Source: Parvibaculum lavamentivorans DS-1 (GTDB taxonomy: Bacteria; Pseudomonadota; Alphaproteobacteria; Parvibaculales; Parvibaculaceae). Taken from it: DNA of 64,000 nucleotides. Below the pieces are notes generated by a model. That model was not told the origin of the DNA, made no database searches, and saw nothing but the letters and a program-made list of their open reading frames with translations. Location: positions 2,153,001 through 2,217,000 of the forward strand of contig NC_009719.1 in NCBI RefSeq assembly GCF_000017565.1, in the 5' to 3' direction. The translations under genes were made by a program, and so were the position numbers. Positions 1-64,000 of the stretch are shown here, piece by piece (the stretch's first letter is position 1; every line of letters starts with the position of its first letter).

Positions 1-870
1 TACAAGGACGTGGCAAGCCTTCCCGGCACGCCCGATCTCGCCGTCATCGCGACGCCGCCGCAGACCGTTCCCGGCCTCATCTCGGAGCTTGGCGCGCGGG
101 GGACGAAGGCCGCGGTGGTCATCACGGCCGGGTTCGGCGAGCTGGGCGAAAAAGGCCGCGCCTTGCAGGCGGAGATGCTGGAGGCCGCGAAGCCGCATCT
201 GCTGCGCATCGCAGGGCCCAATTGTCTCGGTATCATGACACCGGGAAACGGGCTCAATGCGTCCTTCGGGCATGTGCAGCCGGAGAAGGGCAATGTCGCC
301 TTCGTGTCGCAATCGGGTGCCGTCGTCACCGCCGTCCTCGACTGGGCGACCAGCAGGGGTATCGGCTTTTCGCATGTCGCCTCGCTTGGCGGCATGTCGG
401 ATGTCGATTTCGGCGACATGCTGGATTTCCTTGCCGCCGATCCGCATACGAAAAGCATCCTGCTCTATATCGAATCCGTCCGGGATGCGCGGAAGTTCAT
501 GTCCGCAGGGCGTCAGGCGTCGCGCTTGAAACCCGTCATCGTCATCAAGTCAGGGCGCCATGAAGCGGGCGCACGTGCCGCCGCTTCGCATACGGGCGCG
601 CTTGCCGGCTCGGACGCCGTCTATCAGGCCGCTTTCCGCCGCGCGGGCATGTTGCGCGAAGACGGCATCGAAGACCTCTTCGATGCGGTGGAAACGCTTT
701 CCGCCCGTTCGGAACGGCGTCCGATCCTCGGCGACCGTCTCGGCATTCTCACCAATGGCGGCGGCGTCGGCGTCATTGCAACCGATTTCCTGATCGACGA
801 GGGCGGGCGGCTCGCCGATATCTCGCCGGAGACGATCGAGGCACTGGACGCCGTGTTGCCGCGTACATAG
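1..870 (+). pseudogene. Pat-like acyl-CoA synthetase, N-terminal part (cut by edge, ends at amber codon)
   Basis: This is the 5' part of a gene that enters from the left edge already in frame. It encodes the CoA-binding Rossmann and ligase-CoA domains of an ADP-forming acyl-CoA synthetase. Visible landmarks are AGPNCLGI, FVSQSGAV and the phosphohistidine loop SHTGALAGSD. The frame hits TAG at 868-870 and then continues without a shift into SRANPVDIIGDA. Family members normally read W-S-x-x-NPVDIxGDA here, so the stop replaces a TGG tryptophan codon by one base. The rest of the protein (ATP-grasp and acetyltransferase) lies in 871-2505. In the family the whole protein is a CoA-dependent lysine acetyltransferase (Pat/PatZ type) that silences enzymes such as acetyl-CoA synthetase. 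Either the gene is broken or the base is an assembly error. Confidence 0.8.
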
Positions 871-2505
871 AGCCGCGCCAATCCCGTCGACATCATCGGC
901 GATGCGGGCGCGGAGCGTTACGCACATGCCATGGAAGCACTGCTGAAGGATAAAGGAACGGATGCAGTGCTGGTGATGAACTGCCCCACCGCCGTGGTGA
1001 ACAATCTCTCCGCCGCCCATGCCGTCATCGAGAAGGCTGAGGCGTCGAGCAAGCCCGTCTTTACGAACTGGCTGGGCGACAAGGGTGCGCGCGCCGCGCG
1101 CGAGGCATTTCAGACGCATCGCATTCCCACTTACGAAACGCCCACAAGTGCCGTGCGCGCCTTCATGCTGCATGTCCGGCACGAGCGCAATCAGCGGCTT
1201 CTGCTCGAAATTCCATCCGCGGGCCCGGCGCATCCGAACCATGATCTGCCGGCCGCGCGGCGGCTTGTCGAAACGGCGCTTGCGGAAAAGCGGGAATGGT
1301 TGAGTGAGGCGGAAGCAAAGCATCTGCTCGCCGCCTATGGCGTTCCCGTCGTCGATACGCGCATCGTTTCCTCCGCCTCCGAAGCGGCCAGAACCGCGGA
1401 CGAGATCGGCTATCCGGTGGCATTGAAAATTCTATCTCCCGACATCACGCATAAAAGCGATGTTGGCGGCGTCGCGCTCGGCCTCGACAATGCCGAGGCG
1501 GTGTCGGAAGCCGCCTCGCGCATGCTTTCGCGGGTCGCGCGGTTCTGTCCCGGCGCGGAGATCGAGGGCTTCACGGTGCAGCAGATGGTGAGGAAGCCGG
1601 ATGCTTTCGAGCTTATTCTCGGCATTGTGGACGATGCGACTTTCGGTCCGGTCCTCCTGTTCGGGCAGGGTGGCACCTCGGTGGAGGTGGTGCGCGACAA
1701 GGCGATGGCGCTGCCGCCGCTCAATCGGGCGCTTGCAGACGATCTCATATCCCGCACCCGCGTCTCGCGCCTGCTGGAGGGCTATCGCGGCCGCCCGCCG
1801 GCGGACCGGGAGGGGATCGCATCCGCGCTCATGGCGCTCGGCGATCTTGCCGCCGACAATCCGGAGGTCGCCGAACTCGACATCAATCCCCTGTGGGCGG
1901 ATGAAAACGGAGTGATCGCGCTCGACGCCCGCGTCCGTATCCAGCCGGCGAAAGGCAAGGGCACGTCGCGCTTCGCGATAAGGCCTTATCCCACCTCGCT
2001 TGAAGCGAGCCTTGCCGACCGGGAGGGCCGTTCTTACCCGCTCCGTCCGATCCGCCCGGAGGATGCGGCACTGATCGACGATCTTCTGGAACACACGGAT
2101 GCAGAGGATGTGCGTCTGCGTTTTCTGTCGCCGTTGCGAAAGCTGCCGCGCCAGCTCGCCGCGCGTCTCACGCAGATCGACTACGACCGGGAAATGGCTT
2201 TTGTTGTTTTCACCGATGAAACGTCGAAGGAAGCCGCTGCCGTGGGCCGTCTCTCGGAAGATCCGAACCGGGAGCGGGCGGAATTCGCCATTCTGGTCCG
2301 CAGCGATCACCACGGTCATGGGCTCGGCTACGCGTTGATGCAGAAACTGATCGACTATGCGCGTCTTCGCGGCATCGGTGAAATTTTCGGCCATGTGCTC
2401 CGCGAAAACCGCAACATGCTCAGCATGTGCGACGATCTCGGCTTCACGCGTCACCGCATCGATGGCGACCCATCGCTGGTCGAGACGCGCCTGAAGATCG
2501 CCTGA
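871..2505 (+). pseudogene. Pat-like acyl-CoA synthetase, C-terminal part: ATP-grasp plus GNAT acetyltransferase
   Basis: This continues the reading frame of 1-870 after the amber codon; the first ATG after the stop is at 931. It begins with SRANPVDIIGDA, the rest of the second CoA-ligase domain. An ATP-grasp domain follows (LSEAEAKHLLAAYGVPV, then PVALKILSPDITHKSDVGG). The last 160 or so residues are a GNAT N-acetyltransferase with the acetyl-CoA loop HGHGLGYALM and a typical LRENRNMLSMCDDLGF ending. The synthetase-plus-GNAT order is that of protein acetyltransferases of the Pat/PatZ/YfiQ group. If expressed alone from 931, the product would lack the CoA-binding domain and probably the synthetase-derived regulation, while the GNAT domain is intact. 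It ends in a bidirectional terminator hairpin shared with hsp20. Confidence 0.8.
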
Positions 2506-2510
2506 AATGC

Positions 2511-2534
2511 AAAAGGGGCGCCCTCGGGCGCCCC
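2511..2534 (-). terminator. Rho-independent terminator between convergent Pat-like gene and hsp20
   Basis: A perfect 9-bp stem (GGGGCGCCC, loop TC, GGGCGCCCC) lies 6 bases after the stop of the Pat-like gene. On the minus strand the stem is followed by TTTTGCATTT, so it best fits the end of the hsp20 transcript. It may also end the plus-strand transcript. Confidence 0.7.
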
Positions 2535-2557
2535 TCGCATTCTCGACTGCCGCTCGC

Positions 2558-3022
2558 TTAGTCCGCTGCGGTTGCCAGGTTGCCTTCCAGCGTCTTCTGG
2601 CCCTTGGCCGGCGCGGAAATCTCGATCCGGCGGGGCTTCAGCTCTTCCGGCACGCGGCGCACCAGGTCGACATGCAGGAGCCCGTTTTCGAGATGGGCGC
2701 CTTTCACTTCGACATGGTCGGCGAGCTGGAAGCGGCGCTCGAAGCTGCGGCCCGCAATGCCGCGGTGAAGGTAGTTCGCACCTTCAGGCTCGGCGCGTTT
2801 GCCGCTGATGGTCAGCACGTTCTGCTTCACCTCGAGGTCGAGATCGTCCTGGGCAAAGCCGGCGACGGCGACGGAAATCCGGTAGTCGTTTTCGCTGGTC
2901 CGCTCGATATTGTAGGGCGGATAGGTCGGGACCGTTTCATGGGTCACGGAATCGAGCAGCGATTGAAGCTGATCGAAGCCCACGGTCGAGCGGTAAAGGG
3001 GGGAAAAGTCGAAACTGCGCAT
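2558..3022 (-). CDS. Small heat-shock protein, Hsp20/alpha-crystallin family (IbpA-like)
   Basis: A 154-residue ATP-independent holdase of the cytoplasm that binds unfolding proteins under heat stress. The alpha-crystallin domain covers roughly residues 36-140, with the conserved AGF..DDLDLEVKQNVLTISG strand, and the C-terminal I-x-I anchor is seen as RRIEISAP. Length and opening (MRSFDFSPLYRSTVGFDQL) match rhizobial and enterobacterial IbpA/HspA-type proteins. The start is supported by AAGGA seven bases upstream. The leader holds a hairpin next to the ribosome-binding site and an RpoH-type promoter (separate entries), so both transcription and translation may respond to heat. The C-terminal tail after the I-x-I motif (KGQKTLEGNLATAAD) is variable. 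Confidence 0.93.
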   Translation of the reverse strand: MRSFDFSPLYRSTVGFDQLQSLLDSVTHETVPTYPPYNIERTSENDYRISVAVAGFAQDDLDLEVKQNVLTISGKRAEPEGANYLHRGIAGRSFERRFQLADHVEVKGAHLENGLLHVDLVRRVPEELKPRRIEISAPAKGQKTLEGNLATAAD

Positions 3023-3034
3023 AGCTACATCCTT

Positions 3035-3060
3035 CTTGAAGCGATGTGATCATCTTCAAG
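3035..3060 (-). promoter_or_regulatory. Leader hairpin beside the hsp20 ribosome-binding site; RNA thermometer candidate
   Basis: Read on the minus strand, CTTGAA pairs with TTCAAG and GATG with CATC around a four-base loop, with a two-base GC bulge on the 3' side. The stem ends directly against the AAGGA Shine-Dalgarno (3030-3034). Alphaproteobacterial hsp20 genes often carry ROSE thermometers in leaders of about this size (roughly 100 bases here). The AAGGA itself is outside the stem as drawn, so masking of it would need an alternative fold. Confidence 0.4.
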
Positions 3061-3132
3061 GCGGGGCCCACCGCCGTCTGGCCGGTGGCCGCCTCGTCCA
3101 TGCCGGCCCGGTATTCCGGCGCCCGGCAGGGC

Positions 3133-3163
3133 ATATCTGGGAATTTCCCAATGTCCCTTCAAG
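3133..3163 (-). promoter_or_regulatory. RpoH (sigma-32)-type promoter for hsp20
   Basis: On the minus strand the -35 is CTTGAA (3158-3163) and the -10 is CAGATAT (3133-3139), separated by 18 bases. The alphaproteobacterial RpoH consensus is CTTGAA with a CCNATNT-like -10. The spacing and the position about 110 bases before an hsp20 start fit a heat-shock promoter. Confidence 0.65.
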
Positions 3164-3212
3164 ATGGGTATAAGGTCCTCGAATACGAATTTCGATGCAG
3201 GGGGGAGAGACG

Positions 3213-4424
3213 ATGAAGCGCGTTGCAGCGAGCCTGTTTCTGGGGACGGCCTTGCTCTGGGCCGGGGCTGCCCCTGCCGAGGAAATCGGCACCATCCGGC
3301 TCGGCGCGGCGGTCTCCCTGACAGGAAAATATTCCTCCAACGGCGCCTTCACACGCAATGGCTACGACCTTGCCGTGAAGCGCATCAATGAGGAGGGCGG
3401 CGTCACGGTCGCCGGCAAGCGCTACAATCTTGCGGTCATTTACTATGATGATGAATCGACGCCCGCCCGCGGCGCGCAGCTTGTCGAGCGGCTGATCCAG
3501 CAGGATGGGGTCAAATATCTTCTCGGCCCTTATTCCTCCGGCCTCACCGAGGCGATCGCGCCCGTGACCGAAAAATACGGCGTGCCGATGGTCGAGGCGA
3601 ACGGCGCCGCCGTCTCTCTCTTCCGCAAAGGCTACCGCTATCTCTTCGCGGTCCTCTCCACCACCGATCAATATCTGCGCGGTGCGGTCGAGCTTGCCGC
3701 AAGCGTGAACGAGGACCCGTCGAAGCTTCGCGTCGCGATGGCCTTTGAAAACGATCCCTTCTCGCAGGATGTGCGCGAAGGCGTCATGGAAGATGCCGCG
3801 AAATTCGGCATGAAGATCGTGATCGACGACAAGCTGCCGCCGGAACTGAACGATATGTCGGCCACGCTTTCCAAGGCGAAGGTGCTGAAGCCCGACCTGC
3901 TGCTCGTCTCGGGCCATGACAAGGGGGCGGCGCTCGTGGTCCGCCAGCTTGCCGATCAGCGCGTCGATGTGCCGATGGTCGCGATCACGCATTGCGACAG
4001 CGCGCAGATTGCGGAGAAGTTCGGAAAGATCGCCGAATACACCCTCTGCGCCGCGCAATGGGCCTCGACGCTGAAATATTCCGACGCGCTTTTCGGCAGC
4101 GCGGCGGACTATGCAGCGCTTTACGAAGAAACCTACGGCCACGCGGCTCCCTATCAGGCGGCGGAGTCAAGCGCGGCGGTGCAGGTCTTCGCCGATGCTT
4201 TCGAGCGCGCCGGGTCGCTCGAGCCGGACGCCGTGCGCGATGCACTGGCGGAGACGGACATCAAGACGTTTTACGGGCCCGTGAAATTCGACGAGACCGG
4301 CAAGAACATCTCCAAGCCGACAGTCCTCTTCCAGGTACAGGACGGCAAATATGTCGTCGTCTATCCGGAAGCTTTTGCCGAAGCGAAGGTACGCTGGCCA
4401 ACACCTTCCTGGCCGACACGCTGA
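3213..4424 (+). CDS. Branched-chain amino-acid-type ABC transporter, periplasmic substrate-binding protein
   Basis: A 403-residue periplasmic binding protein of the LivJ/LivK type. The signal peptide is MKRVAASLFLGTALLWAG with likely cleavage after APA. The mature start IGTIRLGAAVSLTGKYSSNG is the family hallmark, and YYDDESTPARGAQLVERLI is the standard first-lobe helix. I chose ATG 3213 because GGGGGAGAG precedes it at good spacing; an upstream in-frame ATG at 3195 would spoil the signal peptide. It is the first gene of a five-gene operon encoding two permeases and two ATPases. Liv-family systems also carry urea, amides and aromatic acids, and the sequence does not settle the ligand. Confidence 0.9.
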   Translation: MKRVAASLFLGTALLWAGAAPAEEIGTIRLGAAVSLTGKYSSNGAFTRNGYDLAVKRINEEGGVTVAGKRYNLAVIYYDDESTPARGAQLVERLIQQDGVKYLLGPYSSGLTEAIAPVTEKYGVPMVEANGAAVSLFRKGYRYLFAVLSTTDQYLRGAVELAASVNEDPSKLRVAMAFENDPFSQDVREGVMEDAAKFGMKIVIDDKLPPELNDMSATLSKAKVLKPDLLLVSGHDKGAALVVRQLADQRVDVPMVAITHCDSAQIAEKFGKIAEYTLCAAQWASTLKYSDALFGSAADYAALYEETYGHAAPYQAAESSAAVQVFADAFERAGSLEPDAVRDALAETDIKTFYGPVKFDETGKNISKPTVLFQVQDGKYVVVYPEAFAEAKVRWPTPSWPTR

Positions 4425-4443
4425 ACTCCGGGAACCTGAATTC

Positions 4444-5346
4444 GTGTTCGACAATCTGTTGCTCTTCTTCCAGTACCCGCCGCTCGCCGCCGATGTCCTT
4501 CTCAACGGCTTGCTGATCGGCGCCATCTTCGCGCTGGCGGCCTATGGCATGGCACTGGTCTGGGGCGTGCTCGACATCGTCAATGTCGTGCAGGGCGAAC
4601 TCGTCGTGCTCGGCGGCTATGTCACCTTCCTGCTCGTTCAGTCGGGCATGCCGCCGCTTCTCGGTGTGCCCGTTTCCGCCGTCGTCATGTTCTGTTTCGG
4701 CTGGCTCGTCTATCGCGTGGTCATTTTCCGCGTCGTGGACAAGGACATCTTCATCTCCATTCTCGCAACCTTCGGTCTTTCCATCCTGATCCAGCAGCTC
4801 GCCAATCTCCTGTTCGGCTCCGAAGTGCGAACGGTTGATGCGGATCTCGGCTCCCTTCACATGCTCGATGGAACGGTGACGCTTGCCTGGATCAAGATCC
4901 TCGCCTTCGGTCTGGCGCTTGTCGCGGGCGGCATGCTCTGGCTTTTCCTGCGTCATGCGCGGCTCGGTCAGGCCATTCGTGCGACGGCGCAGAACCCGCG
5001 TGCCGCGCGCATTCTCGGCATCGATACGAACCGTGTCTATGCGATGACCTATGCGCTCAATGCCGCTCTTTGCGGCGCGGCGGGCAGCCTCGCGGTCATG
5101 GCATGGACGATCCACCCTTATGTCGGCCTGCCCTACACGGTGCGATCCTTCATGGTCGTGGTCGTCGCGGGTGTCGGCAATGTCGGTGGTGTCGTCGCGG
5201 CGGGGCTCGGTCTCGGCGCGCTGGAGAATGCGGCAGGGTTCATTCTCGGCGTCGAATTCCAGATCGCCTTTGTCTTCGCGCTGATGGTCGTCATTCTCGT
5301 CTGGCGCCATGCGCGCGCGGCGCGCAAGCGGAGCCATCTCCAATGA
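4444..5346 (+). CDS. Liv-type ABC transporter permease (LivH family)
   Basis: A 300-residue inner-membrane permease with about eight hydrophobic segments. It begins MFDNLLLFFQYPPLAADVLLNGLLIG, typical of LivH, and carries the motifs GMALVWGVLDIVNVVQGELVVLGGY and RATAQNPRAARILGID. I start it at GTG 4444; upstream in-frame codons back to 4351 encode an unrelated polar stretch that overlaps the binding-protein gene. The stop overlaps the ATG of the next permease gene (ATGA), so the two are translationally coupled. Partner of LivM in forming the membrane channel. Confidence 0.88.
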   Translation: MFDNLLLFFQYPPLAADVLLNGLLIGAIFALAAYGMALVWGVLDIVNVVQGELVVLGGYVTFLLVQSGMPPLLGVPVSAVVMFCFGWLVYRVVIFRVVDKDIFISILATFGLSILIQQLANLLFGSEVRTVDADLGSLHMLDGTVTLAWIKILAFGLALVAGGMLWLFLRHARLGQAIRATAQNPRAARILGIDTNRVYAMTYALNAALCGAAGSLAVMAWTIHPYVGLPYTVRSFMVVVVAGVGNVGGVVAAGLGLGALENAAGFILGVEFQIAFVFALMVVILVWRHARAARKRSHLQ

Positions 5347-6296
5347 GCCGTATCAACGACTGGCATGTCATGGCGGCGCTCGCCGTTTTCGGCATTGCGG
5401 CGCCCTTCCTCCTGCCGGGACTCGTCACGCAGCTTGCCTTCCTCTGGCTCATGGTCGTCTTTGCGCTCACATGGGACATGCTGGGTGGCCGCATGGGCTA
5501 CAATTCCTTCGGCAACATCGTCTTCTTCGGCATCGGCTGCTATGCCGCCGCCGTCATCCAGCGGGATGCGGGCCTTCCCTTTTTCGAGGGATTGGCGCTT
5601 GGCCTCGTCGCGGGCGCCGTGCTTGCGGTTCTTGCGGCGGTTGTTTTCGGCGCGGCCATGCTCGGCATTCGCGGCCATTATTTCGCTATCGGCACGCTCG
5701 GTCTCGGCATTGCCGCAGGCGAGACGGCGAGCGGATGGGACTATGTCGGCGCCGGCTCAGGCCTCGCGCTGCCGCTTTATCCGGGCGATCTCGGCTCGCG
5801 CGAATTCTTCTTTTGCTATTCGCTTCTCGCTCTCGCCGCGCTTTGCTTCCTCACCTGCCGCTGGCTTTATGGCACGCGCTTCGGCCTCGCGCTCAATGCC
5901 ATACGCGACGATCAGGACAAGGCCGATGCCATGGGCCTCCGCACCACGCAGATCAAGATTTTCGCGTGGAGCGTATCGGCGCTTTTTCTCGGCATCTCGG
6001 GCGGGCTCGCCGCCAACATGATCGGCTTCATCGACCCGCGCGACGTCGCCTTTGCGGGCGCGACCTTCGGTGTCTGGATGGTGCTGATGGCGATCCTCGG
6101 CGGCAAGGGAACACTTTGGGGTCCCGTCATCGGCGCTTTCGTGTTCCATGTGACGCAGGAAATTTTCTGGACCTATCTTCTCGGCTGGCAGCGTGTCGCG
6201 CTCGGCGCCCTCATCGTCATCATCGTCGTCTTCTTCCCGCAAGGCATCATGGGGTGGGTTGCGGAGCGCCGCGAGCGCAAGGGCGCGTCCGCATGA
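5343..6296 (+). CDS. Liv-type ABC transporter permease (LivM family)
   Basis: A 317-residue inner-membrane permease. The N-terminal segment (MSRINDWHVMAALAVFGIAA) leads into several membrane spans. The LivM signature GYNSFGNIVFFGIGCYAAAV is followed by the cytoplasmic EAA-like loop ALNAIRDDQDKADAMGL, which contacts the ATPases. It ends YLLGWQRVALGALIVIIVVFFPQGIMG, the usual LivM C-terminus. It overlaps the upstream permease by four bases and the downstream ATPase gene by four bases (ATGA in both cases), which indicates one tightly coupled operon. Confidence 0.9.
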   Translation: MSRINDWHVMAALAVFGIAAPFLLPGLVTQLAFLWLMVVFALTWDMLGGRMGYNSFGNIVFFGIGCYAAAVIQRDAGLPFFEGLALGLVAGAVLAVLAAVVFGAAMLGIRGHYFAIGTLGLGIAAGETASGWDYVGAGSGLALPLYPGDLGSREFFFCYSLLALAALCFLTCRWLYGTRFGLALNAIRDDQDKADAMGLRTTQIKIFAWSVSALFLGISGGLAANMIGFIDPRDVAFAGATFGVWMVLMAILGGKGTLWGPVIGAFVFHVTQEIFWTYLLGWQRVALGALIVIIVVFFPQGIMGWVAERRERKGASA

Positions 6297-7036
6297 GCGC
6301 GCTTCTCGAAATCCGCGATGTCACAAAGCGTTTCGGCGGCGTCGTCGCAAACGATCATGTGTCGCTCAGCGTCGCAAAGGGCGAGATCGCGGGCCTCATC
6401 GGTCCGAACGGTTCGGGCAAGACGACGCTCTTCAATTGCATTGCCGGCACCCATGCCGTCGACAGCGGTGAAATCCTTTTCGAGGGAAAGCCGATTTCGC
6501 ATCTGCGCACCGCGCCCATCGCCCGGCTTGGCCTTGTCCGCACCTGGCAGCAGACGCGCATCTATGGCGAGATGACCGCTGCCGAGAACATGGCGATCAG
6601 CGCGCGCGAAACGAATGGCGGGCTGGTCGCGCTGCTCCGTCCCGTGCCGCCCGCCACGATCCGTCGCGCGGAAGATCTCCTCGCTTTCGTGGGGCTCCAT
6701 GAAAAGCGGGATGAAAAGGCAGGCCGCCTCAGCTTCGGGCAGCAGAAGCTTCTCGAATTCGCAATGGCGCTGATGAACGAGCCGAAGCTCCTTCTGCTCG
6801 ACGAGCCGACAGCGGGCATCAATCCGACGCTCATCAACGGGCTCATCGACAGGCTGCGCCGCGCCAATACGGAACTCGGCGTGACCCTTCTCGTGATCGA
6901 GCACAATATGCGCGTCATCATGAACCTCGCGCATCGCATCACCTGCCTTGCGCATGGTCAGGTGCTCGCCGAAGGCACGCCGGACGAAATCCGGGACGAC
7001 CGCCGCGTGCTCGATGCCTATCTCGGGGTGGCGTAA
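6293..7036 (+). CDS. Liv-type ABC transporter ATP-binding protein (LivG family)
   Basis: A 247-residue cytoplasmic ATPase. It has Walker A GPNGSGKTT near residue 37, signature LSFGQQKLLEFAMAL, Walker B LLLLDEPTAGINP and the H-loop VIEHNMRVI. Length and the TAGINP and HNM motifs match LivG. The signature reads LSFGQ rather than LSGGQ, a common LivG variant. It is coupled to the permease upstream (ATGA) and to the second ATPase downstream (TAATG). Confidence 0.9.
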   Translation: MSALLEIRDVTKRFGGVVANDHVSLSVAKGEIAGLIGPNGSGKTTLFNCIAGTHAVDSGEILFEGKPISHLRTAPIARLGLVRTWQQTRIYGEMTAAENMAISARETNGGLVALLRPVPPATIRRAEDLLAFVGLHEKRDEKAGRLSFGQQKLLEFAMALMNEPKLLLLDEPTAGINPTLINGLIDRLRRANTELGVTLLVIEHNMRVIMNLAHRITCLAHGQVLAEGTPDEIRDDRRVLDAYLGVA

Positions 7037-7896
7037 TGGCAGACGAGCGGAAAGATCTGGCAGGCGGCTATGGCGAGGGCACTGTCGGCACCATCCTCTC
7101 CGCCGGCGATGTCGCGCGCGAGGCGGAAGCGATAGCGCGCACTGTGCCGCGAGAGGAAATCCTCGCGCTCGCGAAGGGCGAACCGCTCCTTGCCATCGAC
7201 GCGCTTCATGCGGGCTACGGCGCGATGGAAATTCTCCACGGCATCGATCTCGCGGTCGGCAAGGGCCAGAGCCTCTGCCTTGTCGGGCCGAACGGCGCGG
7301 GCAAGTCCACCGTCCTCCATTCCATATTCGGCTTCACGAAAATTTCGGCTGGCCGCATCCTCGCCGCCGGCCGCGATGTCACCAGGCTTTCGCCGAGTGA
7401 GAAGCTGCGCAGCGCCGGCATCGCCTACATCCTTCAGGATAATTCCGTCTTCCCCGACATGACCGTCGAGGAAAACCTGCTGATGGGCGGCTATCTCCTC
7501 GCCGATAACGGCAAGGCGCATGAAGCGGCGGAGCGTATCTTCTCGCATTACGGCCGCCTCGCGAAGCGCCGCCGCGAGCGCGCTGGCGTCTTGTCCGGCG
7601 GCGAGCGCCGTCTCCTCGAAATCAGCCGCGCGCTCATTATGGAGCCGCAGGTCCTGCTGGTGGACGAGCCCAGCATCGGCCTCGAGCCGCGCATGATCGA
7701 CATGGTGTTCGACATCCTGCGCGAGTTGCAGCAGGAGCAGGGCAAGACGATCCTGATGGTCGAACAAAATGCGCGGCGCGGCCTCGATTTCGCGGATATC
7801 GGCTATGTGCTGGTGGCGGGCCGCGTGGCGCTGGCGGGCGAGGGGGCGGGCCTCCTTGAAAACCCGGATGTCGGCCGGCTTTTCCTCGGCGGGTAA
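7036..7896 (+). CDS. Liv-type ABC transporter ATP-binding protein (LivF family) with N-terminal extension
   Basis: A 286-residue ATPase, about 45 residues longer at the N-terminus than ordinary LivF (about 235-240). The ABC core begins at LLAIDALHAGYG with Walker A GPNGAGKST, signature LSGGERRLLEIS, Walker B VLLVDEPSIGLEP and the H-loop VEQNARRGL. The extension (MADERKDLAGGYGEGTVG onward) is polar with no motif that I recognise. The start overlaps the previous stop (TAATG). An internal start is not obvious, so the extension is probably real. Last gene of the liv-type operon; the first of the two TGAAT-type regulatory modules begins 10 bases after it. Confidence 0.88.
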   Translation: MADERKDLAGGYGEGTVGTILSAGDVAREAEAIARTVPREEILALAKGEPLLAIDALHAGYGAMEILHGIDLAVGKGQSLCLVGPNGAGKSTVLHSIFGFTKISAGRILAAGRDVTRLSPSEKLRSAGIAYILQDNSVFPDMTVEENLLMGGYLLADNGKAHEAAERIFSHYGRLAKRRRERAGVLSGGERRLLEISRALIMEPQVLLVDEPSIGLEPRMIDMVFDILRELQQEQGKTILMVEQNARRGLDFADIGYVLVAGRVALAGEGAGLLENPDVGRLFLGG

Positions 7897-7906
7897 TTTT
7901 CCGAAA

Positions 7907-7961
7907 TGAATGGATTGTGAATAGCCGCTCCAGCCTCGGTTCAGCGCGAGCTTGCCATTCT
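7907..7961 (+). promoter_or_regulatory. 55-bp TGAAT/GTTCAG regulatory module, copy 1
   Basis: TGAAT occurs twice on an 11-bp period (7907 and 7918), then GTTCAG at 7939-7944 and GCCATTCT at 7954-7961. The module aligns without gaps to 8868-8922 (34 of 55 identical by my count), in front of the next secreted-protein gene. Same-face 11-bp repeats are typical of OmpR-family response-regulator sites. It lies 46 bases before the ATG of 8008. Confidence 0.55.
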
Positions 7962-8007
7962 CCCTCTCAAGGACCGGAAAGCCGGTCCATTTGAAGGAGA
8001 CAGGATC

Positions 8008-8787
8008 ATGAAGAAGGCACTCGCTCTGACCGGACTGGCCGTCGCTCTCTTTGCCTTGCCCGTCGCGGCACAGGCGGATGTTCGTTCCGGCATCACCATC
8101 ACCATCGGTTCGTCGAAGGTCTTGCCTGCCGCCGCCTCCGGCTGGCGCTATGGTACCGACTACAATGATTACCGCACCCATCAGGGCCGCATCATGCCGC
8201 TGGCCAATGTCGTGCGCGATCTCGAGCGCAAGACCAACGCCACCGTCACCGACATCAAGCTCAGCCGCGACAAGCGCTTCTACGAATTCGAAGGCGTCAC
8301 CCAGCGCGGTTTCCTCGTCACCGCGAAGGCCAGCGCCGCGACAGGCGCCGTCGGCGGTATCTCGGTCAAGAACTACAAGCCCCGTTACGATGCCCGCGCG
8401 ACAAGCATCTCGCCGCTTCTCGCCTCGCTGCGTAACAAGGGCTATCACAGCTTCGATCTCGTGAGCCTCAAGGAAGAGAAGGGCGTCTATCAGGTGCGTG
8501 GCCTCAACCGCCAGGGCAAGCCGGTGATGATCCGCGCCGCCGCCCGCACCGGCAAGGTGCTCTCCACGCGCAATGCGCCCGGCTATAACGGCCCCTCCTA
8601 CGCCCAGGCCGAATACCGCGATTTCGGCCACTGGCAGAAGGGCCTCACGCAGCAGAAATATTCCAGCTTCACCAATGTCGTTGCCTATGACGACTACTAT
8701 GCGGTGAAGGCGCGCGACGGCCGCGGCCGGCCGGTCAATCTCTCGGTCTGCCCCTTCACGGGCAAGGTGCTCGACGCGCGCTACTGA
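8008..8787 (+). CDS. Secreted protein with PepSY-like repeats
   Basis: A 259-residue periplasmic protein. The signal peptide is MKKALALTGLAVALFALPVAAQA with cleavage before DVRSG. Three segments of about 60 residues resemble PepSY repeats: each has a helix, then a F/Y-x-V strand, then a hydrophobic segment ending in TGxV/TGKVL (KASAATGAVGG, RAAARTGKVLS, SVCPFTGKVLD). PepSY domains are secreted inhibitor or ligand-like modules found on peptidase propeptides and near two-component systems. GGAGACAGG lies before the ATG. The 55-bp module upstream is shared with the next gene, which suggests co-regulation. A strong terminator follows, so the gene is monocistronic. The molecular target is unknown. 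Confidence 0.7.
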   Translation: MKKALALTGLAVALFALPVAAQADVRSGITITIGSSKVLPAAASGWRYGTDYNDYRTHQGRIMPLANVVRDLERKTNATVTDIKLSRDKRFYEFEGVTQRGFLVTAKASAATGAVGGISVKNYKPRYDARATSISPLLASLRNKGYHSFDLVSLKEEKGVYQVRGLNRQGKPVMIRAAARTGKVLSTRNAPGYNGPSYAQAEYRDFGHWQKGLTQQKYSSFTNVVAYDDYYAVKARDGRGRPVNLSVCPFTGKVLDARY

Positions 8788-8811
8788 TGCCCACGATTAC
8801 GGAAAGAGGCA

Positions 8812-8845
8812 GAAGCTCCGCTTTCGGCGGAGCTTCTTCGTTTTC
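8812..8845 (+). terminator. Rho-independent terminator after the PepSY-like gene
   Basis: The stem GAAGCTCCGC / GGCGGAGCTTC with a short TTTC loop is followed by TTCGTTTT. It lies 24 bases after the stop of 8787. Confidence 0.8.
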
Positions 8846-8867
8846 GGCGCGTTTCCTCGTTTCAACA

Positions 8868-8922
8868 TGAATGCCAGATGAACGGCGCCGCCATCCTGCG
8901 TTCAGTCGCGGAGGGCCATTCT
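8868..8922 (+). promoter_or_regulatory. 55-bp TGAAT/GTTCAG regulatory module, copy 2
   Basis: TGAAT at 8868 and TGAAC at 8879 (11-bp period), GTTCAG at 8900-8905 and GCCATTCT at 8915-8922 repeat the arrangement at 7907-7961 with identical spacing. It ends 41 bases before the ATG of 8964. Confidence 0.55.
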
Positions 8923-8963
8923 TGGCACGGGCACGAGATTGATACGAGTATCTGGAGGACAAA

Positions 8964-9440
8964 ATGAAAAGATTCCTTGTTCTCGCCGGTTTCACCGCCG
9001 CCCTTGGTCTGGCGGCGCCCGTCACCGCCCAGGCGGTGACTGTCGTCCCTGCGCTAGCGGTGCAGGGCGGTGCCCAGGTCGAGCTCGTGCGCGGCAATGA
9101 TCACCATCATCATGGCCGCGGCTACGATCGTCATCGCGGTGGGCCGCGCTACGGGCACAGGCCGCCGCCGCCTCGCTACCATCACAGGCCGCCGCCGCCG
9201 CACTATCACCATCGGCCGCCACCCGTCGTGCATCATTATCATCACGCCCCGCGGCCCTGGGCTCATTGGCGGCCCTATGTGGTGCAGCATCACTACCACT
9301 CGTTCGGTGCGCCGGTGTATTACACAAACCATCCGCATTACGGCCACTACTACCGCGTCCGCGCCCGCGACCGGAACAACATCGCCGTGTGGCTCGGCAT
9401 CAGCGCCATCACTGGCGCGATTCTCTTCTCGAATTACTGA
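8964..9440 (+). CDS. Secreted histidine/proline-rich protein
   Basis: A 158-residue protein with a clear signal peptide (MKRFLVLAGFTAALGLAAPV, cleavage near AQA). The middle (about residues 47-115) is dominated by His, Pro, Arg and Tyr, with HHHH, RPPPPRYHH and RPPPPHYHH repeats. It ends in a hydrophobic stretch NIAVWLGISAITGAILFSNY that may anchor it in a membrane. His-rich periplasmic proteins commonly buffer nickel, copper or zinc, which would be my guess, but no family is assigned. TGGAGG precedes the ATG. It shares its upstream regulatory module with the PepSY-like gene at 8008, which points to one envelope-stress or metal-responsive regulon. Confidence 0.6.
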   Translation: MKRFLVLAGFTAALGLAAPVTAQAVTVVPALAVQGGAQVELVRGNDHHHHGRGYDRHRGGPRYGHRPPPPRYHHRPPPPHYHHRPPPVVHHYHHAPRPWAHWRPYVVQHHYHSFGAPVYYTNHPHYGHYYRVRARDRNNIAVWLGISAITGAILFSNY

Positions 9441-9459
9441 TCGAGGGGAAGGGCAAGAG

Positions 9460-9495
9460 GAAAGGCCCCGCATTGCGGGGCCTTTCTGTGTTTCA
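9460..9495 (+). terminator. Rho-independent terminator after the His-rich protein gene
   Basis: The stem AAAGGCCCCGC / GCGGGGCCTTT with an ATT loop is followed by CTGTGTTT, 20 bases past the stop at 9440. It also separates the gene from the convergent carboxyltransferase gene. Confidence 0.8.
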
Positions 9496-9500
9496 GGGCG

Positions 9501-11069
9501 TCAGGGCCGCATCGTCGTCAGGAAGGGGCCGAGCGCCACGGCGCGGCGCGGCTCCACCCAGTCGAGCCAGTCGCAAAGCCGCGCGCGCGTTTCGCGCGGG
9601 TCGATCAGTTCATGCACGGAAAAGCCTTCGGCGCGCGAGAAGGGCGATTGGCCGGCAGCGAGCTTTTCCTCCAGTTCGGCGCGCAGCGCTTCGGGGTCGG
9701 CCGCTTCCGCGATCTGCCGGGCAAAGGCGACCGCGACGCCGCCTTCGACAGGCAGCGCCCCCGTCACCGCGCTCGGCCATGACAGCACGAAGCCGTCCGG
9801 TCCGAAATGCGCGGCGCCCGCCACGCCGAATACCTTGTGCACGATGATGCTCGCCCATGGCACGCGGCTCTGCATCACGGCGGCAATGGCGGATGTGCCG
9901 TGGCGGATGGTCGCCGCCTTTTCCGATGCCGAGCCGATCATGAAGCCCGGCTCGTCCACGAAGGAAACGATCGGCAGGTGGAACGTGTTGCACATGTCCG
10001 AGAAGCGCCGGAGCTTCTGCGCCGCCGCCGCGGTCATCGCGCCCGCATAGAAATTGCAGTCATTCGCGATCACACCGACGCTGATGCCGTTCAGCCGCGC
10101 CAGCCCCGTGATGAGCGAGGGCCCGAAGCGCTTCGTCATCTCGAAGAAGCTGCCTTCATCCATCACCGCTTTGAGGATTTTTCGCATGTTGAACGGCTTG
10201 CGGCGCTCCTTCGGCACGATGTCGCGCAAGGCCTCCTCGGCGCGGTCGCGGGGGTCGGTGCAGGCGATGCGCGGCGGCAATTGCCAGACATTGTCGGGAA
10301 GGTAGGAGAGAAAGCGCGCGATCTCCGCCAGCGCGTCCTCTTCCGTCTTCGTCACATTGTCGATGACGCCGGAGCGCGAATGCACGTCCGATCCACCCAG
10401 CTCCTCCTTGGTGAGGTTCTCGTCGAGTGCGCGGGCGACGATCTTCGGTCCCGCGATCAGCACCTGCGCGTCTTCCACCATCACCGAAAAATGGGAAGCG
10501 ACGAGGCGGGCCGCCGGCATTCCCGCCACGGGGCCGAGCGCCGCCGTCGCCACCGGCACTTCGCCCAGCACCTGCCCGATGGAGCGGAAGCGCGGCTCCG
10601 CGAATACAGGGTCGCCCAGCGGCCGCGTCTTCCCCTTGCCCGCCGATCCCGCCACGCTGCCGCCGCCGCCTTCATGCAGCCGCACCAGCGGCACCTTGTA
10701 GGTGAGCGCCAGTTCCTCGGCATAGACGCTTTTGCGCAGGCCCGCCGGGTTGGGAGAGCCGCCCTTCAGCGTGAAATCCTCGCCGCCGATCGCAACGCGC
10801 CGCCCGTTCACGGTCGCAAAGCCGAGCACGTAATTGGCGGGCTCGAAATCGGCGAGATTGCCGTCCTCGTCGAAATGGGGCACGCCCGCGCCCTCGCCGA
10901 GTTCGCGAAAACTGCCCTTGTCGGCCAGCGTGGCGATGCGCTCGCGTATGGTGAGGCGGCCCTTCTCATGCTGCCGTTTCACGGCTTCATCACCGCCCTG
11001 GCGCTTGGCCAGCGCGCGGCGGCGCCGGATTTCGTCCGTTTCCTTTTCCCAGCTCATGCGGTCGGCCAT
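9501..11069 (-). CDS. Acyl-CoA carboxylase carboxyltransferase (beta) subunit family
   Basis: A 522-residue carboxyltransferase-domain protein of the propionyl/methylcrotonyl-CoA carboxylase beta class, which moves the carboxyl group from carboxybiotin to an acyl-CoA. Both crotonase-fold halves are present: the N-half has GGSPNPAG and VRLHEGGGGSVAGS, and the C-half has DEPGFMIGSASEKAATIRHG and KVFGVAGAAHFGP. No biotin carboxylase or biotin-carrier gene lies nearby, so its partner must be elsewhere, and the acyl-CoA substrate cannot be read from the sequence. GAGGAGG directly abuts ATG 11069, so an internal ATG at 11057 could be the real start. Confidence 0.85.
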   Translation of the reverse strand: MADRMSWEKETDEIRRRRALAKRQGGDEAVKRQHEKGRLTIRERIATLADKGSFRELGEGAGVPHFDEDGNLADFEPANYVLGFATVNGRRVAIGGEDFTLKGGSPNPAGLRKSVYAEELALTYKVPLVRLHEGGGGSVAGSAGKGKTRPLGDPVFAEPRFRSIGQVLGEVPVATAALGPVAGMPAARLVASHFSVMVEDAQVLIAGPKIVARALDENLTKEELGGSDVHSRSGVIDNVTKTEEDALAEIARFLSYLPDNVWQLPPRIACTDPRDRAEEALRDIVPKERRKPFNMRKILKAVMDEGSFFEMTKRFGPSLITGLARLNGISVGVIANDCNFYAGAMTAAAAQKLRRFSDMCNTFHLPIVSFVDEPGFMIGSASEKAATIRHGTSAIAAVMQSRVPWASIIVHKVFGVAGAAHFGPDGFVLSWPSAVTGALPVEGGVAVAFARQIAEAADPEALRAELEEKLAAGQSPFSRAEGFSVHELIDPRETRARLCDWLDWVEPRRAVALGPFLTTMRP

Positions 11070-11152
11070 CCTCCTCGTCTCGCGAAGTTCCGAAACCCTA
11101 AAGGAAATCCCCCGGTGCCCAAAGCTCTGTTGGGCGCCAGCCGGAGGATGAT

Positions 11153-11566
11153 ATGCTGTGGAAAAGCAGACGGGATGAAGCGCATATGGCGAACACCAAA
11201 AAGCAGATGAAGCCCTCCAGCCTCGCGAGGCAGGCGGAAGACGAGATCGAGGCGCTGATCCGCGCCGCGCTCACGCCCGATGTCTCGCTCGGCGCGAAGC
11301 TCAAATTCGTGCATGAGGGGGCAGGCGTCGTTTTCATCGACGGCACGAAAAAGCCGAACGTCGTGCATCGCCGCGACGAGCCGGCGGATTGCACGGTCCA
11401 TATCGACCCCGTTCTCAACCTTGCGATCTTCCAGCAGCGCGCCGACCGCACGGAAGCATTCCGTCAGGGCCGCATCCGCATCGTCGGCGATGTCCATGTC
11501 GTCGGCCTCTTGCGGCCGATCATGCTGCGCCAGTCGAATGCGACCGAAGACGGATTTCGGGAGTGA
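11153..11566 (+). CDS. SCP2 sterol-binding domain protein
   Basis: A 137-residue single-domain protein resembling SCP2 lipid-binding proteins. The pattern of G-AKLKFVHEGAGVVFIDG, then DCTVHIDPVLNLAIFQQRADRTEAFRQGRIRIVGD, is the SCP2 core. Such proteins bind acyl-CoAs or sterol-like lipids in a hydrophobic tunnel. GGAGG five bases before ATG 11153 supports this start, although an internal ATG at 11186 also exists. The stop overlaps the GTG of the next hydrolase gene by three bases (GTGA), so the two form a coupled pair. Confidence 0.8.
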   Translation: MLWKSRRDEAHMANTKKQMKPSSLARQAEDEIEALIRAALTPDVSLGAKLKFVHEGAGVVFIDGTKKPNVVHRRDEPADCTVHIDPVLNLAIFQQRADRTEAFRQGRIRIVGDVHVVGLLRPIMLRQSNATEDGFRE

Positions 11567-12510
11567 CCGCTCCCATCATCCTCGTGTCCGGAAATCCGAT
11601 GCCGGAAGGCGGCGAGGCGCGCTGGCTTCTCACGAATGAGGGCGTGCGGCTCCGCGTCTTCACATGGCCGGGCGCGCGGGAAGGGCGCGGCACCGTCTTT
11701 CTTTTCGGCGGGCGCACGGAATTCGTCGAAAAATATTTCGAGGTGGTGGGCGAGTTGCGGGCGCGCGGTTTCGCCGTCGTCAGTTTCGACTGGCGGGGGC
11801 AGGGGCTTTCGGATCGTCCGCTTGCAGACAGCCGCAAGGGCCATATAGACGACTTTGCCACCTTCGACAGCGACCTTGCGCTTTTGATGTCGGAAGTGGC
11901 GCCCGCCTTTCCAAAGCCCTGGACGGCTTTCGCGCATTCAATGGGCGGCCAAATCCTCATCCGCGCCGCGCATGATCACCCCGAATGGTTTTCTCGCATC
12001 GTCCTTTCCGCGCCCATGCTTGGACTCCGCTTCAGCCGCGCGGCCGAACGCGCCATTCGCGCGCTCGCCTTCGCTTTCCATGCCGCGGGTCTCGCCGGGC
12101 GCTATGTGCCGGGCGGCACGCCGAAAGCAGCGGACGAGACGCCCTTCGAGGAAAATATTCTGACGAGCGACGAAAAACGCTATGCGCTGCTGCAATCTCT
12201 CGTCCAGGCCGAGCCGAAACTCGGCCTCGGCGGCGCCACGGTCGGCTGGCTTCGCGCCGCCTTCCGGTCGATGGACATGGCCGCCGCGCCCGGCTGGCTC
12301 GGTTCGATAAAAACACCGGTCCTCATCTGCGAAGCCGCGCGCGACGCGCTCATCTCGCCGCTCGCATTGCGCCACGCGGCGGCGCATCTCCCCGCCTGCG
12401 AGCTGGTCACGATCCCGGATGCAAAACACGAAATCCTGATCGAACGCGATCCCGCCCGCGCCGCCTTCTGGCAGGCCTTCGACAGGTTCATGGGCATAGG
12501 CAATCAATAG
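11563..12510 (+). CDS. Alpha/beta hydrolase, lysophospholipase-like
   Basis: A 315-residue serine hydrolase of the monoacylglycerol lipase/lysophospholipase type. The nucleophile elbow is FAHSMGGQ (usual GHSMGG), the fold starts with FLFGGRTEFVEKYFEV, and FDWRGQGLSDRP is the family signature. The catalytic Asp is probably CEAARD and the His is DAKHEIL. I start it at GTG 11563, which overlaps the SCP2 stop and follows GGGAG; an ATG at 11599 is the alternative. Coupling to an SCP2 protein suggests a lipid ester substrate, but this is inferred. Confidence 0.82.
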   Translation: MTAPIILVSGNPMPEGGEARWLLTNEGVRLRVFTWPGAREGRGTVFLFGGRTEFVEKYFEVVGELRARGFAVVSFDWRGQGLSDRPLADSRKGHIDDFATFDSDLALLMSEVAPAFPKPWTAFAHSMGGQILIRAAHDHPEWFSRIVLSAPMLGLRFSRAAERAIRALAFAFHAAGLAGRYVPGGTPKAADETPFEENILTSDEKRYALLQSLVQAEPKLGLGGATVGWLRAAFRSMDMAAAPGWLGSIKTPVLICEAARDALISPLALRHAAAHLPACELVTIPDAKHEILIERDPARAAFWQAFDRFMGIGNQ

Positions 12511-12517
12511 AAAACTT

Positions 12518-12540
12518 CACCCTCCCCCTGTGGGAGGGTG
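12518..12540. repeat. CACCCTCCC palindrome (dispersed repeat family)
   Basis: CACCCTCCC and GGGAGGGTG flank a five-base loop between two convergent genes. It shares its core with the palindromes at 13444, 19074, 21752 and 21902 and may also stop transcription. Confidence 0.6.
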
Positions 12541-12558
12541 GCAGAGGCAGACAGAGAG

Positions 12559-13365
12559 CTAGGCCGCCGCGCTCCTCAAAATCTTCAGCGCCGCCTCATG
12601 CAGTTCCGGCGTCGCCGCCGCAACGACTTGTCCGCCCTGTTGCGGGTCGCCGCCCGTCCAGTTCGTCACCACGCCGCCGGCATTCTCGATCACGGGGATC
12701 AGCGCCTGAATGTCATAAGGCTGCAGCGCGCTTTCGATTACGAGGTCGAGCGTGCCCGCCGCGACGAGACAATAGAAATAGCAGTCGCCGCCGAAGCGCC
12801 GCAGCTTCACCTTCGAGGAAATCTCGCGAAAGGCCGCCTTCTCCGCGTCCACCTTGAACATGCCGGGATCGGTATTGCCGAGCAGCGCGTCCTCGAGCTT
12901 CGTGCAGGCGCTGGTCTTGATCGGCATGGTGCCTTGCGGCCCGATCAGCTCGCTGCCGCCCGGCCTGCCGATGAAGCGTTCGCCGATATAGGGCTGGTCC
13001 ATCAGGCCGATCACCGGGCGCGTGCCGTCATTCAGCGCGATCAGCGTGCCCCAGAGCGGCACGCCCGAGATAAAGCTCCGCGTGCCGTCGATGGGATCGA
13101 GCACCCAGGTCAGTCCGCTCGTGCCCGTGTGGTTGCCGTGCTCCTCGCCCAATATGCCGTGATCGGGATAGCGTTCCAGGATGAGCTTGCGGATCGCCGC
13201 TTCGCCGTCGCGGTCCGCCGCCGTCACCGGATCGAATTTGTGGTCGCCCGCCTTGTGGTCGACCGCGAGGCCCGAGCGAAAATGCGGCAGCGTCACGGCG
13301 GCCGCCGCATCCGCCAGTTCGAGCGCGAATGTCGCGAGTTCGTCGATTTGCTGGTGATCGAGCAT
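12559..13365 (-). CDS. hisN: Histidinol-phosphatase, inositol monophosphatase family
   Basis: A 268-residue magnesium-dependent phosphatase of the IMPase fold. The metal motifs are visible: GEEHG, DPIDGTRSFISG and the C-terminal ALQPYDIQALIPVIENAGG, which corresponds to the WDxAAxxxIxxEAGG box. The RSFISG sequence after DPIDGT, the FGGDCYFY segment and the PYDIQ variant are those of HisN-type histidinol-phosphatases (step 9 of histidine synthesis) rather than of SuhB inositol phosphatases. AGGGAA lies upstream of the ATG. It stands apart from other his genes, as is usual for hisN. Confidence 0.85.
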   Translation of the reverse strand: MLDHQQIDELATFALELADAAAAVTLPHFRSGLAVDHKAGDHKFDPVTAADRDGEAAIRKLILERYPDHGILGEEHGNHTGTSGLTWVLDPIDGTRSFISGVPLWGTLIALNDGTRPVIGLMDQPYIGERFIGRPGGSELIGPQGTMPIKTSACTKLEDALLGNTDPGMFKVDAEKAAFREISSKVKLRRFGGDCYFYCLVAAGTLDLVIESALQPYDIQALIPVIENAGGVVTNWTGGDPQQGGQVVAAATPELHEAALKILRSAAA

Positions 13366-13443
13366 GGACGGTTCCCTGTGGTGTAAGGGCTTATAACGCC
13401 TTTTGCGTTCGCGCGGGAGGGCGCATTCCCGCTTCTAAATCTT

Positions 13444-13468
13444 CCACCCTCCCTCAAGGGGAGGGTGG
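13444..13468. repeat. CCACCCTCCC palindrome (dispersed repeat family)
   Basis: CCACCCTCCC and GGGAGGGTGG form a near-perfect stem with a short loop between hisN and the amidohydrolase gene, 13 bases after the latter's stop on the minus strand. Confidence 0.6.
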
Positions 13469-13481
13469 TTTATATATCCAG

Positions 13482-14489
13482 CTATATATCCAGCCGATAA
13501 ACACGCGCCGCCGTGTCGTGGAACAACGCCGCCTTCTCGCCTGCGCTCATGTCCTTCGCGATCTTCTTGAAGGCGTTCCACAAGACGCCATAGGAACAGG
13601 AGAGCTTGTCCACCGGGAAGTTGCTTTCAAACATGCAACGCTCCGGCCCGAAGACGTCGATCGAATGAAGATACCAGTCGCGCGTCGCGGCCACGAGTTC
13701 GTCCGAGGTCGGCGGCTTGGCGCGCTTGTGCCAGCCGAAGCCGTTCACCGCCATGTTGATGCCGCCGAGCTTCGCCACGACATTCGGGCAGGCGGCAAGC
13801 TCCGCCACATCCTTTTTCCACTGCGCGAAAATCTCCGCCCGCTTGCCCTCATAGGGTCCGATGCCGATGGGCCCGCCGAAGTGATCGAAGATGATCGGCG
13901 TCTCCGGGTTCGCGCGGGCAAGCGCCGTGAGTTCCGGGATCTGGCGGTGATAGAGCCAGGCGTCGAAGGAAAGCCCATATGCGGCAAGCCTTTTGAAGCC
14001 CTCGCGGAATTCGGGCAAGCCGAGCAGCCCCTTCGGCGGCAGCGTATGCGAGGCGCGCACATCCGGGCTGTCGTCGAAGGCGGAGGCATGGCGGATACCG
14101 CGAAAGCGTTCCGGCGCCCGCGCCATATGCGCTTCCAGCACAGCGTCCACCTTCGCGCCAAGGCGCAAATCCGCGAACCCGACAATCCCAGCCGCCACGC
14201 GCGTCTCGCCATATTGGCCGCTCGCCGATTGCGCGGCGATGCCGTTCACATATTCCGTCTCGCCGACGGGCTTCATCGCATCCGGCCCGTCCGCCCGGTA
14301 CATCGACTTGCATTCGACGAAGACGGTCGCGCGGATATTGTGGCCTTCCGCGACATCCGTCATCAATTCGTCGAGCTGATAGCGCGAGCCCGGATGGTCC
14401 CAGAGATGATGATGCGGATCGACGATCGGAAGTTCCGGCTCCAGCGCCGCTTCCTTGACCTCGGCCAGCCATTCGGGATTGCCCGCCAT
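13482..14489 (-). CDS. Amidohydrolase family protein (TIM-barrel metal hydrolase)
   Basis: A 335-residue amidohydrolase-2 type protein, related to 2-pyrone-4,6-dicarboxylate lactonase and similar C-O/C-N hydrolases. The N-terminal metal motif is VDPHHHLWDHPG; later signatures are RGIRHASAFDDSPDV, LSFDAWLYHRQIPEL, IFDHFGGPIG and MFESNFPVDKLS with the catalytic Asp. GGGAGGAG precedes ATG 14489. A 12-bp tandem duplication at the 3' end creates two stop codons in frame (R-L-D-I-stop-L-D-I-stop). Its substrate cannot be named from sequence. Confidence 0.82.
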   Translation of the reverse strand: MAGNPEWLAEVKEAALEPELPIVDPHHHLWDHPGSRYQLDELMTDVAEGHNIRATVFVECKSMYRADGPDAMKPVGETEYVNGIAAQSASGQYGETRVAAGIVGFADLRLGAKVDAVLEAHMARAPERFRGIRHASAFDDSPDVRASHTLPPKGLLGLPEFREGFKRLAAYGLSFDAWLYHRQIPELTALARANPETPIIFDHFGGPIGIGPYEGKRAEIFAQWKKDVAELAACPNVVAKLGGINMAVNGFGWHKRAKPPTSDELVAATRDWYLHSIDVFGPERCMFESNFPVDKLSCSYGVLWNAFKKIAKDMSAGEKAALFHDTAARVYRLDI

Positions 14490-14584
14490 GTCTCACTCCT
14501 CCCTCGGTTTCTTTCGGAGAAGAGTGGCATTGAGAGGCGGGGGAGGCAAATGGGGAGGGGTTGCAGCAGCTACGGCAAGCAACT

Positions 14585-14624
14585 CGCAAAAATGAAATCG
14601 GGGCGGAGGTTGAACCCCGCCCCG
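14585..14624 (-). terminator. Rho-independent terminator downstream of typA
   Basis: CGGGGCGG and CCGCCCCG pair around a ten-base loop. On the minus strand the stem is followed by ATTTCATTTTT. It lies 30 bases past the typA stop. Confidence 0.65.
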
Positions 14625-14653
14625 AAAAATTCTTCGCGTGCCGCTCGAGTTCC

Positions 14654-16501
14654 TTACCCTGCCCGGGCGAAACGCTTGCGCTCGTTCGGGTCGAGATAGC
14701 GCTTGCGGAGCCGGATCGACTTCGGCGTCACCTCCACCAGCTCGTCTGCCTCGATATAGGCAATCGCCTGTTCGAGCGTCAGCGGCCGGGGCGGTGTCAG
14801 GCGGACGGCTTCGTCCTTCGAGGTCGTGCGGATGTTGGTGAGCTGCTTCGCCTTCAGCGGGTTCACGTCGAGATCGTCGGGGCGCGCATTCTCGCCGATG
14901 ATCATGCCGCGATAGACCTTCTCGCCGGGCGAGATGAACAGCGTGCCGCGTTCCTCGATATACCAGAGGCCGTAAGGCACCGCTTCGCCGTCGCCGGTCG
15001 AGATCAGCACGCCGTTGCGGCGGCCTTCGATTTCGCCGCGATAGGGCTCATAGGCATGGAAGATGCGGTTCATGACGCCCGTGCCGCGCGTGTCGGTCAG
15101 GAATTCGCCGTGATAGCCGATGAGGCCGCGCGACGGGCAATGGAAGATGATGCGCGTCTTGCCGGCGCCGGTCGGGCGCATGTCGACCAGTTCGCCCTTG
15201 CGGCTCGACATCTTCTCGATGACGACGCCGGTGAACTCGTCGTCCACGTCGATGGTTGCTTCCTCGATCGGTTCGAGGCGGTTGCCCTTGTCGTCCTCGC
15301 GGAAGAGCACGCGGGGGCGCGAGATGCCGAGTTCGAAGCCGTCGCGGCGCATGGTTTCGATCAGCACGCCGAGCTGCAATTCGCCGCGGCCCGCCACGTC
15401 GAAGGCGTCGCCGCCTTCCGAGTCGCTGACGCGGATGGCCACATTGCTTTCGGCTTCGCGCATCAGGCGGTCGCGGATCACGCGCGACTGCACCTTGCTG
15501 CCTTCGCGGCCGGCCAGCGGGCTGTCATTGATGGAAACGGTGATGGAAAGCGTCGGCGGGTCGATCGGCAGCGCCTTCAGCGGTTCCGTCACGGAAGCGT
15601 CGCAGATCGTGTCGGCAACGGTGCCCTGTGTCAGGCCGGCAATGGCGATGATGTCGCCCGCGCTTGCCTCTTCCACCGGAATGCGCTGGATGCCGCGGAA
15701 GGCGAGCACCTTGCTGATGCGGCCGCGTTCGACAACGCCGCCTTCCATGCGCAGCACCTGCACGTTCATGTTGGTCTTGACCGTGCCCTTCTCGATCTTG
15801 CCGGTCAGGATGCGCCCGAGATAGGGGTCGCTCTCGATGGTCGTCACCAGCATCGCGAAGGGCTCGTTCTCGGAGCCGTCATGCAGCGCCGCCGGTTCCG
15901 GGAAATGCGAGATGATCTTGGCAAAAAGCGGCTTCAGCCCGTTGTCGCGCGCGTCCGGCGCGTTCAGGTCTTCCGCGGCCCAGCCCTGGCGGGCCGAAGC
16001 GAAGATGCAGGGGAAGTCGAGCTGCTCGTCGGTCGCGCCGAGTGCGGCGAAAAGGTCGAAGGCCTCGATATGCACTTCTTCCGGGCGGCCGTCGGAACGG
16101 TCGACCTTGTTGATGAGCACGATCGGCTTCAGGCCCAGCGCCAGCGCCTTCGAGGTCACGAATTTGGTCTGCGGCAGCGGGCCCTCGGCCGCGTCCACCA
16201 GCAACACCACGCCGTCCACCATCGAGAGGATGCGTTCCACCTCGCCGCCGAAGTCCGCATGGCCCGGCGTGTCGATGATGTTGATGCGTGTGTGCACGCC
16301 CGCATCGTCGACCCAGTCGACGCTTGTCGGCTTGGCGAGAATGGTGATGCCGCGCTCTTTTTCCAGGTCGTTCGAGTCCATGACCCGTTCGACAACCTGC
16401 TGGTTGTCGCGGAAGGTGCCGGACTGGCGAAGCAACTGATCGACCAGCGTCGTCTTCCCATGGTCAACATGGGCGATGATCGCGATATTCCGAATGGACA
16501 T
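14654..16501 (-). CDS. typA: Ribosome-associated GTPase TypA/BipA
   Basis: A 615-residue translational GTPase that binds the 70S ribosome and aids growth under stress and ribosome assembly in the cold. The GTP-binding motifs are all present: AHVDHGKTT, RGITI, DTPGHADFGGE and NKVDRSDGRP, followed by domain II, EF-G-like domains III and V, and the TypA-specific C-terminal domain (THRTTSKDEAVRL-like NIRTTSKDEAVRLTPP, then RKRYLDPNERKR). I start it at ATG 16501 (MSIRNIAIIAHVDHG); the upstream in-frame extension to 16564 is rich in Arg and Pro and has no homology signal. Length is normal for TypA. Confidence 0.95.
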   Translation of the reverse strand: MSIRNIAIIAHVDHGKTTLVDQLLRQSGTFRDNQQVVERVMDSNDLEKERGITILAKPTSVDWVDDAGVHTRINIIDTPGHADFGGEVERILSMVDGVVLLVDAAEGPLPQTKFVTSKALALGLKPIVLINKVDRSDGRPEEVHIEAFDLFAALGATDEQLDFPCIFASARQGWAAEDLNAPDARDNGLKPLFAKIISHFPEPAALHDGSENEPFAMLVTTIESDPYLGRILTGKIEKGTVKTNMNVQVLRMEGGVVERGRISKVLAFRGIQRIPVEEASAGDIIAIAGLTQGTVADTICDASVTEPLKALPIDPPTLSITVSINDSPLAGREGSKVQSRVIRDRLMREAESNVAIRVSDSEGGDAFDVAGRGELQLGVLIETMRRDGFELGISRPRVLFREDDKGNRLEPIEEATIDVDDEFTGVVIEKMSSRKGELVDMRPTGAGKTRIIFHCPSRGLIGYHGEFLTDTRGTGVMNRIFHAYEPYRGEIEGRRNGVLISTGDGEAVPYGLWYIEERGTLFISPGEKVYRGMIIGENARPDDLDVNPLKAKQLTNIRTTSKDEAVRLTPPRPLTLEQAIAYIEADELVEVTPKSIRLRKRYLDPNERKRFARAG

Positions 16502-16653
16502 GTAACCGCCGGGTAAAAAAGGCGGCCTGCCGCGCGAAAACCGTAAGCGCGCGGGGGCGGCCAAAAATGTGCCGCCTTATAGCCCGGAAGTCCCCCCGCC
16601 ACAAGGCTTCCTTCGCATCTGCGGCAAGGGGGCAGCGGGCAAGGGTTAACGGC

Positions 16654-17061
16654 TCAGCCGCCGCCTTTCCGTCCCAGCGCCGCCTGCATGATCGCGGCGC
16701 CCTCCGTCATCATCCCGCCTACGGGTTCCGCCGCCTCATGCGGCAGGAAATCCGCGATCCAGACGAGGCGGCAGCGGCCCTCTCCCTCCGGCACCACCTC
16801 GAAGGAGGCGCTGTGGTGGCTCATCATCTCGCTGCCCGAAACGGCATAGGCGAGCCGCCGCCTGTCCTCGTCGAGGTCGAGGATCAGTTCCCGCACCACG
16901 AGCCCGTTGGCGAAGGTGACGATGCGCGCCCCTTCCTCCAGCTTCGTATCGGTCACGAAGCCCGGCACGAAGCGGGTGTGGATCTGGCCGACATCGCGCA
17001 CCGCGTCCCAGACGGCGGCTGCCGGCGCGTCGATCTCTATGTCCTTGCGGATCGAAGCCAT
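16654..17061 (-). CDS. SRPBCC (START-like) family protein
   Basis: A 135-residue single-domain helix-grip protein. It begins MASIRKDIEIDAPAAAVWDAVRDV, the classic polyketide-cyclase/SRPBCC opening, followed by GARIVTFANGLVVRELIL and SFEVVPEGEGRCRLVW. These proteins bind hydrophobic ligands in a deep cavity. AGGAGG is seven bases before ATG 17061, which favours this start over ATG 17067. It lies 11 bases downstream of the VOC gene in the same direction and is probably cotranscribed with it. Confidence 0.78.
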   Translation of the reverse strand: MASIRKDIEIDAPAAAVWDAVRDVGQIHTRFVPGFVTDTKLEEGARIVTFANGLVVRELILDLDEDRRRLAYAVSGSEMMSHHSASFEVVPEGEGRCRLVWIADFLPHEAAEPVGGMMTEGAAIMQAALGRKGGG

Positions 17062-17072
17062 GACCATCCCTC

Positions 17073-17429
17073 CTATTTCAGGCACACGGCTTCGACATTG
17101 TTGCCGTCCGGGTCGATCAGGAAGGCGGCGTAATAGGTGGGCGCATAATCGGCGCGGATACCGGGCGCCCCATTGTCCTTGCCGCCGGCCTCGAGCCCCG
17201 CTTCATGGAACCCGTCTACCGCCGCCCGGCTCGACGCGGCAAAGGCGATGTGGATGCCCTTGTTCGCGCTTCCCTTCGCGAGATAAAGGCCGGGCACTTT
17301 CGTCTTGCCGAAGCCTTTCATGTTCGCGTCCTCGTAGCAGAGCCTTGCGCCGAGCGGCTTCAGCACGGCTTCATAGAAGCCGGCCGCCTTGGCGAGATCC
17401 TTCACCTTCAATTCGATATGGTCGTACAT
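17073..17429 (-). CDS. VOC (glyoxalase/bleomycin-resistance) family protein
   Basis: A 118-residue vicinal-oxygen-chelate protein. It opens MYDHIELKVKDLAKAAGFYEAVLKPLGA, with the conserved metal-ligand His, and ends FLIDPDGNNVEAVCL, with the Glu ligand, as usual for small glyoxalase-like enzymes. Function is not assigned beyond the family. GGAGGCAAT precedes the ATG. It is first of a likely two-gene unit with the SRPBCC gene, and 39 bases separate it from the AraC-family gene upstream. Confidence 0.82.
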   Translation of the reverse strand: MYDHIELKVKDLAKAAGFYEAVLKPLGARLCYEDANMKGFGKTKVPGLYLAKGSANKGIHIAFAASSRAAVDGFHEAGLEAGGKDNGAPGIRADYAPTYYAAFLIDPDGNNVEAVCLK

Positions 17430-17468
17430 ATTGCCTCCGTCGCGGGCGCATCATCGCGCCACTGGAGG

Positions 17469-18320
17469 TCACTTTGCGGCGGGCGGCGCCAATCTCGCTT
17501 GGAGTAAATTGCGCTCGCCCCGCGCAGCCTCGCGGAAGCGGCCGGGCGGAATTCCCGCCGCGCGGCGGAAGGTGCGAATGAAATTCGACAGGTCGGCGAA
17601 GCCGGCATCATAGGCAATGTCGGTGACGGAGCGTTCCCTGTCGGCCAGCAGGCTTGCCGCGCGGCGCAGCCGCGCGCGCAGGAGATATTGATGCGGCGTC
17701 ACGCCCAGCACTTTCGTGAAGGTGCGGAGAAAGTGATAGAGGCTGAGGCCCGCTTCCCGCGCCGCGCCTTCAAGGCCGATTTGCCGGTGTGCATATTCAT
17801 CCATCCACATGGCGGCGTGGACGGCGCGTTTCCTGTCCCGCGCGCTCGCCGTCACCTTGCCTGCCTTGCGGCCTGTGGCGATCTCCGCAAAGCGGCCGGC
17901 AAACATCAGCCCCGCCTCGTCCAGACCCATGTCGCTCCGCCCCTCGGCGGCGGCCTGCGCCAGTTCCCCCAGCACCATCATTTCCGGCAGTGGCGGCAGC
18001 GCCGCGAGCCGCCTCAGCTCCGGCCGGCCGCTCACCGTGTCGGCCAGTTCCTCGTCGAGCCGGAAGGCCAGGCATTCGTCGCCGCAGACATGGTGGTCGT
18101 GTGTGCAGATATATTCATCCCCCCGGTGCCCCACCAGCACCGAGCCCGCCACCATCTCGAGGGTCTGCCCGCCCGCCCGGTAGCCGAACGAGCCTTTCCG
18201 TACATAGGAAATCGAGAAGACCTCATGGCATTCGGCATAGGGCGCCCCGGCCGGGCCCGCCGGGCACCGGTAATCGACCGCCGAAACGGCACCTTCGCTG
18301 AGGACAGTCGCTTTCACCAT
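17469..18320 (-). CDS. AraC-family transcriptional regulator
   Basis: A 283-residue regulator with an N-terminal cupin-like sensor part and a C-terminal pair of helix-turn-helix motifs ([20 protein letters not shown] then [34 protein letters not shown]). The [14 protein letters not shown] segment is the AraC family hallmark. The sensor half holds several Cys and His residues ([15 protein letters not shown]), which may bind metal. The VOC and SRPBCC genes downstream in the same direction are plausible targets or partners. No Shine-Dalgarno is obvious before the ATG. Confidence 0.85.
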
Positions 18321-18412
18321 GGCTCAAGTCTAATCCGCCGCCGCACCGCCCGCCATCATGACTTCGGGAGGCTGCCGGCCGATTGGAGAATCTTGCTGTC
18401 CGGGAGGCGCGC

Positions 18413-19003
18413 CTATTTCTTCTGCGCCTCCAGCGAGATCGCGATCACCACCTCGTCGCTGATCATCGGGATGTAGGTATCCATGCCGAAATCGGAGCGT
18501 TTCAGCGTGCCCTTGGCGTCGAAGCCCGCCGCCAGGATTTCCTGGCCTTCCTCGGCCATCGGATAGGGGCCCATCTTGTTCAGCGTCGCTTCCAGCGTCA
18601 CCGGCTTCGTCACGCCATGCAGGGTCAGATCGCCGGTGAGTTTCCCTGTGGTCTCTCCCGTCCGCTCGATCTTGGTGGACTTGAAGGTGATTTCGGGAAA
18701 TTCCTCGACGTTGAGGAAATCCGCACCCTTCACATGCTTGTCGCGTTCCTCATGCGCCGTGTCGAGGCTCGCCGTCACGATCCGCACCTCGACACTGCTC
18801 GCCTCGGGGTTTTCCGCGTCCAGCATGATGGTGCCGCTCACATCGTTGAAGCGGCCATAAGTCGTCGAAAAGCCGAGATGGTTGATCTCGAAGCCGACAT
18901 GCGTATGCGACCCGTCGATCTCGTAGCGTTCGGCGGCAAGCGCGGGGCTCGCCAGAAAGGCGAGGGCGGCGGCCGCGGCGGCGATCCTGGTAAGGCTGTT
19001 CAT
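18413..19003 (-). CDS. YceI-family periplasmic lipid-binding protein
   Basis: A 196-residue secreted lipocalin-like protein. The signal peptide is MNSLTRIAAAAAALAFLASPALA with cleavage before AERYEID. YceI hallmarks are DGSHTHVGFEINHLGFSTTYGRFNDVSGTI, FPEITFKSTKIERTG, and GDLTLHGVTKPVTLEATLN. YceI proteins bind isoprenoid-like molecules such as polyprenyl quinone tails in the periplasm. GGAGTT precedes the ATG. No cytochrome b561 partner gene is adjacent. Confidence 0.92.
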   Translation of the reverse strand: MNSLTRIAAAAAALAFLASPALAAERYEIDGSHTHVGFEINHLGFSTTYGRFNDVSGTIMLDAENPEASSVEVRIVTASLDTAHEERDKHVKGADFLNVEEFPEITFKSTKIERTGETTGKLTGDLTLHGVTKPVTLEATLNKMGPYPMAEEGQEILAAGFDAKGTLKRSDFGMDTYIPMISDEVVIAISLEAQKK

Positions 19004-19073
19004 GACGGAACTCCGGTGACAATTGGGGGGTGGTCAGGATAGGCGCTCAGGCCCCAAGGGCAAGTCTCCAAAC

Positions 19074-19103
19074 CTCCCACCCTCCCTTGGGGGGAGAGTG
19101 GGA
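19074..19103. repeat. CCACCCTCCC palindrome (dispersed repeat family), imperfect copy
   Basis: CTCCCACCCTCCC followed by TTGG and GGGGAGAGTGGGA is an imperfect copy of the palindrome family, between yceI and the divergent MFS gene. Confidence 0.5.
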
Positions 19104-19221
19104 AGATTGAGAACGCTGCTCCCCGCATCCCCTCTTGCGCAAATGGCTCTGGCATCGAAAGCCGGTTTCTGCCCATATCCCTCCCAAAAAACGCGAGGGT
19201 CCGAAGGGAGGGGTCCGCGTC

Positions 19222-20478
19222 ATGCCGCAGACAGCCGCTTCCAGGGCCTACATCGTCGCGCTCGTGGCCATTCTCTGCCTTGTCTACACGGTGAGCCAGT
19301 TCCTGCGCTCGTCCACGGGTGTCATCGCACCCAATCTCTCGGCGGATCTCGGCCTCCACCCGGAAGAACTCGGCATTCTGTCCGGCGCCTTCTTCCTCTC
19401 CTTCGCCATCATGCAGGTGCCGGTCGGCATCTTTCTCGACCGCTATGGCGCGCGCCTCACCATGATCGGCTCGGTCGGCATCGCCGTGCTCGGCTGCTTC
19501 GCCTTCGCGCTCGCGGAGGGCCGCACGGGGCTCACGCTCGCCCGCGTGCTCATGGGCATTGGCTGCTCGGTCATGCTCATGGGCCCGCTCATGATCTATC
19601 GCCGCTGGTTCCCGGCGGAGCGTTTCGCCTCGCTCTCCGGCCTGCAGATCGCCATCGGCACCATCGGCGCCATCGGCGCCACCGCGCCGCTCGCCTACGC
19701 GACGGAAACCATCGGCTGGCGGGAGAGCTTCGTCGCGGCCGGCGTTTTCACAGCCGTCCTCGCCATCATCATGGGCGTCATCGTCCGCGACGCGCCCGCC
19801 GGCCATGCGTCGCTCGCCCGCTCGCCCGAGACATTCTGGCAAAGCCTCAAGGGGCTCGGCGAGGTCATCCGCCATCCCGCCGTGCCGCCGCTCTTCGTGA
19901 TGATCTCGACCGGCTATGCGAGCTTCGCTACCGTGCAGACGCTCTGGGCCTCGCCCTATCTCGCGGATGTGCATGGACTCGATCTCGGCGGCCGCGGCAA
20001 TGTCCTGCTCGGCATCACGGGCGGCCAGGTCGTCGGCCTTCTCCTCTGGGGCTATGGCGAGCGGCTTTTCGGCAGCATCAAGAAACCAATCCTCATGGGC
20101 GCTTTCCTCTCCGCCTCGATCCTCGGCCTCCTCGCCCTGCTCGATGCGCCGCCGCTCTGGCTCGTCACGCTGCTCTTCGTGATCTTCGGCCTCAATGCGG
20201 GCTACACGCCGCTGCTGCTCACGCATGGCCGGTTGCTCTTTCCGGACAGGCTCGCCGGGCGCGGCATCACCGTCCTCAATTTCGGCAACATGGCGGGCGT
20301 CTTCGTGCTGCAGGGATTGACCGGCGCGCTGATCGGCCAGCTCCTGCGCTCCGGCTTCGGCTTCGAACTCACCTATCGCTGGACCTTCGGCAGCCTCGCC
20401 CTCGTGCTGCTCGCGGCGCTCGCCTATTATGCGACGATACCCGACACGAATTCCCGCGCCGTCATCGACGGCGATTGA
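19222..20478 (+). CDS. MFS transporter
   Basis: A 418-residue major facilitator with about twelve hydrophobic segments. The opening VSQFLRSSTGVIAPNLSADL and the loop FLDRYGARLTMIGSVG (the DRxGxR motif A) are typical of the nitrate/sialate/OPA-like MFS subgroup. The substrate is unknown. I start at ATG 19222 (MPQTAASRAY), preceded by GGGAGGGG. The next gene, a PPOX-family protein, starts 12 bases after the stop in the same direction, so 19222-21733 may be one operon. Confidence 0.85.
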   Translation: MPQTAASRAYIVALVAILCLVYTVSQFLRSSTGVIAPNLSADLGLHPEELGILSGAFFLSFAIMQVPVGIFLDRYGARLTMIGSVGIAVLGCFAFALAEGRTGLTLARVLMGIGCSVMLMGPLMIYRRWFPAERFASLSGLQIAIGTIGAIGATAPLAYATETIGWRESFVAAGVFTAVLAIIMGVIVRDAPAGHASLARSPETFWQSLKGLGEVIRHPAVPPLFVMISTGYASFATVQTLWASPYLADVHGLDLGGRGNVLLGITGGQVVGLLLWGYGERLFGSIKKPILMGAFLSASILGLLALLDAPPLWLVTLLFVIFGLNAGYTPLLLTHGRLLFPDRLAGRGITVLNFGNMAGVFVLQGLTGALIGQLLRSGFGFELTYRWTFGSLALVLLAALAYYATIPDTNSRAVIDGD

Positions 20479-20489
20479 GAGGAGGATAA

Positions 20490-21038
20490 ATGGCCAAGCA
20501 GTTCCCGAGCCTCACACCCGAACTCAAGGATTTCATCGGGCGTCAGCACATCTTCTTCACGGCGTCTGCCACGGCGGACAGCCGCATCAACCTCTCGCCC
20601 AAGGGGCTCGATGCGCTGCGCGTGACCGGCGACAATGAAGTCGTCTATCTCGATCATACCGGCAGCGGCAACGAAGCGGCGGCGCATCTCAAAGCCGATG
20701 GCCGCCTCACCATCATGCTCTGCGCCTTTGCGGGCCCGCCGATGATCCTGCGCCTCTATGGACGCGGCCGCATCGCCCGCAAGGGCACGGATGAATACCG
20801 GCGCCATCTCGCTTCCGCCTTCGCGGGAAATGAACCCACGGGCGCACGTCAGATCGTCATCCTCGACATCGACCTCGTGCAAACCTCCTGCGGCTACGGC
20901 GTTCCCCTCCACGACTACAAGGCCGAACGCCCCTCGCTGACCAACTGGGCGGACGCTCAGGGCGAGCAGGGCATCGCGGATTACTGGCAGAAAAAGAACC
21001 GGGTAAGCATCGACGGCTTGCCGACAGGAGTGGAATGA
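20490..21038 (+). CDS. Pyridoxamine 5'-phosphate oxidase family protein
   Basis: A 182-residue split-barrel flavoprotein-like protein. It opens with LTPELKDFIGRQHIFFTASATADSRINLSPKGLD, the usual start of this PPOX subgroup, and includes MLCAFAGPPMILRLYGRGR. Members bind FMN, F420 or haem; the exact reaction is unknown, and it is not PdxH. GAGAGGAGG precedes the ATG. It overlaps the next gene (ATGA at 21035-21038), which shows translational coupling to the DUF4336 protein. Confidence 0.82.
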   Translation: MAKQFPSLTPELKDFIGRQHIFFTASATADSRINLSPKGLDALRVTGDNEVVYLDHTGSGNEAAAHLKADGRLTIMLCAFAGPPMILRLYGRGRIARKGTDEYRRHLASAFAGNEPTGARQIVILDIDLVQTSCGYGVPLHDYKAERPSLTNWADAQGEQGIADYWQKKNRVSIDGLPTGVE

Positions 21039-21733
21039 CCATGCTGAAACCCTTCGGCGACGACATCTGGATTGCGGATAGCGCGGATACTGTCGAGGTG
21101 GCCGGCTTCCGCTATCCCACACGCATGGCGATCGTGAAGCTCGCCGATGGCGGCCTTTTCATTTGGTCGCCGATGTCGCTGACCGGCGAGTTGCGCGCGG
21201 AAGTGGAGGCGCTCGGCCCGGTTCGTCACATCGTCGCGCCGAATTCGCTGCATCATTTGTCTCTTCCCGAGTGGCGGGAGGCTTTTCCGGCCGCGAAGTT
21301 CTACGCGCCGCCGGGCCTGCGCGAGAAACGCAAGGACATCGCCTTCGATGCCGACCTCGGCGATGCGCCCGACGCCGATTGGGCGGGCGAGATCGATCAG
21401 GTGGTCGTGCGCGGGAACGCCATCACCACCGAACTTGTGTTCTTCCATGTGAAGAGCGGCACCGTCCTCTTCACCGACATCATCCAGCACTTTCCCGCCG
21501 GCTGGTTCTCGGGCTGGCGCGCCATCGTCGCGAAGCTCGACCTCATGTCCGCGCCGGAACCCTCCGTGCCACGCAAATTCCGCCTCGCCTTCACAAACCG
21601 CCGCGCCGCCCGCGAAGCAATCACGCGCATTCTCGCCTGGCCCGCCGAAAAACTGCTGTTCGCACATGGTGCGCCCGTCACAACGGATGGCAAAGCTGCC
21701 ATCGCCCGCGCGTTCGGGTGGTTAGTTGGGTAA
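21035..21733 (+). CDS. DUF4336 domain protein (metallo-hydrolase-like fold)
   Basis: A 232-residue protein that matches DUF4336, a family with a metallo-beta-lactamase-like fold. Segments such as IWIADSADTVEVAGFRYPTRMAIVKL, HIVAPNSLHHLSLPEW and LLFAHGAPVTTDG recall the order of MBL motifs but without a full HxHxDH zinc site (only SLHHL). It may therefore be non-catalytic or a variant hydrolase. Coupled to the PPOX gene by ATGA. A second in-frame ATG follows at 21041. Confidence 0.72.
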   Translation: MTMLKPFGDDIWIADSADTVEVAGFRYPTRMAIVKLADGGLFIWSPMSLTGELRAEVEALGPVRHIVAPNSLHHLSLPEWREAFPAAKFYAPPGLREKRKDIAFDADLGDAPDADWAGEIDQVVVRGNAITTELVFFHVKSGTVLFTDIIQHFPAGWFSGWRAIVAKLDLMSAPEPSVPRKFRLAFTNRRAAREAITRILAWPAEKLLFAHGAPVTTDGKAAIARAFGWLVG

Positions 21734-21751
21734 TTTTGAATTGTCCCTTTC

Positions 21752-21925
21752 TTCCACCCTCCCCTTGGGGGAGGGTCAAACGGCTGCAAGCCGTTTGGGG
21801 CGGGGTCGCTGGAGAAAAGACAAATATCATCGCTCGCGAACCGGATGCTCGGGCGATGACCCCGCCCCGAAATTTGTTTCGCTGACGCTCACAAATTATC
21901 GACCCTCCCCCAAGGGGAGGGTGGC
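21752..21925. repeat. Composite inverted repeat built from CCACCCTCCCC palindromes
   Basis: The left end is a CCACCCTCCCC/GGGGGAGGGT palindrome followed by AAACGGCTGCAAGCCGTTT and GGGGCGGGGTCGC. The right end mirrors it with GCGATGACCCCGCCCC, an AT-rich section and a CCCTCCCC/GGGGAGGGTGG palindrome. The whole forms a mosaic resembling rhizobial RIME-type intergenic elements. No protein-coding potential is visible in the 21734-22062 gap. Confidence 0.6.
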
Positions 21926-21948
21926 AGGACAGGTGCATTCCCTCACCC

Positions 21949-22041
21949 CGTCATTGCGAGCGAAGCGAAGCAATCCAGGGGCCGCAAGCACTGCGCCTGC
22001 CGCCCCTGGATTGCTTCGTCGCTCCGCTCCTCGCAATGACG
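21949..22041. repeat. Dispersed inverted repeat (CGTCATTGCGAGCGAAG type)
   Basis: The left arm CGTCATTGCGAGCGAAGCG continues through CAATCCAGGGGC. The right arm is its imperfect reverse complement, ending TCGCAATGACG, with about 20 bases between. This sequence type is a well-known intergenic repeat scattered through many proteobacterial genomes. Confidence 0.75.
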
Positions 22042-22062
22042 CGGAGGGGACAAACTGAAAAC

Positions 22063-23259
22063 CTACCCCACCACCTCGATCGCCGCCCGCTCTTCCACCG
22101 TTTCCTCCGCCGACATCTCCTCCAGCGCGAGGTTGACGATGAATTGTTTGGCGCAGGCTTCCCAGGCGAAGTTCATCGCATAGGCCCGCGCGTCGTCGCG
22201 GTTGAGGCGCAAGGCGGCCATGCAGGCAGTCTTCAAATCTTCGTCCAGCGCGCCGGCTTTCATGCCATCCGGTGTAAAGGCGAGCACGTCGCCAGGTCCC
22301 TGCACGGGGTAGCCCGCTACCGGCGTTCCCGCCGCCATCGCCTCGATCAGCACGAGGCCGAACGTGTCGGTCCGGCTCGGAAACACGAAGACATCCGCCG
22401 CCGCATAGGCTTCCGCGAGTTCGGCGCCGAAAAGCGGCCCCGTGAAATGCGCCTGCGGGAAGCGTTTCTTCAGATATTCGAGCCTCGGTCCCTCGCCGAC
22501 GATCATCTTCGTGCCGGGAAGGTCGAGTTCGAGGAAGGCTTCGATATTCTTTTCCACCGCGACGCGCCCGACATTGAGCCAGACCGGCCGCGCGAGGCCC
22601 TTCGGATGCGCGTCCATCAGGTCCGGGCGGGGCCTGTAGAGATCGGTATCGACGCCGCGCGACCAGATCACGGGCTCGCCGAATCCCCGTTCCCTCAGTT
22701 CCTTCTGCAAGGAAGGCGTTGCCACCATCAGCGCCGAGGATTTCCTGTGGAAGCGGCGCAGGAATTCATAGCCCCATGAAAGCGGAATGCCGGTCCGCGC
22801 ATTCAGATATTCGGCGAAGCGCGTATGGAACGAGGTCGAGAAGGGGATGCCCTTGCGGACGCAGAAGCGGCGCGCGGCAAGTCCCAGCGGCCCTTCGGTC
22901 GCGATATGGATGGCGTTGGGGTTCGCCTCGCGGATCATGCGCGCGATCTTGCGGCCCGGAAAAAGCGCCAGCCTTATTTCCGGATAGGTCGGCATCGGCA
23001 CGGTCGTGAACATGTCGGGCGTGATGAAGGTCACTTCATGGCCCATGCCCTTCAGATGCGCCGTCAGTTGCTGCAGCGTCCGCACCACGCCGTTCACCTG
23101 CGGCGGCGCCGCATCCGACACGATCACGATGCGAAGCGTCTCGCAGAAGCGGCCGACATCGCGCGGCAAGGGCTTCCCACGCAACCGGCCGAGCAGGCGC
23201 GCGACGCGCCGCCGCCTGCTCGGGGCAGGGGAGAGAGCCGTTACTGATGTGTCATGCAT
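22063..23259 (-). CDS. GT4-family glycosyltransferase, probable glycolipid synthase (Agt-like)
   Basis: A 398-residue GT-B retaining glycosyltransferase. The acceptor half opens LRIVIVSDAAPPQVNGVVRTLQQLTAHLKGMGHEV. The nucleotide-sugar half has WLNVGRVAVEKNIEAFL and SRTDTFGLVLIEAMAAGTPVAG, in which the usual E-x7-E is D-x7-E. This is the MgtA/SqdX/Agt branch, which glycosylates lipid acceptors such as diacylglycerol. I start it at ATG 23259, one base past the stop of the metallophosphoesterase gene (TGATATG), so the two are coupled. Pho boxes upstream of that gene make the pair look like the PlcP-Agt module that replaces phospholipids with glycolipids under phosphate starvation. The sugar donor is not readable from sequence. 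Confidence 0.8.
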   Translation of the reverse strand: MHDTSVTALSPAPSRRRRVARLLGRLRGKPLPRDVGRFCETLRIVIVSDAAPPQVNGVVRTLQQLTAHLKGMGHEVTFITPDMFTTVPMPTYPEIRLALFPGRKIARMIREANPNAIHIATEGPLGLAARRFCVRKGIPFSTSFHTRFAEYLNARTGIPLSWGYEFLRRFHRKSSALMVATPSLQKELRERGFGEPVIWSRGVDTDLYRPRPDLMDAHPKGLARPVWLNVGRVAVEKNIEAFLELDLPGTKMIVGEGPRLEYLKKRFPQAHFTGPLFGAELAEAYAAADVFVFPSRTDTFGLVLIEAMAAGTPVAGYPVQGPGDVLAFTPDGMKAGALDEDLKTACMAALRLNRDDARAYAMNFAWEACAKQFIVNLALEEMSAEETVEERAAIEVVG

Positions 23260-23260
23260 A

Positions 23261-24229
23261 TCAGGCAGCCGTGGGTACGAGCAGGGCGTCGTCTTCATCC
23301 GCCGGTTCCGTCTCGCCATTCGCGAGTTCGGTGTCCCAGGAGAAGGTCTGCCAGGTGATGAGCGAGAGGGCGCCCGTTTCGTCTTCGCTGAGCGCGGTGC
23401 AGCTTTCCACCCAGTCGCCGTCATTGCAGTAGAGCACGCCGTCGAAGTCGCGGATTTCCGCGTGGTGGATGTGTCCGCAGATCACGCCGTCGACGCCGCG
23501 TTCGCGGGCCGAGCGGGCAACGGCGTGTTCGTAGCTCGATATATATTCGACCGCGTTCTTCACCCGGTTCTTCAGGTAAGCCGAGAGCGACCAGTAGGAG
23601 AGGCCGAAGAAGCGGCGGATTTCGTGCAGCCAGTTGTTGAGCGCGAGCGCCATGCCATAGGCGCGGTCGCCGAGATGGGCGAGCCATTTCGCGTATTTCA
23701 CCACGCTGTCGAACTGGTCGCCGTGAATGACGAGGAATTGCCGCCCGTCCGCCGTTTCGTGGATCGCCTCGCCGACGACGTCGACGCCGCCGAAATTGAG
23801 GCCGGTATAGTCGCGCAACGCCTCGTCGTGGTTGCCGGGCACATAGATGATGGTCGCGCCCTTGCGCGACTTGCGCAGCAGTTCCTGCACCACCGCATTA
23901 TGCGCCGCGTTCCAGTACCAGGACCGCTTGATGCGCCAGCCGTCGATGATGTCGCCGACGAGGTAGATGGTGTCGGCGTCGTTGTGGCGGAGAAAGTCGA
24001 GCAGCAGCTCGGCCTTGCAGCCGGGGGTGCCCAGGTGAATGTCGGAGAGAAAAAGCGTTCTGTGCTGTTTGCGGTGCCTGGGGCGCGGCCCCAGCAATCT
24101 TTCGTCGAGCCCGCCGCGCCTCGCCCTTGCACGGGCTGCTTCCTTGCGGGCTTTCTTCGCGGATTGAGGTGGCGCCGTTTCGCTCGCCTGCCGCGGCCTA
24201 TCGAACATCGTCGTATCGAACAGGGTCAT
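23261..24229 (-). CDS. Calcineurin-like metallophosphoesterase, LpxH/PlcP type (probable phospholipase C)
   Basis: A 322-residue dinuclear metallophosphoesterase. Metal motifs in order are LSDIHLG (Asp63, His65), VGDIIDGW, PGNHDE, VIHGDQFD and CGHIHHAE. Automated pipelines usually name such proteins UDP-2,3-diacylglucosamine diphosphatase (LpxH). However, it is longer than LpxH (about 240), it carries a 55-residue basic N-terminal extension, and most alphaproteobacteria use LpxI. Coupling to a GT4 glycosyltransferase and Pho boxes 130 bases upstream instead fit PlcP, the phospholipase C that strips headgroups from phosphatidylcholine and phosphatidylglycerol during phosphate starvation. That functional choice is inference from context. 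Confidence 0.82.
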   Translation of the reverse strand: MTLFDTTMFDRPRQASETAPPQSAKKARKEAARARARRGGLDERLLGPRPRHRKQHRTLFLSDIHLGTPGCKAELLLDFLRHNDADTIYLVGDIIDGWRIKRSWYWNAAHNAVVQELLRKSRKGATIIYVPGNHDEALRDYTGLNFGGVDVVGEAIHETADGRQFLVIHGDQFDSVVKYAKWLAHLGDRAYGMALALNNWLHEIRRFFGLSYWSLSAYLKNRVKNAVEYISSYEHAVARSARERGVDGVICGHIHHAEIRDFDGVLYCNDGDWVESCTALSEDETGALSLITWQTFSWDTELANGETEPADEDDALLVPTAA

Positions 24230-24333
24230 ATTCCTCGTCGATCGTTTTTGCGCCTCATGCGCCGGTCAATTCATCCGTCTGCGGAGCGCCTTGCCGTACC
24301 TCCGGGCCAGCCGATCCGTCTTTCGATGACCGG

Positions 24334-24389
24334 ACTATGCGCGCCCTTTGACAAGGTCTTGTGACAGTTCGATGACGTTTATGTGACAG
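24334..24389 (-). promoter_or_regulatory. Triple Pho box and putative promoter for the phosphoesterase-glycosyltransferase operon
   Basis: On the minus strand, CTGTCAC-N4-ACGTCAT-N4-CTGTCAC (24361-24389) gives three heptamers on an exact 11-bp period, matching the PhoB box (CTGTCAT-N4-CTGTCAT). A weaker CTTGTCA follows, then CATAGT (24334-24339) as a possible -10. Orientation is toward the phosphoesterase gene starting at 24229. Confidence 0.7.
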
Positions 24390-24546
24390 TGCCCGGCGGG
24401 TGGCGGGCGAGCCGCTTTATCCCCACATCCCTCCGGCATCGCGCCCGGTTATCCCCGGTTCAGAGGGCCGGTTGACCGGGGACAAGTTTTTCTGGCTAAT
24501 CCTCCGGCATCGAATTTCATCCCTTGTCGCAACGCATAACGGTTTT

Positions 24547-24564
24547 GTGACAGTTACGTGACAG
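24547..24564 (-). promoter_or_regulatory. Second Pho box in the divergent lipid-gene intergenic region
   Basis: GTGACAG-TTAC-GTGACAG on the plus strand is CTGTCAC-N4-CTGTCAC on the minus strand, a perfect 18-bp Pho box. It lies 20 bases before the likely start of the lipid kinase gene but points the other way, so it may feed the minus-strand operon, control the kinase gene from the reverse orientation, or repress it. Confidence 0.65.
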
Positions 24565-24584
24565 TTGGCCTCTGGAGCCCCGTT

Positions 24585-25466
24585 TTGGCGCTGCGCCGGT
24601 TCATCCATATCATCCTCAATCCGACCGCCGGCAGGCGCAAAAGACACCTGCTGGATGCTGTCATCGGACGTCTTCGCGCGGCCGGTGCCGATGTCACGAT
24701 CGAGCTGACGACAGCGGCCGGTCACGCCACGGAGCTCGCCCGAGCAGCGGCACAATCGGGCAAGCCGGATGTGATCGTAGCGGCGGGCGGCGACGGAACC
24801 ATCAATGAAGTTGCGCGCGGCCTGCTTGGACAAGGCGTACCGCTCGGCATTCTTCCGCTCGGCACGGCAAATGTGCTTGCCATCGAGATCGGTCTCCGTC
24901 CGCAGGCGGAGGAAGTAGCCTCGATGCTGCTTGGCGGGCCCGCGGAGCTGATGGGCACGGGCCTCGTGCAGGGAAAGATATTCCTGATGATGGTCGGCAT
25001 CGGCTTTGACGGCGAAGTCGTTCACGCAATCGATCCGCGCCTGAAACGCATGTGGGGCAAGGGCGCCTTCATCTGGTCCGGGCTCAAGGCATGGGTGCGC
25101 GGCCCGGGCCGCGACATTCTGCTCACAGTCGACGGACGAGAGAAGCGCGCCGCATGGGTCGTCGTCACCAATGGCCGCCACTATGCGGGGCCCTTCGTGC
25201 TTGCGCCGGATGCGGACATAACGCAGCCGGGGCTTACTCTCTTTCTCTTCAAGGGAAAGTCGCGTTTCGCCTTCGCACTTTATCTCGCCGCGCTAGGGTT
25301 CGGCATTGCGGCGCGGCTGAGCAGCGTGGAAGTATTGCCGGCGCGGCGGATCGATGTCACCGCACCGCACGGTCTCGCTGTGGAAGTTGACGGCGACGAC
25401 AGCGGCTTCCTGCCGCAGACGATAGAGCAGGGCACGCAGTTTCTCCGTCTCGTCATTCCCGGCTAG
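24585..25466 (+). CDS. Diacylglycerol kinase-family lipid kinase
   Basis: A 293-residue protein with the DAGK catalytic domain. It has NPTAGRRK at residues 12-19, the ATP-binding GGDGTINEVA near 68, the LPLGTANVLA motif and the GIGFDGEVVH region, as in DgkB/YegS/BmrU lipid kinases. It would phosphorylate diacylglycerol or a related lipid to phosphatidate. I choose TTG 24585 because TGGAG lies seven bases before it. The upstream GTG 24558 falls inside a Pho box, which argues against it. It is divergent from the phosphoesterase-glycosyltransferase pair, so it may return surplus diacylglycerol to phospholipid synthesis. The stop shares CTAG with the convergent gene. Confidence 0.82.
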   Translation: MALRRFIHIILNPTAGRRKRHLLDAVIGRLRAAGADVTIELTTAAGHATELARAAAQSGKPDVIVAAGGDGTINEVARGLLGQGVPLGILPLGTANVLAIEIGLRPQAEEVASMLLGGPAELMGTGLVQGKIFLMMVGIGFDGEVVHAIDPRLKRMWGKGAFIWSGLKAWVRGPGRDILLTVDGREKRAAWVVVTNGRHYAGPFVLAPDADITQPGLTLFLFKGKSRFAFALYLAALGFGIAARLSSVEVLPARRIDVTAPHGLAVEVDGDDSGFLPQTIEQGTQFLRLVIPG

Positions 25467-27055
25467 GCGGCATCCGCGTCGAATTGCGGGCGGCCAAGGC
25501 CGTTCTGCGACGGGCGTCTTTCCGGCTGTATCCAGCGGCGATAATATTCGGCAAGCGATACCGACACACCATCCGATCCCATGATGCGCGCATGTTCGCG
25601 CCGCAGTTTGCGCGGTTCGTTGACGCCGCAGGAATGCGCAATCACGCAGACTTCATGCGTCACGCGTTCGGCATAGCGGCGCACGCGCTCCGCCTTGTCC
25701 GTCACGTCGAGCCCGCGCTGCAGGCTCTTGTTATGCGTGGTGATGCCGGTCGGGCAGGTATTCTTGTTGCATTGAAGTGCCTGAATGCAGCCCAGCGAAA
25801 ACATGTAGCCGCGCGCCGAACACACGAAATCCGCACCGACGCAGAGCGCCCATGCGACTTCGGCCGGCGTGATGAGCTTGCCGCTCGCATTGACGCGGAT
25901 GCGCGTCTTCAGCTTGTGGCGTTCCAGCGCATCGCACAGCATCGGCAGGCTTTCCCAGATCGGCAGACCGACATAATCGATCAGCGCCATGGGTGCTGCG
26001 CCCGTGCCGCCATCGGCGCTGTCGAGGGTGATGAAGTCAGGCGCGTTCTCGATGCCGCGGCTGTTGATCTCGTCGCATAGTTCGTCCAGCCATTCATAGC
26101 CGCCAAGCACCAGCTTGAAACCGGTCGGCTTTCCTGTCACGTCGCGCACATGGGAGACGAGGTCGAGCAGTTCAGGAATGCTGTTCACTTCCGGATGGCG
26201 ATTGGGACTGATGGAATCCTGTCCCACGACGATGCCCCGAATGGCGGCGATTTCCGGCGTCACTTTCGATCCGGGAAGGATGCCGCCCTTGCCGGGTTTC
26301 GCGCCCTGGCTCAACTTGATTTCGAACATGCGGATTTGTTCATGTGCCGCAAGGGCTTTCAGCTTTTCGTCGGAGAGCAATCCCTCGTCGTCGCGGCAGC
26401 CATATTTTGCGGTGCCGATCTGAAAGACGATGTCGGCGCCGCCTTCGAGATGGAAGGGCGAGAGGCCGCCTTCGCCCGTGTTCATCCAGACGCCGGCCAT
26501 ACGCGCGCCGTTGGAAAGGGCAAGCACCGCGGGCTTTGAAATCGCGCCATAGCTCATGCCTGAAATATTGTAGAGCGATGCCGTCCGGTAGGGCGTGCGC
26601 GCATAGGGGCCGATTTCGACAATGGCCGTGTCGGCGGCATTCTGATCGAGCGTCGGAAAGGGGCAGTTGGCGAAGGTAACTGTGCCTGCCGGCCTGAGGT
26701 CGCGCGTCGAGCCGAAGGCAACCGTCGTGTCGACGCCCTTCGCAGCGCGATAGACCCAGGCGCGCTGCGCGCGGTTAAAAGGAAGTTCCTCGCGGTCCAT
26801 CGCAAAGAAATACTGGCGAAAATATTCGCCCAGCGTTTCGAAGAGATAGCGGAAGCGTCCGATGACCGGATAATTGCGCCGCACTGCATGCTGCGTCTGT
26901 GTACGGTCGATGATGAAGATGACGACGACCGACAGCAGCAGACAACCGATGCTCAGAATGAAAAGTGCGGAGAGAATGTCCACGATCTGCCAGATCGCCG
27001 AACGATTGAAGGCGTCGGCGAGATTGCGAAGCGCGGTGCTGAAACTATCGACCAT
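25463..27055 (-). CDS. FMN-binding glutamate synthase-family protein, membrane-anchored
   Basis: A 530-residue protein with an N-terminal transmembrane helix (WQIVDILSALFILSIGCLLLSVVVIFIID) followed by the FMN-binding synthase domain of GltB. Visible family motifs are SGMSYGAISKPAVLALSNGARMAG, the NTGEGGLSPFHLEGG loop, ISPNRHPEVNSI, DSADGGTGAAP and the Cys-rich CIQALQCNKNTCPTGI that is the iron-sulfur cluster region of glutamate synthase. It lacks the amidotransferase domain, so it is not a complete GltB. The enzymatic role of stand-alone members is unclear. Its stop (TAG) is shared with the convergent lipid kinase stop within CTAG at 25463-25466. Confidence 0.88.
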   Translation of the reverse strand: MVDSFSTALRNLADAFNRSAIWQIVDILSALFILSIGCLLLSVVVIFIIDRTQTQHAVRRNYPVIGRFRYLFETLGEYFRQYFFAMDREELPFNRAQRAWVYRAAKGVDTTVAFGSTRDLRPAGTVTFANCPFPTLDQNAADTAIVEIGPYARTPYRTASLYNISGMSYGAISKPAVLALSNGARMAGVWMNTGEGGLSPFHLEGGADIVFQIGTAKYGCRDDEGLLSDEKLKALAAHEQIRMFEIKLSQGAKPGKGGILPGSKVTPEIAAIRGIVVGQDSISPNRHPEVNSIPELLDLVSHVRDVTGKPTGFKLVLGGYEWLDELCDEINSRGIENAPDFITLDSADGGTGAAPMALIDYVGLPIWESLPMLCDALERHKLKTRIRVNASGKLITPAEVAWALCVGADFVCSARGYMFSLGCIQALQCNKNTCPTGITTHNKSLQRGLDVTDKAERVRRYAERVTHEVCVIAHSCGVNEPRKLRREHARIMGSDGVSVSLAEYYRRWIQPERRPSQNGLGRPQFDADAA

Positions 27056-27079
27056 GGTGCCCCCCGGCTTAGTCGTTGT

Positions 27080-28012
27080 TTAAGCGCCCGGTATCGAAAC
27101 GTCCGCGACGCGTGTCGGTCCGGCAGGCATCGGGTCGAGTACGCGCGGCTCCCGCCTTTCGGTTGTGCTCGCGGCCTCGGCCACATCTTGATCGGCAATC
27201 GAGAGGCGCAAGCCGACTGCGGCGCTCGCCGTCTCACGCACATTCTGTTCCGGCGCCGCGTCGAGAACTTTCGGTGCCGGGCGATAGGAGATGGCTGTCG
27301 GCTCTGCGGCTTCGTTCATTGCGAGCACGCTCACCCCCGGTCCGACCGCCGGCTTCAGGAAGTCGGAGACGTCGATCTTCGGCGGCGCCGCAGCATAGCT
27401 GCGCTGTGCGACACGCGTGCGTTCGTTTTCCCAAATCCGGATGACACGTGCGAAATAGCGTCCGCCGCGTGAGGCCGTCTGCGAATGGTAGTGGGCGACA
27501 GCTTTCTCCCATGAGCCAGCCCGCTCATGCAGGCGCATCAGAAACTCCGCGCCATAGGCTACGTTCGTCATCGGGTCGAAGCCGTCTTCGAGGCTGATGA
27601 AGGCGTCGGGATGGTAGCGAAGGTTGACCTGCATGCAGCCGATGTCGATGGAGCGCATGCCGCTGTCGAGGAGGCGTTGCGTCGTCGCAATGGCTTCCTG
27701 CTTCGTCTTGAAATAGTAAGGGCGCCCCTCTGCGTTGATGGTCCAGGGCCAGGCGCGTGCCTTGCGCGTCGTCGGGCTGTAGCGGCCGGACTCGGCAAGC
27801 GCTACCGCCGCCAGCAATGCGCGGGGGAGGCCGTTCGCCTGTTCGTGGTGGATGGCCGCGTCCTCGCAGGCATTCACAGGATCGTGCACGGCGCCGTCGC
27901 TCTCGCGGCTGAACGCGGCATGCGGGCTGGCAGTCGCTGCAATCAGCACTGCCAGAAATCCGCAGAATCCTGTGCGCAGGTTGAAATCCCGCGATGTCCG
28001 ATGAGAAGCCAT
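27080..28012 (-). CDS. Lytic transglycosylase (SLT) domain protein, exported
   Basis: A 310-residue protein with an N-terminal signal-like hydrophobic segment (LRTGFCGFLAVLIAATASPHAAF). The SLT catalytic fold follows: ANGLPRALLAAVALAESGRYSP carries the catalytic Glu (ALAES), IDIGCMQVNLRYHPDAFISLEDGFDPMTNVAYGAEFL is the GxMQ/NPxxNVxxGxxyL box, and AVAHYHSQTASRGGRYFARV completes it. It would cleave peptidoglycan glycan strands. A low-complexity tail of about 100 residues follows. I prefer ATG 28012; an upstream in-frame start at 28036 exists. It runs on the opposite strand from the sRNA promoter region upstream. Confidence 0.82.
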   Translation of the reverse strand: MASHRTSRDFNLRTGFCGFLAVLIAATASPHAAFSRESDGAVHDPVNACEDAAIHHEQANGLPRALLAAVALAESGRYSPTTRKARAWPWTINAEGRPYYFKTKQEAIATTQRLLDSGMRSIDIGCMQVNLRYHPDAFISLEDGFDPMTNVAYGAEFLMRLHERAGSWEKAVAHYHSQTASRGGRYFARVIRIWENERTRVAQRSYAAAPPKIDVSDFLKPAVGPGVSVLAMNEAAEPTAISYRPAPKVLDAAPEQNVRETASAAVGLRLSIADQDVAEAASTTERREPRVLDPMPAGPTRVADVSIPGA

Positions 28013-28036
28013 TGATCCCGTCCCGCCTCGCCGCAT

Positions 28037-28270
28037 GGCAGGAGCCCGCGGCTGTTTCAGGCGTCATCATGGCTCGCAGGCGTTAAGAAACCTTTTTCCG
28101 GCGGGAAAGGGGTGATGTTGCGCTGCACATTCGTGCATAGGATGCCCCGATCGGGGGCAAAAAAGGTACGGTTTGCCAATAAGTTGGGCAGGAATCTTTT
28201 TGCTGCACCGCGATCATTTCTCACTTGATTTGTGTGCAGCGCAATGTCATCTTGTGCATCGCGGCATTGG
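28037..28270. promoter_or_regulatory. Divergent promoter region with GCGCTGCAC inverted repeat, upstream of transglycosylase and sRNA
   Basis: No gene is seen here. TTGCGCTGCACA at 28118-28129 and its exact reverse complement TGTGCAGCGCAA at 28233-28244 are 103 bases apart, and TGCTGCACCG occurs at 28201-28210. GTGCAT also repeats at 28133 and 28254. The arrangement suggests one DNA-binding protein acting on both directions. CTGC/GCAG-type sites are bound by PhaR-like regulators in related bacteria, so that is one candidate. Confidence 0.35.
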
Positions 28271-28274
28271 TTGA

Positions 28275-28354
28275 GACTTTCTCCTGGTGCCGCAGCCCTT
28301 CCTGGGCGTTTCCTCCCTAAACTTGGGCCCTGGTTCGCCAGGGCCCCTTTTTTT
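28275..28354 (+). ncRNA. mmgR: MmgR/alpha-r8 (suhB family) trans-acting small RNA
   Basis: An RNA gene of about 78 bases starting near GAGACTTTCTCC (28273-28284) and ending in a strong terminator. The decamer TTTCCTCCCT, recorded as the invariant single-stranded core of the rhizobial alpha-r8/MmgR family (Rfam suhB), is present at 28309-28318, preceded by a CAGCCCTTCCTGGGCG hairpin as in known members. In Sinorhizobium, MmgR limits polyhydroxybutyrate accumulation and responds to nitrogen status. Identification rests on my recall of the family sequence, and the exact 5' end is approximate. Confidence 0.75.
28325..28354 (+). terminator. Rho-independent terminator of the MmgR-like sRNA
   Basis: GGGCCCTGG, loop TTCG, CCAGGGCCC, then C and seven T residues. 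No plus-strand protein gene ends here, which is itself evidence for the sRNA. Confidence 0.9.
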
Positions 28355-28396
28355 GTCCAAAGCGAAAACCGGCGGAAAGGCTGGGGGTAGCAACGC

Positions 28397-29419
28397 TCAG
28401 AAGGCCGCCCCACGCACGCCGGCGCCGGCGAGAGCGGATGGGTCATGCCGGGCAAGTTCGGCTGCGAAGGCCGCCATATCATCCCGCACCTGCACAAAAC
28501 CGTCAGTCCGTTCGAGGCGGGCTTCGTCCATGTAGAGCGCGCGATTGATCTCGATCTGCAAGGCATGGAGGCCCCTAGAGGGGCGTCCGTAATGTTCGGT
28601 GTTGAAGCCGCCGGCATAAGGGTTATTGCGCGCGACGCTGTAGCCGAGGTCCTTGAGGATGCGTTCCGCCTCGGCTGTCAAAGCGCCGGAGCAGGAGGTG
28701 CCATAGCGATCCCCGAGCACGATATCGGGGCGGTCGAAGCCATTGTCGTCGTCGGCAGGCCCGCCGACGGACGGCATGGAGTGGCAATCAATCAGGACCG
28801 CGCATCCGAATGCCGTCAGCGTTTCCTCCAGCAGCTCGCGGAGCGCTTCATGAAACGGCATATAGAGATGCCTGATGCGCTGTTCCGCCTCCGCATAGGC
28901 GAGGGGGGCGCGGTAAATTTCGGCCGAATCGGCGACCACCCGCGCGATGGTGCCAAGGCCGCCTGCGACGCGCAGCGAGCGCGTGTTGACGTGAGGCGGC
29001 AGCGGCTCGGCAAACATTGTCGGATCGAGCTCATAGGGCTCGCGGTTCGCATCGAGATAGGCGCGCGGGAAGCGGGCCTGGAGCAATGGCGCCCCCAGTT
29101 GCACCACGCCGCCGAAAAGCTCCTCGACGAAGCAGTCCTCGGAACGGCGCAAGGTCACTGGATCGAGGTTTGATCCCGCTACGAAGGCTTCCGGATAGTA
29201 CCGGCCACTGTGGGGAGAGCTGAAAACGAAGGGAACCAGTTGCGTTTCCGGCCTTTCGACCAGGATGGGGCGCTCGAACAGCGTGCCATCATCGCCTCCG
29301 AAAGGCGCCATTTCGGCGTTCGAATCGCTTGCCGCTGTTTCCGGACCAAGATCCATCTTCTGGTTCGCCGACTGCCTGTTTCGTGATCCACGGCCTCGGG
29401 GGCGCAATGTGTCGAGCAT
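28397..29419 (-). CDS. N-formylglutamate amidohydrolase family protein (HutG-like)
   Basis: A 340-residue zinc hydrolase-type protein. Motifs of the family are FVFSSPHSGRYYPEAF (metal-binding SPHSG), RSEDCFVEELF, ANREPYELDPTMF and the CHSMPS segment. N-formylglutamate amidohydrolase is the last step of one histidine-degradation route, but no hut genes are near, so the substrate is uncertain. The first 40 residues (MLDTLRPRGRGSRNRQSANQ) are poorly conserved-looking, and ATG at residue 22 or 37 could be the start. The linkage hutG-cpdR-tRNA-Val recurs in alphaproteobacteria. Confidence 0.85.
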   Translation of the reverse strand: MLDTLRPRGRGSRNRQSANQKMDLGPETAASDSNAEMAPFGGDDGTLFERPILVERPETQLVPFVFSSPHSGRYYPEAFVAGSNLDPVTLRRSEDCFVEELFGGVVQLGAPLLQARFPRAYLDANREPYELDPTMFAEPLPPHVNTRSLRVAGGLGTIARVVADSAEIYRAPLAYAEAEQRIRHLYMPFHEALRELLEETLTAFGCAVLIDCHSMPSVGGPADDDNGFDRPDIVLGDRYGTSCSGALTAEAERILKDLGYSVARNNPYAGGFNTEHYGRPSRGLHALQIEINRALYMDEARLERTDGFVQVRDDMAAFAAELARHDPSALAGAGVRGAAF

Positions 29420-29657
29420 ACACGGCCTGCTCGCCCGGAGCGACCAGTGAGCGGGAAAAGCTGGCCGAAAAGGGTGCGGGGTGGTGCCGGCTCCTGCGCT
29501 GATCCTCGAAAAAGAGGAGGCGTGCTCACACCCGCCTGCGATCGCTTCATATCCTGTTTACCCATCAAGTCTTACTCTCGGGGCCAAGGTGGCGATTCCC
29601 CTTCCGCGGGGCGCTTCCGGACGGGTGGACCACACGAAAAACGACTGGGCTGGGCCG

Positions 29658-30020
29658 ATGGCACGTATTCTCCTTGCTGAAGATGATGAATCCATGCGCC
29701 GTTTTCTGTCCAAGGCGCTGGAAAACGCCGGCCATGAGGTCGTTTCCTTCGGCAAGGGCGATGAGGCCCATGGCCGTCTGAAACAGGATATTTTCGACAT
29801 TCTGCTCACAGATATCGTCATGCCGGAGATGGATGGCATCGAATTGGCCCGGCTGGCGGCCGAACTCGACCCTACCCTCAAGATCATGTTCATCACGGGT
29901 TTTGCGGCGGTGGCGCTAAACCCGGAAGTGGCGGCGCCCCGCGATGCGAAGGTGCTGTCGAAGCCTTTCCACCTGCGCGATCTGGTGGCCGAGGTCGACC
30001 GGCTGATGGCGGCTGCCTGA
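29658..30020 (+). CDS. cpdR: Single-domain response regulator CpdR
   Basis: A 120-residue receiver domain with no output domain. It begins MARILLAEDDESMRRFLSKAL with the acidic pair, has the phosphoacceptor in LLTDIVMPEMDG, the Thr in MFITGFAAVAL and the Lys in VLSKPFHL. The ITGFAAVALNPE and KVLSKPFHLRDLV segments are those of CpdR. In Caulobacter and rhizobia, unphosphorylated CpdR primes ClpXP to degrade cell-cycle proteins at the pole, and it is controlled by the CckA-ChpT phosphorelay. The start is ATG 29658; upstream in-frame codons back to 29481 look non-coding. Confidence 0.93.
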   Translation: MARILLAEDDESMRRFLSKALENAGHEVVSFGKGDEAHGRLKQDIFDILLTDIVMPEMDGIELARLAAELDPTLKIMFITGFAAVALNPEVAAPRDAKVLSKPFHLRDLVAEVDRLMAAA

Positions 30021-30139
30021 GGCTGCTCCATTACCGCCGTTTCCGGCTTGTCTTTGCGGTTTTTCCTAGATATACGAACGGCCTTCGGCATGTTGATGCC
30101 GGTGGGGCGTGACCGCGCCTCGCACTCCCGAATGGCAAT

Positions 30140-30214
30140 GGGCGTGTAGCTCAGCGGGAGAGCACTTCGTTGACATCGAAGGGGTCACAGGTTCAATCCC
30201 TGTCACGCCCACCA
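30140..30214 (+). tRNA. tRNA-Val (anticodon GAC)
   Basis: A 75-base tRNA with encoded CCA. The acceptor stem GGGCGTG/CACGCCC, D arm GCTCAGCGGGAGAGC, anticodon arm CTTCGTTGACATCGAAG with anticodon GAC, and T arm with GGTTCAATCC are all intact. Confidence 0.97.
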
Positions 30215-30355
30215 TTGCCACTCCGGACCGCCGCAACGGCATTCGCCAAATTGTGCGGATATGCTGGCAAATTGCCATTTTCCTGCCGGTGCAAATGACC
30301 TATTTCCAGTGTCTTGCGCCGGTGTCGGCAGCACCCCGCCCTGTCTCACGTGAAT

Positions 30356-30361
30356 TATAAT
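30356..30361 (+). promoter_or_regulatory. Consensus -10 (TATAAT) for the RND efflux operon
   Basis: A perfect TATAAT lies 44 bases before ATG 30405. No clear -35 is seen 17 bases upstream, so an activator may be required. The element overlaps an alternative ATG (30360), which argues that this codon is not the start. Confidence 0.4.
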
Positions 30362-30404
30362 GGGCCGCCACCACAGGTGGAACAAAGCCCCGAGAGCGAC
30401 ATTC

Positions 30405-31532
30405 ATGCAGTCTTTGAGAGAGCTTCCTCCGCGTACACTGATCATTGGTGCATTGGCCGCGCTTGTGGTGCTTGGTTTTATCTACCTGGTCTATGCACGC
30501 CTTTCCGGGCAGCAGGGGCAGCAGGCCTTCCCGCCGCCGGTGGTCGAGGTCGTGGAGGCTCCGCAGCAGCCGGTTCAGGTGAAGGTCTCTGCTCTCGGGA
30601 CGCTTCAGGCCGATCAGGCGATCACGATCAGACCCGAGATAAACGGCATCGTTACCAGCATCGATTTCGTCGACGGTCAGCGGATGGATACGGGCGATCT
30701 CGTCATCACCATAAATGATGAGGATCTGAAGGCGCGGTTGATGCAGGCGGAGGCCCGTCTCACCCTCACTCGTGCGAACTATCAGCGTGCCGAGCAGCTG
30801 GTCAAACAGGGGTCGGGCACGGCGCGAGCCCGCGATGAAGCGCTCAATGATTTCAAATCGGCGGAAGCAGAAGTCGCGGCCGCCAAAACGGCTCTCGACA
30901 AGGCGACGATCACGGCGCCGTTTCCGGGCATCATCGGTTTACGGCAGGTGAGCCTCGGGCAGTATCTGACCGCGGGAGAGCCTATTGCGACGCTCGCCGA
31001 CGTGGACAATCTGAGGATCGACTTCAGCGTGTCCGAGGTGTTCCTCACGCATGTTCGCAAGGGGCAGGACGTGCGGGTTCTGTTCGATGCGCTGCCGGGC
31101 AACGCTTATAGAGGTGTCATCAGCGCCGTCGACCCTGTTGTCAGCACCGAAGGTCGTGCATTGAGCGCGCGTGCGGTGTTGCCCAATGAGGAGGGAGCTC
31201 TGCGACCCGGTATCTTCGGCCGCGTCGAGATCGTGACGGAAACAAGGACCTCGATCGTACTGCCGGAGGCCGCAATCGTCGCGTCACCGACCGGAGCAAA
31301 GGCAGTGTTCGTGGTCGTAGACAGCCACGCGCAAATGAAAGAAGTCACCATCGGTGAAAGGCTTCCGGGCAGTGTTGAAATCCTCTCCGGGCTGGAGGCT
31401 GGCGAGGTGGTTATCGTCGCCGGTCAGCTCAAGGTGAGAGATGGAGCGCCCGTCGAACCGACGCCCGCGACGGAGACGGGTGTTTCGCCCGCCGGCGATC
31501 CCGGCGCGGCCAATGCCCCCCGGGGCGAGTAA
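30405..31532 (+). CDS. RND efflux periplasmic adaptor (membrane fusion protein)
   Basis: A 375-residue HlyD-family adaptor. The N-terminal anchor is TLIIGALAALVVLGFIYLVYA (no lipobox). The barrel-sandwich halves are VSALGTLQADQAITIRPEINGIV and KATITAPFPGIIGLRQVSLGQYLTAGEP, with a coiled-coil hairpin between them (residues about 100-160). It links the inner-membrane pump at 31556 to an outer-membrane channel, which is not encoded nearby. ATG 30405 is preferred over ATG 30360 because the latter sits in a TATAAT box. The next gene starts 23 bases after the stop. Confidence 0.9.
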   Translation: MQSLRELPPRTLIIGALAALVVLGFIYLVYARLSGQQGQQAFPPPVVEVVEAPQQPVQVKVSALGTLQADQAITIRPEINGIVTSIDFVDGQRMDTGDLVITINDEDLKARLMQAEARLTLTRANYQRAEQLVKQGSGTARARDEALNDFKSAEAEVAAAKTALDKATITAPFPGIIGLRQVSLGQYLTAGEPIATLADVDNLRIDFSVSEVFLTHVRKGQDVRVLFDALPGNAYRGVISAVDPVVSTEGRALSARAVLPNEEGALRPGIFGRVEIVTETRTSIVLPEAAIVASPTGAKAVFVVVDSHAQMKEVTIGERLPGSVEILSGLEAGEVVIVAGQLKVRDGAPVEPTPATETGVSPAGDPGAANAPRGE

Positions 31533-31555
31533 GCGCGAAGGGGAAAGCGGGCGTC

Positions 31556-34500
31556 ATGAATATTTCGGAGCTTTTTATCCGCCGCCCGGTCTTCGCGACC
31601 GTGGTCAGCCTTATCCTCATGCTTCTGGGGCTGGTCTCCTACGATCGACTCTCCGTACGCGAGTATCCGGCGATCGACGAGCCTGTCGTGACGGTGACGA
31701 CCGTCTATCGCGGTGCCAGCGCGTCCGTGGTCGAGCGCGAAGTGACGCAACCGCTTGAAGACTCCATGGCGGGTATCGAGGGCATCGAAGTTCTCTCATC
31801 CGCCAGCCGTCCCGAAGAGAGCCAGGTGACAGCGCGCTTTACGCTGGAAACGGACCCGGATGTGGCCGCGAGCGACGTACGCGACCGTGTTGGCCGTGCG
31901 CGCGGTTTACTGCCTGACGACGTCGAGGAGCCAATCATTGCGAAGGTCGAGGCCGACGCGCAGCCGATCATGTATATCGCCTTCAAGAGCGATCGAATGT
32001 CGGCTTTGGAAATTACCGACTATCTCGACCGTATCGTGACGGACCGTCTGCAGAACCAGCCCGGCGTCGCGCAGGTAAGCATTTTCGGCGGCCGCGAATA
32101 TTCCATGCGCATCTGGATAGATCGCCTGCGCCTGGCGGCCTACAACCTCACGGTTCAGGACGTCGAGAATGCGATCCGGGCGCAGAATGCCGAAATTCCT
32201 TCGGGCCGTATCGAAAGCCTGGACCGCGAGTTCACGGTGCTTGCGAAAACGGCGCTGCAGACGCCGGAACAGTTCGAAAATATTGTCGTCAAAGAGGCTG
32301 ACGGGTTTCAGGTCCGGCTTGCGCAAGTCGCGCGCGTCGAGGTGGCGGCGGCCGACATCCGGCGCTCGGCGACCTATAATGGCGAGACCTCAATTTCGCT
32401 TGGTGTCGTAAAGCAGGCGACGGCAAATCCGCTTGAAGTGGCTGCCGGTGTACGGCGCGCGCTCGACGATCTGGCGCCGACGCTGCCGGTCGGAATGTCA
32501 TCAGCCGTCGGCTACGATACGTCGATCTTTATCGCGGAATCGATCAAGTCCGTTTACGAGACGATCGGTGAAGCGATCGTCCTTGTGGTGCTCGTCATTT
32601 TCGTCTTCCTGCGAACGCTGCGTGCGTCTTTCATTCCCGTGGTCACGATTCCGATTTCGCTCATTACCAGCTTTGCGATCATGTTGATGCTCGGATTCAG
32701 CATCAACACGCTGACGCTGCTGGCGATGGTGCTTGCTATCGGCCTTGTGGTCGATGACGCCATTGTGATGCTGGAAAATATCTACCGGCATATCGAAGAA
32801 GGGATGACGCCGTTTCAGGCGGCCATCACCGGTTCTAAAGAGATTACGTTTGCCGTCATCGCCATGACGCTGACCCTTGCCGCTGTGTACGCACCCGTCG
32901 GTTTCGCGGAAGGCCGAACCGGCAAGCTCTTTCTCGAGTTTGCATTGACCCTTGCCGGCACGGTGATCGTTTCCGGCTTTGTGGCTCTCACTCTGACACC
33001 GATGCTTTGTTCGAAGCTTCTAAGGCACGAGACGAGCGAGGGCAGAGTGCAGCGCTGGCTCGGCCGGCAGCTCGACCGCATCGATGGCGCCTACAAGCGT
33101 TCACTCGAACGTGCCCTGTCCATGACCCGCGTCGTTGTCGGGGTCGCTGCAATCATTGCTTTGTCGTGCGTCGGATTGTTCTTTCTACTGCAGCAGGAGC
33201 TCGCGCCCATCGAAGACCGGGGCACACTGCTTGTCGTCGGTCAGGCGCCGCAGGGGGCAACGCTTGAGTTCTCCGCGCGCTATGCGAAGCAGATCGAAAG
33301 CATCTATGTCGATATTCCGGAGGTTGCCGGCTATCTGGTCGTTTCCGGTTTCCCCCAGATTACCGATCTTGTTTCCTTTTCTCGCCTCGCGCACTGGAGT
33401 GAGCGGTCGCGCACGCAGCAGGAAATTGTCGACGAGATTCAGCCCAAACTCGCGCGTATTCCCGGTATTCTGGCCTTCGGCGTCAACCCGCCCTCTCTCG
33501 GCCAGAGCGGCCGTTCGCAGCCCGTTGAATATGTCATTCAGGCATCCGGTACCTATGAAGAACTCGACCATTATGTCGAGCTGATGATGAATGAAATCCG
33601 GAACAATCCGGGTTTCGTCAATCCGGACTCAAACCTGAAGCTGCAGAAGCCTCAGCTTGATATCGAGGTGAACAGAAGCAAGGTGGTAGATGCGGGGATC
33701 GACGTGTCGACGGTCGGCCGCACGCTGGAAACCCTGCTCGGTAGCCGGCAGATCACACGCTATGAGCAAGGCGGGCAGCAATACGACGTGATTGTTCAGG
33801 TTGCCGAAGATGAGCGGCGCACGCCGACCGACATCAGCAATATCTACGTCCGGGGCGGCAAGGGAGAAATGGTGCAGCTCTCCAATCTTTTGACGGTGAG
33901 CGAAAGCGTTGCACCCAATTCGCTCAACCGTTTCAATCAGCTTCGCGCTGCAACGATTTCGGCAAATCTCGCGCCGGGCTATTCCATGGGGCAGGCTCTC
34001 TCGTTCCTTGAAGATACGGCGGCGCGGATTTTGCCATCCAACGCGCAGACGGATGTCGATGGCCAGCTTCGTGAATTCGTGAAGTCATCCGGCGCTATCG
34101 CGGTCACGTTCGTGCTGGCGTTGCTGTTCATCTATCTCGTGCTTGCGGCGCAGTTCGAAAGTTTCGTCGACCCGCTGATTATTCTCGTCAGCGTTCCGCT
34201 CTCGATTGCAGGTGCGTTGTTGCTGCTGTTCCTGACCAACACGACGCTTAATATCTACAGTCAGGTTGGGCTCATTACCCTTGTCGGTCTCATCAGCAAG
34301 CATGGCATTCTGATTGTCGAGTTCTCGAACCAGCTGCGCGAGAAGGGCCGCTCCGTTTACGACGCTGTAGTGGAAGCGGCAGGACTGAGATTGAGGCCCA
34401 TTCTGATGACCACGGGCGCGATGGTGCTTGGCGCCTTGCCGCTGGCGCTTGCTGACGGAGCGGGCGCGGAAAGCCGCCGTTCGATCGGCCTCGTGATCGT

Positions 34501-34630
34501 GGGCGGGATCAGTTTCGGCACACTGCTGACACTCTTCGTAGTGCCGACCGTCTATCTTCTGATCGCCGGAGCGCGCGAGCGGCGCATTGCCGCAAAGGCG
34601 GCGCGCGTTTCTCCGGCGCCGGCCGAGTAG
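31556..34630 (+). CDS. RND multidrug-efflux-type transporter permease (AcrB/MexF class)
   Basis: A 1024-residue inner-membrane proton antiporter of the HAE1/AcrB superfamily, with 12 transmembrane segments and two large periplasmic loops. It opens MNISELFIRRPVFATVVSLILMLLGLVSYDRLSVREYP. The TM4 proton-relay motif IGLVVDDAIVMLEN supplies the paired Asp residues, and the TM10-12 repeat has LVGLISKHGILIVEF. Length and motifs match the MexF/AcrD-like branch found in alphaproteobacteria. AGGGG precedes the ATG. It forms an operon with the adaptor 23 bases upstream; no regulator gene is adjacent. Confidence 0.93.
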   Translation: MNISELFIRRPVFATVVSLILMLLGLVSYDRLSVREYPAIDEPVVTVTTVYRGASASVVEREVTQPLEDSMAGIEGIEVLSSASRPEESQVTARFTLETDPDVAASDVRDRVGRARGLLPDDVEEPIIAKVEADAQPIMYIAFKSDRMSALEITDYLDRIVTDRLQNQPGVAQVSIFGGREYSMRIWIDRLRLAAYNLTVQDVENAIRAQNAEIPSGRIESLDREFTVLAKTALQTPEQFENIVVKEADGFQVRLAQVARVEVAAADIRRSATYNGETSISLGVVKQATANPLEVAAGVRRALDDLAPTLPVGMSSAVGYDTSIFIAESIKSVYETIGEAIVLVVLVIFVFLRTLRASFIPVVTIPISLITSFAIMLMLGFSINTLTLLAMVLAIGLVVDDAIVMLENIYRHIEEGMTPFQAAITGSKEITFAVIAMTLTLAAVYAPVGFAEGRTGKLFLEFALTLAGTVIVSGFVALTLTPMLCSKLLRHETSEGRVQRWLGRQLDRIDGAYKRSLERALSMTRVVVGVAAIIALSCVGLFFLLQQELAPIEDRGTLLVVGQAPQGATLEFSARYAKQIESIYVDIPEVAGYLVVSGFPQITDLVSFSRLAHWSERSRTQQEIVDEIQPKLARIPGILAFGVNPPSLGQSGRSQPVEYVIQASGTYEELDHYVELMMNEIRNNPGFVNPDSNLKLQKPQLDIEVNRSKVVDAGIDVSTVGRTLETLLGSRQITRYEQGGQQYDVIVQVAEDERRTPTDISNIYVRGGKGEMVQLSNLLTVSESVAPNSLNRFNQLRAATISANLAPGYSMGQALSFLEDTAARILPSNAQTDVDGQLREFVKSSGAIAVTFVLALLFIYLVLAAQFESFVDPLIILVSVPLSIAGALLLLFLTNTTLNIYSQVGLITLVGLISKHGILIVEFSNQLREKGRSVYDAVVEAAGLRLRPILMTTGAMVLGALPLALADGAGAESRRSIGLVIVGGISFGTLLTLFVVPTVYLLIAGARERRIAAKAARVSPAPAE

Positions 34631-34642
34631 GTATAAGGCAGC

Positions 34643-35866
34643 TCAGAAGAAGCGAGCGATACGGATCTGCACATAATCGTCGTCGGCGATGTGGTAGACG
34701 GGGTCACGCGTGGGTACGTTACCGAAAACATAAGCCTCGATGGAGAGCCGGTAGTCTTCCGCGAGCCGCCGTTCGCCGCGCAGGCGAAACCCCAGCGCGC
34801 CGGTCTCCGTATCGACTGCAATGCCGCCAAGCATGCTCGTCGACGCCGTATCGTTGGCACTCCAGCGCAGCGCGAGAAATGCGTCATTCTGGTAGGGGTT
34901 GCGCTGGTTCATGCCCCGGCTGTCATAGCTGTATTCCACCACCGTGCCGAGGTCGCCATCGCTGCCGAAGGCACCATAAAATGTATATTCGATGCCGCCT
35001 GTTGCGGCGGCATAGTTGTCGCCAAGCTCACGCCGCCCGAACCCTTCGAACTTGTAAAGCCATGCGCCGATGGTCGCCTGCAGATCCAGCGATGCCTGCT
35101 TCATCTGGGGATAGAAGGGCGCCAGAACGAGATTACCGGCGCCATCGAATGCCGGCTGCAGAATTGGATCGCGAGCCGTTCCCTGGAAATAGCCGAGGCC
35201 AATGTCGAATGGGCCCAATGTGTTGCTGTAGCGGCCGGCGAAGTCGGTATGCCATTCTTCGGCGCTGCTCTCGTAGGTCGTCAGGTTCGTATCGACGGGA
35301 ATGTCCGTTGCCGGTCTGCCATCCGCTCCGGGAAAGGTGCGCTCCCGGAAGTAGGGAAGAAGGAAAACATCGAAGGTTCCGAACTCCTGAGCCGTCCGTA
35401 GCCGTAGCATGGGCTGCCCGAGCTTCACTTCCTGTTTGACCGGGTCCTCGAGCAGATCGGTCTGGTTCACCACATCAACAAGGTGAACGGCTTCGGTGAC
35501 GCCCCAAAAGACCTTGTCGAAACCGACGCGGAGCTCCCATTTACCCGAATAGAGGGCATAGCGCGCTTCGCGAATGTCCCAATGGGTTCGGCGGTTATCA
35601 TGCTGATCGAGGCGCGCGAAGGGCGTGAAGACGAAGGACTGATCGGCATTGTCCCAGAAATATTTTGCGGTCGCTTCGGCCGCTATCGCCAGTGTCGTGT
35701 CTTTTTGTCTCGGGCTGGATGCTGTTTGCGTAAAGATGCGCGCTTCGGGCTCAATCATGCCGCGCAGCTCGAACTCACCCGCATTGACGGCGCCCGGCAG
35801 AGCGAGGGCCGCTGCAACGAATAAGTACGGGATTCTTCGCCCTGATTCTGAACCTGCGCCCGCCAC
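34643..35866 (-). CDS. Outer-membrane beta-barrel protein of unknown function
   Basis: A 407-residue exported protein. The signal peptide is IPYLFVAAALALPGAVNA with the mature start GEFELRG. The rest alternates aromatic and polar residues in strands typical of a barrel and ends in Phe (RIARFF), the outer-membrane assembly signal. It resembles DUF1302-like porin proteins but I cannot assign the family firmly. I choose GTG 35866, preceded by GAGG, over TTG 35896, which has no ribosome-binding site. It lies downstream of the LolA-like gene on the same strand (76 bases) and near an MMPL permease and a DUF1329 protein, so it may be the outer-membrane end of a lipid or hydrophobe transport route. 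Confidence 0.65.
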   Translation of the reverse strand: MAGAGSESGRRIPYLFVAAALALPGAVNAGEFELRGMIEPEARIFTQTASSPRQKDTTLAIAAEATAKYFWDNADQSFVFTPFARLDQHDNRRTHWDIREARYALYSGKWELRVGFDKVFWGVTEAVHLVDVVNQTDLLEDPVKQEVKLGQPMLRLRTAQEFGTFDVFLLPYFRERTFPGADGRPATDIPVDTNLTTYESSAEEWHTDFAGRYSNTLGPFDIGLGYFQGTARDPILQPAFDGAGNLVLAPFYPQMKQASLDLQATIGAWLYKFEGFGRRELGDNYAAATGGIEYTFYGAFGSDGDLGTVVEYSYDSRGMNQRNPYQNDAFLALRWSANDTASTSMLGGIAVDTETGALGFRLRGERRLAEDYRLSIEAYVFGNVPTRDPVYHIADDDYVQIRIARFF

Positions 35867-35942
35867 CGACCCAACCTCGTAACGCAACCGAAGCAACTAT
35901 CTTACGCAAACAGCCTTAACCGTCCGCGAACGCCCTCGGCGA

Positions 35943-36776
35943 TTAGCGGGCTCTTTCGAGGCTTGCCGTGGAGAAATCATTTCCCGTTAACCCTGTCTTG
36001 AACTCGTAGCTTTCCCAGACGAGTTTTGTTTTCTTGCCGGTTTCATGGTTCGCCATTTCGAGCGTTTGCGGACGCCAGATACCGTTGAGATAGCTCTTGT
36101 ATTCGCCAAACTCGAGCGTCTTGAGCAGGCTTTCCTTTCTGTCGTAATAGTCCGTCTTGCGCAGAAGGTAGTCGGTGGTATCGATCCATACGATCTGGCG
36201 CGTGTAGCCGGAACCTTCATAGGCGGGCACCCGCTCGACGACATGGCAGGTGAGGGCGCCGCAGGCTTCATCGCGAAGCCATTTGTAAGTGAACTTTCCA
36301 ACCTCCTGGGCCGCGAGGTCTTCGAAGGCGAATTCGCTGCCGACAAAGGGGCCTGCCTTATTGGCGGAGGAAATACGCTTCACGCGCTTCACGGCAGGAA
36401 GGTATAGCCATTGATCGTCCGGCGCATTCACATGCGCATGGGTCAGCAATGCCGTCCCCTCGATGTCGCGCGGCTTGTCGAAAATCATCAGGCTCAAGTC
36501 GCCTTCATTGGCCGTCGTCACCTCCAGCATCATCAGGCGAAGTTCACGCTCGCTCGTGTCTCCCGCCGAGTTGGTCAGGATCATTTTCAGCTTCGCGCGC
36601 GCGTCGCCCCAGCCACGGTCCCGGCCATCCATTTCCTCGACGACGGCGAGGCCGCGCGCCGCAGGGTCGCTTTCCGGCGGCAAGGCGGTTTCGGCCATGA
36701 CAGGCGAGCCGTGCATCAGTACCAGCGCGGCAACGACAAACATGAGTTTTTGTGCAAGTTTCGATGATCCGGCCAC
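35943..36776 (-). CDS. LolA-like outer-membrane lipoprotein-sorting protein
   Basis: A 277-residue exported protein with signal peptide LMFVVAALVLMHGSPVMA (cleavage before ETALPP). The body (ARAKLKMILTNSAGDTSERELRLMMLE, then IEGTALLTHAHVNAPDDQWLYLPAVKRVKRISSANKAGPFVGSEFAFEDL) matches the LolA/LolB-fold 'outer membrane lipoprotein-sorting protein' family. Those genes usually sit beside MMPL-type RND permeases, as at 39506 here. GTG 36776 is favoured, with GGGGGA just upstream; the longer frame back to 37040 overlaps the radical SAM gene. A role in carrying a hydrophobic ligand across the periplasm is likely. Confidence 0.82.
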   Translation of the reverse strand: MAGSSKLAQKLMFVVAALVLMHGSPVMAETALPPESDPAARGLAVVEEMDGRDRGWGDARAKLKMILTNSAGDTSERELRLMMLEVTTANEGDLSLMIFDKPRDIEGTALLTHAHVNAPDDQWLYLPAVKRVKRISSANKAGPFVGSEFAFEDLAAQEVGKFTYKWLRDEACGALTCHVVERVPAYEGSGYTRQIVWIDTTDYLLRKTDYYDRKESLLKTLEFGEYKSYLNGIWRPQTLEMANHETGKKTKLVWESYEFKTGLTGNDFSTASLERAR

Positions 36777-36850
36777 GTTTTCCCCCGTCCGTTCCGATTC
36801 ATGGCGATGATGCCTGCCCGGGTCGGAGGTTCCAAGGGAAAATCTTGCTT

Positions 36851-37909
36851 TCAATCCGCCGTCTGTATTAGGGCGCGGCGCTTTTCCCTTATCGCGGCTA
36901 TGACCGGGCCGAGCCTTTCCTCGTGGAAGCGGTCGCAGCCAATGCAGAGATTGGCATAAGGCTTCCCTTGCGGCGTTGTGGTGTGAGCGGCCGCATGGAA
37001 AGCCTCGCTGCTCCATCCCAGACTCTCGCCCATGCGCCATGGCTCTCCTGCATTGAGTGCCTCGAACACAGGATGCCCCTTCAGGCTGTCGAGGATGTCG
37101 ACCAGGCGTTCTTCAGTCAGGTTGCCTATCGGGAGTTTCGTTTTCAGGCAGCAGGGAAAGACATCGCCGTTCGGCTCGATCGAAACCTCCGCGCCCGCCC
37201 AGCCATGATTGAGGAAATTTTTTCCACCGGACCAGCGCGCACAGAAATTGGTTTTCATGTCGGCGCTCGAGAGACCGTCCTCCCAGGCACGGCCGCGTGG
37301 CCAGAGTTCAGCGATCCACTTTCCGGGCTGTGCGCCAAAGAAAACATAAAACGGGCCGTCCTCTGTGAGATGGTCGCGCCCGCTGGCGGGATCGGGCACC
37401 GCGTTGAAGCCGGCCGCTTCAAGCATGCTTGTCAGTTTTTCCACGAATATAATCCGCTTATCGCCTTCCATGCCGACGTGGTAATCGTCGAGGCTCGCGA
37501 TGGCGATCATCCAGATTCCGCGCTCCCGCAGTTCATCCAGCATCCGCGGGGTCACGATATCTCCGGTCGTCTGCATGCTGAGCCGGACGCCCCGGGAGCC
37601 ATATTTTTCTCGCGCGGCTTCGAGGGCGGGATAGAAGAGCGTCTCGCGAACAGGATCGAGCAACAGCTCGCCGCCCGCCATGATCAGGCGGCCGACCCGC
37701 TCCGACGGCGTACCGTCCGGATTTGGATGTGCCGGGTCGAGATAGGTCATTCTGTCGGGAAGGTTCGCGATGATACGTTTGAAGTTGGCGGTGCCTTCGC
37801 CGACGACAGCTTTCAATTCATCGCGGACATAGGGCCGGAAGCGCGTGTCGTAGCAATGCCTGCACTTGCGATGGCACGCATAGGTAAGGACGTAATAGAG
37901 GGATTCCAT
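36851..37909 (-). CDS. Radical SAM/SPASM-domain protein
   Basis: A 352-residue radical SAM enzyme. The cluster motif CxxxCxxC is Cys12-Cys16-Cys19 (ACHRKCRHCYDT), and a GGE-like motif (MAGGELLLDP) follows. The C-terminal part carries a SPASM-like set of cysteines: SIEPNGDVFPCCLKTKLPIGNL and CIGCDRF. SPASM enzymes generally modify peptides or proteins, or are mycofactocin/PQQ-type maturases. No precursor peptide, ABC exporter or peptidase is visible beside it, so its substrate is unknown. The neighbours are a LolA-like gene downstream and TauD upstream on the same strand. It begins 79 bases from the TauD stop. Confidence 0.85.
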   Translation of the reverse strand: MESLYYVLTYACHRKCRHCYDTRFRPYVRDELKAVVGEGTANFKRIIANLPDRMTYLDPAHPNPDGTPSERVGRLIMAGGELLLDPVRETLFYPALEAAREKYGSRGVRLSMQTTGDIVTPRMLDELRERGIWMIAIASLDDYHVGMEGDKRIIFVEKLTSMLEAAGFNAVPDPASGRDHLTEDGPFYVFFGAQPGKWIAELWPRGRAWEDGLSSADMKTNFCARWSGGKNFLNHGWAGAEVSIEPNGDVFPCCLKTKLPIGNLTEERLVDILDSLKGHPVFEALNAGEPWRMGESLGWSSEAFHAAAHTTTPQGKPYANLCIGCDRFHEERLGPVIAAIREKRRALIQTAD

Positions 37910-37987
37910 GCAGCCGGCTCCGTTCCGTTAAGTGGAGCATAGCGGTTCGGGAGGTGCCTTGCTGCATCACAACTGCGCGATTCCGGC

Positions 37988-38824
37988 CTAGAAAGGCCGG
38001 TCGCCGTTTACGGTCACTCGTTCCATATGACGGCGATGGCCGTGATAATCGTTCAGTGCGAAGTGCTGCGCGGCGCGGTTGTCCCAGAAGGCGAGGGCGT
38101 TCGCTGTCCAGCGGAAGCGGCACGTGAGAGGCTCCTGCGTGCAGTGCTCGAACAGGAAATTCAGAAGCGGCCGGCTCTCGCGCCTCGTCCAGCCGACGAA
38201 TTTTTCGGTAAAGGCGGGGTTCACATAAAGCGCCTTGCGGCCGGTTTCCGGATGCGTGCGCACCACAGGGTGCTCATAGGAGGGTGTGTCGTCACCGGCA
38301 GTTGCGACATCCATGGATTTTCGTGCCTGGGCGGAAGCGCCCCGCTCGCTGTATTCGCCCTTTGCCGTATGTACGGCCTTCAGACCGTCGAGCGTCGCCT
38401 TCATGCCGTCCGACAGTGTTTCATAAGCGAGATACTGGTTCGCCCATAGCGTGTCGCCGCCATAGGGAGGGACTTCCTTCGCATAAAGGATCGAGCCGAG
38501 AGCCGGCTCTTCGAGAAACGACATGTCGGAATGCCAGCCGCCGCCGAAATTCAAGCGATCCTCCGGCTCCTTCACGATCTGCATGATTTCCGGGTGCCCC
38601 TCCATTCCCTTCACGTAAGGATGGATGTTCAGCGTGCCGAAGCGCCGGCCGAAAGCCTTGTGCTGTTCATGACTGAGTTGCTGGTCGCGAAAGAAAATCA
38701 CGACATGGTCGAGAAATGCCTGATGGATATCGTCGAAAGTCTCGTTGGAGAGGTCCTTGGACAGGTCCACGCCTTCGATTTCAGCGCCGAGAGCGCCGGA
38801 AATCGGCTTCACCTGGATTGTCAT
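37988..38824 (-). CDS. TauD/TfdA-family Fe(II)/2-oxoglutarate dioxygenase
   Basis: A 278-residue non-haem iron dioxygenase. The facial triad is readable: HSD in GGGWHSDMSFLE and the distal His in DNRAAQHFALND (WDNRxxxH). An Arg in HRRHMERVT binds 2-oxoglutarate. It opens IQVKPISGALGAEIEGVDLSKDL, the standard TauD opening. Members hydroxylate taurine, alkylsulfonates, phenoxyacetates or alkyl sulfates. A sulfatase lies 9 kb away, but no sulfonate transporter is adjacent, so the substrate is open. The downstream radical SAM gene is on the same strand. Confidence 0.9.
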   Translation of the reverse strand: MTIQVKPISGALGAEIEGVDLSKDLSNETFDDIHQAFLDHVVIFFRDQQLSHEQHKAFGRRFGTLNIHPYVKGMEGHPEIMQIVKEPEDRLNFGGGWHSDMSFLEEPALGSILYAKEVPPYGGDTLWANQYLAYETLSDGMKATLDGLKAVHTAKGEYSERGASAQARKSMDVATAGDDTPSYEHPVVRTHPETGRKALYVNPAFTEKFVGWTRRESRPLLNFLFEHCTQEPLTCRFRWTANALAFWDNRAAQHFALNDYHGHRRHMERVTVNGDRPF

Positions 38825-38843
38825 GTGGCGTTCCTTCCTTCGG

Positions 38844-39452
38844 TCAGGCGGTTGCCTTTTGAAAGGCCGGGCGTTCGCTCAGGCGTGCGAAATAGGCGCT
38901 GACCTTCGGATGGTCTGGCGTGAGCAGCCCGAAGAGCTTGCAGAGCAGAAGGTCATATCCAAGCATGATGTCGGCGGCCGAAAACTCCGCGCCGCAAACA
39001 TAAGGCTTGTCCGACAGTTCCTTTTCCAGCACGTCGAGCATCTTCTTTGCGTTCTGCTGGCCTTCGAGAGCTATCTGCGGAATGCGGTCTGCTTCCGGAC
39101 GGATGAAGGCGTGCTGGGCGATGTTGCCGAGCGGACCCATGAAGGTTGCCTCGGCGAAATGAAACCAGTGCAGGAATTGGGCGTGTTCGGGCGTGCCGTG
39201 TTTCGGTTCGAGCCGGCCATTGCCGTGTTTTGCGAGAAGATATTGGGTAATCGCGCCTGATTCATTGAGGATCAGCCCGTCCTCGTCCACGGCAGGAACT
39301 TTTCCGAGAGGGTGGATCGCGAGATAGGCCTCCGATTGAAGATCGGCGGGCGCAAAATTGAGTGTCTTCAGTTCATATGGGATGCCCAGCTCCTCACACA
39401 GCCAGACGATGCGAACGGAGCGCGTGTTCTTTGCGTGGTAAATCTTGAGCAT
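38844..39452 (-). CDS. Glutathione S-transferase family protein
   Basis: A 202-residue cytosolic GST. The thioredoxin-like N-terminal domain runs MLKIYHAKNTRSVRIVWLCEELGIPYELKTLNF, with Ser as the likely glutathione-activating residue (NTRSVR), and GKVPAVDEDGLILNESGAI supplies the gamma-Glu binding loop. The C-terminal helical domain has FSAADIMLGYDLL, the N-capping box. Glutathione conjugation or isomerisation is likely. It lies 19 bases upstream of TauD (same strand), so both may share a transcript. Confidence 0.9.
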   Translation of the reverse strand: MLKIYHAKNTRSVRIVWLCEELGIPYELKTLNFAPADLQSEAYLAIHPLGKVPAVDEDGLILNESGAITQYLLAKHGNGRLEPKHGTPEHAQFLHWFHFAEATFMGPLGNIAQHAFIRPEADRIPQIALEGQQNAKKMLDVLEKELSDKPYVCGAEFSAADIMLGYDLLLCKLFGLLTPDHPKVSAYFARLSERPAFQKATA

Positions 39453-39505
39453 AATCTCTCCCTGCGGCGCCTCTTCGGGGCCTTTTCATCTTCAGTTCGC
39501 GCAGT

Positions 39506-41845
39506 CTAGCGGATCGGAAGGCGGCGCGGAAAGAGGCGGTCAAGCGTTACCGCAAACGCGGGCAGGAAGATGATTGCCGCCACCATGTTCGCGAGGAACA
39601 TGAAGGACAGCAGAATTCCCATATCCGCCTGCAGTTTCAGTCCGGAAAAGGCCCAGGTCGAAACGCCGATAGCGAGTGTGAGGCCGGTAAAGATCACGGC
39701 GACACCGATCTGTTGCAAGGCAAGACCATAGGCAACAGCCATCGATTTGCCTTCATCAAGGAAGACCTGCAACCGGCTGTAGATGTAGAAGGCATAATCC
39801 ACGCCGATGCCCGTCGCGAGCACCAGCACCGGCAGCGTTGAAACCTTGAGACCGATATTGAGCGCCGTCATCACCCAGTAACCGAGAAATGTCGCCATCA
39901 GGAGCGGCATGCAGCAACAGATAATGGCGCGCCAATCCCGATATGCGAGATAGACGAGAAGCACGATCACCGCATAGACCCAAGCGAGCATCGGCAGCTC
40001 GTTCGCCTCGATCACATCATTGGTGGCGGCCATCACGCCGACCCCGCCCATGGCGAGGCGAAAGTTCACGTCGTCGCGGGCGATGGCTTCGGGGTCGGTC
40101 GACCTGAAATGCTTGATGGCTGCAATCAGTGTTTCGATCGTTTCCGCCTTGTGATCGTCGAGATATATGATGACGGGCAGGATCGTGCAGGCTTCGTTCA
40201 GCAGTCCGCTGGAAGGTTCATAAAGCGATGTCGTCTGGATCAGTTCGGTTTCGGTTCGGGGCAACGCGATCCAACGCAGATTGCCTTCGCGCCAAATAGC
40301 AGAAGTTTCCCGTGCGGCGGTTGGCAGAGACTGAACGGAATTCACTCCGGACACGTTTCTCATTGCCCATGAAAATCTGTCGATCAGACGCATTGTCTCG
40401 TAATGGATGCAGGCATCCGGGGGTGTTTCCACGACGACGATCAGAGCGTCGGCCGAGATGGAAAAGCGCTCGACGATTTCCGCGATATCGCGATTGTAGC
40501 GCGATGATGGCCAGAGTTCCGAAAAGCCGGCGGTCAGATCGCCGGTATGCCGGTTGCGCGTTTCATGGACGGCGGCACCGAGCAGTACCACGAAGACGAC
40601 AAGCGCAATGGCGGCGGGGACAGGGCGCGCAACCGCACCGACCTTCGCCATGGCTTCCTCCCGCGTGTGGCGCAGTCTCGCGAATGTCGCGGCGTAGTCT
40701 TCGCGCACCGGTATGTAAGAGGCGACAAGAGGCAACATGACGAGATTGGTCACGATCTTCAGCGCCACACCGAGTGCGGCCATCACTGCGAGGTCCTGAA
40801 TGACTTCGATGGGAATGAGATAAAGCGTCCCGAAGCCCACGAGATCGGTAATGAGAGCGAGAGAACCGGGGATGAGCAGACGACGGAAGGTTGCCCTTGC
40901 CGCTTCATCCGCGGTTTTCCCTTCGCTCAGTTCCGTTCCGATCAGGTTGATCTGTTGTACGCCATGACTCACACCGATCGCATAGACGAGAAATGGCACC
41001 AGCACGGCGAGAGGATCGAGATTCCGGTCCATGAGATGCAGAAGACCGAACTGCCAGACGACCGAGACGAGCGAACAGAAAACAGCGAGAAACGTAAGTT
41101 GGGGCGACCGCGAATAGATGAAGACGGCAAGCGTGGTCAGCACGAAGGCGAGGACAAAGAAGAGGAAGACGTCACCGGCGCCATCCGCAATATCGCCGAT
41201 GAATTTTGCGAAGCCGACTATCTGAATCTCGATATCGGTGTCTTCGTATTGTTTCCGGATTTTCGTTTCCAGGGCATCGGCTAGAACGAGATAGTCAAGC
41301 CTTTCACCCGTGAGGGGGTCGACTTCTTGCAGTTCGGCCATGACGAGGGCGGCGCGGTGATCGTTGGAAACGAGAAATCCCTTGTGCTTGCCGTTCAGCG
41401 CCCGGTCCCGGATGATCTCGACATCGGCCTCGGTGATTGTTTGAATGGTGACGCCGTGCGGGACGACCGGATAAGCGTTGATGCCTTCCTCGGTATTCTC
41501 CGTCACACGGGTGGTGGTCGCCCAGAGAGAGCGCACAGTGGTCCGCCGCACGCCGGGGAGAAAAGCTACCTCTTCGGCCACGTCATGGAGCCGCTTCATG
41601 AAAGCGGCTGTCCAGATCGTTCCTTCCCGCGCCTTTACCGAGACCAGGACGAGATTGGCGCCCGGCACCTGGTTTTCATATTCAAGAAAGGTCTGAACGT
41701 ATTCATGCGTCGTGGGCACCTGCTTCAGGAAGCCGGCCTCCATGCGCAATTGCACGGCGTAATAGCCCATTGCCAAGGTAAACAGCGCTAGCGCCACGAG
41801 AATGGGCGCTCTCGCCTTGAAGACGACGAACTCTACCGCGTTCAC
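39506..41845 (-). CDS. MMPL/RND-superfamily permease (hydrophobe or lipid exporter type)
   Basis: A 779-residue RND permease of the MMPL class. There are 12 hydrophobic segments in two halves, with periplasmic loops after TM1 and TM7. Repeated motifs are VYAIGVSHGVQQINLIG and LATGIGVDYAFYIYSRLQ, the latter being the MMPL proton-relay region. It is much smaller than AcrB and belongs to the HpnN/MmpL-like group, which moves lipids, hopanoids or fatty acids rather than drugs. GTG 41845 is preferred because GGGGGGAA precedes it; the longer start at 41902 lies in an unlikely leader. It is divergent from the DUF1329 gene at 41988, and the two families are often linked in other genomes. Confidence 0.85.
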   Translation of the reverse strand: MNAVEFVVFKARAPILVALALFTLAMGYYAVQLRMEAGFLKQVPTTHEYVQTFLEYENQVPGANLVLVSVKAREGTIWTAAFMKRLHDVAEEVAFLPGVRRTTVRSLWATTTRVTENTEEGINAYPVVPHGVTIQTITEADVEIIRDRALNGKHKGFLVSNDHRAALVMAELQEVDPLTGERLDYLVLADALETKIRKQYEDTDIEIQIVGFAKFIGDIADGAGDVFLFFVLAFVLTTLAVFIYSRSPQLTFLAVFCSLVSVVWQFGLLHLMDRNLDPLAVLVPFLVYAIGVSHGVQQINLIGTELSEGKTADEAARATFRRLLIPGSLALITDLVGFGTLYLIPIEVIQDLAVMAALGVALKIVTNLVMLPLVASYIPVREDYAATFARLRHTREEAMAKVGAVARPVPAAIALVVFVVLLGAAVHETRNRHTGDLTAGFSELWPSSRYNRDIAEIVERFSISADALIVVVETPPDACIHYETMRLIDRFSWAMRNVSGVNSVQSLPTAARETSAIWREGNLRWIALPRTETELIQTTSLYEPSSGLLNEACTILPVIIYLDDHKAETIETLIAAIKHFRSTDPEAIARDDVNFRLAMGGVGVMAATNDVIEANELPMLAWVYAVIVLLVYLAYRDWRAIICCCMPLLMATFLGYWVMTALNIGLKVSTLPVLVLATGIGVDYAFYIYSRLQVFLDEGKSMAVAYGLALQQIGVAVIFTGLTLAIGVSTWAFSGLKLQADMGILLSFMFLANMVAAIIFLPAFAVTLDRLFPRRLPIR

Positions 41846-41987
41846 GAAATTCCCCCCCGTACCGCTTCCCCGGAGCGAATACCCCCTCATTCCTGGGTCC
41901 ACCGAAAGCTTTTCTCAAATAGGTGGCGGCTCTCCGGCTTTTGATCCAAGATTAGTAAAAGAGACTTATCATTTGGGGGGATGATCC

Positions 41988-43373
41988 ATGCGTTTGTCAA
42001 AGTGTATCTGGGCATCGGCTGCTGTGTCGGTGTCGCTTCTCGGGAGCGCCGTTGCCGGCGTTCCCTCGCAGCAGGCCGCGCGTCTCGGCAATGATCTGAC
42101 GCCCATGGGTGCGGAAAAGGCGGGAAATGCGGATGGGTCCATTCCTGCATGGAGCGGCGGGCTCTCGACCTCGCCTGCCAATGCGCCAAGAAGCGCTAAT
42201 GGCCACTATCCAGATCCGTTCGCAGACGATCCGATACTGTTCACGATCACCAAAGACAATATCTCCGAGCATGCGGCGATGCTCACGCCGGGCCAGGCCG
42301 CGATGCTCGCCGCCTACCCGGACTACAAGCTCAATGTCTATCAATCCCGCCGGACATGCGCATTCCCGGATGAAGTCTATTCCGCCATTCGGAAGAATGC
42401 CGAAGAGGGGTCGCTGGGCGGCGATGGCGACAGCCTATCCAACGTGCTGCACGGTACGCCGTTCCCAATTCCATTCAACGCCTATGAAATCGTCTGGAAT
42501 CACAATCTCCGTTACCGCGGCTACAAGGTCTCCCGTGCTTTCGTGTCGGCGGCGCCAACGCGCAGCGGCTCGTATACGTCGGTCAAGGTGCAGGACGACC
42601 TGATTTTCGATTATTCTTCGCCTTACATCTCCAGCTTTGACCAGCTCAAAAATACCTCGTTCCGATATATTCAGGAGACGCTTGCGCCGGCGCGCCGCGC
42701 CGGTCAGCTGCTTCTGGTGCACGAAGTTGTCGATCCGGCCCGAAATGAGCGCCGTTCATGGCAATACACGAGCAGCGGCGGGCTCGCCTCGCCGCGCGTA
42801 CAGCGGACAAGCGCGGCAGCCTATGACACGCCGCAGATTTATTCGGATGCCTTGTCGACCGCAGACAGTTTCGACGTCTTCAGCGGTCCTCTCGACCGCT
42901 TCAATTGGATGGTGACGGGCGTGGAAGAGCGTTATGTCGCCTATAATTCCTACAAGCTGAGCTCGCCGGAATACAAATATGACGACATCGTCCACTCAGG
43001 GCACATCAATCAGGATCTCGTGCGTTACGAAAAACATCGGGTGTGGGCTGTCGAAGCTTCGCTGAAGCCCACACAGCGCCACGTCTACAGCCGGCGCACC
43101 GCCTATTTCGATGAAGATGGATATAACATGGTGGCGGGCGAGCTTTACGACGCTCGTGGCGGCCTCTGGCGCGTGCAGGAAGCGCACATCATTCAGTATC
43201 ATGACGTGCCGACATGTTTTAACTCGTCGGATGTGGTCTACGATCTTACCGAAGGCCGCTACGTGATTCAGAATCTCAAGAATGAGGAGGCCGGCATCAA
43301 CTTCGATGCAGCCCATCTTCAGGACGGAAACTTTGTCTCCGATGAGTTGCGGCGGCGCCTCAACCGGCGCTGA
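41988..43373 (+). CDS. DUF1329 domain protein (LolB-like, exported)
   Basis: A 461-residue periplasmic protein. The signal peptide is MRLSKCIWASAAVSVSLLGSAVA with cleavage before GVPSQQ. The DUF1329 signature is clear: LGNDLTPMGAEKAGNADGSIPAWSGGL at the mature N-terminus, then PFPIPFNAYEIVWNHNLRYRG and YYDEDGYNMVAGELYDARGGLWRVQEAH-like FDEDGYNMVAGELYD. The family has a LolB-like beta fold and is usually encoded with MMPL permeases and DUF1302 barrels. GGGGGGATGATCC precedes the ATG. Function unknown; the neighbours suggest envelope lipid handling. Confidence 0.88.
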   Translation: MRLSKCIWASAAVSVSLLGSAVAGVPSQQAARLGNDLTPMGAEKAGNADGSIPAWSGGLSTSPANAPRSANGHYPDPFADDPILFTITKDNISEHAAMLTPGQAAMLAAYPDYKLNVYQSRRTCAFPDEVYSAIRKNAEEGSLGGDGDSLSNVLHGTPFPIPFNAYEIVWNHNLRYRGYKVSRAFVSAAPTRSGSYTSVKVQDDLIFDYSSPYISSFDQLKNTSFRYIQETLAPARRAGQLLLVHEVVDPARNERRSWQYTSSGGLASPRVQRTSAAAYDTPQIYSDALSTADSFDVFSGPLDRFNWMVTGVEERYVAYNSYKLSSPEYKYDDIVHSGHINQDLVRYEKHRVWAVEASLKPTQRHVYSRRTAYFDEDGYNMVAGELYDARGGLWRVQEAHIIQYHDVPTCFNSSDVVYDLTEGRYVIQNLKNEEAGINFDAAHLQDGNFVSDELRRRLNRR

Positions 43374-43413
43374 GGCCCAATTCAGCGTGCTTAGTTGCGC
43401 GCGTCCTTGAGAC

Positions 43414-44100
43414 TTAGTCCAGCGCGCCTACAAGCGAGGCGCGCTGGGACATCTCGATCCAGTTGCCGTCGGGGTCGCGGACGAAAGAGATGCGCGCCAC
43501 CTTGCCGAGCGTTTGCGGCGCGCGGCCTTCCTTGCCGCCGTGGGCGAGAATGGCGGCATGTTCCTCGTCCACGTTTCTTATCTGGATGGTGATATAGCGA
43601 AAGCCGGGGCCTTCGAAGATCGCATCGCCACTTGCATCCGGCGTCTCGTCGAACAGGATCACGCTGTCACCGCATATAAAGCTGTCGCCGCCCCGCTCCG
43701 GCACGTCGGGCAGGCCGAGGGCGACCGCATAGAAGCGGCGATGCGCGGCGGCATCGCGGACGCCGAGACGAATGCCGATCCGCTCGATACCGTGGGTGCC
43801 GGACGGCACCAGCGTCACGAGATTGCCGTCAGGGTCGGTCAGCCGTTTGGGCCCGAGCAACCCTTCGCGCGCGATCAGCAATTCCCGGTAGCCGGAAGGC
43901 GATGCGTCGGGCAGCGCGTTGCGCGCGTGGTTGATTTTCAGCACCGATCCCAGAAGGTCATGGCGATGCTGCTGCAGGCCGCCGCCAAGCGGCAGAGGAT
44001 GGTCGAAGGGCAGGCCGATTTCGTTCTGCCAGAAGTCGAGCATCGGTTCGAGATTGGTGGTGAAGAGGCCGACATCGATGCGCGGTTTCGCGAGGTCCAT
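43414..44100 (-). CDS. VOC family protein with two glyoxalase-like domains
   Basis: A 228-residue protein with two VOC modules. The first covers residues 7-100 (PRIDVGLFTTNLEPMLDFWQNEIGLPF to LTDPDGNLVTLV) and the second 106-220 (IERIGIRLGVRDAAAHRRFYAVALGLP to FVRDPDGNWIEMSQ). Both end in the DPDGN-x-(V/I)-E-type metal-ligand strand. It follows the thiolase gene by 17 bases on the same strand and is probably the last gene of a DUF35-thiolase-VOC operon. Confidence 0.82.
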   Translation of the reverse strand: MDLAKPRIDVGLFTTNLEPMLDFWQNEIGLPFDHPLPLGGGLQQHRHDLLGSVLKINHARNALPDASPSGYRELLIAREGLLGPKRLTDPDGNLVTLVPSGTHGIERIGIRLGVRDAAAHRRFYAVALGLPDVPERGGDSFICGDSVILFDETPDASGDAIFEGPGFRYITIQIRNVDEEHAAILAHGGKEGRAPQTLGKVARISFVRDPDGNWIEMSQRASLVGALD

Positions 44101-44117
44101 GCCGGCCTCTCCTTTGT

Positions 44118-45260
44118 TCAGGGTGCTTCGTTCGAAAAGACGATGGTGCCCGATGCCGCGAACATGCCGCCGACGCCATGCGCGATGGAGATCTTCGCGC
44201 CCGGCACCTGTGCCGGTGCAATGCCCCGCATCTGGCGCACGCTCTCCTGAAGCGCATACATGCCGTACATGCCTGAATGCATGTAGGAGAGACCGCCGCC
44301 ATTTGTGTTGAGCGGCAGTTTGCCGCCCGGCCTCGTATTGCCTTCGCGGATGAAGGCCGCACCTTCGCCCCGCTCGCAGAAGCCCAGGTCTTCGAGCCCG
44401 TAGATGGGGAGATGAGCGAAGGCATCGTAGATCATCAGATGATCGACATCGCTGTGTTTGATGCCCGCTTCCTCGAATGCCTTCTTGCCGGAGACGCGAA
44501 AGGCTTTCGATGTCGTGAAGTCTTCCATCTGGCTGATCATCGGTGTTTCGCAGCTTTCACCCGTGCCGAGAATGTAGACGGGCTTTTGCGGAAAATCCTT
44601 TGCGCGTTCCGCGCTTGTCAGGATCAGCGCGCCGCCGCCATCCGTTACCAGGCAGCACATCAGCAGCCGGAACGGCCAGGCGATCATCTTCGAGTTCAGC
44701 ACATCCTCGACGGTGATCGGGTCGCGGAAGGAGGCACGCGGGTTCATCGCCGCCCATTCGCGCTGCACCACGGCAACGTGAGCCACGTCTTCTTCCGTCA
44801 CGCCATATTGCTTCATGTAGCGAAGCGCGGGGATGGTGAACATGGTTGGCGGATTGGTGATGCCGTAGGGCACTTCGAACTGGCCCTGCTGGCTGGCCGG
44901 GTCGCGGCCGAACTTGCGCGCGCCGACGCGTGAGCGGCCGCTCTCCGCATGGGTGATGAGCACCGTGTTGCACAGGCCCTCGTTGATCGCGGCCGCCGCA
45001 TGGCGGACATGCAACATGAAGGAACAGCCACCGACGCTTGTGCCGTCCACCCATGTCGGCGTGATGCCGAGGTAATGGGCGATTTCGACCGGGCTGTCGC
45101 CTGCCGTCGCCACACCATCGATGTCCTTTGCCGTCAGTCCAGCATCCCGCATCGCGTTCAATGCCGCGTCCGCATGCAGCATCAATTGCGACATATCCGG
45201 AATCTTGCCCATCTCTGTCGTTTCGGCGGCACCGACGACGGCCACTGATTTCTGTTTCAT
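44118..45260 (-). CDS. Thiolase-family lipid-transfer protein (SCPx/Ltp-like)
   Basis: A 380-residue thiolase-fold protein. It opens SVAVVGAAETTEMGKI and has DGVATAG, the SVGGCSFMLHVRHAAAAINEG segment in place of the usual catalytic-Cys box, GLCNTVLITHAESGRSRVG, and the C-terminal NTNGGGLSYMHSGMYGMYALQESVRQMRG. This is the non-decarboxylating SCP2-thiolase-like group, which includes the Ltp-type aldolases that need a DUF35 partner. The DUF35 gene starts only four bases upstream in this operon, which fits. Retro-aldol cleavage of a side-chain acyl-CoA is the best guess; an ordinary thiolase is less likely. Confidence 0.8.
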   Translation of the reverse strand: MKQKSVAVVGAAETTEMGKIPDMSQLMLHADAALNAMRDAGLTAKDIDGVATAGDSPVEIAHYLGITPTWVDGTSVGGCSFMLHVRHAAAAINEGLCNTVLITHAESGRSRVGARKFGRDPASQQGQFEVPYGITNPPTMFTIPALRYMKQYGVTEEDVAHVAVVQREWAAMNPRASFRDPITVEDVLNSKMIAWPFRLLMCCLVTDGGGALILTSAERAKDFPQKPVYILGTGESCETPMISQMEDFTTSKAFRVSGKKAFEEAGIKHSDVDHLMIYDAFAHLPIYGLEDLGFCERGEGAAFIREGNTRPGGKLPLNTNGGGLSYMHSGMYGMYALQESVRQMRGIAPAQVPGAKISIAHGVGGMFAASGTIVFSNEAP

Positions 45261-45264
45261 CGTT

Positions 45265-45678
45265 TCACCCTTTCGCCGGCTTGAACTTCGGCAGGCTGAT
45301 TTCCTCGTTGGCCTGCTCGAAGGTGACTTCGAGCGCCATGTCGAGTTGCAGCGCTTCCGGCGTCTGCGGGCAGTCCACGATGTTGGTCATCATGCGCGGG
45401 CCCTCGGCGAGTTCGACCACCGCAATCGAATGCGGTTCTTCACCGAAATCGGGCCTCGGGCGATGGTTGATGACGTAGCTGTAAAGTGTCGCCTTGCCGC
45501 TCGCCTTGTAGACTTCCACATCGCGCGAGCCGCAGGCGGGGCAGAAGGGGCGGGGAGGAAAGTAGCTTTCCTTGCACGATTTGCAGCGCTGCAGTTTCAG
45601 TTCGCCTTGCCTGCAGCCTTCCCAGAAATGCCGGGTTTCGGGCGTGGGCAAGGGCAGCGGGCGATTATATTCCGCCAT
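45265..45678 (-). CDS. Zn-ribbon OB-fold protein (DUF35)
   Basis: A 137-residue acyl-CoA-binding accessory protein. The N-terminal rubredoxin-like zinc ribbon has two CxxC pairs (CKSC and CPAC), and the rest is an OB fold (LYSYVINHRPRPDFGEEPHSIAVVELAEGPRM). DUF35 proteins form obligate complexes with thiolase-like proteins such as Ltp2. I start at ATG 45678 (MAEYNRPLP), with AGGGAGAC upstream; the longer frame to 45810 is not supported. It is the first gene of the operon with the thiolase gene, four bases away. Confidence 0.85.
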   Translation of the reverse strand: MAEYNRPLPLPTPETRHFWEGCRQGELKLQRCKSCKESYFPPRPFCPACGSRDVEVYKASGKATLYSYVINHRPRPDFGEEPHSIAVVELAEGPRMMTNIVDCPQTPEALQLDMALEVTFEQANEEISLPKFKPAKG

Positions 45679-45803
45679 CGGGGTCTCCCTGTTTATCATT
45701 GCCTTTATATCGTTGGCGGGGAGGATAGCCGGGCGGCGGGCTTTGGCAAGCTGGCGGAATTCTGCGGTTCTGCAGCGTTGATTTCGAGCCTCCGCGTGCT
45801 TAT

Positions 45804-45818
45804 GTTTCAAAATGAAAC
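45804..45818. promoter_or_regulatory. Palindromic operator candidate GTTTCA-AAA-TGAAAC
   Basis: A perfect 6-bp inverted repeat with a three-base centre, 18 bases before the start of the small secreted protein gene at 45837 and upstream of the divergent DUF35 operon. Confidence 0.4.
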
Positions 45819-45836
45819 GTCAAGCGCGAGAAGATT

Positions 45837-46196
45837 ATGAACCTGCGTCTTTTCATTCTGGTGAGCCTCGTGACGGCGGGTTTTTCAGCTCCGGCCTCCG
45901 CCGGCGAGTTGCGCTCGGTCGATCCCTGGGCGCCGGATGAACTCGCGGGCGCCGAGCCACATGCGGACAATATAAGCTGGATCGATCCCTGGGCGGGCGA
46001 TGAGACACCGGAAGATGCCGACGATCTGACCGGCTCCGTCGATACGGCGGGCTTCACGGGCGGCGTCGGCGCGACGAGGACCTTGGTCTTCGTGTCCAAC
46101 GGCTTCTACTTCAATCCGTCGCTCCCCGCCGGTCAGGCTGCAATGACGGGCGACCGCGCGCGGCCCGTGCATCCTCTCGGCCACCCGCGCTTCTGA
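45837..46196 (+). CDS. Small secreted protein of unknown function
   Basis: A 119-residue protein with a signal peptide (MNLRLFILVSLVTAGFSAPASA, cleavage before GELRSV). The mature part contains a repeated SVDPWAPDE / WIDPWAGDE motif, is acidic, and otherwise shows no domain that I recognise. CGAGAAG lies before the ATG. It converges on the nitroreductase gene with only three bases between stops. The palindrome at 45804-45818 may be its operator. Confidence 0.6.
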   Translation: MNLRLFILVSLVTAGFSAPASAGELRSVDPWAPDELAGAEPHADNISWIDPWAGDETPEDADDLTGSVDTAGFTGGVGATRTLVFVSNGFYFNPSLPAGQAAMTGDRARPVHPLGHPRF

Positions 46197-46199
46197 GCC

Positions 46200-46871
46200 T
46201 CATTCGAAGCCGTGAAATGTCGCGAAGCTGGCCACCGGCTCGCGTTCGGCGACAAGTGTATTCACCGGTGAGGTCTCGTCGGCATAGCCGAGCGACATGC
46301 CGCAGATGATGTATTCGTCGTCCGGCACGCTCAAAACACGCCGCGTTACCGTCCAGAAATTGTTCCATGCACCTTGCGAGCAGGTGTCCAGGCCGCGAGA
46401 CTTCGCCGCCAGCATGATCGACTGCATGAAAATCCCGATGTCGAGGAAGCTCATCGCATCGAGGTCCTTGTCGATCGTAAAGATGAGCCCGACAGGCGCG
46501 TCGAAGAACTGATAGTTGCGGCCCCATTGGCGCCAGTTCGCCGCCTCGTCGCCTTTCGGAATGCCGATCAGGCCGTACATTGCCTTGCCCAGTGTTCGCA
46601 TGCGGGTGGTGTAGGGCTCCTTGCGCTTCGACGTGCGCGGAAATTCAGCGACGGCATCGGCGGGCTTCGTGTCGCGATGCGCGAGCACCTCGGCCTCCAG
46701 CTGTCTGCGGACGTCGCCCGCTACGACATGTACTTTCCATGGCTGGATATTCGTGCCTGATGGCGAGTGCCGCGCAAGCTCGAGAATTTCGTTCACCAAA
46801 GAGAGCGGTACGGGATCGGCTTTGAACGCGCGAACGGATTTCCGCGCCTTGAGCGCTTCGTCGAGGTCCAT
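46200..46871 (-). CDS. Nitroreductase family protein
   Basis: A 223-residue FMN-dependent NAD(P)H oxidoreductase. The opening MDLDEALKARKSVRAFKADPVP and ELARHSPSGTNIQPWKVHVVAG are the standard FMN phosphate-binding and dimer segments. FLDIGIFMQSIMLAAKSRGLDTC and IICGMSLGYAD complete the fold. ATG 46871 follows GGAGACC. It is divergent from the GST-like gene at 46995; a 17-bp perfect palindrome lies between them. Typical substrates are nitroaromatics or quinones. Confidence 0.9.
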   Translation of the reverse strand: MDLDEALKARKSVRAFKADPVPLSLVNEILELARHSPSGTNIQPWKVHVVAGDVRRQLEAEVLAHRDTKPADAVAEFPRTSKRKEPYTTRMRTLGKAMYGLIGIPKGDEAANWRQWGRNYQFFDAPVGLIFTIDKDLDAMSFLDIGIFMQSIMLAAKSRGLDTCSQGAWNNFWTVTRRVLSVPDDEYIICGMSLGYADETSPVNTLVAEREPVASFATFHGFE

Positions 46872-46950
46872 GGGAAGGTCTCCGGCAAGATGATTTCTTT
46901 GCCGGGAGTGGTAGCACATGGGCTTGCCGGTTGCGACGGGGCTGATATAT

Positions 46951-46967
46951 TGACATTATAAATGTCA
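46951..46967. promoter_or_regulatory. 17-bp palindromic operator between nitroreductase and GST genes
   Basis: TGACATT-ATA-AATGTCA is a perfect inverted repeat placed midway between two divergent start codons (46871 and 46995). TetR or MarR repressors use this kind of site, but no regulator gene is adjacent. Confidence 0.5.
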
Positions 46968-46994
46968 TAATAATCCGGCCGCAGAAAAGCCCTT

Positions 46995-48077
46995 ATGCCC
47001 GAACAGCCGATCATCGTGCACGGCCTCAGCCTTTCCTATTTCACGGGCAAGATGGAAGCCTATCTGCGCGCGAAGGGTATTCCCTATCGTTTCGCGGAAA
47101 TGGACATGGCGTCTTTCCGCCGCGCGGCGCGGGCGACTGGCATCGCCCAGATGCCGCAACTTGAAATGCCTGACGGCACATGGCTCACCGATACGACGCG
47201 GATTATCCGGCATTTCGAAAGCACGGGGGCCGCGCCCGCCTTGTCGCCGCGCGATCCCGCTACCCATTTCATCAGTCTTTTGCTTGAGGACTATGGTGAC
47301 GAGTGGTTGTGGCGGCCGGCGCTCTATTACCGTTGGCATTTTCCCGACGACATGAGGCTGATGAGTGCCGCCATTGCCTGCACGATGATGCGCGACCTGA
47401 AACTGCCGTTCTGGCTCAGGCGGAGACTGATCCTGCAGCGCCAGCGCCGCGTCTATCTCTCGCAGGATGGCGTGACCAAGGAAACCGCGCCGCAGATCGA
47501 AGCGCTTTATCTCGAAACACTCGATGCGCTTGAAGCTGTCTTCGCGCGGCGTCCCTTTCTCATAGGAGAGCGTCCGGTGGAAGCGGATTTCGGCTTCTTC
47601 GGCTCCATGTTCCGCCACTTCGCCAGCGATCCGACGCCCGCCGCCATCATGCGCGCCCGCGCCCCGCATGTGCTTGCCTGGGTGGCACGGATGTGGTCGC
47701 TGGCGCCGGCGGATTTCGCGGGCGCGCCTTTGCCCGATGCCGTTCCCGCCGATCTGGCGCCGATCCTCAGAGAAGCATGCGCCGCCTACCTTCCTTATCT
47801 GGCGGCGAACGATGAAGCGTTGAGGCGCGGCGCCCGTCATGTCTCCTATGCGGTCGAAGGGGTGGGTTGGCAATTGCCCGTCAATCCCTACCGCGCTCAT
47901 TGCCTGGCGGCTCTGCGCGATGCATATGCCGCACTCGACACCGAAGCCCGTTCGCGGGTCGATGCGGCGTTGGGCGGACCACAGGAAATTCTGAGCGCGC
48001 CGGCCATACATACCGCGCCGATGCCGGCGGCGCCGGCAAAACCGGTCGACCGGCAATGGCGGACCGCAAGAGGATAA
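46995..48077 (+). CDS. Glutathione S-transferase-like protein, long form
   Basis: A 360-residue protein whose first 80 residues are a GST N-terminal thioredoxin fold (IIVHGLSLSYFTGKMEAYLRAKGIPYRFAEMD, then QMPQLEMPDGTWLTDTTRIIRHFE). The GST C-terminal helical region includes FLIGERPVEADFGFFGSMFRHF. The protein is about 130 residues longer than a normal GST, with an extra C-terminal domain of unknown role. The sulfatase gene starts five bases after the stop, so the two are cotranscribed. The divergent nitroreductase and shared palindrome suggest a xenobiotic-responsive unit. Confidence 0.78.
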   Translation: MPEQPIIVHGLSLSYFTGKMEAYLRAKGIPYRFAEMDMASFRRAARATGIAQMPQLEMPDGTWLTDTTRIIRHFESTGAAPALSPRDPATHFISLLLEDYGDEWLWRPALYYRWHFPDDMRLMSAAIACTMMRDLKLPFWLRRRLILQRQRRVYLSQDGVTKETAPQIEALYLETLDALEAVFARRPFLIGERPVEADFGFFGSMFRHFASDPTPAAIMRARAPHVLAWVARMWSLAPADFAGAPLPDAVPADLAPILREACAAYLPYLAANDEALRRGARHVSYAVEGVGWQLPVNPYRAHCLAALRDAYAALDTEARSRVDAALGGPQEILSAPAIHTAPMPAAPAKPVDRQWRTARG

Positions 48078-48082
48078 GAGGC

Positions 48083-49873
48083 ATGGGGATGAACATCTTT
48101 AAAAGCTCGAAGCTGGCGGCGGTCATGCTGCCTTTCATCGCTCTCTCCGCGCAGGCGCAGGAAGCGCGGCCCAACATCGTGCTGATCCTTGCGGACGATG
48201 TGGGCTTCAGCGATTTCGGCGTTTACGGCAGCGAGATCGAGACGCCGAATATCGATGCACTGGCGGCGAGGGGTACGCTGTTCTCGAACTTCCACGCCTC
48301 ACCCATCTGCGCGCCCTCGCGCGCCATGCTGATGACGGGTGTCGACAGCCATCTCGCCGGTATCGGCAATCTGCCGGAATCGGCGCCGCTAGAACATCGC
48401 GGCCAGCCCGGCTATCTCGGCCGCCTGGCCGATGATGTGGTGACGGTGGCGAGCCGGCTTAGCGCGGCCGGTTACCGCACTATGATGACCGGCAAGTGGC
48501 ATCTCGGCCATGGCGAAGGGGCGCATCCCGCAGCACGCGGCTTTGATCGCTCCTTCGCGCTCGAAGCGTCAGGCGCCGACAACTGGGAAAAGAAATCCTA
48601 TCTGCCGATCTATGACGACGCGCCTTGGTACGAGGACGGCAAACCTACCGATCTGCCGGAAGATTTTTACTCCTCCGAGTTTCTCATCGACAAGATGATC
48701 GAATATCTGGAGGAGGACAAAGACGAAGGGCGTCCGTTCTTCTCCTATGTGGCCTTTCAGGCGATCCACATTCCGCTGCAGGCACCGCGCGAATTCGTCG
48801 AAAAGTATGAAGGTGTCTATGATGAAGGCTGGGACGCGCTGCGTGAAGCGCGCTTCCGTGCCGTCGTCGAGCGCGGGCTGCTGCCGGGCGGCATGGGACT
48901 CGGACCAATGCCCGAGGGACTTCGCGACTGGAGTGCGCGGAGTGAGGACGAAAAACGAATGCTCGCAAAGAGCATGTCCGTGAATGCGGCGATGCTCGAG
49001 GCGATGGATTTTCATGTCGGGCGGCTGGTCGAATATCTGAAGGAGACCGGCCAGTACGAAAACACGATCTTCATTGTGCTTTCCGACAATGGACCCGAGC
49101 CTGGCGATCCGTTGGCAACGCCCGGCTTTCGGCAATGGCTGTGGTGGACCGGCTACAACCGCGACATCGAAACGCTGGGCGAGAAGGGCTCATATGTCTT
49201 CATAGGACCGGAGTTTGCCAGCGCGGCGGCTTCGCCCGGCGCCTTCTTCAAGATGCAGGCGGGCGAGGGCGGCTTGCGGGTGCCGTTGATCTTCGCAGGC
49301 GACGGCATCTCCCCTGCACGGATGACGGATGCCTTCAGCTACATCACGGATATCGCGCCAACCATTCTCGAACTTGCGGGTATAGGGGCGTCCCGGGATT
49401 TCGAGGGCACTACGGTGCAGGCAATGACCGGCAAATCGCTGGCGCCGTTGTTGCGCGGTGAGGCTGCACGCGTCTATGGCGAAGAAGATGTCGTCGGTAT
49501 CGAGGCGGCAGGTAATGCCGCGATTTTCCGAGGCAGTTACAAACTGGTGCGCAACGCGCGGCCCTACGGCGATATGCAGTGGTATCTCTACAATCTCGCG
49601 AGCGATCCGGGTGAGACGAATGATATATCGCAGGACGAGCCCGAACTTTTCGCCGAGATGATGGCGGAGTACGAGGCATACGCGGCGCGTGTCGGCGTGC
49701 GCGAAGTGCCGGAGGGATACGACCAGACGGCGCAGCTCACCACCAACCGCATCCACGATCAGGTCCGGGAGAACTGGCCGGGCCTCGCTGTCCTCGCGCT
49801 ATTGGTGCTTGGCGGGCTTGTCTGGTCCGGTATCCGCTTCGGCCCAAACCTCTGGCGAAAGCTCCGCGTCTAG
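48083..49873 (+). CDS. Arylsulfatase-type sulfatase, exported and membrane-anchored
   Basis: A 596-residue type I sulfatase. The signal peptide is KLAAVMLPFIALSAQA. The mature start RPNIVLILADDVGFSDFGVYGSEIETPNIDALA supplies the metal Asp pair, and Cys76 in ICAPSRAMLMTG (C-x-P-S-R) is the residue that formylglycine-generating enzyme converts to formylglycine. GKWHLGHG and LSDNGPEPGDP are further active-site motifs. A C-terminal helix (WPGLAVLALLVLGGLVWSGIRF) probably anchors it in the inner membrane, facing the periplasm. It follows the GST gene by five bases. I start it at ATG 48083, preceded by AGAGG. No adjacent FGE gene is seen. Confidence 0.9.
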   Translation: MGMNIFKSSKLAAVMLPFIALSAQAQEARPNIVLILADDVGFSDFGVYGSEIETPNIDALAARGTLFSNFHASPICAPSRAMLMTGVDSHLAGIGNLPESAPLEHRGQPGYLGRLADDVVTVASRLSAAGYRTMMTGKWHLGHGEGAHPAARGFDRSFALEASGADNWEKKSYLPIYDDAPWYEDGKPTDLPEDFYSSEFLIDKMIEYLEEDKDEGRPFFSYVAFQAIHIPLQAPREFVEKYEGVYDEGWDALREARFRAVVERGLLPGGMGLGPMPEGLRDWSARSEDEKRMLAKSMSVNAAMLEAMDFHVGRLVEYLKETGQYENTIFIVLSDNGPEPGDPLATPGFRQWLWWTGYNRDIETLGEKGSYVFIGPEFASAAASPGAFFKMQAGEGGLRVPLIFAGDGISPARMTDAFSYITDIAPTILELAGIGASRDFEGTTVQAMTGKSLAPLLRGEAARVYGEEDVVGIEAAGNAAIFRGSYKLVRNARPYGDMQWYLYNLASDPGETNDISQDEPELFAEMMAEYEAYAARVGVREVPEGYDQTAQLTTNRIHDQVRENWPGLAVLALLVLGGLVWSGIRFGPNLWRKLRV

Positions 49874-49878
49874 GGGCA

Positions 49879-50271
49879 TCAGACCTTCATGAGCTCGCGC
49901 AAGACCTCAGTCTGCGTGCTGACACCGAGCTTGTCCTTTATGTGCGCAAAATGCGTGCGCACCGTGTTGATGCTGCTGCCGCGTGTTATTGCGATGTCGG
50001 CCAATCTCTCGCCGCGTGCAAAAGCCACCGCGATTTCGGCTTCGGCTCGTGTGAGGTTAAAGGCGAGTTCGTAGTCTTCCGGCGCGGCCGTGCGGCCAGC
50101 CTCCGGCATCGCCCATTCGAGGCGCGGATTCGCCGTCAGCATTTCGTCCACGAAGCTGTTTGCGTGCAGCAAGGCCCACTGCTTTATCTGTTTTATGCGG
50201 CGGCGTACATGCGCACTGTCATGGCCAAGCGCGCCCGCATAGACAGAGCGGCGCGGGTCGTCATCAGACAT
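49879..50271 (-). CDS. LuxR-family (GerE-type) DNA-binding regulator
   Basis: A 130-residue protein with a C-terminal LuxR helix-turn-helix: FNLTRAEAEIAVAFARGERLADIAITRGSSINTVRTHFAHIKDKLGVSTQTEVLREL. The N-terminal 65 residues hold no recognised sensor or receiver domain, so it is a stand-alone regulator. The start ATG 50271 overlaps the stop of the upstream esterase gene by eight bases (50264-50271), which implies translational coupling. Its target is unknown; the esterase gene is an obvious candidate. Confidence 0.82.
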   Translation of the reverse strand: MSDDDPRRSVYAGALGHDSAHVRRRIKQIKQWALLHANSFVDEMLTANPRLEWAMPEAGRTAAPEDYELAFNLTRAEAEIAVAFARGERLADIAITRGSSINTVRTHFAHIKDKLGVSTQTEVLRELMKV

Positions 50272-51289
50272 GGTACTGGTCCTGCGAGCGTTCGGCCCGG
50301 GTTGCGGCCTCAAACCTGCCATCGATGAAGACCGCGATCTCCGTTAATGCACGACGGGATTCAGGAAGCAGTGCTCCAAGGCGCTGCCAGCCATGCGGCA
50401 TTGGGGGATAGAGGCGGAATTCCGTTTCCGTCCCTCCGCGATGCAACGCTTCGTCAATGCGCACGGCGTCATCAAGAAGTATGTCGGAAGAGCTTACCTG
50501 GATGAGCGCGGGCGGCAGGCCGGAAAGATCGGCGAAGACAGGCGAGGCCAGGGGGTCGGCGGGCGTGTGCCCTTGCAGATAGAGCTCGCGGCATATCATC
50601 ATCATTTCAATATTGTTGGAGAGCGACGCCTTGCGCGCATTCGTCAGCAGCGAGCGGCCGGAGAGAGTGAGATCGGCCCACGGCGCGAGAAGCGTCATGG
50701 CGGCAGGCATGGGTAAGCCCTTGTCGCGCAGTTTTATCAACGCGCCAAGTACGATGCCGCCGCCGGCGCTATCACCCAGGATCTGCATCTGCCCGGGCGA
50801 GATGCCTTCCGCCAGCAGCCACTCATAGGCCGTCACCAGGTTGTTGAGTGCTGCGGGGAAAGGGCGCTCAGGCGCCAGGCTGTAGTTGACGGCCAGTGCC
50901 GATGCATGGGCCTGCTGGCAGATGCGTGCCGCGAGTGCATGGTGCAGCCGCGAGCGGCCGAAGATGAAAGACCCGCTATGCGCAAAGAGGATGATCCGCC
51001 CGGCTTCGGATTGCGGCATCGTAATCCAGTCGGCAGCCACAGGTGCGCAGGCTGCCTGCTCAACCTGCATGCCGCGGGGTGCGAATGTCATGAGGCTTTC
51101 GGCGCGGTGTACGACCGGTCGCGCGGTGGCGATGTCGAAGCTGGCAGCTCCATCCCTCATACGGGGCGTAAGTGGGCTGCCGACAATACCGAAGGCCGCG
51201 TTGAACATGCGACCGCGCCAGCTCGGTTTCGCTACGGGCGGTAAGGACCGAACTGCTGCTTCCGTAAATTCGAGTGTCCGAGCTGTCAT
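50264..51289 (-). CDS. Alpha/beta hydrolase of the hormone-sensitive-lipase family
   Basis: A 341-residue esterase/lipase. The nucleophile elbow is GDSAGGG (LGDSAGGGIVL), ahead of it the oxyanion motif reads AHSGSFIFG, where the family usually has HGGGF, and the catalytic Asp and His are in SSDILLDDAV and PPMPHGWQ. The HSL/type IV esterase assignment comes from GDSAGG and from the order of motifs. ATG 51289 is one of two candidate starts; a TTG at 51325 is weaker. It overlaps the LuxR gene downstream by eight bases. Substrates are probably short or medium acyl esters. Confidence 0.83.
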   Translation of the reverse strand: MTARTLEFTEAAVRSLPPVAKPSWRGRMFNAAFGIVGSPLTPRMRDGAASFDIATARPVVHRAESLMTFAPRGMQVEQAACAPVAADWITMPQSEAGRIILFAHSGSFIFGRSRLHHALAARICQQAHASALAVNYSLAPERPFPAALNNLVTAYEWLLAEGISPGQMQILGDSAGGGIVLGALIKLRDKGLPMPAAMTLLAPWADLTLSGRSLLTNARKASLSNNIEMMMICRELYLQGHTPADPLASPVFADLSGLPPALIQVSSSDILLDDAVRIDEALHRGGTETEFRLYPPMPHGWQRLGALLPESRRALTEIAVFIDGRFEAATRAERSQDQYHV

Positions 51290-51460
51290 GAGCGCATATC
51301 CCTGCTGCGGGGTGGCGAATGGCAAGCAACAGTCTCTTCCCAGTATGCCGTTAAAACCTGCGGCGCATCACCAATTTTGATGATTTCCGGATCCGCCCTC
51401 TCCCTATCGTGAAGCATCGCACGGCGCAGGGCTGGGGCGTATGGGCGTGGGAGGGGTATC

Positions 51461-52903
51461 ATGAGAGGTGGTGTTTTCGCAGGCCGTGGCGCGGTCAGGC
51501 TCGGGTTTTGGCTGCTTCCGGCGGTGTCGGCGCTCTTGCTTCCCGGCTGCGCCGCCTTCGGCCCGGACAGCGACCCGAACCTCACGCCGCCGAGCCTGCG
51601 AATGCAGACGGCGGCTGACGGTCCGGAATCCATCCTCGATGAACTACCCCCTGGCCCTGCCGGCGATCTCGCACCCTCCACCTACGGTCCCGAGGAGCTT
51701 GTTGCCGAGATAGAACGGGAACAGGACCGGTGCGCGCAAGGCGGTGAAGCGCGGGACGATCATCGGCAGCGCTATCGCCGCTACAGGCAGCAGTTGCAGG
51801 ATGGCGCCAATGCCGAAGCAAAGGCACTTCAGGATGCGGGACGGGATCCCTATACGGACCCGCGTATCCGCTATATGCATGAGGCGCTGATCCGCCTGCC
51901 GGAGAATCCGGATTGCGACCAGAACAAGAAGAAAATGAGGATCGGCTATCAGCCCGAGTTTGATGCGACGCTCGAAGCCGGTATCGCGGGTACGCGGCTT
52001 TCTCTCCCCTCCTACCGTTTTCTCGGCACGGAGATGGGCGGCGTCCCCAATCTCAATACCGGCTACAATTTCGAAGGTAACGAGCAGACGAAGTCTCTTC
52101 ATCTGGGCGGTAGCATAGGCCTTGGGCGATATGGGCTTGGTGACGGCTTTGGCGGCAAGCTGAAGCTCAATGTCGGACTTACCTATACCGATGTCGAGAT
52201 CGACCGGAACACCGGCGCTTTTGATCCCAATGGCGCAACTCTCCTTATTCCCGGCACTGGCGACGGTCCGTCCGGCGCCGGTTTCTCGCTCGCGGATGCG
52301 GGCGGTCTCAATCTCGTAGCAAATTCGGACTACCGGCTCGATTACGATCACACCTCCATCCGCCTGAAGTTGTCAGATGAGTTCTGGTGCGATGGCGAGG
52401 ATGACGAGGACGGTCCTCCCTTCGGTCTCCTGCCCTATATCGGTCTCAACTACACGAGAGGCAATATCGACCAGCGCTTCGCGGGCTCGATTCCGGGCTA
52501 TGGGCGCGACTTCGAGTACAATACCGACGTAAAGGTCGAATCCTGGGGGCCTGTTTTTGGCGCGCAGTTCCTCGCGCCCGTGAAGCGTTCGCCGGTTCTC
52601 TTGCGCGCGGGCGTCACCGGCTCGATAGAGTTCAACGATGCAAAAGGTTCGGACAGTCTCGACTTTACCGGCTTCGCGCGGCAGACAATGCAGATGTCGA
52701 ACGACGATACGACCTTCAGCTATACGCTGAATGCCGGAGTTACGGTCGGTGCGAAAAGCCCGATCCAGTTCGACATAGATGGTTTCTACGGTGCCATCGG
52801 CAATACGCCGGTAGTGACGCGAGACGGCGTAGGCCCATCACGGCTCGATCTTGAGCGCAGCGATTATGCCGGCGCAATGCTCCGAACGCGATTCAGTTTC
52901 TAG
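51461..52903 (+). CDS. Putative outer-membrane beta-barrel lipoprotein
   Basis: A 480-residue exported protein. The N-terminus has a hydrophobic core and lipobox LLPGC with Cys30 as the candidate lipidation site. Residues about 75-140 are charged and helical (EREQDRCAQGGEARDDHRQRYRRYRQQ), perhaps a coiled coil. The C-terminal 320 residues alternate strand-like segments and end TRFSF, the C-terminal aromatic signal of outer-membrane barrels. No family is recognised. GGAGGGG precedes the ATG. It ends against the convergent acyl-CoA dehydrogenase with the stops overlapping in CTAG. Confidence 0.65.
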   Translation: MRGGVFAGRGAVRLGFWLLPAVSALLLPGCAAFGPDSDPNLTPPSLRMQTAADGPESILDELPPGPAGDLAPSTYGPEELVAEIEREQDRCAQGGEARDDHRQRYRRYRQQLQDGANAEAKALQDAGRDPYTDPRIRYMHEALIRLPENPDCDQNKKKMRIGYQPEFDATLEAGIAGTRLSLPSYRFLGTEMGGVPNLNTGYNFEGNEQTKSLHLGGSIGLGRYGLGDGFGGKLKLNVGLTYTDVEIDRNTGAFDPNGATLLIPGTGDGPSGAGFSLADAGGLNLVANSDYRLDYDHTSIRLKLSDEFWCDGEDDEDGPPFGLLPYIGLNYTRGNIDQRFAGSIPGYGRDFEYNTDVKVESWGPVFGAQFLAPVKRSPVLLRAGVTGSIEFNDAKGSDSLDFTGFARQTMQMSNDDTTFSYTLNAGVTVGAKSPIQFDIDGFYGAIGNTPVVTRDGVGPSRLDLERSDYAGAMLRTRFSF

Positions 52904-54135
52904 AGTCCCAGCACGGCCTTCGCCATGATGTTGCGCTGAATTTCGTTGGTGCCCGCATAGATGGAGCCGGCGCGGTCGTTGAGATATTTCGCCGTCACCG
53001 GCCATGAATAATCGGGGCCGACCGGTGTTTCGTTCGGCGTGATGGAGGGTGCGCCCGGCACGGGGCCTCCCGGCGCCGTCGCATGCGGCTGGAAGGGCAG
53101 GGCGTAATAGGCCACGGCTTCGAGCGCCAGTTCCGTCACGCGCTGGCTGATTTCGGTGCCACGCGTTTTCAACAGCGAGGATTCCGCGCCCGGTGCCTCG
53201 CCATGGCTCAACGCCGACATGATGCGGTGTTCGGTATATTCGAGGCTGGAAATTTCCACCGACGCTTCAGCGAGTTTGGTTGCGAAATCCGGGTCGTCGA
53301 TCAGCCGTCCGCCACCATTGCCGCTTTCCTCGCCCGCCATCCGGGCAATGCGGCTGAGCCGCGTGTGCAGGCCCGGCGCATAGGCATGGCCGCCGCGCTC
53401 GAACTGCATCAGATATTTCGCCACCGTCCAGCCATCACCCACCTTGCCGACGACGTTCATCTTCGGCACGCGCACATCCGTGAAGAAGATCTGGTTCTGG
53501 ATGTGCTCGCCCGACAGCATCACCAGCGGTTCGACCTTCACGCCAGGCATGTCCATGTCTATCAGGATGAAGGTGATGCCGCGCTGGGGGATATCCTCCT
53601 TCGACGTGCGGACGAGATTGAAAATCCGGTTTGCGTAATTCGCATGCGTCGTCCAGATTTTCTGGCCGTTGTATATGAAGTCGTCGCCATCGGAGACGGC
53701 GCTCATCTGCAGGCTGGCGAGGTCGGAGCCCGAGCCCGGCTCCGAATAACCCTGACACCAGAAATCCTCTCCGTTGAGGATACGCGGCAGGTAATAGGCT
53801 TTTTGCTCGGGTGTGCCGTAGCCGATGAGCACCGGTCCGCACATGCCGAGGCCCATCGGCGAAAGCGAGGGCGCGCCGGCGGCGGAAAGTTCGCTCGAAA
53901 AAATGTAGTGCTGGATTACAGACCAGTCACACCCGCCATATTCAACAGGCCATGACGGCGCGACCCAGCCCTTTTCGTAAAGCGCCTTGTGCCAGGTCAT
54001 GGTCGTTTCATAATCGGCATAGACACTTGTCATCCGCTTGCCCGTGGCACGCAGCTCCGGTGTCAGCTTCTCGTCCAGAAAGTTTCGCACCTCGTCGCGA
54101 AAGGCGGCATCGGCCACGCTGTAGCCAAGCTCCAT
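52900..54135 (-). CDS. Acyl-CoA dehydrogenase
   Basis: A 411-residue flavoprotein that oxidises acyl-CoA thioesters at the alpha-beta position. The family motifs are WPVEYGG, YSEPGSGSDLASLQMSAV (the FAD and substrate loop), GQKIWTTHANYANRIFNLVRT, and the C-terminal YAGTNEIQRNIMAKAVLGL. The ACAD group with EPGSGSD and QKIWTT is often linked to steroid or long branched acyl-CoA degradation. ATG 54135 follows GGGAGAAG; seven more residues upstream are possible. It converges on the barrel lipoprotein gene and shares CTAG with its stop. Confidence 0.92.
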   Translation of the reverse strand: MELGYSVADAAFRDEVRNFLDEKLTPELRATGKRMTSVYADYETTMTWHKALYEKGWVAPSWPVEYGGCDWSVIQHYIFSSELSAAGAPSLSPMGLGMCGPVLIGYGTPEQKAYYLPRILNGEDFWCQGYSEPGSGSDLASLQMSAVSDGDDFIYNGQKIWTTHANYANRIFNLVRTSKEDIPQRGITFILIDMDMPGVKVEPLVMLSGEHIQNQIFFTDVRVPKMNVVGKVGDGWTVAKYLMQFERGGHAYAPGLHTRLSRIARMAGEESGNGGGRLIDDPDFATKLAEASVEISSLEYTEHRIMSALSHGEAPGAESSLLKTRGTEISQRVTELALEAVAYYALPFQPHATAPGGPVPGAPSITPNETPVGPDYSWPVTAKYLNDRAGSIYAGTNEIQRNIMAKAVLGL

Positions 54136-54299
54136 GATCTTCTCCCGGTCTCTCATTCGATTTAAGCCAATGTCTTTGCGAGAGAGTAGGCGTTGCGGCG
54201 AGCGGCACTGTCAAATTGCCGTTATTTCTCCTGCTTTTCGCTAGGTCATCCTTCGTCTTTAAATGGCATATTAGGGCCTCAGGACGAGAGGGACGGCAT

Positions 54300-55088
54300 A
54301 TGGGCGAGGATAAGAGCGAGCTGGAACTGCACCAGTTTTCGCATTCGCACTACAATGAAAAGGTACGCTGGGCGCTCGATTACAAAGGCCTGCCGCACTG
54401 GCGTCTGAATTATCTGCCGGGTCCGCACGCTGTCGCGATCCGAAAAATGACAGGCGCCACGGAAACGCCGGTCCTGAAAGTTGGCGGCCTGGTCGTTACC
54501 GGCTCAGCCGCCATCATCGATGCGCTTGAAGCGAGTTATCCGGCGTCACCGCTTTATCCTGCCGGCCCGCAAGGCAAGGATGCTGTGCTGGCCGTTCAAT
54601 CCTTTTTCGATACCGAAGTCGGCCCGCAAGTTCGTCGGGCTTTCTTTTCGGAGCTGGTGCATGAGCCGGCCTATCTCTGCGCGATCTTTGCTTCCGGCAA
54701 ATCGCTGCCCTCGCGCATATTCTACCGCGCTACGCTCGGTGTCGCGCGCGGTCTGATCAGGCGGCAGATGGGTCTCGACCGGCCGGGTGCGACGGAGGAA
54801 GCATTCCACGCCACGCAGTCGGCCCTGGACAGGGTGGCGGCACAAACAGCGTCCACCGGCTACATGGTGGGCGACAGCTTCACCGTCGCCGATCTTGCGG
54901 CTGCGGCGCTTCTCGCGCCTGCCTGTGCACCTTCCCACCCCGATATGGAATTGCCGGTGCCGCGCCCGCCGCGGGTCGAGGCCTGGCTGTCGCGCTGGGC
55001 GGCTCATCCCGGCGCCTCTTGGGTGCGGGACATGTACGACCGTCACAGGCCGAAGCGAGTGCTGGCGCTCAGACACCCCGCCGAGTAA
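54300..55088 (+). CDS. Glutathione S-transferase family protein
   Basis: A 262-residue GST. The N-terminal thioredoxin domain has LHQFSHSHYNEKVRWALDYKGLPHWRLNYLPG and ETPVLKVGGLVVTGSAAII, the usual gamma-Glu loop with Pro and Ser. The C-terminal helical domain includes MVGDSFTVADLAAAALLAP. The start at ATG 54300 follows GAGAGGGAC; the longer frame from 54216 begins with an implausible hydrophobic segment. It is transcribed divergently from the acyl-CoA dehydrogenase gene. Confidence 0.88.
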   Translation: MGEDKSELELHQFSHSHYNEKVRWALDYKGLPHWRLNYLPGPHAVAIRKMTGATETPVLKVGGLVVTGSAAIIDALEASYPASPLYPAGPQGKDAVLAVQSFFDTEVGPQVRRAFFSELVHEPAYLCAIFASGKSLPSRIFYRATLGVARGLIRRQMGLDRPGATEEAFHATQSALDRVAAQTASTGYMVGDSFTVADLAAAALLAPACAPSHPDMELPVPRPPRVEAWLSRWAAHPGASWVRDMYDRHRPKRVLALRHPAE

Positions 55089-55185
55089 GCCCGCAGGGCT
55101 CGCCGGGCTGGAAAGCCGTCACCGTTTGACGTAAAGGAAGGGCAGCCTCCCACAAGAGGGCGGTTTTGTCGGAAGGCCCCACCTC

Positions 55186-56535
55186 ATGGCGGAAGACGAA
55201 GATATCAGAACGGCGGAAACCGCTGCACCGGCCGCCAACCGGCCTCTGCGTCCCTCCGATCCCGACAGGCAGACTACGCCGCAGGAGCGCAAGCGCGCCT
55301 TCTTCATCCTCTTCGTCTGCCTGCTCTCGGTCGGCATGGGCCAGACACTCGTCTTCGCCGTCCTGCCCCCCATCGCCGCCGATCTCGGCATGTCCGAGTT
55401 CGAAACGACGATGATCTTTTCACTCTCCGCCGCGCTCTGGGTGCTCACCAGCACCTTCTGGGGCCGCCGCAGCGACGTCATGGGCCGCAAGCCAGTCATC
55501 CTGATTGGCGTTTTCGGTTTCGCTTTCTCTACTTCGCTTGTCGGCTTTGTGCTGCTGGCCGGCTATCAGCACTGGATTTCGATGGTGTTGATGTTCCCGC
55601 TGGTCATGGGTGCGCGGGCGATCTTCGGTATTTTCGGTTCCGGCTCAATGCCCGCCTCGCAGGCCTATGTCGCAGACCGCACCACGCGGGCCGAGCGGGC
55701 AGGAAGCATCGCGCAAATCGGCGCCGCCTTCGGTCTCGGAACGGTCGTCGGCCCCGGCATCGCCGCAGCCTTCGCGGAAATCCACATCCTCGCACCTTTC
55801 TTCGCTGTCGGTGCGCTGGCCTTTGTCAGCGGCATAGCGATCTGGATCCTGTTGCCGGAGCGTACGCGGCCAAAGAAGATGCTTTCGGAGAAACAGGAAA
55901 AGCAGGCCGCGTTGAAGTGGAGCGCGCCCAATGTCATGCCCTGGCTCGTCATCGGCGTGATCCTCAGCCTCAGCCAGTCGATCATGATGCAGCTCTTCGC
56001 CTTCTATCTGATGGCGGAGCTCGGCATGCAGGGGTCGGAAGCCACGCAGCTTGTCAGCGTCGGCATGATGGCCATGGCGATGGCGACCCTCGTCGCGCAG
56101 CTCGGCCTCATTCAGCGGTTCGACCTCTCGGTGCAATTCCTGCTGCGCTGGGGTGCTGTCACCATGATCCTTTCATTCGCGATGCTGGTGTTCGGCGGCT
56201 CCTACGGCGTGCTTGTCTCGGCGCTGGCGCTTGCCGGTCTCGGCTTCGGCTTCCTGCGCTCCGGCCTGTCCGCCGGCGCGTCACTCTCCGTTTCGCTGAA
56301 GGATCAGGGCGCGGTCGCAGGCCTCATCGGCTCGACTGCGGCCACCGGCCACATCCTCAATCCCGCCATCGGTATCCCGCTCTTCTACCTGCTGCACTCG
56401 GCGCCCTTCATGCTTGGCATCGGCCTCATGGTGATGATCCTCGCCTTCGCGATCTTTCATCCGGTGCTGAAAAATCTGCGCAGCGGCGATACGGGCCTGG
56501 TCGACGAGGAGGAAGAGGAGATCGGGCTGCACTAA
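55186..56535 (+). CDS. MFS transporter
   Basis: A 449-residue major facilitator with 12 membrane segments, a polar N-terminal tail and an acidic C-terminal tail (VDEEEEEIGLH). The first cytoplasmic loop is WGRRSDVMGRKPVI, the motif A of drug/sugar-type MFS members (GxxxDRxGRR-like). Substrate unknown; tetracycline or multidrug-efflux family (DHA1) is the nearest type. GGAAGG lies before ATG 55186. It converges on the small membrane protein gene. Confidence 0.88.
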   Translation: MAEDEDIRTAETAAPAANRPLRPSDPDRQTTPQERKRAFFILFVCLLSVGMGQTLVFAVLPPIAADLGMSEFETTMIFSLSAALWVLTSTFWGRRSDVMGRKPVILIGVFGFAFSTSLVGFVLLAGYQHWISMVLMFPLVMGARAIFGIFGSGSMPASQAYVADRTTRAERAGSIAQIGAAFGLGTVVGPGIAAAFAEIHILAPFFAVGALAFVSGIAIWILLPERTRPKKMLSEKQEKQAALKWSAPNVMPWLVIGVILSLSQSIMMQLFAFYLMAELGMQGSEATQLVSVGMMAMAMATLVAQLGLIQRFDLSVQFLLRWGAVTMILSFAMLVFGGSYGVLVSALALAGLGFGFLRSGLSAGASLSVSLKDQGAVAGLIGSTAATGHILNPAIGIPLFYLLHSAPFMLGIGLMVMILAFAIFHPVLKNLRSGDTGLVDEEEEEIGLH

Positions 56536-56544
56536 CCGCCAGGC

Positions 56545-56745
56545 CTAGCGCCCCGTATGCCCGCCCATCAGCGTCACAAGATGCACCAGCATCACCACGG
56601 CGACGATGATGCAGGCAAAGAGGAGCGTCGTCGTCGGCAGAAGGCGGATGCGCCCCGGCTCGACCGGCTTCTTTTCCAGCCAGATGAAAAAACCCGCGCT
56701 CACGGCGCTCACCGCCAGAATGGTGAGCGTGAGCGCGAGGGTCAC
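56545..56745 (-). CDS. Small two-helix membrane protein
   Basis: A 66-residue protein with two transmembrane helices (LALTLTILAVSAVSAGFFIWL and LLPTTTLLFACIIVAVVMLVHL) joined by a short basic loop, ending TLMGGHTGR. GTG 56745 overlaps the TGA of the upstream alpha/beta hydrolase gene (GTGA, four bases), so translation is coupled. Function unknown. Confidence 0.6.
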   Translation of the reverse strand: MTLALTLTILAVSAVSAGFFIWLEKKPVEPGRIRLLPTTTLLFACIIVAVVMLVHLVTLMGGHTGR

Positions 56746-57707
56746 TTCAAGGCACCTTCGGCCTGCCATTGCGCCATGGTCGCGCCAATGGCGGTGGCGA
56801 AAGCTTGCGGCTGATCGAGCATGATGTGGTGCTGCGCGCCGGGAACGGTGAAGGCGGGTTTCTCCGGCGCGAGGCGGCGCAGAAAGTTCAGCTTTTCTGG
56901 ATCGTAGTCCTTGCTGTTGAGCCCGAACATGGTTGCACCCCGGCAGGCGAGATTTGCGTAGATTTCCGCGTGGTCGGCGCCCATGCGCAGCCCGTTGAAA
57001 ATCGAGTGATCGAATTTCCAGGTCCAGCCGCTTTCCTCGAAGGTTCGCTTGCCGCGTGTTTCTCCCGCCTTCACTTCGCGCAGGCTCAGGGGGCCGATGT
57101 AATCGAGGATGAAACCGTTGGCGCAGGGTTGCAGCGGTGCCAGACGGAAGCGCGACTTCGCTTCCTCGAAGCTCTTGTAGATTTTGGTCGGCCGCCGCTC
57201 GGGGCCGTTCAGGAACCACTCATGCGGGTCGCTCGCCGGACGCACTGTGAAGTCGCAGAGAATCAATCCGCCGAGCCTGTCGCCATATTGGTGCGCGGCC
57301 ATAAGCGACACGAAACCGCCGAATGAATGCCCGACGATGACGGGCTTCGGGCCGAGCCCCGCCGCCAGCGCCACTTCGCCGATCTCGCGGCCGAATGTCT
57401 CGCGCGTATATTCGATCCGCCAGTCGCTGTCGCCCATGCCGCCCAGATCCATCGAGGCGACATTGTAGTGTTCGGTCAGCAGCGGTGCGATGAAGGAGAA
57501 CCAGCGGGCATGGGCGCCATTGCCGTGCACGAACAACAGGCCCGGTCTTTCAGGGTCGTTGTTGCCCCAGCGCAGGTAGTGAATGGCGCTTCCATCGACC
57601 GTCAGGCGGTGGCTCTCGCAAGGAGCGGCCAGTGCCTGACGGAACCATTGCGGCCGATGAAGAATGATGTCTTCCTCGGGCAAGGTGGCGACGGCGGGTT
57701 CCGTCAT
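56742..57707 (-). CDS. Alpha/beta hydrolase
   Basis: A 321-residue serine hydrolase of the epoxide hydrolase/haloalkane-type fold. It has FVHGNGAHARWFSFIAPLL (oxyanion region), SMDLGGMGDSD, the nucleophile elbow GHSFGGF and the C-terminal His in VPGAQHHIMLDQPQAF. ATG 57707 has GGGAG six bases upstream and is preferred to ATG 57737. It is coupled to the small membrane protein gene by GTGA. The substrate cannot be read from sequence. Confidence 0.85.
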   Translation of the reverse strand: MTEPAVATLPEEDIILHRPQWFRQALAAPCESHRLTVDGSAIHYLRWGNNDPERPGLLFVHGNGAHARWFSFIAPLLTEHYNVASMDLGGMGDSDWRIEYTRETFGREIGEVALAAGLGPKPVIVGHSFGGFVSLMAAHQYGDRLGGLILCDFTVRPASDPHEWFLNGPERRPTKIYKSFEEAKSRFRLAPLQPCANGFILDYIGPLSLREVKAGETRGKRTFEESGWTWKFDHSIFNGLRMGADHAEIYANLACRGATMFGLNSKDYDPEKLNFLRRLAPEKPAFTVPGAQHHIMLDQPQAFATAIGATMAQWQAEGALK

Positions 57708-57767
57708 CCAGTCTCCCGCTTCTTTCGTGATACTCATTGCATGTGCTTTACAGGTTTTCTGCGGCGC

Positions 57768-58247
57768 TCAGGAGAGCGGCAGAAGGGTGCGCAACAGGGC
57801 GCGCGCGGTAGTCGGCTTGCCGATGCGGGGAATTGCGGCGATGGGGCCACGGAAGAGACCGCTATCGTCTGCATGTGCTGTCGCGAAGACGACGCGGGCG
57901 CCGCGCTGCTGAAGGGCGAGCGCGAGGTCGAAGGAATATTGGCCGTCGAGATCGACATCGAGCACCGCCATATCGAGCGTGCCGCCGCCGAGCAGTTCTT
58001 CCGCCTCTTCTACCGAGCGGGCCGGGCCGATGACATCGGCGCCCGCCGCTTCGAGCGTCTGGGCGATCTCAAGTCCGACGAAAAACTCGTCCTCGACCAC
58101 AAGCACCGTCTTGCCGGAAAGCGGCAGCCCCGGTGATGGAGCCTTTTCGCCACCTGCCCCGCCTTTCGAGCCGCCATCTAGGCCCGTCATCCACCACAGG
58201 ACATTCATTTTGAAGGTGCGGCGGCGATTCAGCTTCTCAACGATCAT
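57768..58247 (-). CDS. Response regulator, receiver domain only
   Basis: A 159-residue protein with an N-terminal linker of about 45 residues and then a receiver domain. It has the acidic pair in VLVVEDEFFV, phosphoacceptor Asp in AVLDVDLDG, Thr in FATAHADDS and Lys in RIGKPTTAR. It has no DNA-binding output and no sigma-like domain, so it is neither PhyR nor an OmpR-type factor. It overlaps the kinase stop by four bases (ATGA), so kinase and regulator are stoichiometrically coupled. Confidence 0.87.
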   Translation of the reverse strand: MIVEKLNRRRTFKMNVLWWMTGLDGGSKGGAGGEKAPSPGLPLSGKTVLVVEDEFFVGLEIAQTLEAAGADVIGPARSVEEAEELLGGGTLDMAVLDVDLDGQYSFDLALALQQRGARVVFATAHADDSGLFRGPIAAIPRIGKPTTARALLRTLLPLS

Positions 58248-59737
58248 TGTTCGGTGCCTTTGGTCTCGGAGATAGAATTCTGAGGTTCGGAAACCGGGTC
58301 CGGGTGTTTGACTTGAAGCTTGGGCAACGTGATGAAGATCGATGTGCCGCCGGCTTCGTTGGTGTGTCTCTTGATTTCGCCGCCATACTGGCGCGAGAGG
58401 TTATCGATAATCGTGGTGCCGAGGCCGGGGTGCTCCGGTTTGCCGGACGTCGCCGCCTCCATCCCGATCCCGTCGTCGATGACGGCAAGTAGGGGAATGC
58501 CATCGGGGCCGAGCGTGAACGAGGCTTTGATCTCGCCGCTGCTTCGGCCTTGAAAGGCGTGCTTGATGGCGTTTGATACTAGCTCACCCAGCACCACCGC
58601 AAGTGTCGTGGTGTCCCGTGAGGCTACAATGAGCGGCTGAAAGTCGCTCACAATGGTGAGCGTGCCGTTCTCCAGCGTCGAATCGGCAAGGTCGGAAACC
58701 ACGGCTTCAAGCAATTCATCGGCGCGGGTGGATTGCAGGTCGGCCCCCAGCCGGAGGCGGCGTTGCGCGGTGCTGATCGTCTGAATGCGACCGCGCGCGG
58801 TTTCGAGTGCCGAACGGGCTTCCCCGTCATTGACTTTCGACTGCTGCATGCGCAACAGCGATGAAACCATAGCGAGGTTGTTGCCGACACGATGCGTGAC
58901 GTCGCGCAACAGAAGCTCCACGCGTCCCCGTTCATATTCGGCGCGGCCTGCTTCGCTTTCGGCAAGCTCGCGGGCCCTTTCAAGGTCGGCGGTCCGTTCG
59001 GCGACGCGCCTCTCCAGTTCTTCGTTCAGCCGCAGTAGCTGGTCGCGCCTCGTTTTCATGTTCATGAACTGGCGGCGGGTCAGTTGCAGCGCCAGGAAAG
59101 CAAGGATGAATGAGGCGACGAGCGCGCCGACAAGCGCCGTGAACAGCCATGTATGCGAGCGGGTCGCGCTTTCCTGGCGTGCAGCGAGAAGCGCGTTCTC
59201 TTCGGAAATCGCCTCATCCACCAGCCTGCGGGACTCATCCATCAGCGCCTTGCCGCGGTCATTCCCGACGATTTTGCTCGCGCCCTCGAAGTCCCCTTCA
59301 CGCGCCATGGCGATCGTGCCGTCGAGGATGGCAATGCGCTGGCGGACTGTGTCGTGGAGCGCCTCGATGCGCTTCTGCTGACCAGGATTATCGGCAACCC
59401 GCGCCTCAAGTGCTGTCAGCTTCTCGCCGATCTCGAACCGCGTCTCGTTGTAGGGCTCCAGATACTTCGAATCGCGTGTCAGCAGAAAGCCGCGCTGGCC
59501 GGTTTCCGTGCCCTGAAGCAGATTGAGGATGGTAAGGAGGTCGGCGCGCACTTCGATTGTTTGAGATACCGCTTCGGCATTCGTCCGCGCGCGGTCGGCC
59601 AGCATCAGCGCGGCCGCGCTGGCGCCGAACAGCAGCAGGAACGCGAGCGTCATCAACGCCGCGTTCACCCGCCTCATATCGTCCGTATCGGCGTCTCTGG
59701 CGCCGAAAACGCGCATGGACAGACCCAGCCCGGTCAT
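58244..59737 (-). CDS. CHASE3-HisKA_2 sensor histidine kinase
   Basis: A 497-residue inner-membrane kinase. TM1 is VNAALMTLAFLLLFGASAAALML. A periplasmic CHASE3 domain follows (LLQGTETGQRGFLLTRDSKYLEPYNE), then TM2 (TWLFTALVGALVASFILAFLAL). The dimerisation domain is of the HisKA_2 type, with the phosphorylated His in LLRDVTHRVGNNLAMVSSLL. The ATP-lid domain has VLGELVSNAIKHAF and VIDDGIGM plus GLGTTIIDNLSRQYGG. HisKA_2/HWE kinases are common in alphaproteobacterial stress and light signalling. The receiver gene follows with a four-base overlap. The signal it senses is unknown. Confidence 0.9.
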   Translation of the reverse strand: MTGLGLSMRVFGARDADTDDMRRVNAALMTLAFLLLFGASAAALMLADRARTNAEAVSQTIEVRADLLTILNLLQGTETGQRGFLLTRDSKYLEPYNETRFEIGEKLTALEARVADNPGQQKRIEALHDTVRQRIAILDGTIAMAREGDFEGASKIVGNDRGKALMDESRRLVDEAISEENALLAARQESATRSHTWLFTALVGALVASFILAFLALQLTRRQFMNMKTRRDQLLRLNEELERRVAERTADLERARELAESEAGRAEYERGRVELLLRDVTHRVGNNLAMVSSLLRMQQSKVNDGEARSALETARGRIQTISTAQRRLRLGADLQSTRADELLEAVVSDLADSTLENGTLTIVSDFQPLIVASRDTTTLAVVLGELVSNAIKHAFQGRSSGEIKASFTLGPDGIPLLAVIDDGIGMEAATSGKPEHPGLGTTIIDNLSRQYGGEIKRHTNEAGGTSIFITLPKLQVKHPDPVSEPQNSISETKGTEQ

Positions 59738-59929
59738 TCCTGCTTTACCCCCGCCGCCGCGAATCCAGGATCCTTGGCAGCGAAATTGCCATTTCCGAAA
59801 TACTGTTCTGGAAATAGGACATTCCGGCTCTTTTGGAAAGATACCAAGTTGTCAGCGGCGCAATTTACCCCCCTGGCGGGGAGGCATCGGAAAGAGGCTG
59901 AAACCGCCAAAAAAAGCGGGGTTTGCCGG

Positions 59930-59958
59930 TTGACACCGCATGACCGCCCGCTTAGTTT
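59930..59958 (+). promoter_or_regulatory. Sigma-70-type promoter for rpmJ
   Basis: TTGACA (59930-59935), 17-base spacer, TAGTTT (59953-59958), about 90 bases before the rpmJ start. In the 309-base gap 59738-60046 between the kinase gene and rpmJ this is the only regulatory signal I see; no gene is apparent there. Confidence 0.55.
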
Positions 59959-60046
59959 CCGCGCCAACTTAAAGGGCGTTCCGGCATCGGGCCGGAGGCG
60001 GGGCAGGCAGTTCGTCCCGCCCGCGGGCCCGATCCGAGGTTGAGCC

Positions 60047-60172
60047 ATGAAGATCCGTAACTCATTGAGATCGCTCCGGAATCGGCACCGGGACAACCGT
60101 CTCGTGCGCCGCAAGGGCCGCGTCTACATCATCAACAAGACAAACCGCCGCTTCAAGGCCCGCCAGGGCTGA
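60047..60172 (+). CDS. rpmJ: 50S ribosomal protein L36, zinc-free type
   Basis: A 41-residue basic protein, [20 protein letters not shown] and [21 protein letters not shown], the alternative L36 (YkgO/RpmJ2-like) form. It lacks the four zinc-binding Cys/His residues of canonical L36, as is usual in alphaproteobacteria and in zinc-limitation paralogues. AGGTTGAG precedes the ATG. It is too short for most ORF callers and is a stand-alone gene here. Confidence 0.93.
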
Positions 60173-60215
60173 ATGCGCGTCAGGCGGCCCTTCCGGGTGC
60201 GCCGCCTTGAGTTGG

Positions 60216-60250
60216 AGGCCGCTGCCGGAAGGTATGCGGCCTTTCTGCTT
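60216..60250 (+). terminator. Hairpin terminator after rpmJ
   Basis: AGGCCGC and GCGGCCT form a 7-bp stem with a 13-base loop, followed by TTCTGCTT, a short and imperfect T-tract. Confidence 0.45.
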
Positions 60251-60261
60251 GTGGGGGCAGT

Positions 60262-60873
60262 ATGGGCGAAAAGCTCGATACCGTTGTTTTCGACATCGGA
60301 AATGTGCTGATCCAGTGGGATCCGCGCCATCTCTACCGTTCCATCTTCCCGGACGAGGCAGAGATGGAGGCTTTTCTCGCCAATGTCTGCACCATGGAAT
60401 GGCATATCGAGCATGATCGCGGCGTGCCCTTTGCCGATAATGCGCTCGGACTCAAGGCGCGGCATCCGGCCCATGCAGATCTCATCGACCTCTGGGGCGC
60501 CCGCTATCTTGAGATGACGCCTGATCGTGTGCCGGGCACGGCGGCCCTGCTTCGCGGCCTGAAGGCCGGCGGTATCGCCCTTCACGGGCTCACCAACATG
60601 CCGTCCCCCGTCTTTCCGGCGCTTTGCGAGCGCTATCCTGAGCTTCTGCTTCTGGAGCAGACGGTCGTTTCGGGCGACGAAGGCATTCTCAAGCCCGATC
60701 CCCGCATTTACCGGATATTGATCGGCCGCGCGGGGATCGACCCCTCGCGCACGCTTTTCATCGACGATTCGGCCCGCAATGTGGAAACAGCCGCCTCGCT
60801 CGGCTTCCACACGCATATCTTCACCGGGGCGGATGGCCTTGAAGGTGCATTGCGCGGTCATGGGCTGATTTAG
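60262..60873 (+). CDS. HAD-superfamily hydrolase
   Basis: A 203-residue haloacid-dehalogenase-type phosphatase. Motif I is FDIGNVLIQWD, with the first Asp as nucleophile and Asn in place of the usual second Asp (DxDx(T/V) is here DIGN), motif II LTNM, motif III KPDPRIY and motif IV FIDDSARNVETA. Such DIGNV proteins are the YihX/epoxide-hydrolase-N-terminal-like group, alpha-D-glucose-1-phosphate phosphatases among them. GTGGGGG precedes the ATG. Confidence 0.85.
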   Translation: MGEKLDTVVFDIGNVLIQWDPRHLYRSIFPDEAEMEAFLANVCTMEWHIEHDRGVPFADNALGLKARHPAHADLIDLWGARYLEMTPDRVPGTAALLRGLKAGGIALHGLTNMPSPVFPALCERYPELLLLEQTVVSGDEGILKPDPRIYRILIGRAGIDPSRTLFIDDSARNVETAASLGFHTHIFTGADGLEGALRGHGLI

Positions 60874-60979
60874 CCGGAGCGGCGAATTCATTGGGTTTGC
60901 GTGCGGGCCCGTGTCGCGGCCTAATAGGGCCGTCCCGGCAGCCGGGATTCCGTTCAGGCGATGCAAAAGGATTTCCCGA

Positions 60980-62035
60980 ATGAGCGACCGGTTCATGATC
61001 TATGGCGCCACCGGCTATACCGGCAAACTTGTGGCGCGCACCGCGAAGACACTCGGCATGAAGCCTTTGCTGGCCGGCCGCAACGAAGCCCGCCTGAAAT
61101 CCATCGCCGCTCAGCATGGCTTCGAGTATCAGGCCATCTCGCTCGACGAGCCGGAGGCGCTCGATGCCGGGCTCTCCCAGGTCGATGTCGTGCTCCACAT
61201 CGCCGGTCCCTTCTCGCAAACATCGAAGCCGATGGTGGAGGCGTGTCTGCGCACCGGCACGCATTATCTCGACATTACCGGCGAGATCGATGTTTTCGAG
61301 GCCTGTGCCGCGCGCGACGAGGCGGCGCAGAAGGCTGGCGTCATGCTGATGCCCGGCGTCGGTTTCGATGTCGTGCCGAGCGATTGTCTTGCCGCTCACA
61401 TGAAGACGCGGATGCCGGATGCGGTTGAGCTCACGCTCGGCATTTCCGGTCTCGGTCACATGTCGCATGGCACCGCCAAGACCGGCGTCGAAAGCATCGG
61501 CAAGGGCACGCGCATCCGTCGCGATGGCCGCATTGTCTCCGCAAAGAAGCCGCTTCGCCGCGAGATCGATTTCGGACAAGGCGCCAAGCCGTCGATCGCG
61601 ATCGGGTGGGGCGATGTCTCCACCGCCTGGCACTCCACGAAGATCCGGGACATCACCGTCTATTTCGAGAGCAATCCGCAATTCGAGCAAATGGCAAAGC
61701 TCGGCGCCTTCATGCGCTGGGTAATGAGCCGGGGGCCGATGCAGCGGGCGCTTAAAAAGCGCATCGAACAGCAACCCGAAGGGCCGACGGACGAGCAGCG
61801 CCGCGAAGGCTTCGCCGTTCTCTTCGGCGAGGCCGTCAATGCCGAGGGCGCGCGCGTCCAGTCGCGCCTGCAAACGCCCGAAGGCTACACGCTGACGGCA
61901 ATGACCGGCCTCGAGATCGTCCGGCGGGTGCTCGCCGGCGATGCGCAGCCTGGTTTCCAGACGCCGTCTTCGGTATTCGGGGCCGATTTCATCACGGAAT
62001 TCGAGGGCTGCACCCGGCAGGACCTCAACGGCTGA
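60980..62035 (+). CDS. Saccharopine dehydrogenase-like NAD(P)-binding protein (trans-enoyl-reductase type)
   Basis: A 351-residue protein with a Rossmann fold opening MIYGATGYTGKLVARTAKTLG (GxxGxxG as GATGYTG). The motifs HIAGPFSQTSKPMVEACL, HYLDITGEIDVFEAC and MPGVGFDVVPSDCLAAHM are the hallmarks of the saccharopine dehydrogenase NADP-binding/trans-acting enoyl reductase family, not of lysine-pathway saccharopine dehydrogenase. AAGGA lies before ATG 60980. The substrate is unknown; a lipid or polyketide enoyl-like role is one possibility. Confidence 0.85.
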   Translation: MSDRFMIYGATGYTGKLVARTAKTLGMKPLLAGRNEARLKSIAAQHGFEYQAISLDEPEALDAGLSQVDVVLHIAGPFSQTSKPMVEACLRTGTHYLDITGEIDVFEACAARDEAAQKAGVMLMPGVGFDVVPSDCLAAHMKTRMPDAVELTLGISGLGHMSHGTAKTGVESIGKGTRIRRDGRIVSAKKPLRREIDFGQGAKPSIAIGWGDVSTAWHSTKIRDITVYFESNPQFEQMAKLGAFMRWVMSRGPMQRALKKRIEQQPEGPTDEQRREGFAVLFGEAVNAEGARVQSRLQTPEGYTLTAMTGLEIVRRVLAGDAQPGFQTPSSVFGADFITEFEGCTRQDLNG

Positions 62036-62072
62036 TTTGGCGGCGGCGGGCTCTCGCCCTATCATCGGCGGC

Positions 62073-62654
62073 ATGATCAAACGCCTGCTCATCTGCCTCC
62101 TGTTGCTGCCGGGCCTTTCTCCGGCGGCGACGGCCATCCATGCAGCGGAGATGGCGGCGGGCGAAGAAACGCGCGAGGCCGTGCTCGACAGTCTCTTCGA
62201 GCGGCTCCGCACCGCCAAGGACGAGACGGAAGGCCGTGCGGTCGAAAGTGCCATCCAGTCCTTCTGGCTGCAGTCGGGCAGTCCGAGCATCGACCTGCTC
62301 ATGCAGCGCGGGCTCGATGCGCTGCATGAGCAGGACTATGACCGGGCCCATTTTTATTTCGATGAGGTGGTGGTCCTCTCGCCCGGCTTCGCGGAGGGAT
62401 GGAACAAGCGCGCAACCATTCATTACATCCGCGAGGATTATTCGTCGGCGCTGCGCGATATTGAGCAGACGCTCCGTCTCGAGCCTCGTCATTTCGAGGC
62501 ACTGGCGGGGCTCGGCATCCTCCTGGAGGAACTCGGCGACAAGAAAGGCGCGCTCGATGCCTATCGTCGCGCGCTTGCGCTCAATCCCTGGCTGCGCGAC
62601 GGCGATGCACGCATCAAGCCGCTCCAGCTGGATGTCGAGGGCAGGGGCATCTGA
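62073..62654 (+). CDS. Exported TPR-repeat protein
   Basis: A 193-residue protein with a signal-like N-terminus (MIKRLLICLLLLPGLSPAAT). It contains about three tetratricopeptide repeats: DALHEQDYDRAHFYFDEVVVLSPGFAEGWNKRA, then YIREDYSSALRDIEQTLRLEPRHFEALAGLG, then LEELGDKKGALDAYRRALALNPWL. TPR proteins act as scaffolds, often for envelope assembly. The start is a weak match to a ribosome-binding site, and no partner can be inferred. Confidence 0.8.
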   Translation: MIKRLLICLLLLPGLSPAATAIHAAEMAAGEETREAVLDSLFERLRTAKDETEGRAVESAIQSFWLQSGSPSIDLLMQRGLDALHEQDYDRAHFYFDEVVVLSPGFAEGWNKRATIHYIREDYSSALRDIEQTLRLEPRHFEALAGLGILLEELGDKKGALDAYRRALALNPWLRDGDARIKPLQLDVEGRGI

Positions 62655-62701
62655 ATGCGCGCGAAGGTGAACCGTTTGCCGCCGGCATTCGTACCCGTCG
62701 C

Positions 62702-63733
62702 ATGGCCTTTCTCAAGCGCGTTCCATCCTTGTTTGTCCCGCTTCTCGTTATCGGAGGTCTCGTGAGCTACTCCGCGCCACGGGCGCTTGCCGCAACGATG
62801 TGGCCGCCCGATCTATTCGTGGAACTCGGCGGCGAGTTTTCCGGCGCGCGTTTTCATTATACCGAACAGGGCGTCGCGCCGCCGGGTGTCGCATCCGTCG
62901 TTCTCATTCATGGCGCGAGCGGCAATCTGCGCGACATGGAACTGAGCCTGATGGAATCCCTTTCGCGCCATACACGCGTGATCGCCATCGACCGGCCGGG
63001 GCATGGCTGGAGCGACCGCACCTCGCATCCGGATATCTCGAATCCCGCCGTTCAGGCGCGTGCGATCCGCGAGGCGCTGGCGCGGCTCGGCGTGGAGCGG
63101 CCGGTGATCCTCGGCCATAGCTGGGGCGGCGCGGTTGCGGCGGCCTATGCACTCGACTTCCCTGAAGACACGGCCGGTATTCTGCCTCTGTCGGGTGCGC
63201 TTTATCCCTGGCCCGGCGGTGTTGCCTGGTATCACTCGGTCGTCCGTACGCCCGCCATCGGCTGGCTGTTCATGCAGGTACTCGTCGAGCCCGCCGGCAA
63301 GCTGCTGGTGGAGGAAGGCGTGAAAAGCAATTTTTATCCCGACACGCCGCCGGAAAACTACACGAGCAAGACGGCGCTGCCGCTGCTTTTTCGGCCGCAT
63401 GAATTCCGCGCCAACAGCGAGGATACGTCGAACCTGAAAGAAAACCTCGCGCGAATGAGCACACGCTATGAGAGCATTTCGGTGCCTGTCATCATCGTCA
63501 CCGGCAATGCGGATCACACAGTCTCCCCGAAGCTCCACTCCTATGCGTTCCACAATGCGGTCGAAGGCTCCGAGCTCATCAAGCTCAAGGGCACCGGCCA
63601 CATGCCGCACTACGTGCGGCGCGACATCGTGGTGGACGCGGTGCTGCGTCTCGCGCGCGGCGAGCGAGTGCGCGCCGGCATGACGACTATCCATGCGGAT
63701 GGATCGGTGGAAGAGGCGCTGGCAGCCGAGTAG
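62702..63733 (+). CDS. Alpha/beta hydrolase, exported or membrane-anchored
   Basis: A 343-residue serine hydrolase with an N-terminal hydrophobic segment (LFVPLLVIGGLVSYSA). The core has VLIHGASGNLRDMELSLMESL, DRPGHGWSDR, nucleophile elbow GHSWGGAVA, a cap domain, and the C-terminal Asp and His in VTGNADHTVSP and GTGHMPHYV. The family is haloalkane dehalogenase/proline-iminopeptidase-like hydrolases; the substrate is unknown. It starts 47 bases after the TPR gene stop and may be cotranscribed with it. Confidence 0.85.
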   Translation: MAFLKRVPSLFVPLLVIGGLVSYSAPRALAATMWPPDLFVELGGEFSGARFHYTEQGVAPPGVASVVLIHGASGNLRDMELSLMESLSRHTRVIAIDRPGHGWSDRTSHPDISNPAVQARAIREALARLGVERPVILGHSWGGAVAAAYALDFPEDTAGILPLSGALYPWPGGVAWYHSVVRTPAIGWLFMQVLVEPAGKLLVEEGVKSNFYPDTPPENYTSKTALPLLFRPHEFRANSEDTSNLKENLARMSTRYESISVPVIIVTGNADHTVSPKLHSYAFHNAVEGSELIKLKGTGHMPHYVRRDIVVDAVLRLARGERVRAGMTTIHADGSVEEALAAE

Positions 63734-63767
63734 CTGCGAGAAAGGTTTCCCGCGGAAGCGGAGCCTC

Positions 63768-64000
63768 TCAATCGCGGTCGCGCCGTCCCACAAAGGAAAC
63801 ACGCAGCATGTTGGTTGCACCCGGCGTTCCGAGCGGCACGCCCGCCGTCACGACGATGCGCTGCCCCGGTTGCGCGAAACCTTCCGAGAAGGCGATCCGC
63901 CCGGCGCGGTCCGACAGGTCGTCGAGGTCCTTGGCGTCTTCCGTCAATACGCAGTGCAGCCCCCAGACCAGCGCCAGCCGCCGTGCCGTTGCGGGCACGG
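63768..64000 (-). CDS. pyk: Pyruvate kinase, C-terminal fragment (gene continues past window)
   Basis: The last 77 residues of pyruvate kinase, the glycolytic enzyme that makes pyruvate and ATP. The regulatory C-terminal domain ends with LALVWGLHCVLTEDAKDLD, then GQRIVVTAGVPLGTPGATNML, which is diagnostic. The N-terminal catalytic barrel lies beyond the right edge. Confidence 0.9.
   Translation of the reverse strand, partial: VPATARRLALVWGLHCVLTEDAKDLDDLSDRAGRIAFSEGFAQPGQRIVVTAGVPLGTPGATNMLRVSFVGRRDRD

Follow-up and report, generated by a model that had tools for sequence, protein, structure and literature searches.

The window, the whole 64-kb stretch of DNA that was analysed, contains a metallophosphoesterase gene and a GT4 glycosyltransferase gene on the minus strand, a divergent lipid kinase gene on the plus strand and, in the gap between them, two arrays of Pho-box type. 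The features are as follows.

22063–23259, minus strand: agt, GT4 glycosyltransferase, predicted diacylglycerol glycosyltransferase, immediately 3' of plcP (Pfam Glyco_transf_4 and Glycos_transf_1)
23261–24229, minus strand: plcP, predicted intracellular phospholipase C; calcineurin-like metallophosphoesterase superfamily (Metallophos domain, trees, metal motifs)
24334–24339, minus strand: −10 of the plcP promoter, CATAGT, 10 nt past the fourth heptamer
24350–24356, minus strand: CCTTGTC, a degenerate fourth heptamer occupying the −35 place
24361–24389, minus strand: box 1, triple Pho box directed at plcP-agt (heptamer array, kept in the family)
24472–24500, plus strand: candidate sigma70 promoter of the kinase gene, TTGACC-17-GCTAAT, kept in insert-bearing relatives
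24536–24564, minus strand: box 2, triple Pho-box-like array within the kinase leader, with a perfect pair at 24547–24564
24574–24577, plus strand: Shine-Dalgarno-like GGAG of the kinase gene, recognised by eye from the sequence
24585–25466, plus strand: lipid kinase of the YegS/DgkB type with a TTG start, predicted to be a diacylglycerol kinase (DAGK_cat and YegS_C)

The earlier note had placed a triple Pho box with an exact 11-bp heptamer period and a perfect double Pho box between the metallophosphoesterase/GT4 pair and a divergent diacylglycerol-kinase-like gene. The genes were as described, the triple box was confirmed, with two differing positions in its middle heptamer, and the double box proved to be a perfect 18-mer on the minus strand. 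A Pho-box pattern scan gave five window matches with two mismatches or fewer, four of them in the plcP–kinase gap. With up to three mismatches the window held 15 matches against a shuffle mean of 9.0, and 8 of 100 shuffles reached 15; as this total is not clearly above the shuffles, it is the clustering that is unusual.

The PlcP–Agt module

Judged by sequence comparison, the phosphoesterase is PlcP, a predicted phospholipase C. It shares 52% identity over 276 residues with PlcP of S. meliloti (which we take to be SMc00171), and a tree of 23261–24229 with reference proteins grouped it with the S. meliloti and Methylocystis PlcP, apart from LpxH, with a support of 100/100. A second tree built without S. 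meliloti gave the same split between PlcP and LpxH, likewise with 100/100. The metal motifs SDIH, GDIID, GNHD, HGD and GHIH are present.

The other reading of these genes, in which the phosphoesterase is the lipid A enzyme LpxH, the GT4 protein makes a surface polysaccharide and the boxes are incidental, draws on a weak similarity (29% over 118 residues), on PDB matches that are LpxH entries and on matches to the NCBI LpxH models, but the latter lie far below the cut-offs (41.2 bits vs 190.35 for TIGR01854 and 44 vs 134 for NF003743). The nine proteins that the profile search placed above the LpxH model cut-off scored 198–368 bits. In this genome the same search returned no LpxH above its cut-off, and lpxI, for which the genome was searched, is present (LpxI_C match of 152 bits at 3397774–3398181). 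The identity to S. meliloti PlcP and the conserved PhoB-type promoter at plcP, described below, also speak against this reading. Based on the model scores and the trees, the LpxH identity was rejected, and we consider the reading as a whole extremely improbable. The proposed PlcP–Agt identity was thus upheld by the trees and by the identity to S. meliloti PlcP. The suspicion that annotation hides such genes was also borne out: of the 32 records of the plasmid collection that gave a match, 24 named the gene UDP-2,3-diacylglucosamine diphosphatase and the other eight listed no gene at the match, so that an lpxH name covers many PlcP-like genes, with the qualification that 11 of the 32 matches are Roseomonas and the weaker ones may not be PlcP.

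Agt has only remote relatives in the PDB (best E 3.6e-9, a PimA entry). Of the 26 named loci that bear the kinase gene, 24 have a relative on the plcP strand, as do 35 of the 47 other named loci. Together, plcP and the GT4 gene are a PlcP–Agt module of the known kind, with predicted activities. The novelty of this core module was overstated, as plcP-agt with Pho boxes is already in the available text of PMC4796936 and PMC8528852, and plcP-agt also appears in that of PMC9239053. As in the PlcP–Agt systems of Phaeobacter MED193, Pelagibacter HTCC7211, Methylosinus OB3b and Pseudomonas aeruginosa, plcP lies beside a GT4 agt gene; unlike those systems, as far as the available texts describe them, the present locus has a divergent kinase of the diacylglycerol kinase type and a box in the kinase leader. 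The word "kinase" does not occur in the available text of PMC4796936 and PMC8528852, nor do "diacylglycerol kinase" and "DAG kinase" in that of PMC9239053, and literature searches for a link between plcP-agt and the kinase found no paper. The S. meliloti plcP gene adjoins an AHL-synthase/LuxR pair, and no agt or kinase gene is listed beside it in a record whose gene table is incomplete.

The plcP promoter

In a PhoB-activated promoter the −35 region has 11-bp repeats in tandem that point towards the gene, and a −10 follows about 10 nt downstream. Box 1 has this layout: the minus strand from 24389 to 24361 reads CTGTCAC-ATAA-ACGTCAT-CGAA-CTGTCAC, and after the three heptamers come the fourth, which occupies the −35 place, a gap of ten bases and the −10. 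Repeats of 11 nt in PhoB sites are described in the available text of PMC4415409. Box 1 was equalled by none of 300 shuffles of the 250 nt 5' of plcP.

Arrays directed at plcP precede the gene in 26 of 30 family genomes (shuffle counts ≤3/300) and are weak in four; in six distant members of the class the arrays before plcP had 7 mismatches or more. A −10 reading CATATT or CATAGT stands at the exact place in 12 of the 30 genomes and GAATAT or CTATAT in 6 more, and 18 of the 30 preserve box 1 in the fixed spacing in which an A+T-rich −10 follows the fourth heptamer after 10 nt; six of these 18 are members of the genus poor in the dispersed arrays described below. The genome encodes phoB (361.7 bits, over the cut-off) and a PstS-like gene that scores 146.6 bits, below its cut-off of 206.6. 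The footprint of box 1 supports the claim of Pho-box control of plcP-agt as far as a PhoB-type promoter is concerned, and a response to PhoB is predicted. From homology and the promoter footprint, we consider the identity of the module and the role of box 1 as the plcP promoter highly probable.

The divergent kinase and box 2

In addition to its two domains, the kinase has a GGDGTINE motif. The closest solved structures, including DgkB (2qv7), bear the name diacylglycerol kinase, and its TIGR00147 score is just over the cut-off (119.1 vs 118.65 bits). The start codon is most likely the TTG at 24585; of 27 compared genomes, 26, including this one, have a start codon at this codon position. The kinase gene adjoins plcP directly in 18 of 30 family genomes and across about 4.9 kb in nine more, and it lies beside plcP in 26 of 79 named loci; its assignment to the locus thus holds in the sense of a conserved neighbour.

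In the nine relatives, RR-HK-EptA-PAP2 genes separate plcP from the kinase gene, with a box on each side. The EptA and PAP2 genes (families checked in L034) lie just 5' of the kinase gene on the same strand, which is reminiscent of eptA/mcr-PAP2-dgkA clusters. According to the available text of PMC7559476, mcr genes are linked to PAP2 or dgkA, and DgkA recycles the diacylglycerol made by EptA. The kinase here is of the YegS/DgkB type and not the small membrane DgkA, and both EptA and the small membrane DgkA are absent from the window genome. The protein tree of plcP, agt and kinase disfavours the direct plcP–kinase order as an ancestral, untouched state; it rather points to a single gain of the insert followed by two losses, the lineage of this genome having undergone one, which is a leaning, as the fork joining this genome with the insert-bearing G011 has no support value and nearby forks are weak (69–81).

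The candidate kinase promoter TTGACC-17-GCTAAT (promoter A) is exact in eight and has at most one mismatch in all ten of the genomes formed by this one and the nine insert-bearing relatives; pairwise identity is 100% and 93% in the hexamers and 72% in the spacer. It was not among the results of a consensus promoter scan. A second candidate, CTCGCY-18-TATAAG (promoter B), was counted in nine genomes, the very sequences from which it was defined. A copy of it also lies on the plcP side of G013, a genome with the insert, and G027, where the kinase gene is missing from the locus, has a variant; in G007 motif scans found neither promoter. Both candidates sit 5' of the box in their genomes.

Box 2 consists of the perfect 18-mer, read from 24564 to 24547, and a degenerate third heptamer, and it was equalled by none of 300 shuffles of the 220 nt 5' of the kinase gene. 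It lies at −49 to −21 from the kinase start, downstream of the probable kinase promoter, and is oriented to the opposite (plcP) strand. Box 2 departs from the PhoB-activated layout, with no −10 in the plcP direction: in this genome and the nine insert-bearing relatives the −10 place after it has at most 3/6 TATAAT letters, vs 4/6 for CATATT. A plcP-facing box is found at −17 to −67 from the kinase start in all 20 genus genomes with the kinase gene at the locus; in these genomes the best kinase-facing array has 6–9 mismatches. Its position in the kinase leader, its opposite orientation and the missing −10 in the plcP direction fit repression better than induction. For the same reasons the idea that both boxes simply induce the locus found no support, and that of two ordinary promoter boxes was rejected. 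In the auto-repression of E. coli phoB, transcription is lowered by an antisense-strand PhoB site, as described in the available text of PMC6194859; that site is at the −10, whereas box 2 would lie about 30–58 nt downstream of the inferred start of the kinase transcript. A literature search on PhoB repression of diacylglycerol kinase in phosphate starvation found no paper.

Fate of diacylglycerol

The proposed scheme is the following. At low phosphate, PhoB would bind box 1 and plcP-agt would be transcribed; PlcP would strip phospholipid headgroups, and Agt would add a sugar to the resulting diacylglycerol. The divergent kinase, which would convert diacylglycerol back to phosphatidic acid, would be expressed from its own promoter when phosphate is ample, while active PhoB on box 2 in the leader would block its transcript, so that diacylglycerol would go to the sugar lipid and not be re-phosphorylated. 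As a whole, the reading as a locus for lipid remodelling in phosphate starvation, at which the fate of diacylglycerol is decided, has, in our estimate, a nearly even chance of being correct. The closure of the kinase gene by PhoB on box 2, which would make the switch reciprocal, is a more tentative proposal drawn from geometry and comparison.

The earlier note had suggested instead that the kinase could recycle diacylglycerol into phosphatidate. If so, it would belong to the starvation response, returning surplus diacylglycerol to phosphatidic acid, and box 2, which is near the kinase gene, would activate it. In Pseudomonas putida BIRD-1 the DagK protein is enriched together with PlcP on phosphate depletion, according to the available text of PMC5082522, a sign opposite to that of the switch. 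Box geometry outside the genus is mixed: kinase-facing boxes occur outside the family in L173, L182, L187 and L218, and kinase-facing doublets with 2 mismatches near plcP in other genera of the family (L028, L029 and L030), while in L169, L172 and L194, outside the family, a plcP-facing box precedes the kinase domain by 8–26 nt (p ≤ 0.005 in 200 shuffles for the boxes outside the family). Within the genus the box is directed away from the kinase gene in 20 of 20 genomes, and the roughly 16–38 nt between box and start codon do not suffice to hold a −10 along with a start site and a ribosome-binding site. Recycling under starvation is accordingly not supported by the placement of box 2, which fits repression better, and we regard it as unlikely.

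The triple array at ≤2 mismatches occurs 72 times in the 3.9-Mb genome (control pattern 0), which means that this array type is not specific to the plcP–kinase locus. Among the 72, 23 lie in convergent gaps and 12 are opposed to both neighbours, 39 in all being convergent, opposed or within genes, and −10 hexamers are in no excess. The motif TTRTCCCC/GGGGAYAA is near 54 of the 72 arrays; of 2000 intergenic points chosen at random in the window, 66 have it nearby. Array consensus is common within each species and differs between species. Given the 72 arrays, 23 of them in convergent gaps, box 2 may be inert; many inert PhoB sites are described for E. coli in the available text of PMC10294691. 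Box 2 would then be a member of a lineage-specific family of dispersed arrays, and the kinase, outside phosphate control, a housekeeping recycler of diacylglycerol kept near its producers (PlcP here, EptA in relatives). Counting against the switch, box 2 resembles the dispersed arrays and the associated GGGGACAA motif adjoins it; of the ten genomes in which box 2 is separate, nine are array-rich, and the sole array-poor one, G021, has box 2 with 3 mismatches. Against inertness, the offset of box 2 is nearly equal in all ten, including G021 with almost no dispersed arrays, and eight array-poor genus genomes with the kinase gene have a box at the same place, there shared with plcP. On balance we find the inert reading rather improbable.

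As a binder of the arrays, CenR was set aside, its published motif being TGA-N8-TGA (PMC9275681, available text); the S. meliloti repeats in the available text of PMC9561847 are inverted. A literature search on dispersed Pho boxes found nothing fitting. In this genus, a tally of Pho boxes based on pattern matches is not readable as a Pho regulon.

Returning to the reciprocal switch, lipid remodelling requires a pool of diacylglycerol, and a diacylglycerol kinase would reverse the remodelling and cost ATP. How cells prevent this futile cycle is not addressed in the available text of the PlcP–Agt papers. That one regulator flips the fate of diacylglycerol at one gap, and that selection has kept both boxes despite 5 kb of intervening genes, is, in our estimate, somewhat less likely than not. 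The locus offers a conserved gene neighbour and a concrete, cheaply testable switch that may govern the diacylglycerol futile cycle.

The locus and its phosphoesterase

On the single contig (3,914,745 bases) of the window genome, the phosphoesterase gene was found between a glycosyltransferase gene and a divergent lipid kinase gene.

Features of the locus, in window coordinates
22063-23259, minus strand, GT4 glycosyltransferase (agt)
23261-24229, minus strand, metallophosphoesterase (plcP)
24361-24389, minus strand, triple Pho-box-type array in the gap between plcP and the kinase (box 1)
24536-24564, minus strand, triple Pho-box-type array in the same gap (box 2)
start most likely TTG 24585, plus strand, DAGK_cat/YegS_C kinase

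The intergenic sequence next to the 3' end of agt (21740-22050) is, by eye, inverted-repeat-like (ccctcccccaaggggaggg and similar).

The analysis with the LpxH models gave 41 and 44 bits for the window phosphoesterase, against cut-offs of 190 and 134. Among 40 genomes drawn from the phylum, nine LpxH proteins were above cut-off (198-368 bits), and the remaining matches, the window protein included, reached at most 50 bits. PlcP and LpxH were split with 100/100 support in two trees (44 and 31 rows) in which several LpxH branches are long; the 44-row tree held 34 PlcP or PlcP-like rows, 30 of these hand-picked from 91 found. The window protein is 52% identical over 276 residues to the S. meliloti PlcP, whose gene adjoins AHL-synthase and LuxR genes, and LpxI was found in the window genome. 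These sequence comparisons identify the window phosphoesterase as PlcP, not LpxH, as the earlier note had proposed; neither the tree grouping nor the presence of lpxI, two of the three checks it had set, spoke against it. The annotation trap it had suspected is real, as an LpxH-type name stands on 24 of 32 matching plasmid-collection records, and 8 of the 32 list no gene. The plcP-agt module is already known, being described in passages on marine bacteria (PMC4796936), Pseudomonas aeruginosa (PMC8528852) and Methylosinus (PMC9239053).

The family survey comprised 37 genomes, of which 30 were counted; G002 and G034 (no PlcP match) and G005, G009, G012, G023 and G026 (fragments or contig ends only) were left out. 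Within 250 nt before plcP, no more than 3 of 300 shuffles reached the score of the best plcP-direction array in 26 of the 30, including the window genome. The four misses, all from other genera, were G029 (275 of 300), G028 (12), G032 (15) and G035 (49). Twelve genomes carry three heptamers, 4 nt, a fourth heptamer (mostly CCTTGTT-like), 10 nt and then CATATT or CATAGT. GAATAT or CTATAT stands at the -10 place in six more, all array-poor, i.e., genus genomes with few dispersed triple 11-bp arrays, and no clear -10 was found at that place before plcP in the remaining 12 of 30. Six distant class members had no array with fewer than seven mismatches before plcP. Box 1 is a promoter element and, since the -10 layout occurs at its fixed place in array-poor genomes too, probably older than the dispersal of the arrays. 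There is good support for a PlcP-Agt module behind a PhoB-type promoter.

The kinase as a neighbour of plcP-agt

The kinase is directly divergent from plcP in 18 of the 30 family genomes, about 4.9 kb away in 9 and missing at the plcP locus in 3 (G003, G027 and G031). It also lies beside plcP in three of six distant class members (L083, L085 and L087). The named loci of the contig search are the best 80 (more patterns matched) of 574 encoding a relative, and a PlcP reading frame is present in 79 of these 80. The kinase is divergent and adjacent in 26 of the 79, 24 of them with agt; 47 lack such a kinase, and 6 show less than 1.5 kb upstream. One of the 26, L164, is family genome G032 again. 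According to their titles, 23 of the 26 are Alphaproteobacteria (Azospirillum, Novispirillum, Caenispirillum, Pacificispira, Reyranella and others), the titles of L187, L191 and L198 giving no class. As a gene neighbour, the kinase is thus a well-supported partner of plcP-agt, for which no paper was found in the open-licence literature. In the parts of that literature covered, only PMC5082522 bears on both PlcP and diacylglycerol kinase; its passages place DagK among the proteins enriched upon phosphate depletion in Pseudomonas putida and report no gene pair. The window genome encodes two further DAGK_cat proteins, so the divergent kinase need not be its sole diacylglycerol (DAG) kinase; DgkA was not found there.

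Nine close relatives (L032-L040) have an insert of about 4.9 kb separating the lipid kinase from plcP; its reading frames, on the kinase strand, are those of an OmpR-type regulator, a histidine kinase, EptA and a PAP2 protein (families checked in L034 only). When the gap of the window is aligned with that of a relative, the left part matches the relative's plcP side and the right part the kinase side, most clearly in L032, which argues that boxes 1 and 2 are separate elements lying side by side in the window species. By the tree of plcP, agt and kinase proteins, a single gain of the insert in the subclade is probable, followed by its loss in the window lineage and in G001 and G022. EptA was not found in the window genome. 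As EptA frees DAG, which DgkA recycles (a passage of PMC7559476), the kinase in relatives with the insert is placed between two DAG producers.

Dispersed arrays

The array is not peculiar to this locus: allowing up to 2 mismatches, (CYGTCAYN4)x3 has 72 matches in the window genome, G000, against 0 for the control. Triple 11-bp arrays of the CTGTCATCGAACTGTCACCGAACCGTCAT type are dispersed genome-wide (L052-L081, L100-L162; e.g., 206333-206361 and 3012903-3012931). At no more than one mismatch there are 63 in G000, between 9 and 79 in 14 further genomes of the genus (not all of them complete), and 0-1 in the other genus members and all 34 other relatives searched; a looser pattern gave higher counts in some genomes, with 2 as the maximum in array-poor ones. 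The array consensus is common within each genome and different between species. TTRTCCCC/GGGGAYAA lies in the nearby flank of 54 of the 72 arrays, compared with 66 among 2000 intergenic points taken at random from the window; only 4 copies occur in the 64-kb window, 3 of them in the plcP-kinase gap (24417, 24449 and 24478). One triple array, at about 51000-51300 of G000:C1 (L091, L100), lies where a PstS-like gene and what by eye is a porin-like C-terminus converge. Array strand seems to go with the sign of local GC skew; from 1.05 to 2.35 Mb, the minus strand has 22 of the 23 arrays.

Box 2 and the proposed control of the kinase

A box facing the plcP strand lies just before the kinase start in all 20 kinase-bearing genus genomes (shuffle counts at most 1 of 300), at positions ranging from -45..-17 to -67..-39, and the best kinase-direction array there has 6-9 mismatches. 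Seven genomes of other genera gave shuffle counts of 0, 0, 1, 4, 8, 42 and 42 of 300 for the box before the kinase. G001 and G022 have one box left where relatives have two. Wherever box 2 is separate (ten genomes), TTGACC-17-GCTAAT lies 5' of it (8 exact, 2 with one mismatch), with identities of 100% and 93% in the hexamers, 72% in the spacer and 62% and 36% in the flanks. It is replaced in nine genomes with one shared box by CTCGCY-18-TATAAG, whose spacer is 41% identical and whose hexamer identity is partly by choice, the motif having been chosen from these same sequences. G007 matches neither candidate promoter. G013, which has the insert, carries the TATAAG motif on its plcP side too, and an altered form occurs in G027, where the kinase is missing from the plcP locus. 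In the ten genomes whose box 2 is separate, no more than 3 of 6 TATAAT letters stand at the -10 place after it.

Box 2 could also belong to the arrays that do not resemble promoters. With a simple codon-score script as gene caller, the 72 arrays were placed in convergent (23), tandem (28) and divergent (13) gaps and inside genes (4), 4 being unresolved; 16 of the tandem-gap arrays run in the gene direction and 12 opposite. At least 4 of 6 TATAAT letters stand at the -10 place of 4 of the 72 arrays; the four control offsets gave 2, 8, 6 and 5. Given this placement and the lack of a -10 excess, the majority of the arrays do not resemble promoters. Many inert PhoB sites are reported for E. coli in the abstract of PMC10294691. 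Direction was also compared elsewhere: L028, L029 and L030, from other genera of the family, have doublets with 2 mismatches that face the kinase, and outside the family the box is kinase-facing in four gaps (L173, L182, L187 and L218) and plcP-facing near the kinase in three (L169, L172 and L194), each with shuffle p <=0.005; most other gaps examined there have no clear box.

Where the candidate motifs are kinase promoters, the box would lie within the kinase leader, and we infer that PhoB bound there should block the kinase. E. coli phoB is repressed through an antisense-strand PhoB site, according to a passage of PMC6194859. The hypothesis that best fits the geometry in this genus is reciprocal PhoB control of plcP-agt and the kinase.
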